A stretch of 48,521 nt of DNA from contig CACHZY010000014.1 of the NCBI GenBank assembly GCA_902584445.1, positions 1 to 48,521 of the forward strand, written 5' to 3'. The DNA is from an uncultured Bacteroidota bacterium. GTDB lineage: Bacteria; Bacteroidota; Bacteroidia; Flavobacteriales; Flavobacteriaceae. The notes below the pieces were generated by a model, which saw nothing but the letters and a program-made list of their open reading frames with translations, did not search any database and was not told the origin of the DNA. Below, in pieces: positions 1 to 48,521 of this stretch; position 1 is the stretch's first letter; every line of letters starts with the position of its first letter. The position numbers and the translations under genes are program-made.

Positions 1-1
1 A

Positions 2-193
2 GTGCAAGAATTAGAGCAATCTAAGGTTGATTTTAAAACTCAAATTTCTCAACTTAAATTAGATAATGATTCACTTAAGATAGCCAATTCTTTGTTAGGC
101 AGTAAAGAAAGTAAAGCAATTTCCAAACGCAAAATAAGTAGTTTAATAAAAGAGGTAGATTTTTGTATAAACCATCTCTCTGAAATAAAATAG
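2..193 (+). CDS. Coiled-coil protein upstream of zapA (5' partial)
   Basis: This is the C-terminal end of a gene that begins left of the window; the first visible codon is GTG at base 2, but it is probably internal. The 63 visible residues are rich in Glu, Lys, Gln and Leu with heptad-like spacing, followed by a small tail ending in a conserved-looking 'EVDFCINHLSE' stretch. From memory, Flavobacteriia carry a coiled-coil protein of about 95 residues directly before zapA, with a similar tail ('LIREIDxCI'). The stop is 3 nt before the zapA start, so the two are probably co-transcribed. A role in cell division (ZapB-like) is only a guess from position and coiled coil. Confidence 0.7.
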   Translation: MQELEQSKVDFKTQISQLKLDNDSLKIANSLLGSKESKAISKRKISSLIKEVDFCINHLSEIK

Positions 194-196
194 TTC

Positions 197-487
197 ATGA
201 GTGAAAAGATAAAAATTAAACTTAACATCGCTGACCGCGTCTATCCATTGTCCATATCTCCGAATCAAGAGTCATCGCTTAGGGCTTCTGCTATTAAAAT
301 TGATTCAATGACTAAACAACTGGAAAACAATTACGCAGTTCGTGATAAACAAGATGTTTTGGCCATGTGTGCCCTACAATATGCAGCAGAACTGGAAATT
401 CAGCATCAAAATAAAATAGAAAGTGAACCGTCGGATAAGGTAAATGAGTTGATAAATATAATAGACCTTCATCTTTCTGCATATTAA
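197..487 (+). CDS. zapA: Cell division protein ZapA
   Basis: ZapA is a small cytoplasmic protein that binds FtsZ filaments and promotes Z-ring bundling. The 96-residue product has the typical N-terminal beta-rich part ('IKLNIADRVYPLSI'), then a helix containing 'DVLAMCALQYAAELE' (about residues 52-66), which matches the conserved ZapA pattern, and a short C-terminal helix. Length is normal for the Bacteroidota form. The ATG at 197 follows the upstream stop by 3 nt. It sits directly before a 6S-like RNA and rny, an arrangement I know from Flavobacteriia; zapA beside 6S RNA is also seen in Proteobacteria. Confidence 0.92.
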   Translation: MSEKIKIKLNIADRVYPLSISPNQESSLRASAIKIDSMTKQLENNYAVRDKQDVLAMCALQYAAELEIQHQNKIESEPSDKVNELINIIDLHLSAY

Positions 488-504
488 GTTCTTTTTAATT
501 AATA

Positions 505-677
505 CAGACTGCCTGTATTAGCGTTTTTTTGATAAACTCAACGAGCTTTAATTTAAGAGAGGTGAGTTATGGTTGTAAAAGCAGGCTACCGAGAGTAGAT
601 ACTTGATCAGCTGTGTAGCCTCAAACATGTTTATTTAGGAGTTTATACAAAAACTCATTGCTGATGCAGGCTTTTTT
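505..677 (+). ncRNA. ssrS: 6S-like RNA (6S-Flavo type)
   Basis: The gap between zapA and rny folds into a long interrupted hairpin. The terminal stem pairs 511-522 with 660-671 (12 bp, with G-U pairs), a second stem pairs 532-539 with 639-646, and an apical stem pairs 583-589 with 615-621. A T-run (672-677) follows the closing stem like an intrinsic terminator. Large, partly open bulges lie between the stems, as in 6S RNA, which mimics an open promoter and sequesters sigma-loaded RNA polymerase. The position next to zapA matches the known 6S location. The exact 5' end is uncertain and no clear separate promoter is visible, so it may be processed from the zapA transcript. Confidence 0.75.
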
Positions 678-696
678 AATTACTAAATCTAATAAA

Positions 697-2262
697 ATGG
701 ATGAAATTACAAGCATAATTATATTTTCAATTGTAAGTATATTTACTGGTGTTTCTATTGGAATTTTTCTACAAAGAGCAAAAAATAATAGACAAAGAGT
801 TACAGCAATTAATGAGGCAAAGGAAATAGTTGATCAAGCCAAGCGAGAGGCTGAACGAATTAAAAGTGAAAAATTACTGCAAGCAAAAGAGCGTTTTATT
901 GAATTGAAGTCTGATCATGAAAAAGTAATTTTTCAAAGAGAAAAAAAGGTTTCTGACATTGAAACCCAAATTCGTGAAAAGGAAAATAAACTAAGTAATG
1001 ATTTGAACCGCAATAAAAATTTATCTCAATCATTACAACAAAAAAATGATTTACTCCAAAAAAGGCTTGATAAATTAGAGATTAGGCAAAATGAACTTGA
1101 TGCGACCCATAAAATTCAGTTAGAGAAGTTAGAAAACATATCTGGGATTTCTTCTGATGATGCCAAACAAGAACTCGTAAATTCCCTTAAAAATAAAGCT
1201 AAGTCTGAAACAATGACTTATACTCAACAATGTCTTGAGGAGGCTAAATTGACAGTTGAACAGGAAGCAAAAAAAATAATAATTAACACTATTCAACGAA
1301 TTGGAACAGAGGAGGCGATTGAGAATTGTGTTTCAGTTTTTAACTTGGATTCAGATGACGTCAAAGGAAGAATAATTGGACGTGAAGGTAGAAATATCCG
1401 TGCTATTGAGGCCGCAACTGGAGTAGAAATTATTGTAGATGACACCCCTGAAGCTATTATTCTTTCATGCTTTGATCCTATCAGACGAGAAATTGCAAGG
1501 TTATCCCTTCACCGATTAGTTACCGATGGAAGAATTCATCCTGCTAGAATTGAAGAAGTAGTAAATAAAATTAAAAAGCAGATTCAGAACGAAATTACTG
1601 AAGTTGGGAAACAAACAGTCATTGATTTAGGAATACATGGATTAAATCCAGAATTGATTAAAATAGTTGGTCGAATGAAATATCGCTCTTCATATGGGCA
1701 AAATTTGTTACAACACTCCAGAGAAGTAGCTAAATTATGTGGCGTTATGGCCTCTGAATTGGGTATAAATGCAATATTAGCAAAACGAGCTGGTTTACTT
1801 CACGATATTGGGAAAGTTCCAGAAGAAGAAACAGAAACACCCCACGCCATTTTAGGAATGGAATGGGCTGAGAAAAATGGTGAGAAAAAGGAGGTCTGTA
1901 ATGCTATCGGAGCACATCACGATGAAATAGAAATGACTTCACTTTTATCTCCTATAGTTCAGGTTTGCGACGCCATTTCTGGTGCACGGCCAGGTGCGAG
2001 AAGACAAGTATTGGACAGCTATGTTCAGAGGCTAAAAGATTTAGAAAATATAGCTTATGACTTTAATGGTGTAAATAAAGCTTATGCCATACAAGCCGGT
2101 CGGGAACTGAGGGTAATTGTTGAAAGTGAAAAAGTGTCTGATGATCAGTCAGCAGAGCTATCCTTTCAAATTTCTCAGAAAATACAAACAGATATGACTT
2201 ATCCTGGCCAAGTGAAGGTTACGGTAATAAGAGAAACAAGAGCAGTAAACGTAGCCAAATAA
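697..2262 (+). CDS. rny: Ribonuclease Y
   Basis: RNase Y is a membrane-anchored endoribonuclease that starts mRNA decay. The 521-residue product has an N-terminal transmembrane helix (about 4-25), a long charged coiled coil (about 30-190), a KH domain with '[15 protein letters not shown]' (about 224-238) and an HD domain with 'HDIGK' (about 369-373) and a following His-His pair (407-408). I chose ATG 697 because it gives the usual short N-terminus before the membrane helix. A longer frame opening at TTG 658 would start inside the closing stem of the 6S-like RNA. The stop is immediately adjacent to the stop of the convergent permease gene. Confidence 0.95.
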
Positions 2263-3003
2263 TTATTGTAATAATATAACTAAACCTCCAAGACCTGTCA
2301 TTAAAAGTATAAGTAGACGGTATTTGTCATTTTTAATTTTTTTAACCAAAAAAACTCCTAAACTAAACCCCAAAATCACTGCAGGAATTAAGCTTAAACT
2401 TACTTGAAAAGACATCCAGTTTATTGTACCCCATGACCATACGTGAAAGGGTACTTTAAATAGATTAATAAAAAAAAACAACCAGGCTGCAGTTCCAATA
2501 AATTCATTTTTTGGGAGTCTAATCGCCAAAAAATAAATATTGGAAAATGCTCCAGCTAAGTTTCCAACCATTGTAGTAAAACCTGCCATCATTCCCATCA
2601 ATGCAGCAAAACTCCAATGGGTTGGAACTTGTTTATTTTTTTTTTGCTCCCAATAATACATCATCACTACACTTAGCAAGATGATTACCGCCATACCAGA
2701 CTTAAAAATATCTTCCGGTAAATCTTTACCAAAAAATACACCAGTGAGAACTCCTGTTACCATCCACGGAAGTAGTTTTATTAAATAAATCCATTTGACA
2801 TGGCGTTTGTAGTAAACGACTGCGAAAATATCCCCACAGATCAATAGTGGCATCAAAATTCCTGTGGATTCTCGTGCACCATAAACTAATGCCAAACCTG
2901 TTACTATTAATACAGCCAATCCCTTGATCCCCGATTTTGCAATACCAAGTAACAAAGCGCAACCTGAAGCTATTAAAAAGCTTAGACTAATGTAGGGTGT
3001 CAT
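2263..3003 (-). CDS. TauE/SafE family sulfite exporter-like permease
   Basis: A 246-residue, very hydrophobic membrane protein with about eight predicted helices, placing it in the TauE/SafE (DUF81) family of anion or sulfonate-related transporters. The first helix contains glycine-rich 'SGCALLLGIAKSGIKGL', characteristic of the family's first repeat, and a second Gly/Ala-rich repeat ('GMMAGFTTMVGNLAGAF') lies near the middle. Substrate cannot be told from sequence. The start is set at ATG 3003; an in-frame TTG at 3018 would add five residues without benefit. It converges on rny with no intergenic base and has no obvious operon partner. Confidence 0.85.
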   Translation of the reverse strand: MTPYISLSFLIASGCALLLGIAKSGIKGLAVLIVTGLALVYGARESTGILMPLLICGDIFAVVYYKRHVKWIYLIKLLPWMVTGVLTGVFFGKDLPEDIFKSGMAVIILLSVVMMYYWEQKKNKQVPTHWSFAALMGMMAGFTTMVGNLAGAFSNIYFLAIRLPKNEFIGTAAWLFFFINLFKVPFHVWSWGTINWMSFQVSLSLIPAVILGFSLGVFLVKKIKNDKYRLLILLMTGLGGLVILLQ

Positions 3004-3183
3004 TGTAAGTGCTAACAAAGTAGATAAGTTTAATCATGTTGAAATTTACAAAATTGAATATTATTTAAAACTTTTTACAATTGCCTTTTGAATTTTTTCA
3101 AACTAGATGTTATTTAAAATATATTTAACTTCTTTCCTGTTTGAATTTATATATATTTACCAGCAACCAAAAATTAATGATGA

Positions 3184-3432
3184 GTGAATATTAAACAGAA
3201 CTATTGGAAAACTAATCTTAAGTATCTAGTAGTCCTGCTAGTTATATGGTTTACAGTTTCTTTTATCTTTGGGATTTTACTTGTTGATCAATTGAATAAA
3301 ATCCATTTTGGAGGATTTAAACTTGGCTTTTGGTTTGCCCAACAAGGTGCGATTTATGTTTTTGTAATCTTAATTTTTGTCTATATCTATTTGATGAATC
3401 GTTTGGACAAAAAATTTAAATTCGAAAAATAA
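3184..3432 (+). CDS. DUF4212 small subunit of a VC_2705-type sodium symporter
   Basis: An 82-residue protein with two membrane helices (about 13-35 and 50-72), starting 'NIKQNYWKTNLKYL' and ending in a basic tail. It matches the DUF4212 / sodium-symporter small-subunit family, which pairs with a large symporter of the VC_2705 subfamily. The start is GTG at 3184: the codon before it is a stop (TGA 3181) and the ATGs at 3177 and 3180 read into a stop in another frame, so GTG is the only sensible choice. The stop overlaps the next start as TAATG, implying translational coupling with the large subunit. Confidence 0.88.
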   Translation: MNIKQNYWKTNLKYLVVLLVIWFTVSFIFGILLVDQLNKIHFGGFKLGFWFAQQGAIYVFVILIFVYIYLMNRLDKKFKFEK

Positions 3433-5102
3433 TGGTATTACAACATTGGATATGGATCGCAGTAGGGATAAGCTTTTCAATTTATATTGCTATTGCTTTA
3501 ATTTCTAGGGCTTCTTCAACTGGAGAATTTTATATTGCAGGAAAAGGAGTTCCACCGATTGCAAATGGAATGGCTACTGCAGCTGACTGGATGTCAGCAG
3601 CCTCTTTTATATCAATGGCCGGAATAATTTCATTTAATGGATATGATGGTTCAGTTTATTTGATGGGTTGGACTGGAGGTTATGTTTTATTAGCCCTATT
3701 ACTGGCACCTTATCTTAGAAAATTTGGAAAATTCACTGTACCTGATTTTATTGGGGATCGATATTATTCGAATATTGCACGTTCGGTTGCAGTTTTTTGC
3801 GCTTTAATCGTTTCATTTACCTACATAGCTGGGCAAATGCGAGGGGTAGGAGTTGTCTTCTCTCGCTATTTAGAGGTAGATATTAACACTGGAGTTTTTA
3901 TTGGAATGTTGATTGTTCTCTTCTATGCAGTTTTGGGAGGAATGAAGGGAATTACTTATACTCAAGTAGCACAGTATTGTGTATTAATATTTGCTTTTAT
4001 GTTACCTGCAATATTCATTTCCTTAATGGTTACTGGAAATGTAATACCACAAATTGGATTTGGATCTGCAGGAAGTGACGGCATCTATTTACTGGATAAA
4101 TTAGATGGATTACAACGAGAGCTAGGTTTCCATGAATATACTTCTGGTAAAAAATCTACATTAGATATGTTTTTTATTACTGCTGCACTAATGGTAGGAA
4201 CAGCTGGTTTACCCCATGTAATTGTTCGTTTTTTTACTGTAAAGAAAGTAAGTGATGCTAGAAAATCTGCTGGATGGGCCTTACTTTTTATTGCTATACT
4301 ATATACAACTGCACCAGCGGTTGCAGTTTTTTCTAGAACTAACCTAATCGAAACTGTAAGTAACAAACCCTACGCTGATCTCCCAGAATGGTTTGAAAAG
4401 TGGGAGAGAACGGGTCTAATTACTTATTACGACAAAAATCAAGATGGTCTAATTCAATATGTTGCGGATCCGGAAGTGAATGAATTAAAGGTCGACGCAG
4501 ATATTATGGTATTGGCCAATCCAGAAATAGCCAACCTACCAAACTGGGTGATTGCAATAATGGCTGCTGGAGCACTGGCAGCTGCACTTTCTACTGCAGC
4601 GGGATTACTATTAGTTATTTCCTCCTCTGTATCTCACGACCTAATCAAGAAAATGATAAAACCTGATGTAAGTGAAAAAGGAGAGCTCATAGCTGCACGT
4701 TTGTCTGCAGTCGGAGCAGTTATGTTAGCAGCTTACTTTGGTATTAACCCACCTGGATTTGTTGCAGCGACTGTTGCTTTAGCTTTTGGACTGGCTGCGG
4801 CATCCTTTTTTCCTGCAATAGTAATGGGAATTTTTAGTAAAAAAATGAATAAAGAAGGGGCTGTAACCGGAATGGTAATCGGGGTTCTATTAATGCTTTT
4901 TTATATGACTAAATTCAAATTTGGTTGGTTTGGTGGTGGAACTGAAAAAGATTGGTGGTTTGGTATCTCTCCAGAGGGTTTTGGAACTTTTGCTATGATG
5001 GTCAACTTCGCCGTTTCAATTATAATATCAAAATATACGCCTGCACCAGATAGTGAAATTCAGGCATTAGTTGAAAACATTAGGAATCCAGATGATAATT
5101 AA
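3432..5102 (+). CDS. Sodium:solute symporter, VC_2705 subfamily (large subunit)
   Basis: A 556-residue member of the SSS family related to cation/acetate symporters, with about 13 membrane helices. Family features include 'MATAADWMSAASFISMAG' (about 47-64) and 'AAALSTAAGLLLVISSSVSHDL' split over about 382-403, the region that lines the Na+ site. A soluble loop (about 310-370) between helices holds an EF-hand-like sequence beginning D334 (D-K-N-Q-D-G-L-I-Q-Y), so a calcium-binding loop is possible. It is translationally coupled to the DUF4212 subunit. The substrate is probably a small carboxylate, by homology only. The next gene begins in or just after its 3' end. Confidence 0.9.
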   Translation: MVLQHWIWIAVGISFSIYIAIALISRASSTGEFYIAGKGVPPIANGMATAADWMSAASFISMAGIISFNGYDGSVYLMGWTGGYVLLALLLAPYLRKFGKFTVPDFIGDRYYSNIARSVAVFCALIVSFTYIAGQMRGVGVVFSRYLEVDINTGVFIGMLIVLFYAVLGGMKGITYTQVAQYCVLIFAFMLPAIFISLMVTGNVIPQIGFGSAGSDGIYLLDKLDGLQRELGFHEYTSGKKSTLDMFFITAALMVGTAGLPHVIVRFFTVKKVSDARKSAGWALLFIAILYTTAPAVAVFSRTNLIETVSNKPYADLPEWFEKWERTGLITYYDKNQDGLIQYVADPEVNELKVDADIMVLANPEIANLPNWVIAIMAAGALAAALSTAAGLLLVISSSVSHDLIKKMIKPDVSEKGELIAARLSAVGAVMLAAYFGINPPGFVAATVALAFGLAAASFFPAIVMGIFSKKMNKEGAVTGMVIGVLLMLFYMTKFKFGWFGGGTEKDWWFGISPEGFGTFAMMVNFAVSIIISKYTPAPDSEIQALVENIRNPDDN

Positions 5103-5835
5103 ATTAATTATGCTTAGATTTTATTTTTTAATACCAATCGTTTTACTTGTTTTAAGCTGTTTAGTAGCACAAGAAAAACCCAGTCCCTTGGATGGGATCG
5201 ACTTGAGAATTATTAATATGCATTATGATTGGGCAAACCTCGCTAGATATGAAGACAAAAACAAAGAGGTCGTCATTAACCAAAATGAAGATAGAGTGGT
5301 TTTTATGGGTAACTCTATTACTGAGGGCTGGAAAAATCAAATGCCTACTATGTTTGATAACCAAACTTTTATTAACAGAGGAATAAGCGGTCAGACTACT
5401 CCGCAGATGCTTCTCCGTTTTAGAACTGACGTAATCGAGCTTAAACCTGAAGTGGTAGTGATCCTGGCTGGCACAAATGATATTGCGGGTAATACACCTT
5501 TGAGAGATTTAGAGGCTGTTGCAGGAAATTTGGCTTCTATGGGTGAGTTGGCAAAACATCACAATATCAAAGTTATTTTGTGTTCTGTTCTGCCTGCCTC
5601 AGATTATCCATGGAGAACAGGAAAAAATCCTGATACCCAAATTCCCATACTAAATGAATTAATTAGGGAATATGCTGAAGAAGAAGGTTTTTACTATCTA
5701 GATTATTTTAATTCTATGACTGACGGGAACAATGGTTTGAAGGTAAATTATGGCCGTGATGGAGTTCACCCTAACATTAGAGGCTATAGGGTAATGCGAA
5801 AAATGGTATTAAAGGCTATCGATAAAATATTGTAA
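5092..5835 (+). CDS. Secreted SGNH/GDSL-type esterase or acetylhydrolase
   Basis: This 247-residue protein carries an N-terminal signal with a lipobox-like 'VLSC' (Cys23), so it is probably a lipoprotein. The four SGNH blocks are clear: block I 'GNSITEGW' with nucleophile Ser75, block II Gly100 in 'GISGQTT', block III 'GTND' with Asn129, and block V 'DGVHPN' with Asp223 and His226. Such enzymes hydrolyse acyl or acetyl esters, often on carbohydrates or lipids. ATG 5092 overlaps the symporter stop by 11 nt; ATG 5110 (MLRFYF...) is an equally plausible start and gives a more compact signal peptide. The substrate is unknown. Confidence 0.88.
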   Translation: MIIKLIMLRFYFLIPIVLLVLSCLVAQEKPSPLDGIDLRIINMHYDWANLARYEDKNKEVVINQNEDRVVFMGNSITEGWKNQMPTMFDNQTFINRGISGQTTPQMLLRFRTDVIELKPEVVVILAGTNDIAGNTPLRDLEAVAGNLASMGELAKHHNIKVILCSVLPASDYPWRTGKNPDTQIPILNELIREYAEEEGFYYLDYFNSMTDGNNGLKVNYGRDGVHPNIRGYRVMRKMVLKAIDKIL

Positions 5836-5944
5836 TTCTTTTTGGATCTTTTATTTGATTTTTTAAAATATTCAAATAAAAAAAATAAAAAATCATTTTA
5901 TATTAGTATTTAAATAGTAACAGATAATTTAAACTTTTAGATTA

Positions 5945-6868
5945 ATGAAAAGAAAAGATTTTATTTCACTTACGGGTTTAACATCACTGGGGTTTATATT
6001 TCCATCCGAAATAATTGGAAAATTAAATGTCGAAAAAAACAAAATTTCTTTAGCACAATGGTCAATGAATAAATCTTTTTTTTCTGGTAAAAAAAATGCA
6101 TTAAAATTTCCCGGATTTGCTGCTGAACTTGGTTTTGAAGGAGTAGAATATGTAAATCAATTTTATTTTGATTACCTCGAAAGTGGATCAATTTCTTCAA
6201 AGAATGTTAGAACCCTAGCAAAAAAGCTAAATAAAAATGCGAAAGAAAATGATATTGCAAATGTCTTAATAATGGTTGATCATGAGGGAGAGTTAGCTAG
6301 TAATGACAGTAAGAAAATTTCTAGATCAATAGATCAACATAAAAAATGGATAGAATTAGCTGCTGAACTTAATTGTGAGTCTGTTAGAGTGAATCTAAGT
6401 GGATCTGAAAACCAAGAGGAGTGGGTTAAAAGATCAGTTGAAGGTTTAACTGGATTAGCTGAATTTGCTAAACAATATTATTTAAACATAATTGTGGAAA
6501 ATCATGGCGGATTTTCTTCAAATGCCATGTTACTTGCTAAAGTGATGAAAAAAACCAATTTAGATAACTGTGGAACTTTACCAGATTTTGGAAATTTTTG
6601 TATTGAGGGAGGCTATGGAACCTGCGCTAAATGGTATGACATGTATAAGGGGGTAGCCGAATTAATGCCCTATGCCAAGTCAGTAAGTGCTAAAACCTAT
6701 AATTTTGATAGCTATGGAAACGAAACCAAAATTGATTATAACAAGATGATGAAAATTGTAAAGGATAATAGTTACAAAGGATTCATTGGCGTCGAATATG
6801 AAGGTCATGGTCTTAGTGAAAAAGATGGTATTCTTGCAACTAAGAAATTAATTAAACGCTTCATTTAA
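5945..6868 (+). CDS. Sugar phosphate isomerase/epimerase-like TIM-barrel protein
   Basis: A 307-residue protein with a Tat-like or export N-terminus ('MKRKDFISLTGLTSLG') followed by an AP-endonuclease-2/xylose isomerase-like TIM barrel. Visible metal-site-type segments are 'GFEGVEYVN', 'NIIVENHGGFSSN', 'LPDFGNF' and a C-terminal 'GFIGVEYEGHG', which supply the Glu, His and Asp ligands typical of this superfamily. Proteins of this type act on sugars or keto-sugars. The neighbour on the opposite strand (6898-7491) is a DUF1080 protein, and these two families often occur together in keto-sugar pathways, which supports a role there. The exact reaction is unknown. Confidence 0.85.
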   Translation: MKRKDFISLTGLTSLGFIFPSEIIGKLNVEKNKISLAQWSMNKSFFSGKKNALKFPGFAAELGFEGVEYVNQFYFDYLESGSISSKNVRTLAKKLNKNAKENDIANVLIMVDHEGELASNDSKKISRSIDQHKKWIELAAELNCESVRVNLSGSENQEEWVKRSVEGLTGLAEFAKQYYLNIIVENHGGFSSNAMLLAKVMKKTNLDNCGTLPDFGNFCIEGGYGTCAKWYDMYKGVAELMPYAKSVSAKTYNFDSYGNETKIDYNKMMKIVKDNSYKGFIGVEYEGHGLSEKDGILATKKLIKRFI

Positions 6869-6897
6869 ATGAAAACGAATTAATTTTCCTTTCAAAA

Positions 6898-7491
6898 CTA
6901 TAACTCTTCAATTCTAATATTTTTCCATCTCACTTTGATTCCTCCCCCATTATGAATCTGAAGTGCTATTGATCCTTTTCCTTTTCCTATCTTTTCGTCT
7001 TCCAGTTCAACCATCTTAATACCATTAAGCCATGTGGTTACTAAACTTCCAATTACCATTATTTTCATTTGGTTCCATTTACCCATTCTCAGGACACGAT
7101 CTTTACTAGGATTAGGTTTAATTAACCACCCCCTTCCATATGATTCGTATATACCTCCTGTATTTTTTTTTGGAGGGGCTACTTCAACCTGCCAACCACT
7201 AATTTTTATACCTTCAATTGTTGATCTAAAGAAAACTCCACTATTTCCATCTGACTCTTGTTTGAATTCTAAAGAAAGTATAAAATCATTGTATAATTTT
7301 TCTGTAGATAAATAGCCGTATTTTCCTTCTGTACCACTCTCACAAACTAATTGTCCTTTTTGAACATACCATTTTTCTGTACCGTGAATTTTCCATCCTC
7401 TAAGATTTTTACCATTAAATATTTCATTCTTTTGAGCTTTGAGTCCAAATAATGTTAATGAACAAATAATTATTAAGCATAATTTTTTCAT
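6898..7491 (-). CDS. DUF1080 (3-keto-disaccharide hydrolase-like) exported protein
   Basis: A 197-residue protein with a cleavable signal peptide ('MKKLCLIIICSLTLFGLKA') and one DUF1080/LamG-like jelly-roll domain. Diagnostic segments are 'FNGKNLRGW' after the signal, 'NSGVFFRST', 'GGIYESYGRGWL', 'WNQMKIMVIGS' with 'TWLNGIKM', and the terminal 'GSIALQIHNGGG..VRWKNIRI'. Characterised relatives cleave 3-keto-glycosides; the domain is widespread in Bacteroidota and Planctomycetes. It converges on the isomerase-like gene 5945-6868 with 29 nt between stops. Which sugar it handles cannot be read from sequence. Confidence 0.88.
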   Translation of the reverse strand: MKKLCLIIICSLTLFGLKAQKNEIFNGKNLRGWKIHGTEKWYVQKGQLVCESGTEGKYGYLSTEKLYNDFILSLEFKQESDGNSGVFFRSTIEGIKISGWQVEVAPPKKNTGGIYESYGRGWLIKPNPSKDRVLRMGKWNQMKIMVIGSLVTTWLNGIKMVELEDEKIGKGKGSIALQIHNGGGIKVRWKNIRIEEL

Positions 7492-7581
7492 TTGTATAGG
7501 TTTGTTAGTATGATGAATAAAAATATTTGGGAGTTTTACTAATAATAGGTAAAAAAAGAACTTAAAAGTTGATTAATGATG

Positions 7582-7655
7582 TAGCGAGGGGGAGACTTGA
7601 ACTCCCGACCTCCGGGTTATGAATCCGACGCTCTAACCTGCTGAGCTACCTCGCC
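7582..7655 (-). tRNA. tRNA with CAT anticodon (tRNA-Met)
   Basis: On the minus strand a full cloverleaf is readable: acceptor GGCGAGG pairing with CCTCGCT (first pair G-U), D stem GCTC/GAGC, anticodon loop TTCATAA with CAT at 7619-7621, and a T arm GGGAG-TTCAAGT-CTCCC. The discriminator is A and CCA is not encoded. The last anticodon-stem pair (31-39) is an A-C mismatch. CAT can mean elongator Met or, if lysidine-modified, Ile. The shape resembles the elongator Met tRNA of other Bacteroidota, not initiator, since the acceptor is paired and the three-GC initiator stem is absent. Confidence 0.93.
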
Positions 7656-7668
7656 ATTGCATAATGGA

Positions 7669-7676
7669 CAAATATA
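7669..7676 (-). promoter_or_regulatory. -7 box of the tRNA promoter
   Basis: TATATTTG on the minus strand fits the Bacteroidota -7 consensus TANNTTTG exactly and ends 13 nt before the mature tRNA 5' end. No clean TTG box is seen 17-23 nt further upstream. Confidence 0.6.
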
Positions 7677-7783
7677 AATTTTTTAATTCACAGCCCACTA
7701 TTTCAACTTTTAAAAAAAACAAAGTTTATAAGTTACACCTTAACTTTTTTATATATATTACAACTCAATATTACCCCTAATAA

Positions 7784-8176
7784 ATGAGTTCAAAAACCTT
7801 CTTTTCCATAGAATTTGATTTTCATGCTTCACCTCAGCTATTATATCAGTATTTATCAACGCCCTCTGGCTTGTCTGAGTGGTTTGCAGATAATGTTAAT
7901 TCCAGGGGAGAAAATTTTGAATTTATTTGGGATGATGGAGAAGAACATGCTAAATTAATTAATAGTAAAAATAATGAGAGAATTCGTTTTCAATGGATTA
8001 ATGGAGAAGAAGATGAAGCAGATTATTATTTTGAATTTAAAATTGAAGTAGATGAGATAACTAAAGATGTTTCTTTAATAGTATCAGATTTTTCTGAAGA
8101 AGATGAACTTGAGGAATCAAAATTACTTTGGGAAAATCTTATTTCAGACCTAAAACAGGTGCTAGGTTCTGCATAA
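7784..8176 (+). CDS. START-like domain protein
   Basis: A 130-residue cytoplasmic protein of the START/SRPBCC-like superfamily in a form conserved across Flavobacteriia, recognisable by 'ASPQLLYQYLSTPSGLSEWFADNV' split around residues 16-39 and 'EDELEESKLLWENLISDLKQVLG' at the C-terminus. The fold binds hydrophobic ligands or chaperone partners in other families, but no ligand is known here. It stands 17 nt before the aminotransferase-like gene on the same strand, and this pair is a conserved neighbourhood. It is short, acidic and has no signal peptide. Confidence 0.85.
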   Translation: MSSKTFFSIEFDFHASPQLLYQYLSTPSGLSEWFADNVNSRGENFEFIWDDGEEHAKLINSKNNERIRFQWINGEEDEADYYFEFKIEVDEITKDVSLIVSDFSEEDELEESKLLWENLISDLKQVLGSA

Positions 8177-8192
8177 ACAAACTAGTTTATAG

Positions 8193-9044
8193 ATGATTAA
8201 CTTTGACGGAACATGCTACCATAAGCTCTCTAATGTTCCCCATAAATTAATTAATTACTTTTCGAAATTACCAATCCATACTCATCATTTTATTGCCTTT
8301 AATAGAAAATTAATCCAATTGGAGGCTAATTATTTTTCAATTATGGCTGCACTTCGAAGATCAAGAGTTATAATTCCAATGAAATATACTCTTGAGTATT
8401 TTCAAGATCAAGCAGAATTGATCATTGATGATAATAAAGCGACTAAATATTCATTAATTCTTATTCAATTCTTTAGAAATAATATTCCAACTAAACAAGT
8501 GCCAATTAGTGAATGTAGTTTTTATATGCAAAACCTCAAAGTTGATTGGAAAAATGAAGCTATAAGCTTGACTTTGTATAAAGATCATTCTGTTTTGGCT
8601 GGAGTTTATTCTAATCTTTTTCAGACTAATGAGCCGCTTCGAAAACTTGCAGAGGTGTTTGCTTTTGAAAATGACTTTGAAGCCTGTTTGTTGATTAATA
8701 ACGAAAAAAAAATAGTTGAAAGTACACGTGGAGCCGTATTTTTAATATATGATAATAAAATATACACACCCCCACTTAGCTCTGGTGTCGTAAATTCTGT
8801 TTCAAGGGAACTTCTAATAGATTTTATTAGTAAAAATAATTCCTATGAGATTATTGAAGAGGAGATTCCCGTTTTTAATTTGCAGCGCGCTGAGGAGATA
8901 TTTCTTTTTTCTTTTCAGCATGGATTGACTAAAATTATTAAGTTTAGGAAGAAAGTGTTTGGTTTCGAGAAATCAAAAATAATTGAGGGATTATTTTCTG
9001 ATCACCTTGGAATCAATTTTGAAATGGGTTTTCAGGAGTATTAG
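8193..9044 (+). CDS. Degenerate class IV aminotransferase homologue
   Basis: A 283-residue protein that aligns over its whole length to class IV (PLP fold type IV) aminotransferases such as IlvE and PabC. The second-domain signature 'VESTRGAVFLIYDNKIYTPP' and 'SGVVNSVSRELLIDF' is preserved in outline. Compared with Flavobacteriia homologues that I recall, the catalytic-Lys motif (LKTTN) reads 'LFQTN' here, with Phe143 where Lys should be, and the 'GDAVFET' motif of the first domain is replaced by unrelated residues. It therefore probably cannot make the PLP Schiff base. Its reading frame is intact, its context is conserved, and its tail overlaps the convergent YqgE gene by 32 nt. Function unknown, possibly structural or regulatory. 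Confidence 0.8.
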   Translation: MINFDGTCYHKLSNVPHKLINYFSKLPIHTHHFIAFNRKLIQLEANYFSIMAALRRSRVIIPMKYTLEYFQDQAELIIDDNKATKYSLILIQFFRNNIPTKQVPISECSFYMQNLKVDWKNEAISLTLYKDHSVLAGVYSNLFQTNEPLRKLAEVFAFENDFEACLLINNEKKIVESTRGAVFLIYDNKIYTPPLSSGVVNSVSRELLIDFISKNNSYEIIEEEIPVFNLQRAEEIFLFSFQHGLTKIIKFRKKVFGFEKSKIIEGLFSDHLGINFEMGFQEY

Positions 9045-9558
9045 ACCATAGTATATATTCACCCCCCAGAGCTATCATTTGATTTTTCCAAAGTGCTTCC
9101 GAGTCAAGATTTAAAATTTTATCTTTAAATGGATTTTCAATTAGAACCCATGCATTGGAGTTTATTTCTGATTCTAATTGTTCATTTGACCAACCCGAAT
9201 AACCTAAAAAAAATCTAATATTATTTTTTGTTAGAATACCTTCATTTACAAGTGCAACTAATTTTTCAAAGTCACCTCCCCAAAAAAGATTATTATCAAT
9301 TTTAATACTATTAGGGATTAAATGACCTGCATTGTGGATTACAAATAAATTATCTTGCTCTACAGGACCCCCAAAGTATAATTTAAAATCACTTATAATT
9401 TCCGGCATCACATCATTAATTGAGTAGGTTAAGGGTTTATTGACAATAAAGCCAAGTATTTCAGATTCTTTCCTGTTTGCTATAATAACGACTGATCTAT
9501 GGAAATTTAGATCACCAAAAGCCGATGGTTCTGCAATAAGTATATTTCCTTGTACCAT
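9013..9558 (-). CDS. YqgE/AlgH family protein
   Basis: A 181-residue member of the UPF0301 (YqgE/AlgH) family, recognisable by 'GNILIAEPSAFGDLNFHRSVV' split near the N-terminus (about 4-24), 'ILGFIVNKP', 'LYFGGPVEQDNLFVIHN' and 'FFLGYSGWSNEQLESEI'. Members are cytoplasmic and of uncertain biochemical function; in Pseudomonas AlgH is linked to alginate regulation. The C-terminus overlaps the end of the convergent aminotransferase-like gene. Upstream on the same strand is the HU gene, separated by a strong hairpin terminator, so it probably has its own promoter. Confidence 0.92.
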   Translation of the reverse strand: MVQGNILIAEPSAFGDLNFHRSVVIIANRKESEILGFIVNKPLTYSINDVMPEIISDFKLYFGGPVEQDNLFVIHNAGHLIPNSIKIDNNLFWGGDFEKLVALVNEGILTKNNIRFFLGYSGWSNEQLESEINSNAWVLIENPFKDKILNLDSEALWKNQMIALGGEYILWSNTPENPFQN

Positions 9559-9612
9559 TGTTTTGTGAAGTTTTTTTAATTTATTTTAAAAACCTATACA
9601 CAATAAATAAGA

Positions 9613-9646
9613 AAAAAAAAGCTTCTCAAATGAGAAGCTTTTTTAA
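9613..9646 (-). terminator. Intrinsic terminator after the HU gene
   Basis: An uninterrupted stem pairs GCTTCTCA (9621-9628) with TGAGAAGC (9631-9638) over a 2-nt loop, extended by flanking A/T pairs. On the minus strand the stem is followed by a run of T, as expected after the HU stop at 9662. The flanks are A- and T-rich on both sides, so it could also act on the plus strand. Confidence 0.88.
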
Positions 9647-9661
9647 ATTTTAAAACTTAAT

Positions 9662-9934
9662 TTAGTTTACAGAGCTTGATAAATCAGCACCAGCCTTGAA
9701 TTTAACTACATTCTTTGCTGAAATTTGAATAGTCGCACCTGTTTGAGGGTTTCTACCCTCCCTTGCAGCTCTCTTGGAAACTGACCAAGATCCAAACCCA
9801 ACAAGAGAAACACGTCCTCCTCCTTTAAGAGTCGATCCAACACTGCCAATTAATGATTCGAGTGCTGCTTTAGCTGCTGCTTTTGAGATGCCAGCATCTC
9901 CTGCCATAGCATCAATTAATTCTGATTTGTTCAT
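9662..9934 (-). CDS. HU family DNA-binding protein
   Basis: A 90-residue histone-like DNA-bending protein. The helical N-terminus 'MNKSELIDAMAGDAGISKA' is followed by 'GGGRVSLVGFGSWSVSKRAAR' (about 37-57), and the beta-arm carries 'GRNPQTGATIQI' with the intercalating Pro. The C-terminal segment 'AKNVVKFKAGADL' is normal. It forms homodimers that compact the nucleoid. It is flanked by a good promoter upstream and a strong terminator downstream, and so is a single-gene transcription unit, consistent with high expression. Confidence 0.96.
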   Translation of the reverse strand: MNKSELIDAMAGDAGISKAAAKAALESLIGSVGSTLKGGGRVSLVGFGSWSVSKRAAREGRNPQTGATIQISAKNVVKFKAGADLSSSVN

Positions 9935-9963
9935 AATCTAATAAAGGTTAATTGTTAGATTAA

Positions 9964-9993
9964 CAAATTTAGAAGCTTTACTCAAAGTCCAAT
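9964..9993 (-). promoter_or_regulatory. Promoter of the HU gene
   Basis: On the minus strand TAAATTTG (9964-9971) matches the Bacteroidota -7 box TANNTTTG, and ATTG (9990-9993) lies 18 nt upstream as the -33 box. The box ends 30 nt before the HU ATG. Confidence 0.65.
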
Positions 9994-10064
9994 GAAAAAA
10001 GCCCTGAAATCCCTATTATTGTTAATAAAAACTAATATTTGTTGATAATCAAAGCCTATTTAAC

Positions 10065-11009
10065 CTAATTAACCTCAATTTTAGATGAAAATGTATGTCC
10101 ATTAAGTATATCAAGGGCTAACATTCTTTTTCTATTTGGAAATTGTAAGATATTACATTTTAAAAAACCATCTTTTAAAGAAATAAGTATCTCACGATTT
10201 TTAATTACAACTTGATTTAATTTAAAATTATGTGATTTTTTGATTACCTCAGCCTCAAAAATTTTAATAATCTTAGTTTCATGATTTTCTAAAAATTTTG
10301 TTCTAGCACCAGGGTAAGGAGATAGACCTTTAATTTTTGCATTGATTGACTCAACTGGTTGACTCCAATCAATGAAAGTATTTTCCTTGTCAAGTTTAGG
10401 GGCTATTTTTTCTTTACCACTAAGTTTTTGGACTTTTTGAATAATAGTTTTATCTATAATCCCATTGATTGTATCACAAACTAATTCACTCCCAATTTTT
10501 GATAATTTGTTGTGTAAGCTACCGGCATCATCATTTAAATTGATTTCTAGCTCTTGCTGAAGTAGAATTTTTCCAGAATCTATTTTTTCATTTATTAAAA
10601 AAGTGGTTACCCCCGTTATCTTTTCCTGATTTATTATTACCCAATTAATGGGCGCTGCTCCACGATAATTTGGTAAAAGTGAGGCATGAAGATTAAAGGT
10701 ACCTTCAGACGGAATTGACCAAACTACTTTAGGTATCATTCTAAAAGCTACAACTACCATAAGATCGGGTTTTAGAGTTTTTAATTCATCGATAAAGTTG
10801 GGGTCTTTAAGATTTATTGGTTGGAGTATATTTAATTTATTTTCTTCAGCAAGCTTTTTAACGGCTGAAGAAGTTATATTTTTTCCTCGCCCTGAGGGTT
10901 TATCGGGAGCAGTTACAACTGCTACCAATTCAAATTTATTTTCTAATATTTTTAGTAGGCAAGTACTAGCAAATTCTGGAGTTCCAAAAAAAATAATTCG
11001 TTTATTCAT
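10065..11009 (-). CDS. fmt: Methionyl-tRNA formyltransferase
   Basis: Fmt formylates initiator Met-tRNA using 10-formyl-tetrahydrofolate. The 314-residue protein starts 'MNKRIIFFGTPEFASTCL' and has the catalytic trio at the same numbers as the E. coli enzyme: Asn106 and His108 in 'FNLHASLLPNYRG' and Asp144 in 'EKIDSGKILLQQ'. The basic loop 'TAPDKPSGRGK' (about 33-43) contacts the acceptor stem. The C-terminal OB-like domain (about 210-314) includes 'INAKIKGLSPYPGART'. Length is normal. It lies between HU and recQ, an arrangement conserved in Flavobacteriia. Confidence 0.96.
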   Translation of the reverse strand: MNKRIIFFGTPEFASTCLLKILENKFELVAVVTAPDKPSGRGKNITSSAVKKLAEENKLNILQPINLKDPNFIDELKTLKPDLMVVVAFRMIPKVVWSIPSEGTFNLHASLLPNYRGAAPINWVIINQEKITGVTTFLINEKIDSGKILLQQELEINLNDDAGSLHNKLSKIGSELVCDTINGIIDKTIIQKVQKLSGKEKIAPKLDKENTFIDWSQPVESINAKIKGLSPYPGARTKFLENHETKIIKIFEAEVIKKSHNFKLNQVVIKNREILISLKDGFLKCNILQFPNRKRMLALDILNGHTFSSKIEVN

Positions 11010-11173
11010 TTTAAAAAAAATAAATTAAATTAAATTGTTTTCTTGATGTTGTTGCTTTCTAATATTTGCTGCAAAGCTATGATAATGTAATTATTTGCCA
11101 AGTCTATTTCTTCACTGATCATGGTTTAAATAAATAGTATTTATTTAATATTTTTCTTAAAGTATTTTTATTA

Positions 11174-12892
11174 TTAAGATTTTGAGTTTTGAATACAGCT
11201 GTTTGCCGAGCAATTTTGACATACATTTTCTTTAAGCTCTCCAAAATAATTCAGTATACTATTTCGTTTACATTTTTTAAGATCAAATGCATATTCAGTC
11301 ATTTTTTTAACTTTATTTTTTTTTTGGTGAGTGTATTCTTCTACCCTTTTTAATAATGAATTTAGGGTGAATTGATCTTCCCTTGGAACTTTCCAGTAAA
11401 GATTTATATCTGTATTGACCTGTTCAAATTTAATTATGTTTTGTTTTTCTAGCAATTTCAAATGTTTTCTTATTTTTTCTGTATTAATATCGAGAAAATG
11501 TGAAAATTGATCGACATTAATTTTTTTCTTATTTCTAAAAACATCTTCAATATTTCTCATCAAAAATTGAATAATCAATGCGCCATCGTCATTCCGTTGG
11601 ATTCTTTGAAGAGCCTGTTTTTGTGAACAGGTTAACATAATAAAAGTTTGAGATTGATATATTTGTTGAAATTCAAAAATTCCTTCTCGATCAAAAAATT
11701 TAAAACAGTTAAAAATTTTCTTTGGTTTAAACTTATAAGTGTTGCAGAAGTCTTTAAGATTTAATTTAAATAACATTCCTTGCCCCTCTCCATATGGAAT
11801 TTGCAAATAATTACTTAATTTTTTAAAAAAATTTTCCAGATCGTTTTTATTGGGAAGATTTTTTAAATATAAATTGTACATTCTATTTTTATCGTTTGGA
11901 TTCACCAAAAGAATAGCGGAAGAGAGCTTTCCATCTCTTCCCACCCTTCCTGTTTCTTGATAGTATGACTCGATGCTTTCGGGGATCATAATGTGGAAAA
12001 CTTTTCGGACATTTTCTTTATCAATACCCATACCAAATGCACTTGTAGCAACTATAATATGCGTTTTCTCACTTTTCCATTCAGCTAATTTTTGTTTTTT
12101 TATTTCATTGTTTAATCCTCCGTGAAAATAATCACAATTCAGACCCAAGTTTTTAAGCTTCATTACAGTATATTCTGTTTCTTTCCTCGAATTGCAATAT
12201 ATGATACAGGATTCTCTATTATTTTTTAAAGATTTTTTAATAAAATCAATTTTATCTTTTGGTGAAAATACTTGGTATTGAATATTTTTTCTTTCAAATG
12301 AAGATTTAAAAACTTTTGGCGTTTTCATTCCTAGATCAAAACTTATGCTCCTTAGGACCTCTTTAGTTGCTGTAGCTGTTAGCGCAATCATTGGTACCCC
12401 AGGTAATAATTGTTTTAAGTTTTTAATTGCTTTAAATGCAGGTCTAAAATCGTGACCCCATTCAGATACGCAGTGCGCTTCATCTATAGCTATCCCATGT
12501 ATTTTAAGGCTTTTAATCTGATTTAAAAATGATTCATTTAAAAGACGTTCTGGTGTAGAATAAACCAATTTAAAATTACCATACTTTGCATTGTCAAACT
12601 GATGATCTAATGGGTTTTTGAGTGTATTATTATCAAAAAACATCGCCTTTATACCCCTCTCATTGAGTTGATTGACTTGATCTTGCATTAGAGATATAAG
12701 TGGAGAAATTACCAAGGTTAGCCCTTCTTGAATAATTGCTGGTAATTGATAACATATTGACTTTCCTCCCCCTGTAGGAAGAAGAACAATCACATCTTTT
12801 CCACTCTGGTAATACTCAATAATTTCTTTTTGCATGGGACGAAATTCACCGTTTTGCCAATATTTTTTTAGTAAATCAAGATTTTTTTTCAT
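11174..12892 (-). CDS. recQ: RecQ family ATP-dependent DNA helicase (short form)
   Basis: A 572-residue superfamily 2 helicase that unwinds DNA 3'-5' in recombination and repair. Motif I is 'LPTGGGKSICYQLP' (about 38-51), motif II 'DEAHCVSEWGHDFRP' (137-151), motif III 'ALTATAT', and motif VI 'YYQETGRVGRDG'. The Zn-binding region is moved to the extreme C-terminus: 'CKRNSILNYFGE' followed by 'CQNCSANSC'. There is no HRDC domain, so it is the short paralogue found beside fmt in Flavobacteriia. Its start overlaps the end of the AAA ATPase gene by 17 nt, suggesting co-translation. Confidence 0.93.
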   Translation of the reverse strand: MKKNLDLLKKYWQNGEFRPMQKEIIEYYQSGKDVIVLLPTGGGKSICYQLPAIIQEGLTLVISPLISLMQDQVNQLNERGIKAMFFDNNTLKNPLDHQFDNAKYGNFKLVYSTPERLLNESFLNQIKSLKIHGIAIDEAHCVSEWGHDFRPAFKAIKNLKQLLPGVPMIALTATATKEVLRSISFDLGMKTPKVFKSSFERKNIQYQVFSPKDKIDFIKKSLKNNRESCIIYCNSRKETEYTVMKLKNLGLNCDYFHGGLNNEIKKQKLAEWKSEKTHIIVATSAFGMGIDKENVRKVFHIMIPESIESYYQETGRVGRDGKLSSAILLVNPNDKNRMYNLYLKNLPNKNDLENFFKKLSNYLQIPYGEGQGMLFKLNLKDFCNTYKFKPKKIFNCFKFFDREGIFEFQQIYQSQTFIMLTCSQKQALQRIQRNDDGALIIQFLMRNIEDVFRNKKKINVDQFSHFLDINTEKIRKHLKLLEKQNIIKFEQVNTDINLYWKVPREDQFTLNSLLKRVEEYTHQKKNKVKKMTEYAFDLKKCKRNSILNYFGELKENVCQNCSANSCIQNSKS

Positions 12893-13445
12893 CTTTTACA
12901 AGCTCTAGTATTTTTAAAATTCTGTCTTTGGCTTTTCCTGTAGGAATTTCTAGTATAGGAATATTGAAAGCTTCATAGGTTTTTTTAATTTGATGATATA
13001 GACCATTAGCCTCCTCAAAAGACTCTGATCGGTGAAAATCATTGATATAAATCTCTTTCCATGGCGGAAGCAATATTGCTATTTCGTAAGTATTATTTTC
13101 AAGCTTAAATTCATTTTGAATGTAAGACTGTCCAATAAAATCCAAATAAGCGATAACATCGTGAATTCCACGGTCAAAAAAAACAAATGGTTTATCTTTT
13201 TTAAACTCAATTTTACTGGCTTCGATTAATTGTTCTATTCTTCTTTCCCATATTAATCGACTGAATTCAATAGGTTTTGATTTAAAATAATTTTCTTCAC
13301 CCTCATTTTTAGATTTTTTTATTAGGCTTCGAGAAAATTCTTTAAAACAAAAATAACCATTCATCTCAAGCAATTCTATCAAGGTAGATTTTCCGCTACC
13401 TGGACCACCAGTGATTACAACTTTTTTATTCTTATTTATACTCAC
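12876..13445 (-). CDS. AAA family ATPase / NTP-binding protein
   Basis: A 189-residue P-loop protein with a perfect Walker A 'GGPGSGKST' (13-21) and a later 'FVFFDRGIHDVIAYLDF' (about 88-104), where the Asp-Arg-Gly is typical of this AAA_28-like group. It is related to small kinases and putative thymidylate kinase-like ATPases, but the substrate is unknown. The start is GTG at 13445; no ATG precedes the P-loop. It overlaps the downstream recQ by 17 nt and is divergent from the DUF493 gene, whose promoter lies beside this start. Confidence 0.88.
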   Translation of the reverse strand: MSINKNKKVVITGGPGSGKSTLIELLEMNGYFCFKEFSRSLIKKSKNEGEENYFKSKPIEFSRLIWERRIEQLIEASKIEFKKDKPFVFFDRGIHDVIAYLDFIGQSYIQNEFKLENNTYEIAILLPPWKEIYINDFHRSESFEEANGLYHQIKKTYEAFNIPILEIPTGKAKDRILKILELVKDEKKS

Positions 13446-13448
13446 TTT

Positions 13449-13481
13449 TTTGAAAATTTGTATGGATATGATTTATATTTG
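13449..13481 (+). promoter_or_regulatory. Promoter of the DUF493 gene
   Basis: TTTG (13449-13452) and TATATTTG (13474-13481) are spaced by 21 nt, within the range reported for Flavobacteriia promoters. It predicts a transcript starting just before the ATGs at 13492 and 13501, and so rules out a start at 13411. Confidence 0.6.
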
Positions 13482-13500
13482 TACAAAATTAATGTCCTTG

Positions 13501-13791
13501 ATGAATTCAAAGGAAAATCCTAAAAAATTTTATGAACGTTTTCGAAGCCAACTTCAGAACTCCCAGGAATGGCCGGGTTTATATATGTTTAAATTTATTG
13601 TAAAATCTAAAAGTGATCAGGTTGAAAAGCTAAAAAAATTATTTGATAAATCTCAAAAAGAGGTTTCATTGGTTAATTCGTCGAAGAATACCTTTCAAAG
13701 CTTAACGATCAAAATCCAAATGGCATCCCCTGATGAGGTAATTGATATTTATAAAAAAGTAGGTAAAATCCATGATGTAATCATTTTGTGA
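13501..13791 (+). CDS. DUF493 family protein
   Basis: A 96-residue protein of the DUF493 (YbeD-like) family, a small ferredoxin-like fold seen as 'FYERFRSQL', 'WPGLYMFKFIVKSKSDQVEKL' (split over about 22-42), 'SLTIKIQMASPDEVIDIYKKV' and the terminal 'DVIIL'. YbeD has been proposed to regulate lipoate metabolism, but there is no sign of that here. The frame is open from 13411, but the promoter at 13449-13481 and the family N-terminus point to ATG 13501, or ATG 13492 for three extra residues. It leads into the DUF4290-murA group. Confidence 0.88.
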   Translation: MNSKENPKKFYERFRSQLQNSQEWPGLYMFKFIVKSKSDQVEKLKKLFDKSQKEVSLVNSSKNTFQSLTIKIQMASPDEVIDIYKKVGKIHDVIIL

Positions 13792-13876
13792 TAAAATTTA
13801 CATTTGGAACTTACTATTCTTTGATTTTTAGTAAATTGCAATTCACCAACTTCACTTAAATAAAACTTTTCCTTTT

Positions 13877-14521
13877 ATGGAAGTACTTCAATACAATACC
13901 GATAGAACTCAATTGATAATACCTGAATATGGTCGCCATGTTCAAATAATGGTTAATCAGCTAATAGTAACTCAGGATCGTGAGGAAAGAAATCAAATGT
14001 CTAAAGCTATAATTGGGATAATGGGTAATATGAACCCCCACTTGAGGGACGTTCCTGATTTTCAGCATAAACTTTGGGATCAACTTTTTATAATGTCTGA
14101 TTTTGAATTGGATGTAGACAGTCCTTTTGAAAAACCTCAAAGAGAATTATTGATGCAAAAACCTGAAAGACTGGCATATCCCAAAACCAATCTCAAATAT
14201 AGGTTCTACGGTAACAATATTAAAAATATGATTAATGTAGCAAAAGATTGGGAGGAGGGTGATATGAAAAATGCCTTAGTTTACAATATTGCCAATCATA
14301 TGAAAAAGTGTTTTTTAAATTGGAACAAGGATACTGTTGAAGACGAGGTGATCTTAAAACACCTTACTGAGCTTTCAGAAGGAAAACTTTTAGTTAATGA
14401 ATCCGATTTACCTTTGACAGATTCATCTGAGTTGCTAAAAAGCCGTAACAAAAATGGTAACAGTTCAAAGAACAATCACAAGCAACGAAATAAAAGAAAT
14501 AATGGCCGTAAAAGATATTAA
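13877..14521 (+). CDS. DUF4290 domain protein
   Basis: A 214-residue soluble protein of the Bacteroidota-specific DUF4290 family, recognised by 'MEVLQYNTDRTQLIIPEYGRH' split at the N-terminus, 'MGNMNPHLRDVPDFQHKLWDQL' split near 50-70 and 'YPKTNLKYRFYGNNIKNMI'. The C-terminal 30 residues are basic and Asn/Lys-rich ('SKNNHKQRNKRNNGRKRY') and resemble an RNA-binding tail. Function unknown. It is 12 nt upstream of murA and this pair is conserved in Flavobacteriia, so a link to cell wall synthesis or simple co-expression is possible. Confidence 0.9.
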   Translation: MEVLQYNTDRTQLIIPEYGRHVQIMVNQLIVTQDREERNQMSKAIIGIMGNMNPHLRDVPDFQHKLWDQLFIMSDFELDVDSPFEKPQRELLMQKPERLAYPKTNLKYRFYGNNIKNMINVAKDWEEGDMKNALVYNIANHMKKCFLNWNKDTVEDEVILKHLTELSEGKLLVNESDLPLTDSSELLKSRNKNGNSSKNNHKQRNKRNNGRKRY

Positions 14522-14533
14522 TTCATTAGTTAA

Positions 14534-15838
14534 ATGGGAAGTTTTCAAATTGAGGGTGGCCATAAACTAAATGGGGCAATAACTCCACAAGGAGCAAAAA
14601 ATGAAGCCCTACAAATTTTATGTGCTGTATTACTTACTAATGAAAAAGTTACGATATCAAATATCCCAAATATTGTAGACGTTAATAAATTAATAAATCT
14701 TCTGAAAAGCCTTGGCGTTAAAATCAATTTGCTATCAAAAGGCAAGTATGAGTTTCAGGCTGATCAAGTCGATATGGACTTTCTAAATTCCTCCCAATAC
14801 AAAAATGACGCAAAGCAACTTCGTGGTTCAGTGATGCTGGTTGGACCTATGTTGTCGCGCTTTGGAAAAGGTTCGATCCCTCGACCTGGAGGAGATAAAA
14901 TTGGAAGAAGAAGATTGGATACCCATTTTGAGGGATTAAAACTACTTGGGGCTGATTTCAATTATAATCGACAAGATTACTTCTATAATGTGACCGCTAA
15001 CAAATTAACTGGTGTAAATATATTGCTAGAGGAAGCGTCTGTTACTGGAACTGCCAATATTTTGATGGCCGCGGTTTTAGCCTCTGGTAAAACCACTATA
15101 TATAATGCTGCTTGTGAGCCATACCTCCAACAGTTGTGTAAAATGCTTAATCGAATGGGAGCGAAAATATCCGGATTAGGTTCAAATTTATTGATCATTG
15201 AAGGAGTGAGTGAACTAAGCGGAACAGATCACGTTATTTTACCTGATATGGTAGAAATCGGTAGTTGGATTGGATTGGCTGCAATGACTCAAAGTGAATT
15301 GACTATAAAAGATGTAAGTTGGGATTACCTTGGTCAAATTCCTAATGTTTTTCGAAAATTAGGAATTGAACTTCAAAGAAAGGGAGATGATATTTTCATT
15401 CCCTATCAGCAGGGTTATGAAATACAGAACTTCATAGATGGTTCTATACTTACCATTGCTGATGCTCCTTGGCCAGGTTTTACCCCTGATTTGTTGAGTA
15501 TAATACTGGTGGTAGCTACGCAAGCACGTGGAAGTGTCTTAATTCACCAAAAAATGTTTGAAAGTCGATTGTTTTTTGTTGATAAGCTTATTGATATGGG
15601 TGCAAAAATAATTCTTTGTGATCCTCACCGTGCTACTGTAATTGGACACGATTTTAAGTCCAAACTAAAGGCAACTGTAATGACTTCTCCTGATATTAGA
15701 GCAGGTGTTTCTTTATTAATTGCGGCGTTGTCTGCAAAAGGCACCAGTACAATTCATAATATAGAACAGATTGATAGAGGTTATGAGGAAATTGACAAGC
15801 GCCTACGAGCTATTGGAGCTAAAATCAGGAGGATTTAA
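14534..15838 (+). CDS. murA: UDP-N-acetylglucosamine 1-carboxyvinyltransferase MurA (Cys-to-Asp variant)
   Basis: MurA transfers enolpyruvate from PEP to UDP-GlcNAc, the first committed step of peptidoglycan synthesis. The 434-residue protein starts 'MGSFQIEGGHKLNGAITPQGAKNEAL' (split; Lys22 and Asn23 are the active-site pair) and has the usual two inverted alpha/beta domains. The catalytic-loop motif reads 'PRPGGDKIGRRRLDTH' with Asp121 where most enzymes have Cys115. Asp at this position is known in Mycobacterium, Chlamydia and Borrelia, and blocks covalent attack by fosfomycin. The rest is normal and the gene is 12 nt after DUF4290. Confidence 0.96.
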   Translation: MGSFQIEGGHKLNGAITPQGAKNEALQILCAVLLTNEKVTISNIPNIVDVNKLINLLKSLGVKINLLSKGKYEFQADQVDMDFLNSSQYKNDAKQLRGSVMLVGPMLSRFGKGSIPRPGGDKIGRRRLDTHFEGLKLLGADFNYNRQDYFYNVTANKLTGVNILLEEASVTGTANILMAAVLASGKTTIYNAACEPYLQQLCKMLNRMGAKISGLGSNLLIIEGVSELSGTDHVILPDMVEIGSWIGLAAMTQSELTIKDVSWDYLGQIPNVFRKLGIELQRKGDDIFIPYQQGYEIQNFIDGSILTIADAPWPGFTPDLLSIILVVATQARGSVLIHQKMFESRLFFVDKLIDMGAKIILCDPHRATVIGHDFKSKLKATVMTSPDIRAGVSLLIAALSAKGTSTIHNIEQIDRGYEEIDKRLRAIGAKIRRI

Positions 15839-15957
15839 AACATAATAAACTGGGCTTTTTTATTCTATATTTAAAAATTATAAAAGGGTACTAAGTTTTT
15901 TTAATCTTTTAACTATTTATTGGTCTTACACAGAATTTCTTGCTACTTAAAATAAAA

Positions 15958-16242
15958 TTATTTTTTTGAAATTTTATTATTGCTGATTCCTCTCTGTCTA
16001 CTACATTTAAATCTATCGATATTACTTGCCCGCCTCTTTAAGTGTTTGGTTTTTCTTCCTTGAACCCTTGAGCGCCACATTTTAAAGCTACTGGGTTTCA
16101 TTTCACTTCTCATCAATTTAATTACTGCTTCTTCCTTTAATCCAAACTGTATTAGAATTGCATCAAAAGGAGTTCGGTCTTCCCATGCCATTTCTATTAT
16201 CCGGTCAATCTGTTTTGCAGAGAGTGAACTTTGTTTTTTCAT
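15958..16242 (-). CDS. TIGR03643 family small protein
   Basis: A 94-residue basic protein of the TIGR03643 family, defined by 'LSAKQIDRIIEMAWEDRTPFD' (split at about 7-27), 'FGLKEEAVIKLMRSEMKPSSFKMW' and 'RVQGRKTKHLKRR'. The N-terminal part looks like a small helix-turn-helix, and the C-terminus is strongly basic, so nucleic acid binding is plausible. It is the last gene of the photolyase operon: its ATG overlaps the stop of the atypical photolyase gene as ATGA (16239-16242). This pairing suggests that it helps that flavoprotein, but no function is established. Confidence 0.88.
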   Translation of the reverse strand: MKKQSSLSAKQIDRIIEMAWEDRTPFDAILIQFGLKEEAVIKLMRSEMKPSSFKMWRSRVQGRKTKHLKRRASNIDRFKCSRQRGISNNKISKK

Positions 16243-17726
16243 ATCATTAAACTATTTCTGTTAGCCAGTGTGTGTTTAGCAAGGATTCTTTTTCCTTCTT
16301 TTCTTACTGCAGGGCTTTTAGAGATCGGCCATAGGGTAGAGATGGCATTTTTTCTTGATTTTTCTAAATCGATTATTGGCTTAGGGTAGTCTTTCCCCAA
16401 TTTGAAACCATATATACTTGTCTCAAAAGAATTCATCAACCAAGGAGTGTGAACAATTGCTTCAGGTAACATCCTTAATTCAGGTATCCACTGTTTGATA
16501 AACACCCCTTTGGGATCATGTTCTTTGCCATTTTTTACTGGGTTGTAAATTCTTAACATATTTATTCCAGTCACTCCAGCCTGCATCTGTAATTGTGGAT
16601 AATGTATACCAGGTTCAAAATCCAAAAATTGACGAGCTAAGAAATGAGCACAAGCTTGCCATGGTTGCCACAAATGATGAGTAAAGAATGATACGATTAG
16701 AGAACGCATCCGGAAGTTTAAATACCCTGTTTCGACTAAACAACGCATCGCCGCATCTATCAAAGGAAATCCTGTGTTTCCTTTCTCCCAAGCCTCTATA
16801 TAGGATGGGTTAATAGTTTTTTTTAGTTGGTGATATCCTTTATTAATACTAGTAAATTCCATGGAACATTCCATTTCAAATTTTTGAATAAAATGAGATT
16901 GCCATCTTAAACGAGAACTAAATGCCCTTAGTGCGTAGCTCTTGTTTCCTTGTGTTCTCTCATATTCGGTTTTTTGCAATAATTGTCGCATAGAAATGTT
17001 GCCAAATGCTAAATAGGGAGACAATCTGCTACAGCTTCTTCGCGAGAGATCAGGTTTTGAAATGTGTTTTTGATAATTAAGATACCGATAATTAAAAAAT
17101 GATTTTAAATAGCGGTATGCGTTTTGATAACCTCCAATTTGGCGGATACCCTTTGACTCTGTTTGTAGGGTATCCTCCCCGAGATAAAACTCAAAACTTT
17201 CAATTATTTTGAGCGGTATGAAATTACTTACAGAAAATGAAATTTTTTCAATTTTTTGATTCATCAATTGATCCCATTTTTTTAACCAATCATTCCTATT
17301 TTTTATCCCTCTAAAAACACCTTGTTGGAGATACTCCTTAAAGGCAATTTTATTCTTTAGACACCAAGCCACCACATGTTGATCTCTTTTATAAGTTGCC
17401 ATTACCCCAGTTTCTTGATGTGCATGAACGGTTTTGATTTTGAATTTTCTTGAGATAGAAGCTAAAATTTTAATTACATCCCCTTTGGCAAGGCAAACAA
17501 CTGTTTTGTAATTTTTTAGCTGTTTATTAATATCCCGAATAGATTCCTTGATAAAATTGAAGTGACGAGAACTATAGTGTGGGTCTTTGAATAAAATATC
17601 CTCGAATACATAAACCAGAATGACTCTTTTTTTTGAGTTAATTGCCTCTAAAATAGGCTTGTGGTCATATAACCTTAAATCACGCTTTAACCAGACAATA
17701 TGTATGGGTTCAAAATTAGTATCCAT
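16239..17726 (-). CDS. Atypical photolyase/cryptochrome family flavoprotein
   Basis: A 495-residue protein with the N-terminal photolyase alpha/beta domain ('HIVWLKRDLRLYDHKP', about 9-24) and an FAD-binding helical domain with 'GNTGFPLIDAAMRCLVETGYLNFRMRS' (split over about 315-341). In canonical photolyases the next motif contains Asn next to flavin N5 and W-x-W (E. coli N378, W382, W384). Here the segment is 'DFEPGIHYPQLQMQAG' (369-384), giving His375, Leu379 and Met381 at those positions, while the middle Trp (W356, like E. coli W359) is kept. 'NPVKNGKEHDPKGVFIKQW' follows. I recall this clade in cyanobacteria and other bacteria but no assigned substrate. It overlaps the FeS photolyase gene by 11 nt. 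Confidence 0.85.
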   Translation of the reverse strand: MDTNFEPIHIVWLKRDLRLYDHKPILEAINSKKRVILVYVFEDILFKDPHYSSRHFNFIKESIRDINKQLKNYKTVVCLAKGDVIKILASISRKFKIKTVHAHQETGVMATYKRDQHVVAWCLKNKIAFKEYLQQGVFRGIKNRNDWLKKWDQLMNQKIEKISFSVSNFIPLKIIESFEFYLGEDTLQTESKGIRQIGGYQNAYRYLKSFFNYRYLNYQKHISKPDLSRRSCSRLSPYLAFGNISMRQLLQKTEYERTQGNKSYALRAFSSRLRWQSHFIQKFEMECSMEFTSINKGYHQLKKTINPSYIEAWEKGNTGFPLIDAAMRCLVETGYLNFRMRSLIVSFFTHHLWQPWQACAHFLARQFLDFEPGIHYPQLQMQAGVTGINMLRIYNPVKNGKEHDPKGVFIKQWIPELRMLPEAIVHTPWLMNSFETSIYGFKLGKDYPKPIIDLEKSRKNAISTLWPISKSPAVRKEGKRILAKHTLANRNSLMI

Positions 17727-19248
17727 CGGGATTCTGAATTATGGATAACGCTCTTTCTTTGATTTCTTGTTTCTCTAAAGCAGGGATCTTGTCCAATAGC
17801 CTCAGCATCATTGCCATGCGGTTGTTTTTACTGAAATGAGTTTTCTTATCTTCTAAGAAATTCCAATATAAACTATTAAAAGGACATGCATTCTCACCAA
17901 TTCTTTTGGTACGATCATAAGTGCATAATTCGCAATAATTACTCATTTTATGAATATAGGATCCTGAGGAAACATATGGTTTGGTGGCAACAATTCCACC
18001 ATCAGCCCATTGACTCATCCCTCTTGTATTTGGAAGCTGAACCCACTCAATTGCATCTGCATACACCCCTAAATACCAGGCATCCACTTCATCAGGATTA
18101 CACTGGATTAATAGGGCAAAATTTCCAGTAATCATGAGTCTTTGAATATGATGTGCGTAGGCAGTATCCAAGGAGTCTGAGATACTTTCATGAAGACAAT
18201 TCATCTTGGTAGCACCAGTCCAGTAAAAGTCTGGCAACTTGTTATAATTATCCAACTTATTGTTGGACTTGTAGCCTGGCATCTCTCTCCAATAGATTCC
18301 TCGCATATATTCTCGCCAGCCCAAAATTTGACGAATGAAACCCTCTACTTGAGAAAGTTCAATGACCCTACTGTTTTTGTAATAATGATTTACAACGGCT
18401 TCAATAACTTCTTTTGGATGGAGTATTTTGACATTTAAAGCAAATGAAATTCTAGAATGAAATAGATTACGTTGTTCATTGTGCATCGCGTCTTGATAGT
18501 CTCCAAAATGGACCAAAAGATGGTTGCAGAAATATTCTAATTGAGCAAAGGCTTCTTTACGGTCTGTGGGAAATAGATAGTGTTCTTGATGATAATTCCC
18601 AAAGGTTTTTATTCTGGCTTTTTGAATAGCGCTGAGAATTTCGCTTTGGGATCCTATCCCTGTTTTGTAGGCATTTGGAATAATTGGGGTACCTTTCCAT
18701 TTTTTGCGATTGTTTTTATCGAAGTTCCATTGTCCCCCAAGGGGTTGTCCATTATCCATCAAAATATCATATTTCTTTCTCATATTGCGATAGAAAAACT
18801 CCATAATCAATTGTTTTTTACCTTCAAAAAAAGATTTCAAATCTTCCCTTTTCGTTAAAAAATGTTCACTGTCGAAACTTTGAGAGGGAATATTAATCTC
18901 ACCACAGAGTTTTTTTAATTGATCATCCAGTCGGTATTCATCTGGTAATTGATATTCGAATTTTGAAATACTCTTTTCGGTGATTAGATTCTTGATGTTC
19001 TCGCTTAGGCTATTTTTTGAAATTTCGCTGCCAATATCAAAATACATTACCTGATGACCTTGAGATTTTAAAGCTTTTGCAAATGCTCGCATGGCTGAAA
19101 AAAAGGCGACTATTTTTTGGATGTGATGCAAAATATAATCAGTCTCTTGTCTGAGTTCATAGATTACATAAACAGTGTTCTGATCTTTCACTTTATACCA
19201 AGAATGATCTAGGTTTAGTTGATCTCCAAGTATTAATCTTAATTTCAT
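17716..19248 (-). CDS. FeS-type bacterial cryptochrome / (6-4) photolyase
   Basis: A 510-residue member of the iron-sulfur bacterial cryptochrome/photolyase group (PhrB/CryB). It starts '[17 protein letters not shown]', has a photolyase-related Rossmann-like domain, and ends with the [4Fe-4S] region. Four Cys are in the expected places: C351 ('MNCLHES'), C439 and C442 ('YCELC') and C455 ('NACPFNSLYW'), one residue off PhrB numbering. 'MITGNFALL' and 'WVQLPNTRGMSQWADGG' are also typical. Characterised members repair (6-4) photoproducts with FAD and a lumazine antenna. The start is ATG 19248, since it overlaps the CRY-DASH stop as ATGA; a frame from 19272 would add eight residues. Confidence 0.94.
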   Translation of the reverse strand: MKLRLILGDQLNLDHSWYKVKDQNTVYVIYELRQETDYILHHIQKIVAFFSAMRAFAKALKSQGHQVMYFDIGSEISKNSLSENIKNLITEKSISKFEYQLPDEYRLDDQLKKLCGEINIPSQSFDSEHFLTKREDLKSFFEGKKQLIMEFFYRNMRKKYDILMDNGQPLGGQWNFDKNNRKKWKGTPIIPNAYKTGIGSQSEILSAIQKARIKTFGNYHQEHYLFPTDRKEAFAQLEYFCNHLLVHFGDYQDAMHNEQRNLFHSRISFALNVKILHPKEVIEAVVNHYYKNSRVIELSQVEGFIRQILGWREYMRGIYWREMPGYKSNNKLDNYNKLPDFYWTGATKMNCLHESISDSLDTAYAHHIQRLMITGNFALLIQCNPDEVDAWYLGVYADAIEWVQLPNTRGMSQWADGGIVATKPYVSSGSYIHKMSNYCELCTYDRTKRIGENACPFNSLYWNFLEDKKTHFSKNNRMAMMLRLLDKIPALEKQEIKERALSIIQNPDGY

Positions 19249-20558
19249 TTGAACAACGTTTTTTGTAGCCAAAGATTTTGAAACCTAGAATTGGAATCAT
19301 ACCGTTGAGCTTGCCATTGAATATCAAACTTTCGGTCTCTGGGATCATTCCCAACCCCTGAAACATACATCCAATTACCATAATTACTGTGTACATCATA
19401 GTCAATCAAGAGGGATTCAAAATAGGCCGCCCCCATACGCCAATCCATTTTTAGATCTTTAGCAAAAAAACTTGCGACGTTTTGACGCCCACGATTGCTC
19501 ATCCAACCTGTTTGTTTTAACTCAATCATATTTGCATTTACAAAAGGCTCTGAAGTCTTGCCCTCACACCAGCTATCGAAAACTGAATAGGAGTTACCCC
19601 ATCTATAATCTCTTTCCAATATTCCTTTAGTTTTAAATATTTTATTGCCGTGTTTCATAGAGATGTATTTAAAATAATCTCTCCAAATCAATTCAAAAAT
19701 AAGCCAATAGGTCGACTGGTTTTTTTGGACGGATTTTTCATACCGCTTGATTTCCCAATAAATCATTTTTGGTGAAATAGATCCATTTGCGAGCCAAGGT
19801 GAAAACTTTGAGCTATAGTCGGTCCCTACCAGTCCATTTCGTGTGTTTTTATAATATGAAAGTTTTTTAGTTTCCCAAAAATAAAGTCTTAATCGCTCTA
19901 TTGCATTAGCAGTTCCTCCGCGAAATGGAAACGCGCTTCTGTAATCTGTTTCAGTGCTTTTTAATCCAAGGTCAGAAAGATTAGGTAACTCATAACTTTT
20001 TTCAAGTAAATTCGATGAAGGCAAAGGTTTGGTTAAAGATAAAACGGGTTTAATAGTTACATCTTTTTCACAACGCTTTCTAAATGAACCAAAAACCTCA
20101 GGAATTTGAGAAATATTAAAAGGTAATTCCTCTGGATGAAAAAGCATTTGTTCATAGTTTCTAACCCAACTAATCTTATCTTTAATGGCATTAGATACTT
20201 TTTTCTCTTCCTCTAACTCTTCTTGTGTCCACTCCCTTTGTAAATAAATACTTTTAACATGATGTTTTTTTACAATTTGAGGAATAGTTTGCTGAGGAGG
20301 TTTTAGGTCTATCACAAGTGTTATATTTAACTTTTTCAATGCTGCCTTAAGGTCTTCAACGCTTTCGATTAAAAATTTTGCTCTGTATTTTTCCGTTTTT
20401 TTAAAACCCCACCTGATGTTGCCATAATGACTAGGGTTAAATGTATAATACGCAATTACATTATCATAGCTTGCTATTGCTCGATTTAACCCCATATGAT
20501 CTTCGACCCGTAAATCGTTCCTAAACCAAACCAGTGCTGAAGTTATTTTCTTTGACAT
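19245..20558 (-). CDS. DASH family cryptochrome
   Basis: A 437-residue CRY-DASH protein: '[20 protein letters not shown]' (about 8-27) opens the antenna domain, '[20 protein letters not shown]' and '[23 protein letters not shown]' (split) belong to the helical domain, and '[21 protein letters not shown]' (split) with '[11 protein letters not shown]' are DASH signatures. The flavin-proximal Asn and Trp are kept. CRY-DASH proteins bind FAD and usually MTHF and repair CPDs mainly in single-stranded or loop DNA. It overlaps the DUF2256 gene upstream by 16 nt and the FeS photolyase downstream as ATGA, so the operon is translationally coupled here. Confidence 0.95.
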
Positions 20559-20677
20559 TTCTTACTACAATACTTTACATTATCCCAGTCTCTTTTCCAT
20601 TTCTTTCTCCAAAGAAAAGGCCTTTGGCATTTTATACAGATTTTAGCGGGTAGGTGTTGTTTCTTAATTCCCTTCAT
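20543..20677 (-). CDS. DUF2256 small zinc-ribbon-like protein
   Basis: A 44-residue protein, basic and Trp-rich: it starts '[17 protein letters not shown]', continues '[19 protein letters not shown]' and ends 'SKKCQRK'. Four Cys (14, 17, 37, 41) form CxxC and CxxxC pairs, as in a zinc knuckle or treble clef. This matches the DUF2256 family, which commonly sits beside photolyase or cryptochrome genes. The ATG overlaps the stop of the CPD photolyase as ATGA (20674-20677), and the 3' end overlaps the CRY-DASH start by 16 nt. The role is unknown; a DNA- or protein-binding accessory of photorepair is an inference from context. Confidence 0.9.
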
Positions 20678-21978
20678 GAAGGATTAAGAGCCGCTTTGTA
20701 TTTTGTCAAACACCTTTCACGAGCCATTTTATGTTCTACAATTTGAGTAGGGTAGGTAGGTTCATTCAAATCTTTTACCCATTTAGAAATATATTCCAAG
20801 CTTTTATCAAATTTTTTTATTTGCTCATGGGGATTAAATATTCTAAAATAAGGGGCTGCATCCACACCACATCCAGCTGACCATTGCCAGTTACCAACAT
20901 TGCTGGATTGTTCATAGTCAAATAGCTTTTCCGCAAAGTAGGCTTCCCCCCATCGCCAGTCGATCAGCAAATGTTTACACAAAAAACTAGCAACCAACAT
21001 TCTTACTCGGTTGTGCATGAAACCTGTCTCGTTCAATTGCCGCATTCCAGCATCTATAAGAGGGTAGCCCGTTTTTCCATTGCACCATTTTTCGAAATCT
21101 TTCTCATCATTTAAATAATCAATACGGTCATATTGTTTTTTAAAACATTGATTTACTGTGTAAGGAAAATGCCATATGATTTGCATGAAAAACTCTCTCC
21201 AAATTAATTCTTTGAGAAAAATATTATTCTTGCGCTTTGAAGATTTTTGAACTAATGTTCTAATACTTTGTGTACCAAATCTTAAATGAACTCCTAATCG
21301 AGAAGTGCTGTCAATATTAGGGAAATTTCTCGTTTCTTCGTACCTGTCAATGGTTTTATTATCGAATTTAAAGGGTTTGGGAGTAATTTTGGATTCTATA
21401 AAACCCAGATCATCCATAGTGAGTTCAGGAAGATTTGATCCCTTGTAAAATTTGTCTAAATGTTTCTCAGATGGAAAATATTCTATACCCTCTTCATCAA
21501 ATTTAGCCAACCATTTTCTGGAATAAGGAGTATAAACTACATACGGGTTTCCATCGTCCTTGGCAACTTCATTTTTCTCATAAATAACCTGGTCTTTGTA
21601 GGTCTCAAAGGCAATCCCTTTTTCCCTCAAAAAAGAGCCTATTTCGTCATCTCTTTTTAAAGCATAGGGTTCATAATCGTGATTTACAACTACTTTTTCT
21701 ACCGAAAAATTTTGGATAATTTTTTTTATAACAGCCCTGGGAGTGCCCCGATAAAGCCCTATCCGACACCTGTTCCCCCTCATGGTGTTATTGATGCCAC
21801 CCAAGGCGTTATAAATAAATGATAATCTTGCATCGTCTTTACTTAGTTTTGAAGTAATTTCAGTATCAAAAATGAAAATGGGAAGAACTTTATTTCCTCC
21901 TGTTAATGCTTTATACAATCCTTTATTATCGTCAAGCCTTAAGTCTCTTCTAAACCAAAAAACGGTCAGCTTTTCCAT
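20674..21978 (-). CDS. phrB: Cyclobutane pyrimidine dimer photolyase (class I)
   Basis: A 434-residue deoxyribodipyrimidine photolyase that uses blue light and FAD to split CPDs. '[22 protein letters not shown]' (split) begins the antenna domain, '[28 protein letters not shown]' (split) lies in the FAD domain, and '[29 protein letters not shown]' (split) holds the flavin-proximal Asn and both Trp of W-x-W, so the usual electron-transfer residues are present. The C-terminus is normal. The gene follows the SDR gene by 6 nt and overlaps the DUF2256 start as ATGA. It is the most canonical of the four photolyase-family proteins in this operon. Confidence 0.95.
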
Positions 21979-21984
21979 AAATAA

Positions 21985-22683
21985 TTAACTTTTAATACTA
22001 CCTATTCCACCATCAATTGTTATAGTTTGTGCTGTCATCCAGCTACTTTCATCACTGATAAGAAACTTTGCCATCTGAGCAATTTCCGTTGGATTTCCAA
22101 CCCTTTGAAGGGGATGTCTTGATGCTGCATTAGTTTTTTTAGTTTCGTTATTGAGAAATTTTTCAGCCATTCTCGTATCAACTAATGAAGGTGCAATTAC
22201 ATTAAATCTGATTTTAGGGGCTAATTCTGCGGCCAATGATCGAGCTAATCCTTCAAGTGCACCTTTAGCCGTTGCTACGGAACTGTGAAATGGCATTCCA
22301 GTTGTTACGGCGACTGTACTAAATAATACTACACTTGAGGGAATTTCACAATTTTGTAAATTATTCTGTACAGCTTGAAGAGTCTTAATTGCTCCCAACA
22401 CATTTATTGAAAAGTCCTGAATAAACACCTCTTGCTTTAATCCCTTAAATGGTCTGAGGTTAATACTTCCTGGACAATAGACAAAACCATTTAGTTGATC
22501 TGGAATTTTACTAATATCCAAATCGTCTTTTTCAACATCAAAAGGAAGGTAAGTTATTGGTAAATCACTAATGGAATCATTAGTTCTACTTGCAACGATG
22601 ACATTATTTTCTTGACAAAGTAGTTTTACCAATGCCAATCCCACGCCTGAACTTCCTCCTACAATAAGTATATTCTTTTTCAT
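21985..22683 (-). CDS. SDR family oxidoreductase lacking the catalytic Tyr
   Basis: A 232-residue Rossmann-fold protein of the short-chain dehydrogenase/reductase family. It begins 'MKKNILIVGGSSGVGLALVK' with the nucleotide-binding Gly-rich loop, has 'NVLGAIKTLQAV' in the middle, and ends with the typical 'DESSWMTAQTITIDGG'. In place of the Y-x-x-x-K dyad it has 'VATAK' (136-140): Lys140 is kept but Tyr is Val136, so it may not be a standard dehydrogenase. The start is ATG 22683, one nucleotide after the stop of the SRPBCC gene. It belongs to the photolyase operon, where this SDR type is common in Flavobacteriia. Confidence 0.88.
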   Translation of the reverse strand: MKKNILIVGGSSGVGLALVKLLCQENNVIVASRTNDSISDLPITYLPFDVEKDDLDISKIPDQLNGFVYCPGSINLRPFKGLKQEVFIQDFSINVLGAIKTLQAVQNNLQNCEIPSSVVLFSTVAVTTGMPFHSSVATAKGALEGLARSLAAELAPKIRFNVIAPSLVDTRMAEKFLNNETKKTNAASRHPLQRVGNPTEIAQMAKFLISDESSWMTAQTITIDGGIGSIKS

Positions 22684-22684
22684 A

Positions 22685-23155
22685 TTACTTGCTTTTATAT
22701 TCTCCAAACAGCTCTATCAGTTTTTTTTTTCTGTATTGAAAGATTTCATCGAGCTTAGGTTTTACTATGATGGGTTGAGCAATTTGACCCAAAATACCCA
22801 TCGGTATTTTATAATCAATTATATCTTCCATTTCAACTCCGTTTTTGATCGATTTAATAAAGTGTTTATGGTGCCATAAAGAATATGGACCAAAACGCTG
22901 TTCGTCAACAAAATATTTACCCTCACGCACGTGGGTAATCTCAGTTACCCATTTAGTACGAATTCCAAGAATAGGAGTTACAATATATTGTATGATTTGA
23001 CCAGGATACATTTTTTTTTCTGCACCACTCAAAATCTCAAACCCCATGTAGTCTGGGGTGATAGTCTTCAGATTAACTGGATCTGATAAAAATTCCCATG
23101 CTTCGGACGTTGAAATGGGAAGGTTTTGTATAATATTTAAGCGGTATATTTTCAT
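22685..23155 (-). CDS. SRPBCC family ligand-binding protein, first gene of photolyase operon
   Basis: A 156-residue SRPBCC (START-like) protein: 'LPISTSEAWEFLSDPVNLKTITP' (split) is the typical opening helix-turn, then 'PILGIRTKWVTEIT' and 'FGPYSLWHHKHFI', and a C-terminal long helix ('KLDEIFQYRKKKLIELFG'). Such proteins bind hydrophobic ligands in a cavity; the ligand is not known, though flavin or lipid partners are possible. ATG 23155 is preferred over ATG 23173, because the latter lies within the predicted -7 box (23171-23178). It opens the eight-gene photolyase operon. Confidence 0.86.
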   Translation of the reverse strand: MKIYRLNIIQNLPISTSEAWEFLSDPVNLKTITPDYMGFEILSGAEKKMYPGQIIQYIVTPILGIRTKWVTEITHVREGKYFVDEQRFGPYSLWHHKHFIKSIKNGVEMEDIIDYKIPMGILGQIAQPIIVKPKLDEIFQYRKKKLIELFGEYKSK

Positions 23156-23170
23156 TGAATCTTGTATATA

Positions 23171-23178
23171 CAAATATA
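23171..23178 (-). promoter_or_regulatory. -7 box of the photolyase operon promoter
   Basis: TATATTTG on the minus strand matches TANNTTTG. No TTG box is present 17-23 nt upstream; instead the 32-bp inverted repeat begins 5 nt upstream, so this promoter probably depends on, or is blocked by, a regulator binding there. Confidence 0.6.
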
Positions 23179-23182
23179 CAAA

Positions 23183-23214
23183 TTGTTTAATATATTCATT
23201 AAAATATTAAACAA
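23183..23214. promoter_or_regulatory. 32-bp inverted repeat, putative operator of the photolyase operon
   Basis: Two perfect 11-nt arms, TTGTTTAATAT (23183-23193) and ATATTAAACAA (23204-23214), are separated by 10 nt. The repeat covers roughly positions -19 to -50 of the leftward photolyase promoter, where the -33 element should be, and is 61 nt upstream of the divergent DUF2911 ATG. This is a typical place for a dimeric regulator. Light-responsive MerR-type (CarH/LitR) regulators control photolyase genes in some bacteria, but no regulator gene lies in the window. Confidence 0.65.
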
Positions 23215-23228
23215 AATAAACACGATTC

Positions 23229-23259
23229 TTGAAACTATAAAAATTGTTTTTTATATTTC
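23229..23259 (+). promoter_or_regulatory. Promoter of the DUF2911 gene
   Basis: TTG (23229-23231), a 20-nt spacer and TATATTTC (23252-23259, one mismatch to TANNTTTG) lie 16 nt before the ATG at 23276. Confidence 0.45.
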
Positions 23260-23275
23260 TGATTAAATTCAAATT

Positions 23276-24118
23276 ATGAAAAATTATCTTTTAGTTTTCC
23301 TGCTGATAAGTTGCATAGGATTAAATTCTCAGGTTTTAACACCTCAGCCAAGTCCAAGAGCTAAAGTCTCTCAAAGGGTAGGGTTAACTAAAGTTGAGAT
23401 TGATTATTCTCGCCCTGCTGCCCGTGGAAGAAAAATTATAGGAAATTTGGTTAGATACAATGAAATTTGGAGAACCGGCGCAAATAAAAATACGATTATT
23501 TCTTTTTCAGATCCAGTACAAATTGAGGGTAATACTCTTCCTGCAGGTCAATATGCTATATACACATTACCTAGCGAAAATAAATGGAAAGTATATTTCT
23601 ACAAGTCAACTAATAACTGGGGACTTCCTAATCCCTGGGATGAGTCTCAGGTTGCTCTATCTTTAATTACTAATCCTTATTTTTATGATTATAAAACTGA
23701 AAATTTTACTATATCTATTTCAGATATTCATAGTGATTCTGCCCATCTGAATTTGATCTGGGAAAAGACTTTAATAAGTATCCCCTTTGAAGTACCAACC
23801 AAGGTGAAAACGATGCAAAGTATAAATGAAACCATGACTGGAAACCCAAAACCAAATGACTATTACAATGCTGCATTATATTTTCTTCAAGAAAAAATAG
23901 ATTTAAATCAAGCAAAAGATTGGATGGAAACAGCTATTGCTAGAAGAGATACTCCTGCTTTTTGGATGTATTATCGTCACGCTTTGATTTTGTCAGAATT
24001 AAATGATAATAAAGCCGCATTAAAGTCTGCAAAAAAATCTTTAGCTCTAGCTGAAAAAGCTCAGAATAAGGATTATGTAATTTTAAATAAAGAACTCATT
24101 GAAAAGTATAGCAAGTAG
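23276..24118 (+). CDS. DUF2911 exported protein with TPR-like C-terminus
   Basis: A 280-residue protein with a signal peptide ('MKNYLLVFLLISCIGLNSQ') and a DUF2911 domain: 'SPRAKVSQRVGLTKVEIDYSRP' (split), 'ARGRKIIGNLV', 'WRTGANKNTIISFSDPVQIEG' (split) and 'LPAGQYAIYTLP'. The last 90 residues ('YYNAALYFLQEKIDLNQAKDWM' split, 'FWMYYRHALILSELNDNKAALKSAK' split) form TPR-like helical pairs. DUF2911 proteins are abundant exported proteins of unknown function in Bacteroidota. A second copy without the TPR part is at 35435-35965. It converges on the symporter gene with 4 nt between stops. Confidence 0.9.
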   Translation: MKNYLLVFLLISCIGLNSQVLTPQPSPRAKVSQRVGLTKVEIDYSRPAARGRKIIGNLVRYNEIWRTGANKNTIISFSDPVQIEGNTLPAGQYAIYTLPSENKWKVYFYKSTNNWGLPNPWDESQVALSLITNPYFYDYKTENFTISISDIHSDSAHLNLIWEKTLISIPFEVPTKVKTMQSINETMTGNPKPNDYYNAALYFLQEKIDLNQAKDWMETAIARRDTPAFWMYYRHALILSELNDNKAALKSAKKSLALAEKAQNKDYVILNKELIEKYSK

Positions 24119-24122
24119 ATTT

Positions 24123-25787
24123 CTATACTTTATTTTTAATGATTTGCTGAATGATAAATGCATTAAATACTGTCATTAATGCACCAATCACATTAAGCCA
24201 AAGGAAGCTGACCCAGTCACTGTAGAATACAATCAATACTATAATTTCAGATATAATAGCAGCTATGAAAATAGCATTTTCCTTTATTGATTTGTTAAAG
24301 ATGGCAACAAGAAAAATTCCTAAAATTGTTCCATAAAAGAGTGACCCTATGATATTTATCAATTGAATAAGGTTTTCAAATAAGTTACCTATTAAGGCAA
24401 AAGCTATTGAGATTACACCCCAAACTAGCGTAAATGCTTTTCCAGCCCAGACATAGTGTTTTTCTTTGAGATCGGATTTATAACGTTTATAGATATCAAC
24501 TAAAGTTGTGGCTGATAATGCGTTAATTTCTGATGCTGATGAGCTCATTGCTGCAGATAAAATTACCGCTATTAAAAGACCTATTAAGCCTTGTGGTAAA
24601 TAATTTAAAATGAAATATATAAAGACATAGTCCTTATCGTTTGCCTCGACTTTAGGTTCAATTTTTTCGATTAATTTTTTTGCTTCTTTTCTATTTTTCT
24701 CGGCTTTTTTCTCCAGTTTAAGATATTGACTCTGTAATTGGTGGTTAATAAAGAAATCCTTTTGTTTTAGATGTTTTTGCTTCTCTAAATGTATAATTTC
24801 ATTGGCAGTTACTATTGCATTAAAATCCTCTCGTTTATCAGTCTCTTTAACTTTTTCTATCACATAGGGATTAAAATTTATTGGAGTTTTTTCATATTGA
24901 AAAAAGATAAATACCAAAACTCCAATTAGAAGGATGAAGAATTGCATTGGTATTTTTAGAAAGCCATTCATGATCAAACCCCTTTGGCTTTCCAGGAGTG
25001 ATTTCCCAGAGAGGTATCGTTGTACTTGACTTTGGTCTGTTCCAAAGTAAGATAATGACAAAAATAGACCACCCGTTATACCACTCCAAAATGTGTATCG
25101 GTTATCAAGATCAAAGCTAAAATCTAAGATATCGAGTTTGTCATTCATACCAGCCAATTGAAGAGCATTTGAAAATGTAAGATTCTCGGGTAGAGATCTA
25201 ACAATAAAAATAAATGCAGCCATCATCCCAAAAAAAATAATAAACATTTGTTGTTTTTGCGTAACATTGACAGCCTGTGTTCCACCAACCAATGTATAAA
25301 GGATTACCAATAGACCGATGATGACCACTAAAACTTTCGTGTTCCAACCTAAAACAACACTAAGAATTATTGCCGGAGCATATATGGTAATTCCTGCTGC
25401 CAATCCACGCTGAATCAAAAACAGGATAGCGGTGAGTGTTCTTGTTTTAAAATCAAACCTCTTCTCCAAAAACTCATAGGCCGTAAATACCTTTAGCTTG
25501 TGATATAACGGCAGAAAGAATACACAGATAATAATCATCGCAAAAGGCAATCCAAAATAAAACTGTAAAAAACCCATTCCATCGTTAAATGCTTGCCCTG
25601 GGGTAGATAAGAAAGTAATAGCGCTGGCCTGAGTGGCCATGACAGATAGCCCAACGGTGAACCAAGATGCCTGATTACCTCCTTTGATGTAATCTTTTAT
25701 ATTTTTATGAGAATTGTTTTTCCATATCCCGTAGGCAATTATAAAAATTAATGTTAAGGACAAAACAACCCAATCAATCAGCACCAT
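24123..25787 (-). CDS. Sodium:solute symporter (SSS family) with a charged cytosolic insert
   Basis: A 554-residue inner-membrane symporter with about 13-14 helices. The first helices carry 'GIWKNNSHKNIKDYIKGGNQ' and 'WFTVGLSVMATQASAITFLS' (the Na+-site signature), later 'SYFGTDQSQVQRYLSG' and 'AVILSAAMSSSASEINALSAT' (split) are conserved. Between two helices lies a polar insert of about 85 residues (roughly 310-395) rich in Lys and Glu with coiled-coil character, unusual for the family as I know it. Start is ATG 25787, since the frame upstream opens only with TTG. It is downstream of a PIG-L deacetylase gene, a frequent Flavobacteriia pairing, so a sugar-like product may be imported. Confidence 0.9.
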   Translation of the reverse strand: MVLIDWVVLSLTLIFIIAYGIWKNNSHKNIKDYIKGGNQASWFTVGLSVMATQASAITFLSTPGQAFNDGMGFLQFYFGLPFAMIIICVFFLPLYHKLKVFTAYEFLEKRFDFKTRTLTAILFLIQRGLAAGITIYAPAIILSVVLGWNTKVLVVIIGLLVILYTLVGGTQAVNVTQKQQMFIIFFGMMAAFIFIVRSLPENLTFSNALQLAGMNDKLDILDFSFDLDNRYTFWSGITGGLFLSLSYFGTDQSQVQRYLSGKSLLESQRGLIMNGFLKIPMQFFILLIGVLVFIFFQYEKTPINFNPYVIEKVKETDKREDFNAIVTANEIIHLEKQKHLKQKDFFINHQLQSQYLKLEKKAEKNRKEAKKLIEKIEPKVEANDKDYVFIYFILNYLPQGLIGLLIAVILSAAMSSSASEINALSATTLVDIYKRYKSDLKEKHYVWAGKAFTLVWGVISIAFALIGNLFENLIQLINIIGSLFYGTILGIFLVAIFNKSIKENAIFIAAIISEIIVLIVFYSDWVSFLWLNVIGALMTVFNAFIIQQIIKNKV

Positions 25788-25875
25788 CAATTAAAAATTT
25801 TCATGAAAAAATAAAAAAAGGTCCAAAACCCAAATTGCGTTAATAATAATAAACAGTAAATCTGACTAAACCCCC

Positions 25876-28347
25876 TCATTTATTTGCAATTAGGTTAAAA
25901 AATAGGCGATAGGCTCCTGGGACACCTGCAGGAAGTTGCCTAAAGAAACTTAATCCTGTATACACTACTTTTCCTTGCCCATAATTGGCCACCAATAAAG
26001 CTCCTCTTTTTGGTTGTTCTCCAGGATCGCTCATTTCAAATAATGGAGAAAAGTTTTTATCCCATTGTTTTGGAAAGTATAGACCTCTTTCTTGAACCCA
26101 TCCCTCAAAGTCTTCCAAACTTATTTTATTTGGATAATTAAGTAAAGGGTGTTTGCTATCTAACATCTTTACTTTTGAATTTTCGTCAGTAATACGATCT
26201 CTTGATAGCTCAATGCTGTAGGGGGTTATGGTTCCGGTTTTTAAACCTCTACTCGTGTTGTATTGAATCAATAAGTTTCCACCTTGATGTACATATTTCC
26301 AAAGCACATTTTTTTTGTAGGAAAGAGATTCATGAACATTGAATGCTCGAATACCTAATATAACAGCATCGAAAGAATTTAATTTTTCAAGAGTAATGTC
26401 TTCACTATCAAATTTTTCTACAATTACCCCTACAGCTTCTATGCTTTCAGCAACATTATCACCTGCACCATTAATGTATGCTACCCTTTCGACACCTGTT
26501 TTTAAATTCAAGGCTACAGCTCGAGTAGATGATGGTTGGACCATATATTGCTGAGGAATATGGTCATAAGAAATCTCTTGAATGGCTGATTGGATTTTTT
26601 CCTTGTCATTTGTTAATTCAGGTCTTAATTGAACTACTTCTTCACTTTTCGGAGCAGTTACATTAAAAATAAATTCTTTTTCAATTCCTTTTCCATCGAT
26701 CATTACTTCTTGGTGACTTGGTTCAATAACCCATGATTCAGGTGATTTTAGACTTAATTTACCCTTGAAAGATTTACCTAAATTCTTAACTTGAACTATT
26801 ACCTTTTTCGTTTGACCTGTTCCAAATAACTGTACCGGGGTATTTAAATTAGCAGTAGCAGAAGGAAGTACTTGGAAGGCAGTTGTCACTTCTCCTTTTA
26901 CAGGATCATTTTTTCGATATTTAAGCGGTTTTTGAACCTCAATATTTTTCCCCTCAATAAGCAAGTATAATTTTAAAACTATAGGTGGAGGAGTATTTGG
27001 TAAACCAACAATTTCTTTACGATTGGTTTTATACATTCCCTTTTCTCCTTCTTGGATCAACCAGTATGGGCTACTTATGGATTCATTGATGATATGGTTA
27101 ATTTTTTTTGAGAAAACTTGATTTTTTCTCATTTGACTGCTAACTTGATATGTTTTGTTTTTCAAAACTACTTTTTTGAGTACTACTTCAGCTGAACTGG
27201 GGTTATTAATTAATAGATTTACGTCCAATGATTCGCCTTTTACACCAAAGGGAATACTTGTGTTTGCTTGAATTTCAATACCCAAACAGTTCAAGATAAT
27301 CGATTTAATTTCATTTAGCTTAATTGACCTCCAGTGTTGATCATCTATTTTGTTGATAAGATCTCTTGCTTCAAGTAGTTTTGGGACACTCTTTAGTGGG
27401 GTAGTTAAATCAAAATTAGCAATGATTTCATTAATTATTTTTTCTATATTTTTTCCTCCCCTTACCCTAGTCCAACTTGTGTTAATTCCTTCAAAAGGAT
27501 CATTTCCGATAATAGGCTGACCTTGAACCAGGGACAAATATTCAGTCCTACTCCCTAATGCAGGTGAACTACCAAAGCCCTGGGACTTATGTTGACTTCT
27601 ACTCAAAGCAGCAATTTCAGAATTACTTTTTCCAGTAAGTGGGTCATAAACCCCCATATCAATAGAAATTAATCCGGTTTTATCAGCACGATTAAAACTT
27701 TCTCTTCCCCCATAGAAGTACCATGAGGTATTGAAGAATAGTCGCTTAGGTTTCCAATTACCAGCAGCAGTATTTTCATAGAGTTTCTTAAATGCAAGAT
27801 TACTTATTACAGCCGATGCAGTATGATGACCGTGAGTGCGACCAGAACTTGCAACATTGAATCGGTTAATAATAATATCGGGCTTAAACTCATTTATTCG
27901 ATCAATGGTTTGATTGAGAATTTTATCTTTTTCCCAAAAGTCAAAAGTCTCTTCAGGGTTTTTTGAATATCCAAAATCATTTGCCATAGTGAAAAATTGT
28001 AACCCTCCATCAATTTTTCTAGCAGTAATGAGCTCCTGGGTTCTTATTAACCCGAGCCCCTCTCTTAGTTCAGGTCCTATAAGATTTTGTCCTCCATCGC
28101 CTCTAGTAAGAGATAGGTAGGCTGTCCTTGCTAGTAAGTGATTTGAAAAATAAGAAATCACTCTTGTGTTTTCATCATCAGGATGTGCTGCAAAATAGAG
28201 CACTGTTCCTAAAAAATTTAATTTCTTAATCTGTTTATAAATTTCAGCAGAGGACTGAGCCTTTAAAGTAGAAAAGGTAAAGCTCACAAAAAGAAAAAAC
28301 AATAATAAGGCAAGACGGTTGAAAAAAATGTCAAGATTTAGCTTCAT
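25876..28347 (-). CDS. PIG-L/LmbE-family deacetylase with C-terminal GATase-like domain
   Basis: An 823-residue exported protein. After a signal peptide (about 1-30, ending 'STLKA') the LmbE-like zinc domain shows 'FAAHPDDEN' (His55, Asp57, Asp58) and 'GRTHGHHTAS' (His172, His174 and His175, one the third zinc ligand). The family hydrolyses N-acetyl groups from sugars such as GlcNAc derivatives. A long middle part with Ig-like features follows, then a C-terminal alpha/beta domain of class I amidotransferase/ThuA type ('SFDAVILGIRAFNVHESL', 'GGNLLIQYNTSRG', 'QGKVVYTGLSFFRQLP'), probably for carbohydrate binding. It precedes the symporter gene, so a sugar-uptake system is plausible. Confidence 0.88.
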   Translation of the reverse strand: MKLNLDIFFNRLALLLFFLFVSFTFSTLKAQSSAEIYKQIKKLNFLGTVLYFAAHPDDENTRVISYFSNHLLARTAYLSLTRGDGGQNLIGPELREGLGLIRTQELITARKIDGGLQFFTMANDFGYSKNPEETFDFWEKDKILNQTIDRINEFKPDIIINRFNVASSGRTHGHHTASAVISNLAFKKLYENTAAGNWKPKRLFFNTSWYFYGGRESFNRADKTGLISIDMGVYDPLTGKSNSEIAALSRSQHKSQGFGSSPALGSRTEYLSLVQGQPIIGNDPFEGINTSWTRVRGGKNIEKIINEIIANFDLTTPLKSVPKLLEARDLINKIDDQHWRSIKLNEIKSIILNCLGIEIQANTSIPFGVKGESLDVNLLINNPSSAEVVLKKVVLKNKTYQVSSQMRKNQVFSKKINHIINESISSPYWLIQEGEKGMYKTNRKEIVGLPNTPPPIVLKLYLLIEGKNIEVQKPLKYRKNDPVKGEVTTAFQVLPSATANLNTPVQLFGTGQTKKVIVQVKNLGKSFKGKLSLKSPESWVIEPSHQEVMIDGKGIEKEFIFNVTAPKSEEVVQLRPELTNDKEKIQSAIQEISYDHIPQQYMVQPSSTRAVALNLKTGVERVAYINGAGDNVAESIEAVGVIVEKFDSEDITLEKLNSFDAVILGIRAFNVHESLSYKKNVLWKYVHQGGNLLIQYNTSRGLKTGTITPYSIELSRDRITDENSKVKMLDSKHPLLNYPNKISLEDFEGWVQERGLYFPKQWDKNFSPLFEMSDPGEQPKRGALLVANYGQGKVVYTGLSFFRQLPAGVPGAYRLFFNLIANK

Positions 28348-28443
28348 TCTTAATTTAATTTAAACACGTAAATTGATAATTATCGTTTTGATTTAAAATC
28401 AAGAAGATTAAAAACAAATTACAATTTTGTTTTATCATATGAT

Positions 28444-29028
28444 TTATGTTTGGGTTAAAAGTTTAATCCGTTCGCTAACTTGTGATAGAGGTAAACCGAC
28501 TACGTTTGTGTAACTACCCACTAATTTTATGATCCCAATTTCACCAATCCAATCCTGAATTCCATAAGCTCCTGCTTTATCGAGCGGAGGTTGGATTCTG
28601 ATATAGTGTTCTATTTCATCAGTAGTTAAATCTCTAAATTGAACATTGGTAATTTCAGATATAATATCAAATTTATTATGAGTTAAAAAACCTACTGCGG
28701 TAATGACTTGGTGGGATTTACCTGACAAAAATCTTAGCATTTCTTTTGCCTTTTCAATATCATTGGGTTTCCCCAAGCATTGGTCTTCACACCATACGAC
28801 CGTGTCTGCCGTCACAAAAATTTGTTTTGGAACAATTATTTTTTTGAAAGGTTGACTTTTTTTATTTACAATGTATTCAGGAATTTCAATACCTTTTAAA
28901 TGTGAAGGAAAAGATTCATCAACTGGGTAAACTTCAATTTTAAAAGGAATCCCCAATTTTTCAAAAAATGCTTTTCTTCTTGGGGATTCAGAGGCTAAAA
29001 TTACCTCGTATCCGTTTAACTTATACAT
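28444..29028 (-). CDS. maf: Maf-like nucleoside triphosphate pyrophosphatase
   Basis: Maf proteins hydrolyse nucleoside triphosphates such as dTTP, UTP and modified nucleotides to monophosphates, a house-cleaning role. The 194-residue protein starts with the signature 'VILASESPRRKAFFEKLGI' and carries 'VTADTVVWCEDQCLGKPND', 'LRFLSGKSHQVITAVGF' and the C-terminal 'DKAGAYGIQDWIG', all typical. It is cytoplasmic. It lies 3 nt from KdsC and belongs to the DUF2520-kdsC-maf operon known from Flavobacteriia. The symbol is used in the broad sense (YhdE/YceF group). Confidence 0.94.
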   Translation of the reverse strand: MYKLNGYEVILASESPRRKAFFEKLGIPFKIEVYPVDESFPSHLKGIEIPEYIVNKKSQPFKKIIVPKQIFVTADTVVWCEDQCLGKPNDIEKAKEMLRFLSGKSHQVITAVGFLTHNKFDIISEITNVQFRDLTTDEIEHYIRIQPPLDKAGAYGIQDWIGEIGIIKLVGSYTNVVGLPLSQVSERIKLLTQT

Positions 29029-29031
29029 TAT

Positions 29032-29559
29032 TTAGTATTTATTCTTTATTACAAAGTCCCATTTACCTTGAACCCTAAGTACTTGTTCAATTATTTCTCT
29101 AACACAACCCTCACCCCCATTTTTGTGCGAAACGTAATCAACAAATTGCTTTACATCTGTTGCAGAATCATTTGGACATGTGGATACTCCTGCAAGTTCC
29201 ATCACCGGAAGATCTGGTACATCGTCACCCATGTATAATACTTGATCAGGGTTAATTTTAAATTTCCCAAGGAAATCCTTAAAAGCAGTTTTTTTTTCAT
29301 GAATGCCTAGATAAACTTTGTCAACCCCAAGAAGTTCTAGTCTGTTTTTAACCCCTTGATTTGTTCCTCCTGATATAATGCCTATTTTAAACCCTTTATT
29401 TAGTGCATACTTGAGAGCAAAACCATCCTTTGTATCCATCATTCGATACATCTCTCCCTCTGTTGTGACCATTATTTTTCCATTGGTTAAAACGCCATCT
29501 ACATCAAAAATGAAGGCAGTAATATCGTTTAAAAGTATTTTATAGTTTTTTTTACTCAT
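29032..29559 (-). CDS. kdsC: KDO 8-phosphate phosphatase (HAD family)
   Basis: A 175-residue HAD-superfamily phosphatase with 'FIFDVDGVLTNG' (Asp19 and Asp21 are the nucleophile and acid), 'IGIISGGTNQGVKNR' as motif II and 'VLYMGDDVPDLPVMELAG' as motif IV. This is the compact KdsC form, which makes KDO from KDO 8-phosphate for lipopolysaccharide core synthesis; HAD enzymes of this size can also act on other sugar phosphates. Its N-terminus overlaps the DUF2520 stop by 8 nt, and Maf follows by 3 nt, so the three genes are co-transcribed. Confidence 0.9.
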   Translation of the reverse strand: MSKKNYKILLNDITAFIFDVDGVLTNGKIMVTTEGEMYRMMDTKDGFALKYALNKGFKIGIISGGTNQGVKNRLELLGVDKVYLGIHEKKTAFKDFLGKFKINPDQVLYMGDDVPDLPVMELAGVSTCPNDSATDVKQFVDYVSHKNGGEGCVREIIEQVLRVQGKWDFVIKNKY

Positions 29560-30304
29560 GTCTTTTTTTAATTGAGTCGGTTAAGCCAAGATATATTTTT
29601 TTAATTCCTTCATCAGATAATAAATTTAGGTGTTTATTAATCGTTTTATTGTCCTTCCTTTTTGCTGGGCCAGTCTGGGAATTTCTTGCTCCAATTTCAA
29701 TTGCATTTTTATGAGTTTCTTCAATTATTTTATGAAAAATAGCAAATGGAATGCCATGGTTTTGAGCAATTTTTTCTCCAAGTTCTATAAGGTGATTCCC
29801 GAAATTATTAATAATTACTGCAATTAGGTGAACATAAGATCTTTTTTGAGAATTCATTTCAATGGGCTTTCCCCCAATTTTGAGAACTAAATCTTGAAGT
29901 AACTTGAAATCATTTTTATTCTTTGTTTCAATGAGAAAGGGAAGTTTATTGAAAGTTGCTAGGGGCATATTTGAAAAGGTTTGGATAGGGTAAAGTACAC
30001 CTTTTTTGGAATTGCATAATAACTCATCTATTGCAATTGAACCTGAGCAATGAACAACGAGAGCTGAAGTTTTAATTTTTGCACTCATTTTCGCTATTTC
30101 ATCGTCAGATATAGCAATCAAATAAATATCTGCGGGTTTTAAGTCTGAAATCTTATCCGTAATAGAAATTTTATTTTCGAAAGATCTTATTTTCTTAGGT
30201 TTTCTACTATACCATTGTATTAAATCTACCCCACTGGAAATATCAAATATTTTTTGAAAATTCATTGCCAAATTTCCAGCACCAATAAGCACCACTTTAA
30301 TCAT
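29552..30304 (-). CDS. DUF2520 / Rossmann-like protein (NADP-binding)
   Basis: A 250-residue protein with an N-terminal Rossmann motif 'VVLIGAGNLAMNF' followed by a C-terminal DUF2520 helical domain ('YVHLIAVIINNFGNHLIELGE', 'HKNAIEIGARNSQTGPAKRKD'). The family resembles pyrroline-carboxylate reductase and related F420/NADP oxidoreductases but has no known substrate. ATG 30304 is chosen over a TTG at 30310 because it places the usual three residues before the Rossmann strand. It is the first gene of a DUF2520-kdsC-maf operon, and lies divergent from the cytochrome c biogenesis gene. Confidence 0.87.
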   Translation of the reverse strand: MIKVVLIGAGNLAMNFQKIFDISSGVDLIQWYSRKPKKIRSFENKISITDKISDLKPADIYLIAISDDEIAKMSAKIKTSALVVHCSGSIAIDELLCNSKKGVLYPIQTFSNMPLATFNKLPFLIETKNKNDFKLLQDLVLKIGGKPIEMNSQKRSYVHLIAVIINNFGNHLIELGEKIAQNHGIPFAIFHKIIEETHKNAIEIGARNSQTGPAKRKDNKTINKHLNLLSDEGIKKIYLGLTDSIKKRHE

Positions 30305-30447
30305 TCTCAAAAATACATAAAGATATCATCCTGAAATTTATTAAACTTAAATATTATAGTACAAAATAATTTATAACATTCTTTTACGGCGCTATATAGA
30401 ATAATTAATTTCGTTGTTTGAAGTTATAATAATTCGTCCTCATAAGG

Positions 30448-30455
30448 TATCTTTG
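30448..30455 (+). promoter_or_regulatory. -7 box of the ccsBA promoter
   Basis: TATCTTTG matches TANNTTTG and ends 27 nt before ATG 30483. The nearest TTG box (30418-30420) is 27 nt upstream, longer than usual, so only the -7 element is convincing. Confidence 0.5.
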
Positions 30456-30482
30456 CATTGCAAATGAAGTGTGAAGATTGAT

Positions 30483-33400
30483 ATGAAAGAAAAATTTCTA
30501 AAGTACTTATTTTCTAATCAATTAATGGCCATTTTATTCGTCGCCTTTTCCACGGCTATGGGCTTTGGCACCTTTATTGAAAGTTGGTATAGCACGGATA
30601 CCGCTAAAATTTGGGTATACAACGCGTGGTGGTTTGAGCTCATTTTAGCCCTATTTATGATTAATTTTTTTGGCAATATTTTTAAATACCGATTATTAAG
30701 AAAAGAAAAATGGGCCATCTTAATGATTCATCTGTCTTTTATTTTAATTATTGCAGGAGCATTTATTACTCGGTATTTTGGATATGAAGGTGTTATGCCG
30801 ATTAGAGAGGGTATCTCTGAAAATTCCTTTCTATCTGAAAAAACCTACTTGACTTTATTTGTTGAAGGAGATATAGATGGCGTTGCTCAACGAAAAACAT
30901 TGGAAAAGGATTTTCTGTTTTCGGAGTATGTAAATAATTCTTTTTTATGGGAAAATGAATTTAACGGTCAATCCTTTTCAATTGGTTTTCAAGATTTCTC
31001 TGAAGATGTAAGCGAACAACTTGTGCTTGATGATTCTGGGGATCGTTACATTAAAATAGTTGAATCCCAAGATGGCACTAGACATGATCATTATCTCAAA
31101 GAAGGTGAGGTTACAAATATTCACAACTTACTTTTTACGTTAAACAATCCGATATCAGGAGCTATAAATATTAGATCAGTTGGTGGTTTACATTATATAA
31201 CTACGCCATTTGACGGTAATTTTATGAGAATGGCTGATCAGATAACAGGAGAAGTTTTTAAAGGAAATGAACAAGAATTACAGTTTAGATCACTGTATAA
31301 TTTAAGTGGTTTTCAGTTTGTAATCCCTGAACCCCCATTAAGAGGTAAGTTTGACTGGATAAAAGCCAAGGAAGGAGATCCTGGTGTCCAAGATGCACTT
31401 AAATTGAAGGTCCAAACCAATGGTATTTCTGATTCATTAACTTTATTAGGAGGTAAGGGAATAGTAAATAATATGAAAAAAATTAAGATTGGAGAACTTG
31501 ACTTCTATTTTAAGTATGGTTCTAAAAAATTGGAGCTTCCATTTTCAATAAAACTGAATGATTTTATTGCAGAAAAATATCCTGGCACTGAAAAAAGTTA
31601 TTCTTCTTTTATGAGTAAAGTTTCAGTAAAAGACATTAAACCCTTTGATTACGATATTTATATGAATCATGTTTTAGATCATAAGGGATATAGATTTTTT
31701 CAAGCTTCTTTTGATCCGGATGAGAAAGGAACTGTTTTATCAGTTAATCATGATTTTTGGGGGACTTGGGTCACTTATGTGGGATACATTTTATTGTATT
31801 TGAGTATGATAGGGATTTTCTTCATTGGAAAAACACGGTTTAAAGAACTCTCTAAATCATTAGAAAAAATTAAACAGAAAAAAAAGCAGTTTCTTTCCTT
31901 GATTTCCTTAATATTTTTATCAAACATAAATGCCCAAAACCATAATCTAAGCCTTACAAATAATTTTAATTTTGATTCGGTTATTAATGCCAATGCAATT
32001 AATGCAGTTCATGCCCAAAAATTTGGACGATTAGTTATACAAGATTTAGGAGGTCGAATGAAACCTGCTAATACATTTTCTTCTGAGCTACTTAGAAAAG
32101 TCAGTAAAAAAGATTCTTATGGGGATCTTAATTCAGACCAGGTGATGATGTCTATTATTGAAAGTCCCGCTTTGTGGTATAATATTCCTCTAATTTATTT
32201 AAAACGAGGCAATGATAGCATTAGAAATATCGTTGGAGTAAGTGAAAAAGATAAATATGTTTCTTTGGTATCTTTTTTTGATAATCAGGGTAATTATAAA
32301 ATTGCCTCTCAATTAGAAAATGCCTATCGTGCAGCTGTTCCAAATCAGTTTCAGAAAGATTTCATAGAAGTGGATCGAAGAGTTAACTTGTTTTATTCAG
32401 CCCTTGAAGGTAAGGTTTTACGAGTATTTCCAATTCCAGGTGATTCTTCAAAAAAATGGGTTTCTTTTCCTGAGCTCAATGAAGTAAACTTCAGAGGTAA
32501 GGACTCATTATATGTACATAATATCTTACCATTGTATTTTAACTCACTTCGTTTGGCCAAAGATGATGGGGATTACTCACAGGCTGATAACTTGTTGGAA
32601 AGTTTAGAAGGTTTTCAACGAAAATACGGAGCAGATATACTACCATCAGAAAAAAAAATCAATGCTGAAATTCTATATAATCGCTACGATATTTTTAAAA
32701 AATTATTTAGTTGGTATCTTTATGCAGGGTTACTTCTTTTTTTAATACTAATCTTTCAGATTTTTAAACCAGTAAAGCTTTTAAAGTATTTTATTACTTT
32801 TTTGAAGATCAGTTTGTTATTGCTTTTTGTACTTCATACTGGAGGTTTGGCCGCACGCTGGTTTATTTCTGGTCATGCCCCTTGGAGTGATGCCTACGAA
32901 TCCATGATTTATGTGGCTTGGGCAACTATGTTTTTTGGTTTAATTTTTGGAAGAAAATCAATGTTAACGATGGCTGCTACAGCCTTTGTATCTTCAATGA
33001 TTTTGATGATTGCTCACTGGAATTGGATGGATCCTTCTATTGCAAACTTACAACCTGTATTGGATAGCTATTGGTTGATGATTCATGTTGCAGTTATTGT
33101 GGGTAGTTATGGTCCTTTTGCTTTGGGTATGATAATTGGAGTGGTTTCATTACTTCTTATCTCTATATCAGGTAAAACTAACAAGGAAAAAATTAGTTTG
33201 AATCTAAAAGAATTGACAATTATTAATGAATTATCCATTACAGTTGGATTAATCATGTTGACCATTGGTAATTTCCTTGGAGGAATGTGGGCAAATGAAA
33301 GCTGGGGGCGTTATTGGGGGTGGGACCCAAAGGAAACTTGGGCTCTTATCAGTATTCTGGTATATGCATTTGTAATTCACATGCGTTTCGTTCCAAGTTT

Positions 33401-33614
33401 ACGCGGAAGTTGGACATTTAACTTTATGAGTATTGTTGCTTTTGCCAGTATTATGATGACTTATTTTGGAGTGAATTTTTATTTGGTTGGTCTGCATTCC
33501 TATGCTAGTGGAGAAAAGATTATTACCCCAAATTTTGTTTACTATACAGCTATTTTAGTGGCTATTTTAGGTGGAATCTCATACTGGCGTTACCAAAAGG
33601 TATTTAAATCCTAA
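30483..33614 (+). CDS. ccsBA: Fused cytochrome c biogenesis protein (CcsB/CcsA)
   Basis: A 1043-residue membrane protein for system II cytochrome c maturation: it brings heme to the outside and attaches it to apocytochrome c. The N-terminal ResB/CcsB-like half (about 1-430) has several helices, a large periplasmic region and 'FWGTWVTYVGYILLYLSMIG' (split); a soluble stretch (about 480-750) follows. The C-terminal CcsA half (about 760-1043) has helices and the heme-handling WWD-type segment 'WGRYWGWDPKETWALI' near residue 940, with conserved His residues ('ISGHAPWSDAYE', 'IHVAVIVGSYG'). ATG 30483 is preferred to GTG 30471. The fusion is known in Bacteroidota. Confidence 0.93.
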   Translation: MKEKFLKYLFSNQLMAILFVAFSTAMGFGTFIESWYSTDTAKIWVYNAWWFELILALFMINFFGNIFKYRLLRKEKWAILMIHLSFILIIAGAFITRYFGYEGVMPIREGISENSFLSEKTYLTLFVEGDIDGVAQRKTLEKDFLFSEYVNNSFLWENEFNGQSFSIGFQDFSEDVSEQLVLDDSGDRYIKIVESQDGTRHDHYLKEGEVTNIHNLLFTLNNPISGAINIRSVGGLHYITTPFDGNFMRMADQITGEVFKGNEQELQFRSLYNLSGFQFVIPEPPLRGKFDWIKAKEGDPGVQDALKLKVQTNGISDSLTLLGGKGIVNNMKKIKIGELDFYFKYGSKKLELPFSIKLNDFIAEKYPGTEKSYSSFMSKVSVKDIKPFDYDIYMNHVLDHKGYRFFQASFDPDEKGTVLSVNHDFWGTWVTYVGYILLYLSMIGIFFIGKTRFKELSKSLEKIKQKKKQFLSLISLIFLSNINAQNHNLSLTNNFNFDSVINANAINAVHAQKFGRLVIQDLGGRMKPANTFSSELLRKVSKKDSYGDLNSDQVMMSIIESPALWYNIPLIYLKRGNDSIRNIVGVSEKDKYVSLVSFFDNQGNYKIASQLENAYRAAVPNQFQKDFIEVDRRVNLFYSALEGKVLRVFPIPGDSSKKWVSFPELNEVNFRGKDSLYVHNILPLYFNSLRLAKDDGDYSQADNLLESLEGFQRKYGADILPSEKKINAEILYNRYDIFKKLFSWYLYAGLLLFLILIFQIFKPVKLLKYFITFLKISLLLLFVLHTGGLAARWFISGHAPWSDAYESMIYVAWATMFFGLIFGRKSMLTMAATAFVSSMILMIAHWNWMDPSIANLQPVLDSYWLMIHVAVIVGSYGPFALGMIIGVVSLLLISISGKTNKEKISLNLKELTIINELSITVGLIMLTIGNFLGGMWANESWGRYWGWDPKETWALISILVYAFVIHMRFVPSLRGSWTFNFMSIVAFASIMMTYFGVNFYLVGLHSYASGEKIITPNFVYYTAILVAILGGISYWRYQKVFKS

Positions 33615-33644
33615 GTGGTATAATTATTTATATTAAAAATTAAT

Positions 33645-34079
33645 ATGAAGCAATACTATTTTTTTGTTTTTTTTATCTTATTTATAACCTGCTCAGAGAC
33701 AGAATCACCTGAGATTATTTCATCCTATGAGGCTAATAAAGAAAAATGGGAAAATGCTTCGATTCTGGATTACAGTTTTGTCTTTCAAGTTTCATGTTAT
33801 TGTACTGAAGAATATACAAGCCCTAAAGCAGTTTCAGTGAGGGATGGAAACATCGTAACAGTTAATGATTTAGCTTACAGTGAAGAAATTCATCGGGGTA
33901 TCTTTTCGATTAATGATTTATTTAAAGAAATTGAAAAAGCTTCTAACCAAAATGTAGCAGTGCTTGAAACTACTTATGATAGGTTTTATGGCTTCCCTAC
34001 TACGTTATATATTGACCGAGATGAAAGAATTGCAGATGAAGAAATGAGATATTCAATATCTGATTTTAAACCATTATAA
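33645..34079 (+). CDS. DUF6174 lipoprotein
   Basis: A 144-residue probable lipoprotein with signal 'MKQYYFFVFFILFITCSE' (lipobox ITC, Cys16). The mature part matches DUF6174: 'LDYSFVFQVSCYCTEEYTSPKAVSVRDG' (split; a pair of Cys in 'CYC') and 'VLETTYDRFYGFPTTLYIDRDERIADEE' (split). The family is of unknown function and usually small and secreted or membrane-anchored. It lies 30 nt downstream of ccsBA with no terminator in between, so the two may be co-expressed, but no functional link to cytochromes is evident. Confidence 0.82.
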   Translation: MKQYYFFVFFILFITCSETESPEIISSYEANKEKWENASILDYSFVFQVSCYCTEEYTSPKAVSVRDGNIVTVNDLAYSEEIHRGIFSINDLFKEIEKASNQNVAVLETTYDRFYGFPTTLYIDRDERIADEEMRYSISDFKPL

Positions 34080-34082
34080 TTA

Positions 34083-35318
34083 CTATTTTCGAAAACTCTT
34101 TTCCGAGGTATACTCAAAGCATTCCAGATCAAACGTAGGAATTGCAGCCAAAAGGTGATCAAATATATCTGACATGATTTTTTCATAACTAATCCAAACC
34201 TTGTCAATAACAAAAACGTATATTTCAAGAGGAACACCCTCAGGTGATGGGGCAAGTTGCCTTACCATGACAGTAAGGTCTTGACTTATTTGTGGATGGT
34301 CTTTCAAATAAGCAAGCGCATATCGTCTAAACAATCCTATATTAGTCATATTCCTTCCATTCAATAATAATTTTTTGTTAACACCCTTATCCTTATTATC
34401 TTTTTCAATATCTTCTTTTCTTTGGGTGATGTAGCTAGAAATGCGTTCAATTTCTTTCAGCTTAGTTAATTTTTCATCATTAAGAAATTTAATGCTTGAT
34501 ACCTTAATTAAAATACTTCTTTTTATTCGTCTCCCTCCTGATTCACTCATTCCTCTCCAATTGATAAATGAGTCTGAAACTAATTTATATGTGGGAATAC
34601 TGGTTATTGTTTTATCAAAGTTTTGAACTTTTACTGTTGAAAGATTAATTTCAATTACATCTCCATCTGCATGATAGCTTTTCATTGTGATCCAGTCCCC
34701 AATTCTTACAATATCATTTACTGTGACTTGAATACTAGCAACAAAACCTAATATAGTATCTTTAAATATTAATAGTATTACAGCTGATAAAGCTCCAAGT
34801 GTAGCTAAAAATGTTCCAACATCTTTACCTGATATAATTGAAAAAATCACCATGATTCCAAAAAACCAAATAAAAATCATTATAACCTGTATATAACTAT
34901 CTATTGGTTTATCTCTAAAATTGGATAATGTTTTTAAATAATCCTTAATAGAATTCAATAGGCGTTTAACAAAAATAATTGTAATTAAAGTCCCAAATAC
35001 CTCCAATAAAATTTGAACAAACTCAAGACCAGTAGGGTGTTTAGATAATATATCATCAAGTGAAAAAAATAATAATAGTATTGGGGGGAAGCATGCTATG
35101 ATTGATGGTACTTTATTTTTAAGCAATAAATCATCAAATTTAGATTTAGTGTTTTTAGATACTTTATAAAAAAAAGAACGTAGTATTCTCCTGCTTATGA
35201 ACCATGTAAGGATTGTTAAAGAAAAAATAATTAATATAAATGTAAAAACTTCCATGAGTTCCGAAAATCCCTCACCCATACCAAGTTTTTTATAAATCTT
35301 GAATAGATCTAATTTCAT
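34083..35318 (-). CDS. MscS-type mechanosensitive channel
   Basis: A 411-residue membrane protein of the MscS superfamily, similar in length and layout to YbdG-type (miniconductance) channels. The N-terminus has four to five helices, 'DVGTFLATLGALSAVILLIFKD' (split) is the pore-lining Gly/Ala-rich helix, and 'VRIGDWITMKSYHADGDVIEINLSTVKVQN' (split) is the MscS beta domain. Such channels open under membrane tension and release solutes in hypo-osmotic shock. The C-terminus includes 'LAPSPEGVPLEIYVFV' of the cytosolic vestibule. It converges on the DUF6174 gene with 3 nt between stops. Confidence 0.92.
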   Translation of the reverse strand: MKLDLFKIYKKLGMGEGFSELMEVFTFILIIFSLTILTWFISRRILRSFFYKVSKNTKSKFDDLLLKNKVPSIIACFPPILLLFFSLDDILSKHPTGLEFVQILLEVFGTLITIIFVKRLLNSIKDYLKTLSNFRDKPIDSYIQVIMIFIWFFGIMVIFSIISGKDVGTFLATLGALSAVILLIFKDTILGFVASIQVTVNDIVRIGDWITMKSYHADGDVIEINLSTVKVQNFDKTITSIPTYKLVSDSFINWRGMSESGGRRIKRSILIKVSSIKFLNDEKLTKLKEIERISSYITQRKEDIEKDNKDKGVNKKLLLNGRNMTNIGLFRRYALAYLKDHPQISQDLTVMVRQLAPSPEGVPLEIYVFVIDKVWISYEKIMSDIFDHLLAAIPTFDLECFEYTSEKSFRK

Positions 35319-35385
35319 AATTAGAAGTTGTTATTATACTAATTTAATTGAAAAGGATGAATACAAATATTTTAAATAATAAATT

Positions 35386-35411
35386 AAAAAAAACCCCCTT
35401 ATACGGGGGTT
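35386..35411 (-). terminator. Intrinsic terminator after the second DUF2911 gene
   Basis: On the minus strand AACCCCC (from 35411) pairs with GGGGGTT around a 6-nt loop, followed by a run of T (35386-35393 on the plus strand is A). It is 24 nt after the stop of the gene at 35435. Confidence 0.9.
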
Positions 35412-35434
35412 ATAATCTTTGATTTTCCTCAAAA

Positions 35435-35965
35435 TTAAAGGATAGTTATTGGTATAGAAACTCTAACATTTCCCCAACCACCGTGAAGAACAGCATCAGA
35501 TCCTTTTCCAGTAAATATTAGAGAAAAGGCCTCTAGATATTCTGATGATTCTATAGCTGGGACATCTATTCTTGCTACATCTTTAGATTTATCATAATTG
35601 TATGCCCCCCATACGTATTTAGCAGAATTAATTATAATTTCGGTAGATTCCTCTTTAGGGTATGAGTAAAGAGTATAAGTTCCCTCTTTTATAGTTGTAT
35701 CGCCCAATTTTACTGGTTTTAAGATTCTTATTTCAGTAGCCTCATTAGCTCCAGTTCTCCAAACCTTATATGCAGGCACAAGCTCCGCAAGCTTTCTGCC
35801 TTTTAATTGAGGTCTACTATAGGTTATAATTATTGCTTTATCCGAAACCCTATTAGACATTGGATAAAAAATACGATCCATTGGACTGACATCTAATTTT
35901 TTGAATTTTTGAGCTTGAGTTAGAGTTGCACACGACAGTAACAGTATAAATATTATTTTTTTCAT
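35435..35965 (-). CDS. DUF2911 exported protein
   Basis: A 176-residue exported protein with signal 'MKKIIFILLLSCATLTQA' and a single DUF2911 domain: 'LDVSPMDRIFYP', 'AIITYSRPQLKGRKLAELV' and 'WRTGANEATEIRILKPVKLG' are hallmarks, as in the longer copy at 23276-24118, while the TPR-like C-terminus is missing here. The function is unknown. A strong terminator follows, and no promoter box is clear upstream, so it is probably a single-gene unit. Confidence 0.92.
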   Translation of the reverse strand: MKKIIFILLLSCATLTQAQKFKKLDVSPMDRIFYPMSNRVSDKAIIITYSRPQLKGRKLAELVPAYKVWRTGANEATEIRILKPVKLGDTTIKEGTYTLYSYPKEESTEIIINSAKYVWGAYNYDKSKDVARIDVPAIESSEYLEAFSLIFTGKGSDAVLHGGWGNVRVSIPITIL

Positions 35966-36084
35966 GATAAGAAATTTCTACTAATTAATTTAAAATTATT
36001 ATTAAAGTTTAATATTTTGAAGTTTTATATATTCATAAAATTAAAAAAGATTTCTATAATTCTTCAACCTCTTTACGAAATATA

Positions 36085-38394
36085 TCATTTTATCTCAATT
36101 AAGTGTTTTCCTCCATAAACTTGTTCTAAGTGATATTTATTATTACGAGTTTTTAGATCTAAAACATTGCCGTTATGATAGATTTGCTGACTACCTTTTT
36201 TAGCAGGTAAAATAAGGTAACCTTCAACACCTCCTGGGATTTCAACCTCAAGTGTAAAGCTATTCTTATCTTGTTTACAGCTAACTAATACCTCTCCTGA
36301 AATGAAACTTGTTTTAAGCTTTGCAAAGTTTAAATCACCAATTTTTGGATGAATTTTAATTTTTTTTGCCCCTGGACTAATTGGTTCTACTCCCATCATT
36401 TTTCTTACAATAATATTAGCTGGAGCTCCACCCCATGCATGATTTAAATCTAAGTTTGGTTTGTATCTTTTGTCCCAAGCTTCCATTGTAATTGTTGAGC
36501 CATATCTAATCATATTATACCAGCTTCTTTCTGTTTTCGCTGCCATTAATTTAATTCCGTGATTAGATGCGCCATTTTCAAATAAGCTCTCCAATAAAAT
36601 TTGTGAGCCATATACACTACAAGACATTCCCCTGCTACTTATATATTTAACTACTGGATCAACATTTTTTTTAGGAATTAGTCCAAATGATAATGCAAAC
36701 ATATTAGCATGTTGTGATTTGTGTTCTGTATCTTGACCATCATTAATTAAACCACTAGATGGTTCCTGAAAAGTTTTAAGATATTGTATTTTAACCCTTT
36801 CATAATATTTTTTGAAGAGTAATGCATCCTCTACTTTGCCTAAATCTATTGCGATTTTTTCCATGATTTTCAAACATCCAAAAAACAATGCATTAACAAC
36901 TGCATTATATTTTTGATATACATATCCATCATTTTCTCCAGGATACTCCTTTTCAGATCCAATGTAATGAGTTAAATTATTATAACCACCTGGAGGTTGA
37001 GCTTGAGGCCAATCAACTATATCTCTTAAATTATTATTTTTTCCCCAATGATTTTTATGAAGTTTTTTAAAAAAATCTTCCGTTTGTTTGCCAGTTAAAG
37101 TACTTATTAATCCTGTTTCATCTGCCAAATCCAAAAGTGTTTTAATTTTTAACTCATCATAATACTTAACAATAAATCTATCGTCACCAGTGTAGAGATA
37201 ATCATACCAAGCCATTAGTATATTATAAAGAGTCCATTCTGTGGGCCAAGTGGGGTTAAATAATAAATGTTTCATACTTCCTCTTGAAATACTATACTCA
37301 GCATCAACTGCATAGTGTGACAACTGATTGATAAAAGCGTCTGCCTCATAGGGAATCCTCTCACGATCTCCATCTACATAATAACCGCAAAAACTTGTTG
37401 CTTTCATTGAGTATTTGCATAAATCCCAAACTTGATTTAAAATTGAATCACTTGAAATGAATGATGAGGCATTTTCATCAAAAGAATAGTTTATGTCAGT
37501 TCTGATAATATCATCTTCGGTTAAATTACCTTCATAATCTTCTATTTCGACATACCTGAAAGGGTATACCTCACCTATATAACTAGGCATTTCAATCATA
37601 AATCTGTTTCTGGCTCTTTTTGGGTTATTTGGCCATTCAATTTCATACCAGTGACTTCCTTTATTTAATTTTAGTATGGTTTGATAGTATCTGATATTTC
37701 TTCCCGGTTTACTGTCAATTTGGTTGAAATCTTTAATTTTCATTTCCCCAACTGCAATACTAACAGAGTCATTTTTAGATGAGTTCAATCTTATTTTTAA
37801 TTTGGAAAATGCAGCTTTCTCGAAATCAATAAAATAGTTAATATTATTTTTTTTTATTAATGTTGGTTTTTGTTCAGTAGCAAGAAGTGTTTCTTGAGAA
37901 TACTTTCCACTAGCATAATTTTGATCGATTACAAATGCTTTTGGTTCAGAGAATTCAGATATGAATTCCTCTTTTTCCCAATAACGAATTTTCCAATAAT
38001 ATACTTTTTCCGTTTTTAATTCTTTTCCATTGTATAATTGCGAAAAGGCAGTTGAATTTATTTTACCTGAATCCCATAAATCACCTTTATTTTTATTTAA
38101 AAGTTTAACTGAGCTACTAACTAAAAGTTGATAAGATATTGACTGTTTTGATTTGTGGTCTAAAACCCAATTAAAAAGAGGGGTTTTAGTTTGGATTTTC
38201 GAAATTTCATATTTATTGGTTGATAAAATTTCGTTATTAAGCATTAATTCTTGCACCACTCCATTTAATTTGACGTGATCCGAATTTCGCAACAAATCAG
38301 TTCTTAGTTCTTTAGGTTTAACCAATCTATATTGGCATCCTACATGTAGTAAAAAACTTACAAAACTAATTCCTAACAGGAATGTTTTTTTCAT
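36085..38394 (-). CDS. Alpha-L-rhamnosidase-like lipoprotein (GH78-type)
   Basis: A 769-residue protein with a lipoprotein signal ('FVSFLLHVGC', Cys20). The N-terminal part (about 60-160) is beta-rich; the (alpha/alpha)6 barrel (about 320-680) includes 'YYVDGDRERIPYEADAF', 'NPTWPTEWTLYNILMAWYDYL' (split) and 'GSTITMEAWDKRYKPNLDLNHAWGG' (split), all typical of six-hairpin GH78 enzymes; a C-terminal beta domain ('PGGVEGYLILP') follows. GH78 members cut terminal alpha-L-rhamnose by inversion; Asp/Glu in 'DGDRERIPYE' are candidate catalytic residues. It lies in the catabolic cluster next to phosphatase and sulfatase genes. Confidence 0.85.
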   Translation of the reverse strand: MKKTFLLGISFVSFLLHVGCQYRLVKPKELRTDLLRNSDHVKLNGVVQELMLNNEILSTNKYEISKIQTKTPLFNWVLDHKSKQSISYQLLVSSSVKLLNKNKGDLWDSGKINSTAFSQLYNGKELKTEKVYYWKIRYWEKEEFISEFSEPKAFVIDQNYASGKYSQETLLATEQKPTLIKKNNINYFIDFEKAAFSKLKIRLNSSKNDSVSIAVGEMKIKDFNQIDSKPGRNIRYYQTILKLNKGSHWYEIEWPNNPKRARNRFMIEMPSYIGEVYPFRYVEIEDYEGNLTEDDIIRTDINYSFDENASSFISSDSILNQVWDLCKYSMKATSFCGYYVDGDRERIPYEADAFINQLSHYAVDAEYSISRGSMKHLLFNPTWPTEWTLYNILMAWYDYLYTGDDRFIVKYYDELKIKTLLDLADETGLISTLTGKQTEDFFKKLHKNHWGKNNNLRDIVDWPQAQPPGGYNNLTHYIGSEKEYPGENDGYVYQKYNAVVNALFFGCLKIMEKIAIDLGKVEDALLFKKYYERVKIQYLKTFQEPSSGLINDGQDTEHKSQHANMFALSFGLIPKKNVDPVVKYISSRGMSCSVYGSQILLESLFENGASNHGIKLMAAKTERSWYNMIRYGSTITMEAWDKRYKPNLDLNHAWGGAPANIIVRKMMGVEPISPGAKKIKIHPKIGDLNFAKLKTSFISGEVLVSCKQDKNSFTLEVEIPGGVEGYLILPAKKGSQQIYHNGNVLDLKTRNNKYHLEQVYGGKHLIEIK

Positions 38395-38472
38395 TGCAAA
38401 ATAATTTTATTCTAACAAGAGCTTCAATTTGTAAGTAAAAACTGAGACTATAAAGAAAATATGTGTGATGAT

Positions 38473-38507
38473 TTTGTTTTTCAATTGGATTATGTTTGAA
38501 AAACAAA
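38473..38507. repeat. 12-bp perfect inverted repeat between the phosphatase and rhamnosidase genes
   Basis: TTTGTTTTTCAA (38473-38484) and TTGAAAAACAAA (38496-38507) are exact reverse complements with an 11-nt spacer. The repeat begins 7 nt beyond the phosphatase stop. Without a T-run on the minus strand it is not a textbook terminator and could be an operator for the rhamnosidase gene. Confidence 0.6.
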
Positions 38508-38513
38508 CCATTT

Positions 38514-39878
38514 TTAAAAATGATTGTTTAATTTATTTTTACCATCATCTTTTAATATCTGGAAGCTGTCAAAAAGCCTTCCAGTTGGAGTAAATGATTT
38601 ATATTTCAATAAATCACCATCAATTGAAATATGCTGGAATAATTGTATTTGCTCTCCTGCTTTTTCTCTTTTGGCTCCAAATTCGTCCCAACCTTTTTCA
38701 TTTATTGAGTACATTTTTGCACCACTCACGGAAACAACATAAACAGGCCCTTTAACAATTTTGGATTTACCATCTCTATCCAGTTGATTTGGGTTTTCAT
38801 AAACAGCTCCTCTTGCATAAGTATGGTCGTGACCTTGCAGGGCTAGGTCAACCTGGTATTGATCAAACAATGGCTTCCAATACTGTCTTAACTCAGTATT
38901 ATCTCTGCCAGTTGAAGCTGAGAAAACAGGGTGGTGATAAGTTACTACAGTCCATTTTTTTTCATTTTCAGCTAAAATCTTTCTTAGCCATTTGGCTTGA
39001 AGTTTTATTTTGACATTACTATTAAGAGCTATAATTCTTAAATTAGGATAATCCACATAATAACAGGTTTCTTCCAAACTCTTTGGACCATTTTTAGGTA
39101 AGGAGAATTGAGGTTGCCATTGAAGAGAGAGGATACGACCATCCCCTTTCTGCTCTATTTCAGTTCTTTGATATTCATGATTACCTGGAACCGCAATAGC
39201 AGGAATCTCAGAATGAATAAAGTTACCTGCTGCAAACCATTCATTCCACTCACTTTCACTGTGGGCCTTATCAACTAAATCTCCAGCATGAATAAAAAAA
39301 TCGGCATCCGGAGCCACTTTGTAAGCTTTTCGAATTACTCTTGACCAGAGACTTAGTATATAATTTTGAGCATCACCGACATATAAAAATGAAATTGGAC
39401 TTTCCTTATTGTTAGAAGTTTTAAATTGATGCCATTCACTTTTAAATTTTGTATTACCTACTCGATAAGCATATAGAGTATTTGGTTTTAAACCTTCAAT
39501 CTTTACCTCAAAATAGCTCGACTCGAAACCATCTAAATTTGATCCCTCGGTATTTAGGAATGACCTCTTTGCATATTGACGAATTTTTTTTCTTCCAAAT
39601 CTAGGTCCATCTCCAGCAATTGCAATTTCTACAAACCCCACCTTATTTGTGGGCTCAGTTCTCCAATTGATCCCAATAGAAGTTGATGGGTCCTTGGTCG
39701 CACTTAAAATAACATGGTCAGGAAAATCATCTGGTGCCGCCCATTCTTTTATAATAGCGTCAAGTTCATTTTTCTGTTTTTGGGAAAATAATGAGTTATG
39801 CTGAAAAGAAATTAAGAAAATGCCAAGAAATAATTTGATGCAAAATGAAAAAAAGTCGCGGTTTATTATGATTATCAT
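38514..39878 (-). CDS. Purple acid phosphatase-like metallophosphoesterase
   Basis: A 454-residue exported protein (N-terminal hydrophobic helix about 8-28). A Fn3-like purple acid phosphatase N-terminal domain ('PDHVILSATKDPSTSIGINWR' split) precedes the calcineurin-like catalytic domain, where all metal motifs are seen: 'YVGDAQN', 'HAGDLVDKA', 'PGNHEYQ', 'VTYHHPVFS' and 'QGHDHTYARG'. These enzymes hydrolyse phosphate esters with a binuclear centre; relatives can act on sulfated or phosphorylated glycans. It is upstream of the rhamnosidase gene. The exact substrate is unknown. Confidence 0.9.
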   Translation of the reverse strand: MIIIINRDFFSFCIKLFLGIFLISFQHNSLFSQKQKNELDAIIKEWAAPDDFPDHVILSATKDPSTSIGINWRTEPTNKVGFVEIAIAGDGPRFGRKKIRQYAKRSFLNTEGSNLDGFESSYFEVKIEGLKPNTLYAYRVGNTKFKSEWHQFKTSNNKESPISFLYVGDAQNYILSLWSRVIRKAYKVAPDADFFIHAGDLVDKAHSESEWNEWFAAGNFIHSEIPAIAVPGNHEYQRTEIEQKGDGRILSLQWQPQFSLPKNGPKSLEETCYYVDYPNLRIIALNSNVKIKLQAKWLRKILAENEKKWTVVTYHHPVFSASTGRDNTELRQYWKPLFDQYQVDLALQGHDHTYARGAVYENPNQLDRDGKSKIVKGPVYVVSVSGAKMYSINEKGWDEFGAKREKAGEQIQLFQHISIDGDLLKYKSFTPTGRLFDSFQILKDDGKNKLNNHF

Positions 39879-39956
39879 ATAACCTTTTTAAATAACTTGT
39901 TAATTAATATAGTTTGTTTAAGTATTTAAACCTATTTTACGAATAGTTATTTAAAT

Positions 39957-41579
39957 TTAATAACTAGCAATATCGATATCTTTATACAATATTTCCATAT
40001 TTCTATTTGAATGAAGCTGGATTCCAACAGGGCCATTCATGTTAGCTTCTTCAAGTTTATAATCCATTACGAAAACTCCATTAAACCAAACTCGATATCT
40101 GTTTCCTACAGCTTCTGCTTCCATATAATTCCAATCATCCATTTTCAATATCTCTGCAACTTTTACAGCTTCTTTAGGATATCCTTTTTTTGGAATGTAA
40201 GGTGAGCCAGTCATGTCTCTTTTTAACGAACCAGAAACACCTATTTGGATTTGAGGATTAAATTCATCACTACCTCGCATAAAAATACCTGAATCGATAT
40301 TCCCAGTTATAAATTTAAATTTGAGACGAACTCTAAAATTTTTAAATTCATCTCTCGTCCAAAGTGTTGATCCTTCTTGATTAGGTCCACTTTTAACTCT
40401 TAAATTTCCATCTACAATTGACCACCATATATTGTCATCATTATCTATCTCACTAACTATTGTACCTTTTTTTTCACCTCTACGAGTTCTTATTACCCAA
40501 TTAGACAAATCGCTTCCATCAAAATATTTTTCGTACATATCTTCTGTGAAAGTGAACTCCTTTATTTTTTCAAGATTTATGACTGAGCCACTGTGAATTA
40601 ACATCCTATGGTTAAAAGTAGTAGATTCTCCATCATTAAGTGAAAAATTTAAAACTTCATCACCTTTAGAAAAGACCTCTTGTCCCAATGGATTTGCTGA
40701 GAATAGACCATAGTCTCTTGCATGCCAATATGTTGGATAACCAACGTTATTTGGATGGTCTATGATAGTAATTGATACGGGCTCCTCATCCATTCGGCTA
40801 TATAATTTTACCCATTCTGATCTTGTCCCCCAAACTTCATTTCCCTCTAGTCCTCTACTACTTAAGTAGTTTCCATTAACTCCAGTATTATCTAAAACTT
40901 TTACCTCGGTTGGATTTCCCTGAGCATCAACAAATATTGCTGGCTTCTTAGATGGTAATTCCATCGCGCGAGTAACTCGTACTCCAAAAACCCCCTCTTT
41001 ATTGTCATCAAAAGACACATCAGTAAGTGCTACAAGATTTGTCTTCCTATCGATTATCCTTGTATCTCCTGTTTGAGAAAAAACAAAAACCGTAGTTTCT
41101 TCAAGAATAGGATCACCATTAGTTGTTTGCCATTCACTTTTGGTTTCTATACTTCCATTTTCTTGATTTATATCAACTATTTTTGAATGAACTATTTTAC
41201 CATAATTTTCGATTTTTTCTTTAGGAATAGCATCTGAATTATTCCAAAAATCAAGACCATTAACATCACCATAATTAAACCAATGCCCCATATGATGTGG
41301 ATGATCTACTCGCTCTCCTGGCTTTGGATCAATTGGAAAACCTCTAGTTAAAGTTTTCCCACTTGAAGTTATTAATGGAAATAGAACTGGCTTTGGTAAT
41401 GACTTATCATATATATAGCTTGTAAAAAGTGCTCCGTTAATTTTTACATCAATCTTATTATTAACTGTATCGCTAATAAAAACTACCGAAGACTTATTAG
41501 CCTCGGTAGTTTTAGGTTCTCCCTCACAATAACTCATAGTAATTGAAAGGATTGAAATTAAGAATATTGCCCTAATCAT
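39957..41579 (-). CDS. DUF6807 (PmoA-like) - DUF1080 fusion protein
   Basis: A 540-residue secreted protein, probably lipoprotein ('LSITMSYC', Cys19). The N-terminal part (about 30-330) matches the DUF6807 / PmoA-like family, with 'GERVDHPHHMGHWFNYGDVNG' (split) and 'EGVFGVRVTRAMEL' as hallmarks. A DUF1080 jelly roll (about 345-538) follows, with 'FKFITGNIDSGIFMRG', 'YRVWFNGVFVMDY' and 'GPVGIQLHSNRN'. The name PmoA is historical; the domain occurs beside glycosidases in Bacteroidota. The gene is 9 nt after the Gfo/Idh/MocA gene and probably co-transcribed. Confidence 0.87.
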   Translation of the reverse strand: MIRAIFLISILSITMSYCEGEPKTTEANKSSVVFISDTVNNKIDVKINGALFTSYIYDKSLPKPVLFPLITSSGKTLTRGFPIDPKPGERVDHPHHMGHWFNYGDVNGLDFWNNSDAIPKEKIENYGKIVHSKIVDINQENGSIETKSEWQTTNGDPILEETTVFVFSQTGDTRIIDRKTNLVALTDVSFDDNKEGVFGVRVTRAMELPSKKPAIFVDAQGNPTEVKVLDNTGVNGNYLSSRGLEGNEVWGTRSEWVKLYSRMDEEPVSITIIDHPNNVGYPTYWHARDYGLFSANPLGQEVFSKGDEVLNFSLNDGESTTFNHRMLIHSGSVINLEKIKEFTFTEDMYEKYFDGSDLSNWVIRTRRGEKKGTIVSEIDNDDNIWWSIVDGNLRVKSGPNQEGSTLWTRDEFKNFRVRLKFKFITGNIDSGIFMRGSDEFNPQIQIGVSGSLKRDMTGSPYIPKKGYPKEAVKVAEILKMDDWNYMEAEAVGNRYRVWFNGVFVMDYKLEEANMNGPVGIQLHSNRNMEILYKDIDIASY

Positions 41580-41588
41580 TATATTAGT

Positions 41589-42971
41589 TTAGTATTGAAA
41601 TACCTTACCTCCAGCCAGTACATCTTGATTTTTTACATCAAAAGTAGCTTTAAGCCCTGTTCTCATTGAGGCAGTAGTCATGATATTGGCAATTGAGTGA
41701 TTGTAACCTACTTCAACAGGAGCATTTGTTTTCTCTCTGCTTCGTATGCACTCCAACCAATTTAACATGTGATTAGAAGTCATATCATCTACTCCAGTAT
41801 TAGCGGATGTTACAACTTTAGTTTTAATACTAGATAAAGAAAACTCATCTAGCTGATTAGGCTTCATATTCATTGATTTTGAGTGTCGTTCAGATAGTCC
41901 ACCATTTGGAGTTACTTTATTTGTCTTCATGTTAAGTTCTCCACCGTTGGAATAATAGATTTCTTTTGTTCCACCCGCAGAATTTGTAAATCTAGACGAA
42001 TAAACAACTTGGAATCCAGATGAGAGATCATTTAATGGACCATAATCAAATACAGCAGTCATAGTATCAAAATTACTTCTACCGTCCTTCCACAAATAAA
42101 TTCCTCCATTTGCAGCAACACTTCTTGGATGGGCAAGACCTGAAAACCAGTGAACTGTATCTATTTGATGAGCCATCCATTGCCCAGGAATACCGGATGA
42201 TAAAGGCCAAAATAGTCGATATTCTAGGTATTTCCTTGGATCCCACTTCTCATAGGGTCGGTTCATAAGATATCTTTTCCAGTCAGTATCTGATTCTTTA
42301 ATATCACTTACTTTATTTGGGTAAACTCTCCATCTTCCTGGTTGGTTAACATTCCAAGTCATCTCAACCATCACAACATCACCAAATGCTCCAGATTTAA
42401 TATATTTTTCTGCAGCATGGTAGTTCTTTCCGCTTCTTCTCTGAGATCCTACTTGAAGCACAATACCAGCATCATTTGCAGCTTTAAGTCCTACACGAGC
42501 GTCAGCCATTGTCTCAGCAAAAGGCTTTTCGACATAAACATCTTTTTTAGCATTCGCTGCCTGGACGGTATGTAGAGCATGTTGAAAATCTGCAGTAGAA
42601 ATAATAACTGCATCAATTTTATTTTTATCATACATTTCCTCATTATTTCTCCAGGTTTTTATTTTATTGCCTGTCTTTTCTTCAAGAAATGCTTTTCCAT
42701 CCTCTCTTCGTCTGTTCCAAATATCTGAAACCCCTACGATTTGGCAGTTTTGATTTTTGGCATGGTTCTGAAAAGCGGGAATTAATGACCCTTTTGCTCT
42801 GCTTGAAAAACCAACAATTCCAACATTTATTCTATCATTTGAGCCAATAATTCTTCTGTAACTCTCTGCGCTCATTGAGCTAGAAGATGCACTTACACCA
42901 CTAATACCTGAAATAACTCCAGCGGATAATAGAGAAGCGTCTTTGATAAATTTCCTTCTGTTTGAATGCAT
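41589..42971 (-). CDS. Gfo/Idh/MocA family oxidoreductase (Tat-exported)
   Basis: A 460-residue NAD(P)-dependent sugar oxidoreductase. A Tat signal is present ('NRRKFIKDASLLSAG', about 4-18), so it is exported folded. The Rossmann domain opens 'INVGIVGFSSRAKG'; 'VYVEKPFAETMADAR' (about 146-160) holds Lys149 of the catalytic EKP motif; 'MAHQIDTVHWFSG' carries the His pair used for binding and catalysis. Gfo/Idh/MocA proteins of this form oxidise C3 of sugars or reverse it. ATG 42971 is chosen because it precedes the Tat signal; a frame from 43025 would run through the palindrome at 42999-43014. It leads the gene pair with the DUF6807-DUF1080 fusion. Confidence 0.92.
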   Translation of the reverse strand: MHSNRRKFIKDASLLSAGVISGISGVSASSSSMSAESYRRIIGSNDRINVGIVGFSSRAKGSLIPAFQNHAKNQNCQIVGVSDIWNRRREDGKAFLEEKTGNKIKTWRNNEEMYDKNKIDAVIISTADFQHALHTVQAANAKKDVYVEKPFAETMADARVGLKAANDAGIVLQVGSQRRSGKNYHAAEKYIKSGAFGDVVMVEMTWNVNQPGRWRVYPNKVSDIKESDTDWKRYLMNRPYEKWDPRKYLEYRLFWPLSSGIPGQWMAHQIDTVHWFSGLAHPRSVAANGGIYLWKDGRSNFDTMTAVFDYGPLNDLSSGFQVVYSSRFTNSAGGTKEIYYSNGGELNMKTNKVTPNGGLSERHSKSMNMKPNQLDEFSLSSIKTKVVTSANTGVDDMTSNHMLNWLECIRSREKTNAPVEVGYNHSIANIMTTASMRTGLKATFDVKNQDVLAGGKVFQY

Positions 42972-42998
42972 TATATAAGATTTAATATTATTTAAATT

Positions 42999-43014
42999 AA
43001 GTGTGCGTACACGC
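42999..43014. promoter_or_regulatory. Palindromic operator candidate before the Gfo/Idh/MocA gene
   Basis: The core GTGTGCGTACAC (43001-43012) is a near-perfect palindrome, and differs from the site at 47957-47972 at one of 12 core bases when read on the minus strand (GTGTACGCACAC). It lies 28 nt upstream of the ATG. A central CG step is typical of LacI-family operators. Confidence 0.65.
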
Positions 43015-43095
43015 AGACATTTCAAAAATATGATTTTTTTTAAATTATTAATTAAGTTATGACGCCTTTTTAGTAATAATTTTAAGATTCAAGTG

Positions 43096-44997
43096 CTACC
43101 TAACCCTATTATCTGTTCCGTTGTAAATATTTAATGCGTGGTTAAGTACCCTAACTACATATTTATTTGGATCATTTTTGATCATTTCTTTGGATTTCTT
43201 TTCTAGATTACGAACTGCAAAACTAAAATCATCAATAATCAAGGCAGATTGAAGTCTTGTCCACTCGTTATCATTATCAAGGCCTTCGGCAAGTTTTTCT
43301 ATTACACTATCAGTCTGGAAACCAGTTTTCAAAAGCGCTCTCGTTGAGGCTAAAGCTACATTGATTATTTTGTCTGATTCGAGTTTTTCTTGAAGAACAG
43401 AAATTGCTTTATTGGTTATCTTTCTATCCATATTATACAATCCAATAGCCGCCCTATATCTAACTGCTTCGTTTGGATTGTTTAAACCCTCTAATAAAAC
43501 TTTTTCTTCATTTGAGGAGGAAATAATCAATAAATCATTATAAAATTTAGAATCCTCTCTTAAGATTTTATATATAGGTTTATTTTTTGATTTTTCCCAA
43601 TCACGAATAATAGCTTCGGGGATAAGTCCTACATCCAGTACTTTTTCCATCCATTGATTATGTACCTCTCTAAGCTCGTCCAATTTATCTTTGTAATCTG
43701 GATTTTTTGCTAAATCATTAAATTCAAATGGATCAATATTTAAATCAAATAAGGACTCCTTAGGTTTAATAGGTTGAACTAATTGTTTAGCCTCAGGACT
43801 TAGTTTTCCAGCTTTTTCAGCTTTTCGAAGTTCAGTCATTAGTGGACCACTCTCAGGTGTGTTCATAAACTGAATAAAGGGTTTGCTGGGCTCATAATAT
43901 CTTAAATACTTATAATCTTTTGTTCTCACTCCCCTTTGCATATCATAACGCTCATCCATCCTACCCCTTGCAATGTGAACGTGTTCAGACTCAGGATTTA
44001 GTTCATTTCCAAGAAACGCCTTGCCTTGCATTGTTGAAGGAATTTCAGCATTAGCTAAATTTAGAACAGTAGGCGCTAAATCAATGAAGCTGACCAATCG
44101 ATTAATTTCACTACCAGGGTCACTAGGATAGAGGTTCTTATAGGTTTCAGGAATATAGACAATTAGGGGTACTTTAACACCTGTATCAAAAAGCCATCGT
44201 TTATGCCGAGGCAAGCCAGTTCCATGATCAGAATAAAAGAAAATAATTGTATTTTTACTTTGTCCTGCATCCTCCAAATCTTGAAGTAAATTACTTATGA
44301 CCATGTCCATTGTTGCAATATTATCATAATGTCTTGATAATAGCTCCCTAACCAGAGGGGTATCTGGATAATAGGGGGGAACATCCATATCATTAGGATC
44401 GACACGGAGGTTTTCAGGCAGCTCTTTTGTATACTGCTCATGCTTTTGTTTACTATTAATACAGCTTTCATGAGTCATTGTCAAATTAAATATTGAAAAG
44501 AAAGGAGTATCCATTTGAGGTCTATTTTTCCAATGTGCTTGTTTACCTGAATCATCCCATATTTCTCTATTTAAATCAAAATTATAATCCTCCTTTGTAT
44601 TATTAGTACAATAGTACCCCTTACTTCTCAGCACCTCTGGATACATCAATACATCATCTGGTACCCACCCAGCTCTTTTCATCCATGGCTTTGAAGAAGA
44701 CCTCATATCTAATGTTCCAAGAGAGGACGGGTACATTCCAGTAATTATAGAATTTCTGGCTGGAGCACAAACGGGAGCATTTGCAATTGCATTAATATAT
44801 TTAAAACCTATTGATGCTAGACTATCTAATGTTGGAGTATGTGCTTTATTATCTCCATAGCAGCCTAGGTTAGGACTTATATCTTCGACAGTTATCCAAA
44901 GAATATTTGGTGGTTTTGTATTAGTTCTTTCACAACTAAATATTACGCACAGAACTAGTATGTAATTAATAAGTTTAATCTTTTTTATCAAAATCAA
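43096..44997 (-). CDS. Sulfatase (S1 family) with C-terminal HEAT-like repeats
   Basis: A 633-residue S1 sulfatase with a lipoprotein signal ('VIFSC', Cys22). The metal-binding start 'NILWITVEDISPNLGCYG' and the catalytic motif 'CAPARNSIITG' (Cys77, converted to formylglycine) are present, as is 'DTGVKVPLIVY'. After about residue 490 there are helical HEAT-like repeats ('LLEGLNNPNEAVRYRAAIGL', 'LEKLAEGLDNDNEWTRLQSA'-like), an arrangement I know from some heparan- or mucin-active sulfatases. The start is TTG 44997 (or TTG 44991), overlapping the upstream sulfatase stop by 23 nt. It is the last gene of the operon from 47930. Confidence 0.9.
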   Translation of the reverse strand: MILIKKIKLINYILVLCVIFSCERTNTKPPNILWITVEDISPNLGCYGDNKAHTPTLDSLASIGFKYINAIANAPVCAPARNSIITGMYPSSLGTLDMRSSSKPWMKRAGWVPDDVLMYPEVLRSKGYYCTNNTKEDYNFDLNREIWDDSGKQAHWKNRPQMDTPFFSIFNLTMTHESCINSKQKHEQYTKELPENLRVDPNDMDVPPYYPDTPLVRELLSRHYDNIATMDMVISNLLQDLEDAGQSKNTIIFFYSDHGTGLPRHKRWLFDTGVKVPLIVYIPETYKNLYPSDPGSEINRLVSFIDLAPTVLNLANAEIPSTMQGKAFLGNELNPESEHVHIARGRMDERYDMQRGVRTKDYKYLRYYEPSKPFIQFMNTPESGPLMTELRKAEKAGKLSPEAKQLVQPIKPKESLFDLNIDPFEFNDLAKNPDYKDKLDELREVHNQWMEKVLDVGLIPEAIIRDWEKSKNKPIYKILREDSKFYNDLLIISSSNEEKVLLEGLNNPNEAVRYRAAIGLYNMDRKITNKAISVLQEKLESDKIINVALASTRALLKTGFQTDSVIEKLAEGLDNDNEWTRLQSALIIDDFSFAVRNLEKKSKEMIKNDPNKYVVRVLNHALNIYNGTDNRVR

Positions 44998-46546
44998 ATT
45001 GTTTGGCCCAATTAAAATACTCTTTTTTTAAATTTTCTGTCTTTTCTGGTTCTTTTTCTAAAAGGTCATTTTCTTCTATAGGGTCTTCTTTAAGGTTATA
45101 AAGCTCCCATTTATTTTTGTTTGAAACTAATTTCCAATCTCGATCCCTAATTGCTTTTCCATTCCTCCATTGCCAGAAAATTGGCGTTGCTCTTTCATAA
45201 TTTTGGTTTTCCCCCTTTATTGCAGATAAAAAACTTTTTCCATCAGCTGGTATTATGTTTTGACCATTTAATCTTTTGGGATATTCGACTTTTAAGATCT
45301 CTTGGAAGGTAGGTAAGACATCTATAAAATGTATAGGTGTCCTTGCAATAGTATTTTTATGTTTTATACCTTTTGGCCAAAAAGCAATTAGTGGAGTTTT
45401 AATCCCTCCTTCATGACTCCAGTTTTTGTATTCTCTATACGGAGTGTTACTTACATTTGCCCAGCTTTTACCTAAAGATTTCCAATTGGTTAATGTTCCA
45501 ATTTCTCCTGATCCACCACTTAGGTTTACAACCTCACTCGAGCCTCCATTATCTGAGGCAAAAACAATAAGCGTATTATCTAATTCCCTCTTATTCTCTA
45601 ACATAGAAAGTATTTTCCCAATATTCTGATCCAGCCGATCAATCATTGCAGCATATACCTCCATTGCTCTGCTTTCCTCGGCTCTCTCATCCTTGCTTAG
45701 GCTCCCCCAGTCTTTGTAAGCAGGATCTGATAGTGAGGCATCTTTGGGAATAATGCCAAGTTCTTTTTGTTTTTTAAATCTATCTTGACGAATTTTTTTA
45801 TAACCAACACTATAGCGGTCTTTATATTTTTCAATATCCTCTGGCCATGCCATTAGGGGGTCATGAGGTGCAGTGTAGGCGAGGTAAAGAAAAAAAGGTT
45901 TTTTCTCGTCAATATTATTGATCCAATTAAGTGCATAATTTGTAAAAACATCTGTGGTATAAAAATCCTTTGACTTGGGAGTATAAGGATTAAAAACTTC
46001 TCCTTCGATTACCCAATTTCTGTAGGTTGTAGGGCTTCTTTTCATCCAACCTTTTTGAGCTGGTTGACCTTCTCCAGTTCTTTTTACTCCTGGATTAAAA
46101 TGATTAGATGCACCATCTAAAAGCCCACTGTAATGATCAAATCCTCTCGTAATTGGGTTTTCTATACTGTGATGTTTTCCAGACCAAAAAGTTGTATAAC
46201 CGGCTGATTTAAATAGTTCTCCTAAAGTAATAGCATTTTGCATTTTTAGTCTAAAGGTCTGATGATAGCCAATTTGCTGAGAATATAAACCTGTTAAAAT
46301 ACAAGCCCTAGATGGAAAACATTTTGAAGTATTATAGGCGTTGGTAAACCTTACCCCTTCAAAAGCTAAACGATCAATATTTGGAGTTTCAATCTCACTA
46401 CCATAAGCTCCTATGTCTGAGAACCCCATATCATCTACAAGTATTAAGATGACATTTGGGGGTTGTAAAGCAATAGGTGATTTATTACATTTTGTAAAAA
46501 TTAGAAGAATTAATGCAATAGTTAGGATGCAATTTCTATAATTCAC
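44975..46546 (-). CDS. Arylsulfatase (S1 family), lipoprotein
   Basis: A sulfatase with 'NVILILVDDMGFSDIGAYG' (metal site) and the catalytic motif 'CFPSRACILTG', where Cys76 of this start becomes formylglycine. 'FWSGKHHSIENPITRGFDHY', 'ASDNGG' and 'SHEGGIKTPLIAFWPKGI' are the other S1 hallmarks. The start is set at GTG 46546 since it gives a compact lipoprotein signal ('NYRNCILTIALILLIFTKC') and only 11 nt overlap with the upstream stop; ATG 46573 and ATG 46585 are possible and would give longer, less usual N-termini. The middle residues match sulfatases that act on sulfated polysaccharides. Confidence 0.9.
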   Translation of the reverse strand: MNYRNCILTIALILLIFTKCNKSPIALQPPNVILILVDDMGFSDIGAYGSEIETPNIDRLAFEGVRFTNAYNTSKCFPSRACILTGLYSQQIGYHQTFRLKMQNAITLGELFKSAGYTTFWSGKHHSIENPITRGFDHYSGLLDGASNHFNPGVKRTGEGQPAQKGWMKRSPTTYRNWVIEGEVFNPYTPKSKDFYTTDVFTNYALNWINNIDEKKPFFLYLAYTAPHDPLMAWPEDIEKYKDRYSVGYKKIRQDRFKKQKELGIIPKDASLSDPAYKDWGSLSKDERAEESRAMEVYAAMIDRLDQNIGKILSMLENKRELDNTLIVFASDNGGSSEVVNLSGGSGEIGTLTNWKSLGKSWANVSNTPYREYKNWSHEGGIKTPLIAFWPKGIKHKNTIARTPIHFIDVLPTFQEILKVEYPKRLNGQNIIPADGKSFLSAIKGENQNYERATPIFWQWRNGKAIRDRDWKLVSNKNKWELYNLKEDPIEENDLLEKEPEKTENLKKEYFNWAKQFDFDKKD

Positions 46547-47930
46547 GAATCTTAATATTTTTAAACTTAACATCACCTGGACCATGGTCTTGTAATAAAA
46601 TCCTTCCACTCATTCCAACACCAAATCCTTGATGTTTAGCATACTTGCTTTTTTGGATTAAATTTTTAAAAGTTTGTGAAAAGCGGTCATATTCAACCAC
46701 TTTAATATTATTAATCCAATGCTCTACATTCCCTCCTTTAACAAATATTCTTGCCCTATTCCAGCTACCAGAACTATTTGCTCTTATATTATCTCGATTT
46801 TTTTCAGATAAATTTTCAGCAGCTATTAAATCATATAGAGAACCAATTGTTCTATTACCACCTACTCCTTGACTGTGATCGGCGTGTTTCTTGTCCAATA
46901 CTTGGAATTCTAAACCTATACCCCTTCCATCACCTTTTTCAAGTGCATCTACAAAATATTTTACTCCGCTGTTTCCTCCCTCCTGAAGTAAAAAATCAAC
47001 TTCTAGTTCAAAATCTCCAAATTTTTTAACGGTTACTATATCACCAGCGGTATTTGGGTCTCTTTTCATTTTATGTTTTGGAAAGTGAATTGTTCCATCT
47101 TCGATTGAAATTATCTGATTTGGAAAATCACTTTTCTTAGCTGCTTTCCATCCTTTAGATGTTTTTCCATCCCAAAGAAGAACCCAGCCTTTACTTTTCT
47201 CCTCAGGGGTTAATGTGTTTTTTAAATAACTTATTTGTCTAGCATAAGGCATGCTGGGTGTTTTTCTAGACTCAAGATCTTCTGTAACTATTCTTATATT
47301 TTTCCACTTTATAGTTTTTCCTTCAAGCTCTTTTCCCTTGATGGAATGAACCTGAAGTGCTATAAAACCTTCAGAGGTCATATCATCTACTAGATTTGAA
47401 CATTGAATTCCATTAACGAAAGTTTTAATTGAATTACCAATTGCTTCAATCCTGACCTTATTCCAATAACCATTTCTAAATGCACCACTTCCATTTTTAT
47501 TCATCGTTAGTGGGTATAACCATCCTCTTCTTCCCTCATCGTAAATTCCACCAGTCCACGCTCTTTCACTTGTATCTAGCTCCGATTGATACCCGTGAAC
47601 TCTGCCGTTCCTATAATTTTTTATTGAATTTGATCTAAATTGAATACCTGAGTTTAGACCAGGCGATACTAGAACCTCAACTTCAAAAATGAAATCTGAA
47701 TACTTTTTCTTTGTACACAAAAAAGTATTTGGTGTACCAGCTCTGGAAGTACCGACAATAGCATCACCTTCAATTGTGTATTTCGCAGTTCCATTTTTTA
47801 TTTCCCATCCAGATAGGTTTTTTCCGTTGAATAGTTTTTTCCAGTCAGATTGTGCCTTAACTCCAAGAGAAAAGATTATAGTTGTAATTATCAATAGTAG
47901 TTTAGTAAAAATTTTAAATTTGTTTTTCAT
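46536..47930 (-). CDS. Exported protein with two DUF1080 domains
   Basis: A 464-residue protein with signal 'KIFTKLLLIITTIIFSLGVKA'. The first DUF1080 domain (about 30-215) has 'LFNGKNLSGWEIKNG', 'NSGIQFRSNS' and 'GGIYDEGRRGWLYP'; the second (about 250-464) has 'LLWDGKTSKGWKA', 'GGNSGVKYFVD', 'WNRARIFVKGGNVEHWIN' and 'GPGDVKFKNIKI'. Two copies in one chain suggest cleavage of a keto-disaccharide plus binding, or two active sites. ATG 47930 gives a normal signal; ATG 47942 would add four residues. The operator and promoter just upstream (47957-47997) control it, and the two sulfatase genes follow with overlaps. Confidence 0.9.
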   Translation of the reverse strand: MKNKFKIFTKLLLIITTIIFSLGVKAQSDWKKLFNGKNLSGWEIKNGTAKYTIEGDAIVGTSRAGTPNTFLCTKKKYSDFIFEVEVLVSPGLNSGIQFRSNSIKNYRNGRVHGYQSELDTSERAWTGGIYDEGRRGWLYPLTMNKNGSGAFRNGYWNKVRIEAIGNSIKTFVNGIQCSNLVDDMTSEGFIALQVHSIKGKELEGKTIKWKNIRIVTEDLESRKTPSMPYARQISYLKNTLTPEEKSKGWVLLWDGKTSKGWKAAKKSDFPNQIISIEDGTIHFPKHKMKRDPNTAGDIVTVKKFGDFELEVDFLLQEGGNSGVKYFVDALEKGDGRGIGLEFQVLDKKHADHSQGVGGNRTIGSLYDLIAAENLSEKNRDNIRANSSGSWNRARIFVKGGNVEHWINNIKVVEYDRFSQTFKNLIQKSKYAKHQGFGVGMSGRILLQDHGPGDVKFKNIKIREL

Positions 47931-47956
47931 TGTTAAATCCATTAATTATTTGAATA

Positions 47957-47972
47957 TTGTGTGCGCACACAA
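47957..47972. promoter_or_regulatory. 16-bp perfect palindrome, operator between the DUF1080 and sulfatase genes
   Basis: TTGTGTGCGCACACAA is exactly self-complementary. It overlaps the -7 box of the leftward DUF1080 promoter and covers the predicted transcription start, as expected for a repressor site, and it is 37 nt from the rightward sulfatase GTG. The central CG step fits a LacI-family or GntR-family regulator. Confidence 0.75.
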
Positions 47973-47997
47973 ATGTAACGTCTTAATGTTTAATCAA
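47970..47997 (-). promoter_or_regulatory. Promoter of the DUF1080-sulfatase operon
   Basis: On the minus strand TTG (47995-47997), a 17-nt spacer and TACATTTG (47970-47977) give a full Flavobacteriia promoter. The -7 box shares its last three bases with the palindrome at 47957-47972. Confidence 0.7.
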
Positions 47998-48008
47998 AAA
48001 ATTATTAA

Positions 48009-48521
48009 GTGAAAATAAAACTAGTCATATTTATATCCGTAATTACGTGTAGTTGCAATATTACTTCTAAAGAAAATCTGAACAAACCTAATATTATATT
48101 TATGATGTCTGACGATCACACAAGTCAGGCCTGGGGAATTTATGGAGGTGTTTTAGAAAAATACGCAATAAATAAAAATATTAAACGCTTAGCGGCCGAA
48201 GGAGTGGTTCTGGAAAATGCTTTCTGTACAAATTCTATTTGTGTTCCTAGCCGCGCATCAATACTTACTGGACAATACAGTCATAAAAACCAAGTTTATA
48301 CTCTAACAGATGCACTTGAACCGGATAAACTTAACGTTGCAAAGATTTTAAGAAATTCTGGATATCAGACTGCTCTGGTAGGTAAGTGGCACCTTAAAAA
48401 ACAACCTTCAGGGTTTGATTATTTCAATGTGCTTCCTGGTCAGGGAAGATATAATAATCCATTATTAAAGAATATTCATAATTGGGAGGATGGGAATAAA
48501 GGTGGAAAAGTATTCGAAGGT
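48009..48521 (+). CDS. Sulfatase (S1 family), 3' partial
   Basis: The first 171 codons of a third sulfatase, cut by the window end. GTG 48009 follows an in-frame TAA, so it is the first possible start. The N-terminus 'KIKLVIFISVITCSC' is a lipoprotein signal; 'NIIFMMSDDHTSQAWGIYG' is the metal site, and 'CVPSRASILTGQY' the catalytic motif with Cys78, which is to become formylglycine. 'ALVGKWHLKKQPSGFDYF' is the Lys-His segment of the active site. It is divergent from the DUF1080 operon and shares its operator region. Confidence 0.92.
   Translation, partial: MKIKLVIFISVITCSCNITSKENLNKPNIIFMMSDDHTSQAWGIYGGVLEKYAINKNIKRLAAEGVVLENAFCTNSICVPSRASILTGQYSHKNQVYTLTDALEPDKLNVAKILRNSGYQTALVGKWHLKKQPSGFDYFNVLPGQGRYNNPLLKNIHNWEDGNKGGKVFEG

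Follow-up and report, generated by a model that had tools for sequence, protein, structure and literature searches.

Introduction

In Vibrio cholerae, blue light induces photolyase-family genes together with genes for membrane protection and protection from reactive oxygen species (ROS) (PMC5241685). Synechococcus PCC 7335 carries a two-gene, UV-B-inducible photolyase operon, and the paper describing it counts only two earlier reports of photolyases in operons (PMC9649867). Picocyanobacteria have a set of photolyases, Phr1-Phr8, whose genes are scattered in RS9916 (PMC9426592). Among flavobacteria, Woyke 2009 recorded photolyase-like flavoproteins in 6 of 6 proteorhodopsin-bearing flavobacteria and 0 of 13 others (PMC2668756), and in Dokdonia an RpoD consensus promoter lies ahead of the opsin gene of MED134 and is absent in PRO95 and 4H-3-7-5 (PMC3587595).

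The locus described here, from a marine flavobacterium, resembles each of these systems in part. Like the sigmaE-ChrR and MerR/LitR blue-light and singlet-oxygen regulons of Proteobacteria, it brings photolyase and protection genes together, a likeness that here is one of gene content alone; unlike the regulons described in PMC5241685, it has FolE, TspO, glutathione peroxidase (GPx), SDR, SRPBCC and rhodopsin as partners, no B12-binding protein was found in the 69% complete source MAG, and the palindrome and spacing reported below do not appear in that description. As in Synechococcus PCC 7335, several photolyases share an operon, but the account of that system gives two genes, whereas here eight to sixteen families are involved, and the second enzyme there is class-II-like, unlike our atypical protein, PHLX (PMC9649867). 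The Phr1-Phr8 set is likewise a case of several kinds of photolyase in marine bacteria exposed to sunlight; going by its description, Phr7, which has an N-terminal FAD domain and repairs single-strand CPDs, is similar to the 'cpdL' proteins found here beside DUF2805, and the description of the set reports no small partner proteins, unlike the operon here (PMC9426592). Woyke 2009 also linked a photolyase-like gene to flavobacterial rhodopsin; that gene is PHLX only putatively, and the account in PMC2668756 reports no shared operator, unlike the palindrome here. Judged from sequence, the operon appears to share its DNA switch with the rhodopsin and carotenoid genes of its relatives. This shared palindrome and a wider module are additions beyond an earlier, sequence-only description of the locus.

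Results

Eight genes form a putative operon behind a palindrome

The window, that is, the whole 48,521-nucleotide stretch of DNA analysed, contains eight minus-strand ORFs that all start with ATG, span 15958-23155 and meet, in transcription order, at junctions of +1, +6, -4, -16, -4, -11 and -4 nt. These junctions bear out the earlier note, which had described eight leftward genes with gaps of 6 nt or less and mostly ATGA or 11-16 nt overlaps. It had placed the whole at 15958-23214; the gene row stands, but the first start codon is the ATG at 23155 rather than 23214, and 23156-23214 is the promoter region with the conserved palindrome, ahead of the first gene. Lying behind one promoter region, the eight genes constitute a putative single operon with the following features.

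23184..23213, no strand: putative palindromic operator TGTTTAA-N16-TTAAACA, 30 bp, 28 nt before the first start codon
23171..23178, minus: TATATTTG, matching the flavobacterial -7 element TAnnTTTG (sequence match only)
22685..23155, minus: SRPBCC/START-fold protein P0008, 156 aa from ATG (AlphaFold, Foldseek)
21985..22683, minus: SDR oxidoreductase P0007, 232 aa from ATG (PF13561, 124.1 bits)
20674..21978, minus: class-I-like CPD photolyase P0006, 434 aa (PF03441, 238.9 bits)
20543..20677, minus: DUF2256 protein P0005, 44 aa, CxxC...CSxxC zinc-ribbon-like (PF10013, 73.7 bits, cut-off 25)
19245..20558, minus: CRY-DASH P0004, 437 aa (TIGR02765, 499 bits, cut-off 317.05)
17716..19248, minus: FeS-type bacterial (6-4) photolyase P0003, 510 aa from ATG (PF04244, 249.1 bits, cut-off 22.1)
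16239..17726, minus: PHLX P0002, photolyase-like flavoprotein, 495 aa (Pfam, residues, tree)
15958..16242, minus: DUF2805/TIGR03643 protein P0001, 94 aa, basic (TIGR03643, 123.9 bits, cut-off 66.55)

The flavobacterial promoter consensus is given as TTG-N-TANNTTTG (PMC3587595). Near the first gene's start, TTGTATATACAA was seen in the window alone among six upstream regions compared.

The flavoproteins belong to four lineages

The four flavoproteins are of distinct lineages by Pfam and NCBIfam matches, as the earlier note had proposed, and a quick tree (FeS class left out; 11 other rows per class, randomly drawn) separated three of them, DASH, CPD and PHLX, into clades with 99-100% SH-aLRT support. 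The 69% complete source MAG yielded three genes with PF00875 and a single one with PF04244, all of them inside the operon. Class-I CPD photolyases act on CPDs in duplex DNA, CRY-DASH enzymes on single-strand CPDs and FeS-type enzymes on (6-4) products. P0004 is a CRY-DASH protein by its TIGR02765 score, and P0003 belongs to the FeS-type (6-4) photolyases by its DPRP domain and its four Fe-S cysteines (Cys 359, 447, 450 and 463), which are all present in 56 of 83 relatives; it matched PDB 7ykn (E 1e-155). P0006 falls below the NCBIfam equivalog cut-offs (343 of 884.6 bits and 292.5 of 506 bits). Glu274, Trp277, Asn341, Met345, Asn378, Trp382 and Trp384, numbered as in E. coli Phr and here taken as the marks of a class I CPD photolyase (the CPD-repair residues Glu274, Asn341 and Asn378 among them), are present in all 42 CPD-group sequences; the Trp306 position is Trp in 41 of these 42 and Tyr in P0006.

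For the first gene product, P0008, neither Pfam nor NCBIfam gave a match at E<=0.001. AlphaFold predicts an SRPBCC/START helix-grip fold for it (mean pLDDT 87.2), with 288 Foldseek matches to the PDB at E<=0.001, and this predicted fold agrees with the SRPBCC label given to the gene earlier.

PHLX has replaced the residues of CPD repair

PHLX scores above cut-off for PF00875 (70.3 bits) and PF03441 (213 bits) and is thus a member of the photolyase/cryptochrome superfamily; it reaches no NCBIfam class cut-off (TIGR02765, CRY-DASH, 156.5 vs 317.05 bits). Across all 105 PHLX homologues (103 distinct), Arg, Phe, His and Met take the places of E. coli Glu274, Asn341, Asn378 and Trp384, the first three being Arg272, Phe338 and His375 in the window's protein, and Met345 and Trp382 are likewise replaced throughout. 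The Trp triad 306-359-382 is incomplete: Trp359 is kept in 104 of 105, position 306 is mostly Lys, and 382 is Leu, Phe or Ile. Because Arg, Phe, His and Met stand at these four positions in every homologue, PHLX is, on sequence grounds, probably no ordinary photolyase; most likely it uses its flavin to sense light or redox state, or is a flavoenzyme with a new activity. A bifunctional enzyme of the PhrSph98 type was set apart by description, the PhrSph98 group being class-II-like. By genome, PHLX and rhodopsin were both present in 35, PHLX alone in 30, rhodopsin alone in 16 and neither in 118 (51 rhodopsin genomes counted; G338, with a match under cut-off, omitted), an association that is strong but not exclusive.

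The operon is part of a wider module in relatives

At 18 of the 80 named PHLX loci all eight families run in one direction, and 5 of these 18 (L198, L200, L204, L206 and L265) also keep the gene order seen here; in L265, ~1.65 kb separates DUF2256 from DASH. Rare joint retention of the eight genes, which the earlier note had named as a refutation, is therefore not what close relatives show. At seven loci the row extended to 16 co-directional families, and the wider module includes FolE, glutathione peroxidase, TspO, flavin reductase, TetR and a UbiB-like kinase. None of the other seven families was co-directional at 17 of the 80 loci in the stretch examined, 19 of the 80 stretches being shorter than 12 kb. 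Gene order and linkage thus vary, which speaks against the claim of products in fixed ratio.

The two small proteins are probable accessories of the whole photolyase system

DUF2256 and DUF2805/TIGR03643 proteins are assigned by the family scores above; both are basic (pI 10.4 and 11.1), and the two Cys pairs of DUF2256 are invariant in 24 of 24 aligned sequences. The AlphaFold model of DUF2805 has four helices (mean pLDDT 77) and found no PDB match in Foldseek at E<=0.001 (best E 2.1); we call it 'HTH-like' as a reading of the predicted helices and the sequence.

DUF2256 lay within 60 nt of DASH 20 times, FeS 11, PHLX 7, SPL-type 7 and CPD 3 times. No photolyase-family gene lay within 3 kb on the same strand for 31 of 89 DUF2256 genes (89 of 92 stretches yielded the gene by ORF scan; weak matches G011 and G082 omitted), nor within 3 kb on either strand for 52 of 76 DUF2805 genes. 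A DUF2805 paralogue group (~97-aa frames), kept apart from the count of 76, had 0 of 14 examined copies near a photolyase gene (paralogue matches G025, G222 and G245 omitted). On clustering, the neighbours of photolyase-distant DUF2256 genes did not fall into one recurring set; an SDR-like cluster was seen near 8 of these genes.

Across genomes, DUF2256 and TIGR03643 both track FeS-type photolyase. Of 30 Flavobacteriaceae sampled, the same 17 have DUF2256 and this photolyase; among 296 Bacteroidota, 86 have both, 8 DUF2256 alone and 14 the photolyase alone, counts that are uncorrected for phylogeny apart from the within-family comparison. With so many copies distant from photolyases and with DUF2256 neighbours spanning five photolyase classes, the earlier proposal that the two are partners of particular flavoproteins finds no support; they are most likely nucleic-acid-binding accessories of the whole photolyase system.

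These results bear on the reading of the operon as a complete light-repair unit in fixed ratio, in which PHLX would be a fourth repair photolyase with an unusual lesion or substrate, and DUF2256 and TIGR03643 specific partners. The tight gene overlaps, the order D2256-DASH-FeS-PHLX at 26 of 80 named loci, the FAD-site residues Trp277, Arg342 and Asp372 retained in 105 of 105 PHLX sequences, and the recurrence of PHLX-DUF2256 adjacency in Salinivibrio and Tritonibacter are all in keeping with it. We nevertheless consider it unlikely, given the six residues replaced in every PHLX, four of which (Glu274, Asn341, Asn378 and Trp382) are retained by the 42 CPD, 78 DASH and 18 SPL-type sequences, and given the varied neighbours of DUF2256. 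What survives of the complete light-repair module of the earlier note is a conserved light-related module; its four repair lineages find no support, PHLX lacking the CPD-repair residues examined.

The palindrome is shared with rhodopsin genes

The palindrome occurs at 61 sites in 4.08 Mb of related loci, one site being entered under two names for a single contig (L092 and L273), vs 1, 0, 0, 1 and 2 in five shuffles. The spacer was 16 in 59 and 17 in 6, and spacers of other lengths from 8 to 24 gave no sites. For 56 of the 61, the distance to the start of a module gene is -30 to +63 nt, a nearness that is partly built in because the loci were chosen for module genes. Rhodopsin genes offer a test independent of this choice. 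Among 20 flavobacterial rhodopsin genes, the palindrome was perfect in 9 and had at most one mismatch in 15, vs 12 of 350 other upstream regions (9 of the 350 with a perfect site, chance and real sites unsorted); the remaining 5 had 2-4 mismatches. The source MAG has one exact site, the operon's own (backwards-pattern control, 0), and its rhodopsin has only a two-mismatch site, ~21 nt before the start. In relatives, the palindrome also precedes the module's other transcription units, rhodopsin, CrtI, FolE and fasciclin genes (CrtI, phytoene desaturase, assigned by NF058655; the others by Pfam).

From this distribution we infer that one light or photo-oxidative regulon may span the palindrome-bearing genes, light being suggested as the signal because gene content points to it. 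The palindrome could instead answer a non-light signal (envelope or redox stress, growth phase) or a housekeeping regulator, the light genes being part of a larger regulon. Some of the sites inspected in six other genomes do precede genes without evident light role, as 2 of 3 sites in G314 do, and exact sites also stand before fasciclin and CHRD-domain lipoproteins, a TetR-headed UbiB-like kinase operon and, in whole genomes, other genes. One further site, at G218 C15:18248, lies ~0.7 kb ahead of that genome's unlinked FeS photolyase gene. That most locus sites precede the module (partly by locus choice), that three quarters of the rhodopsins carry the palindrome, and that CrtI stands behind a site in two of the genomes inspected make this alternative improbable.

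A TetR-like protein (for example L098:728-1381) is a candidate regulator at the palindrome. Its gene was present in 15 of 15 genomes whose rhodopsin bears the site vs 3 of 5 without it (p 0.053), and was not found in the source MAG (69% complete). CarH/LitR, as regulator, is weakened by the lack of a PF02310 (B12-binding) match in that MAG, and no more than weakened because the MAG is incomplete.

Discussion

The operon and its palindrome probably represent a condensed version of a conserved flavobacterial light/photo-oxidative-stress operon under a light- or ROS-controlled regulator. Such a regulator would act at the palindrome and so raise repair enzymes, photoprotection and the proton pump jointly. 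P0006 would repair CPDs in duplex DNA, P0004 single-strand CPDs and P0003 (6-4) products; PHLX, keeping the flavin fold without known repair residues, would serve as a sensor or catalyse a new flavin-dependent reaction; DUF2256 and DUF2805/TIGR03643 would be nucleic-acid-binding accessories, and the SRPBCC and SDR proteins ligand/lipid and redox helpers. It is very improbable that the cluster is instead a mobile or 'selfish' cassette whose genes are gained and lost jointly without functional partnership: the patchiness within one family, where 17 of 30 genomes have both DUF2256 and FeS-type photolyase and the others neither, and the plasmid versions in Acinetobacter, Salinivibrio and Tritonibacter would fit, but the pieces also occur together without linkage in several genomes (DUF2805 in G084 and G289, for example, is distant from DUF2256 or on another contig), and the palindrome recurs at units that stand apart (D2256 in L190 and L192; FlavR in L134), so that co-presence and a shared palindrome with genes far apart have already been seen in part.

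A tentative extension of the light/photo-oxidative operon, possible though far from assured, is a dedicated flavobacterial light regulon with TGTTTAA-N16-TTAAACA as operator, a TetR-like master, PHLX as sensor and TIGR03643/DUF2256 as nucleic-acid-binding effectors. If so, the TetR-like protein, its own gene bearing the site, would drive the proteorhodopsin, carotenoid, FolE and photolyase operons together, and PHLX would be a light or redox sensor feeding the response, not a repair enzyme.

PHLX is a widespread flavoprotein class whose active site is invariant and unlike that of photolyases, and as such may be a photoreceptor or carry out new flavin photochemistry. The two small proteins, both common, are given a concrete genomic context. 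The palindrome bears on how flavobacteria control proteorhodopsin and photoprotection: an exactly spaced site common to rhodopsin and repair operons may serve as bait for the regulator and for a sequence-based listing of the regulon.

Conservation of the photolyase operon

The earlier note had described an overlapping row of eight genes in the window, four of them of photolyase/cryptochrome lineages. We found that this row is real: it occupies 15958-23155 on the minus strand, all of its starts are ATG, and its successive junctions are +1, +6, -4, -16, -4, -11 and -4 nt. Pfam and NCBIfam assigned seven of the eight genes to families, including PHLX, our name for the atypical photolyase-like flavoprotein P0002. 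The product of the first gene, P0008, had no family match in either database; its predicted structure is that of an SRPBCC/START helix-grip protein, with 288 PDB matches at E≤0.001. All three PF00875 matches and the one PF04244 match of the genome that holds the window (69% complete) fall within the operon.

Searching 296 genomes of Bacteroidota gave 93 DUF2805 matches. We fetched the neighbourhoods of 89 of these, leaving out the window's own match and three paralogues, together with 68 additional DUF2256 regions. For PHLX, we assessed 80 named loci, the best 80 of 587 confirmed relatives. The proposed unit proved to be conserved: all eight families are co-directional at 18 of the 80 loci, five of which (L198, L200, L204, L206 and L265) have the exact gene order of the window. 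At 17 of the 80, none of the other seven families is co-directional with PHLX; the stretch available measures less than 12 kb at 19 of the 80. At seven loci (L208, L210, L211, L215, L216, L219 and L226), sixteen families share a strand: a TetR-like protein, a UbiB/ABC1-like kinase, flavin reductase, NAD(P)-binding/DUF2867, DUF2256, CRY-DASH, FeS-type photolyase, PHLX, an unnamed 142-aa family, DUF2805, FolE, SDR, glutathione peroxidase, TspO, SRPBCC and CPD photolyase. The window operon is a condensed form of this version.

At many module loci (L098:728-2700 and similar), the UbiB/ABC1-like kinase gene lies downstream of the TetR-like gene, overlapping it or close by. Of 83 FeS-type proteins, 27 have none of the four Fe-S cysteines, and such proteins occupy the same operon place in relatives (e.g. 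L095:12177-13664).

A shared candidate operator with a fixed spacer

Aligning the upstream regions of six SRPBCC-first operons revealed TTTTGTTTAA-N16-TTAAAC with an invariant spacer. All fetched loci plus the window (4.08 Mb) contain 61 such sites, a total in which one site appears twice, since L092 and L273 represent a single contig. Five order-1 shuffles yielded 1, 0, 0, 1 and 2. With full arms, the spacer was 16 nt in 59 cases and 17 in six, and the remaining spacers from 8 to 24 gave zero. Fifty-six of the 61 sites lie -30 to +63 nt relative to the start of a module gene, a nearness that is partly built in because the loci were picked for module genes; locus choice does not bias the spacer result or the shuffle counts. 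The genes behind these sites encode the TetR-like protein (21), the 142-aa family (15), SRPBCC (9), flavin reductase (3), and DUF2256, FolE, PHLX and DUF2805 (2 each). Of the other five sites, two are upstream of fasciclin proteins (L220, L223), one of a rhodopsin (L033) and one of an ECF sigma factor (L163); the fifth, in L037, is 152 nt upstream of an SDR gene.

Between operator and first start codon, the window also has a perfect short palindrome, TTGTATATACAA (23162-23173), which was not seen in the upstream regions of five compared relatives. Across the operator, a DUF2911 lipoprotein-like gene (23276-24118, plus strand) diverges from the operon; DUF2911-like genes lie there in G314, G198 and G226 too (the Pfam assignment is for the window copy).

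The window site is the sole exact match in its own genome; six related genomes have 2 to 8 places each. Sites read in these relatives precede the phytoene desaturase gene crtI (G198, G484), FolE (G485), fasciclin proteins (G485, G226) and CHRD lipoproteins (G484, G218), and some precede genes without an evident light role.

The rhodopsin site at L033 led us to assess the 450 nt upstream of 20 rhodopsin genes from other flavobacteria, picked solely on the presence or absence of PHLX. The operator was perfect in nine and had at most one mismatch in 15 (10 of 14 with PHLX, 5 of 6 without); the remaining five had 2-4 mismatches. As a control, 12 of 350 other upstream regions came within one mismatch, including nine with a perfect site. 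In the window's own genome, a site with two mismatches lies about 21 nt ahead of the rhodopsin start.

The TetR-like protein, encoded in 130 of 199 Flavobacteriaceae, is a candidate regulator: its gene bears the operator at 21 loci, and it occurs in 15 of 15 genomes with a rhodopsin site and in 3 of 5 without one (p 0.053), which is suggestive only. Neither this protein nor a B12-binding domain was found in the window's own, 69% complete genome.

The operator palindrome is not described in the passages of PMC3587595 that we consulted, and we met no description of it in the literature searched; given how broad the proteorhodopsin-promoter literature is, we do not claim its absence from print.

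DUF2256 and DUF2805/TIGR03643

The two small proteins are strongly basic (pI 11.1 for DUF2805/TIGR03643, P0001; 10.4 for DUF2256, P0005). A photolyase-family gene lies within 3 kb on the same strand for 58 of 89 DUF2256 genes, with none for 31, and within 60 nt for 43 of 89 (raw counts); these neighbours are DASH (20 times), FeS-type (11), PHLX (7), SPL-type, a short FAD-domain-only protein (7), and CPD (3). For DUF2805, 24 of 76 genes lie no more than 3 kb from a photolyase-family gene and 52 do not. The presence of DUF2256, DUF2805 and FeS-type photolyase is nevertheless tightly linked (see table). Among 30 sampled Flavobacteriaceae, an identical 17 hold DUF2256 and FeS-type photolyase, and DUF2805 occurs in the same 17 plus one more.

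Co-occurrence in 296 Bacteroidota genomes
Pair (first, second): together; first alone; second alone
DUF2256, FeS-type photolyase: 86; 8; 14
DUF2805, FeS-type photolyase: 70; 6; 30
DUF2805, DUF2256: 70; 6; 24

On an Acinetobacter plasmid (L120:8998-10946), TIGR03643, DUF2256 and FeS-type photolyase sit beside NudC, lipocalin, desaturase and cyclopropane-synthase genes; Nostoc and Vibrio plasmids carry TIGR03643 with no photolyase within the stretch read. In the literature searched, we found no DUF2256-photolyase link and no publication on TIGR03643; DUF2805 and DUF2256 are mentioned in print, with no photolyase link in the passages that mention them.

In Thioclava (L124:8001-8797), a gene for an SOS-response-associated peptidase lies 5 nt downstream of DUF2256, another DNA-damage link. 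DUF2805 often overlaps or abuts the SPL-type protein, an alternative to PHLX (L033, L034, L038, L055, L066, L070, L072). A second DUF2805 paralogue group of ~97-aa frames, mostly from one genus (L076-L090), is near photolyases in 0 of 14 cases and has its own conserved neighbours, e.g. a 618-aa protein.

The PHLX family has a rewritten active site

PHLX contains both photolyase domains and reaches no class cut-off. We aligned it with E. coli Phr at Glu274, Asn341, Met345, Asn378, Trp382 and Trp384, residues that have functional roles in that enzyme. All 105 PHLX sequences (103 distinct) carry Glu274->Arg, Asn341->Phe, Asn378->His and Trp384->Met; in nearly all, Ala or Ser replaces Met345, and an aliphatic residue or Phe replaces Trp382. 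In the same comparison, Glu274, Asn341 and Asn378 are retained in 42 CPD, 78 DASH and 18 SPL-type proteins. The invariance of this replacement set points to selection for another chemistry and not to decay.

Of 199 Flavobacteriaceae genomes sampled, 65 encode PHLX; their matches score 605-752 bits, and the next best score no more than 237. Both PHLX and rhodopsin occur in 35 genomes, PHLX only in 30, rhodopsin only in 16 and neither in 118 (Fisher p 7e-10, genome kinship ignored). Relatives with 38-46% identity are found in Vibrio, Salinivibrio, Pseudoalteromonas and Tritonibacter, and in Salinivibrio and Tritonibacter the adjoining gene is DUF2256.

The two most interesting features were absent from the earlier note. 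Judged from sequence, a shared, exactly spaced operator appears to link rhodopsin, carotenoid and pterin genes with DNA repair. The other feature is the PHLX family, whose active site is rewritten identically everywhere examined.
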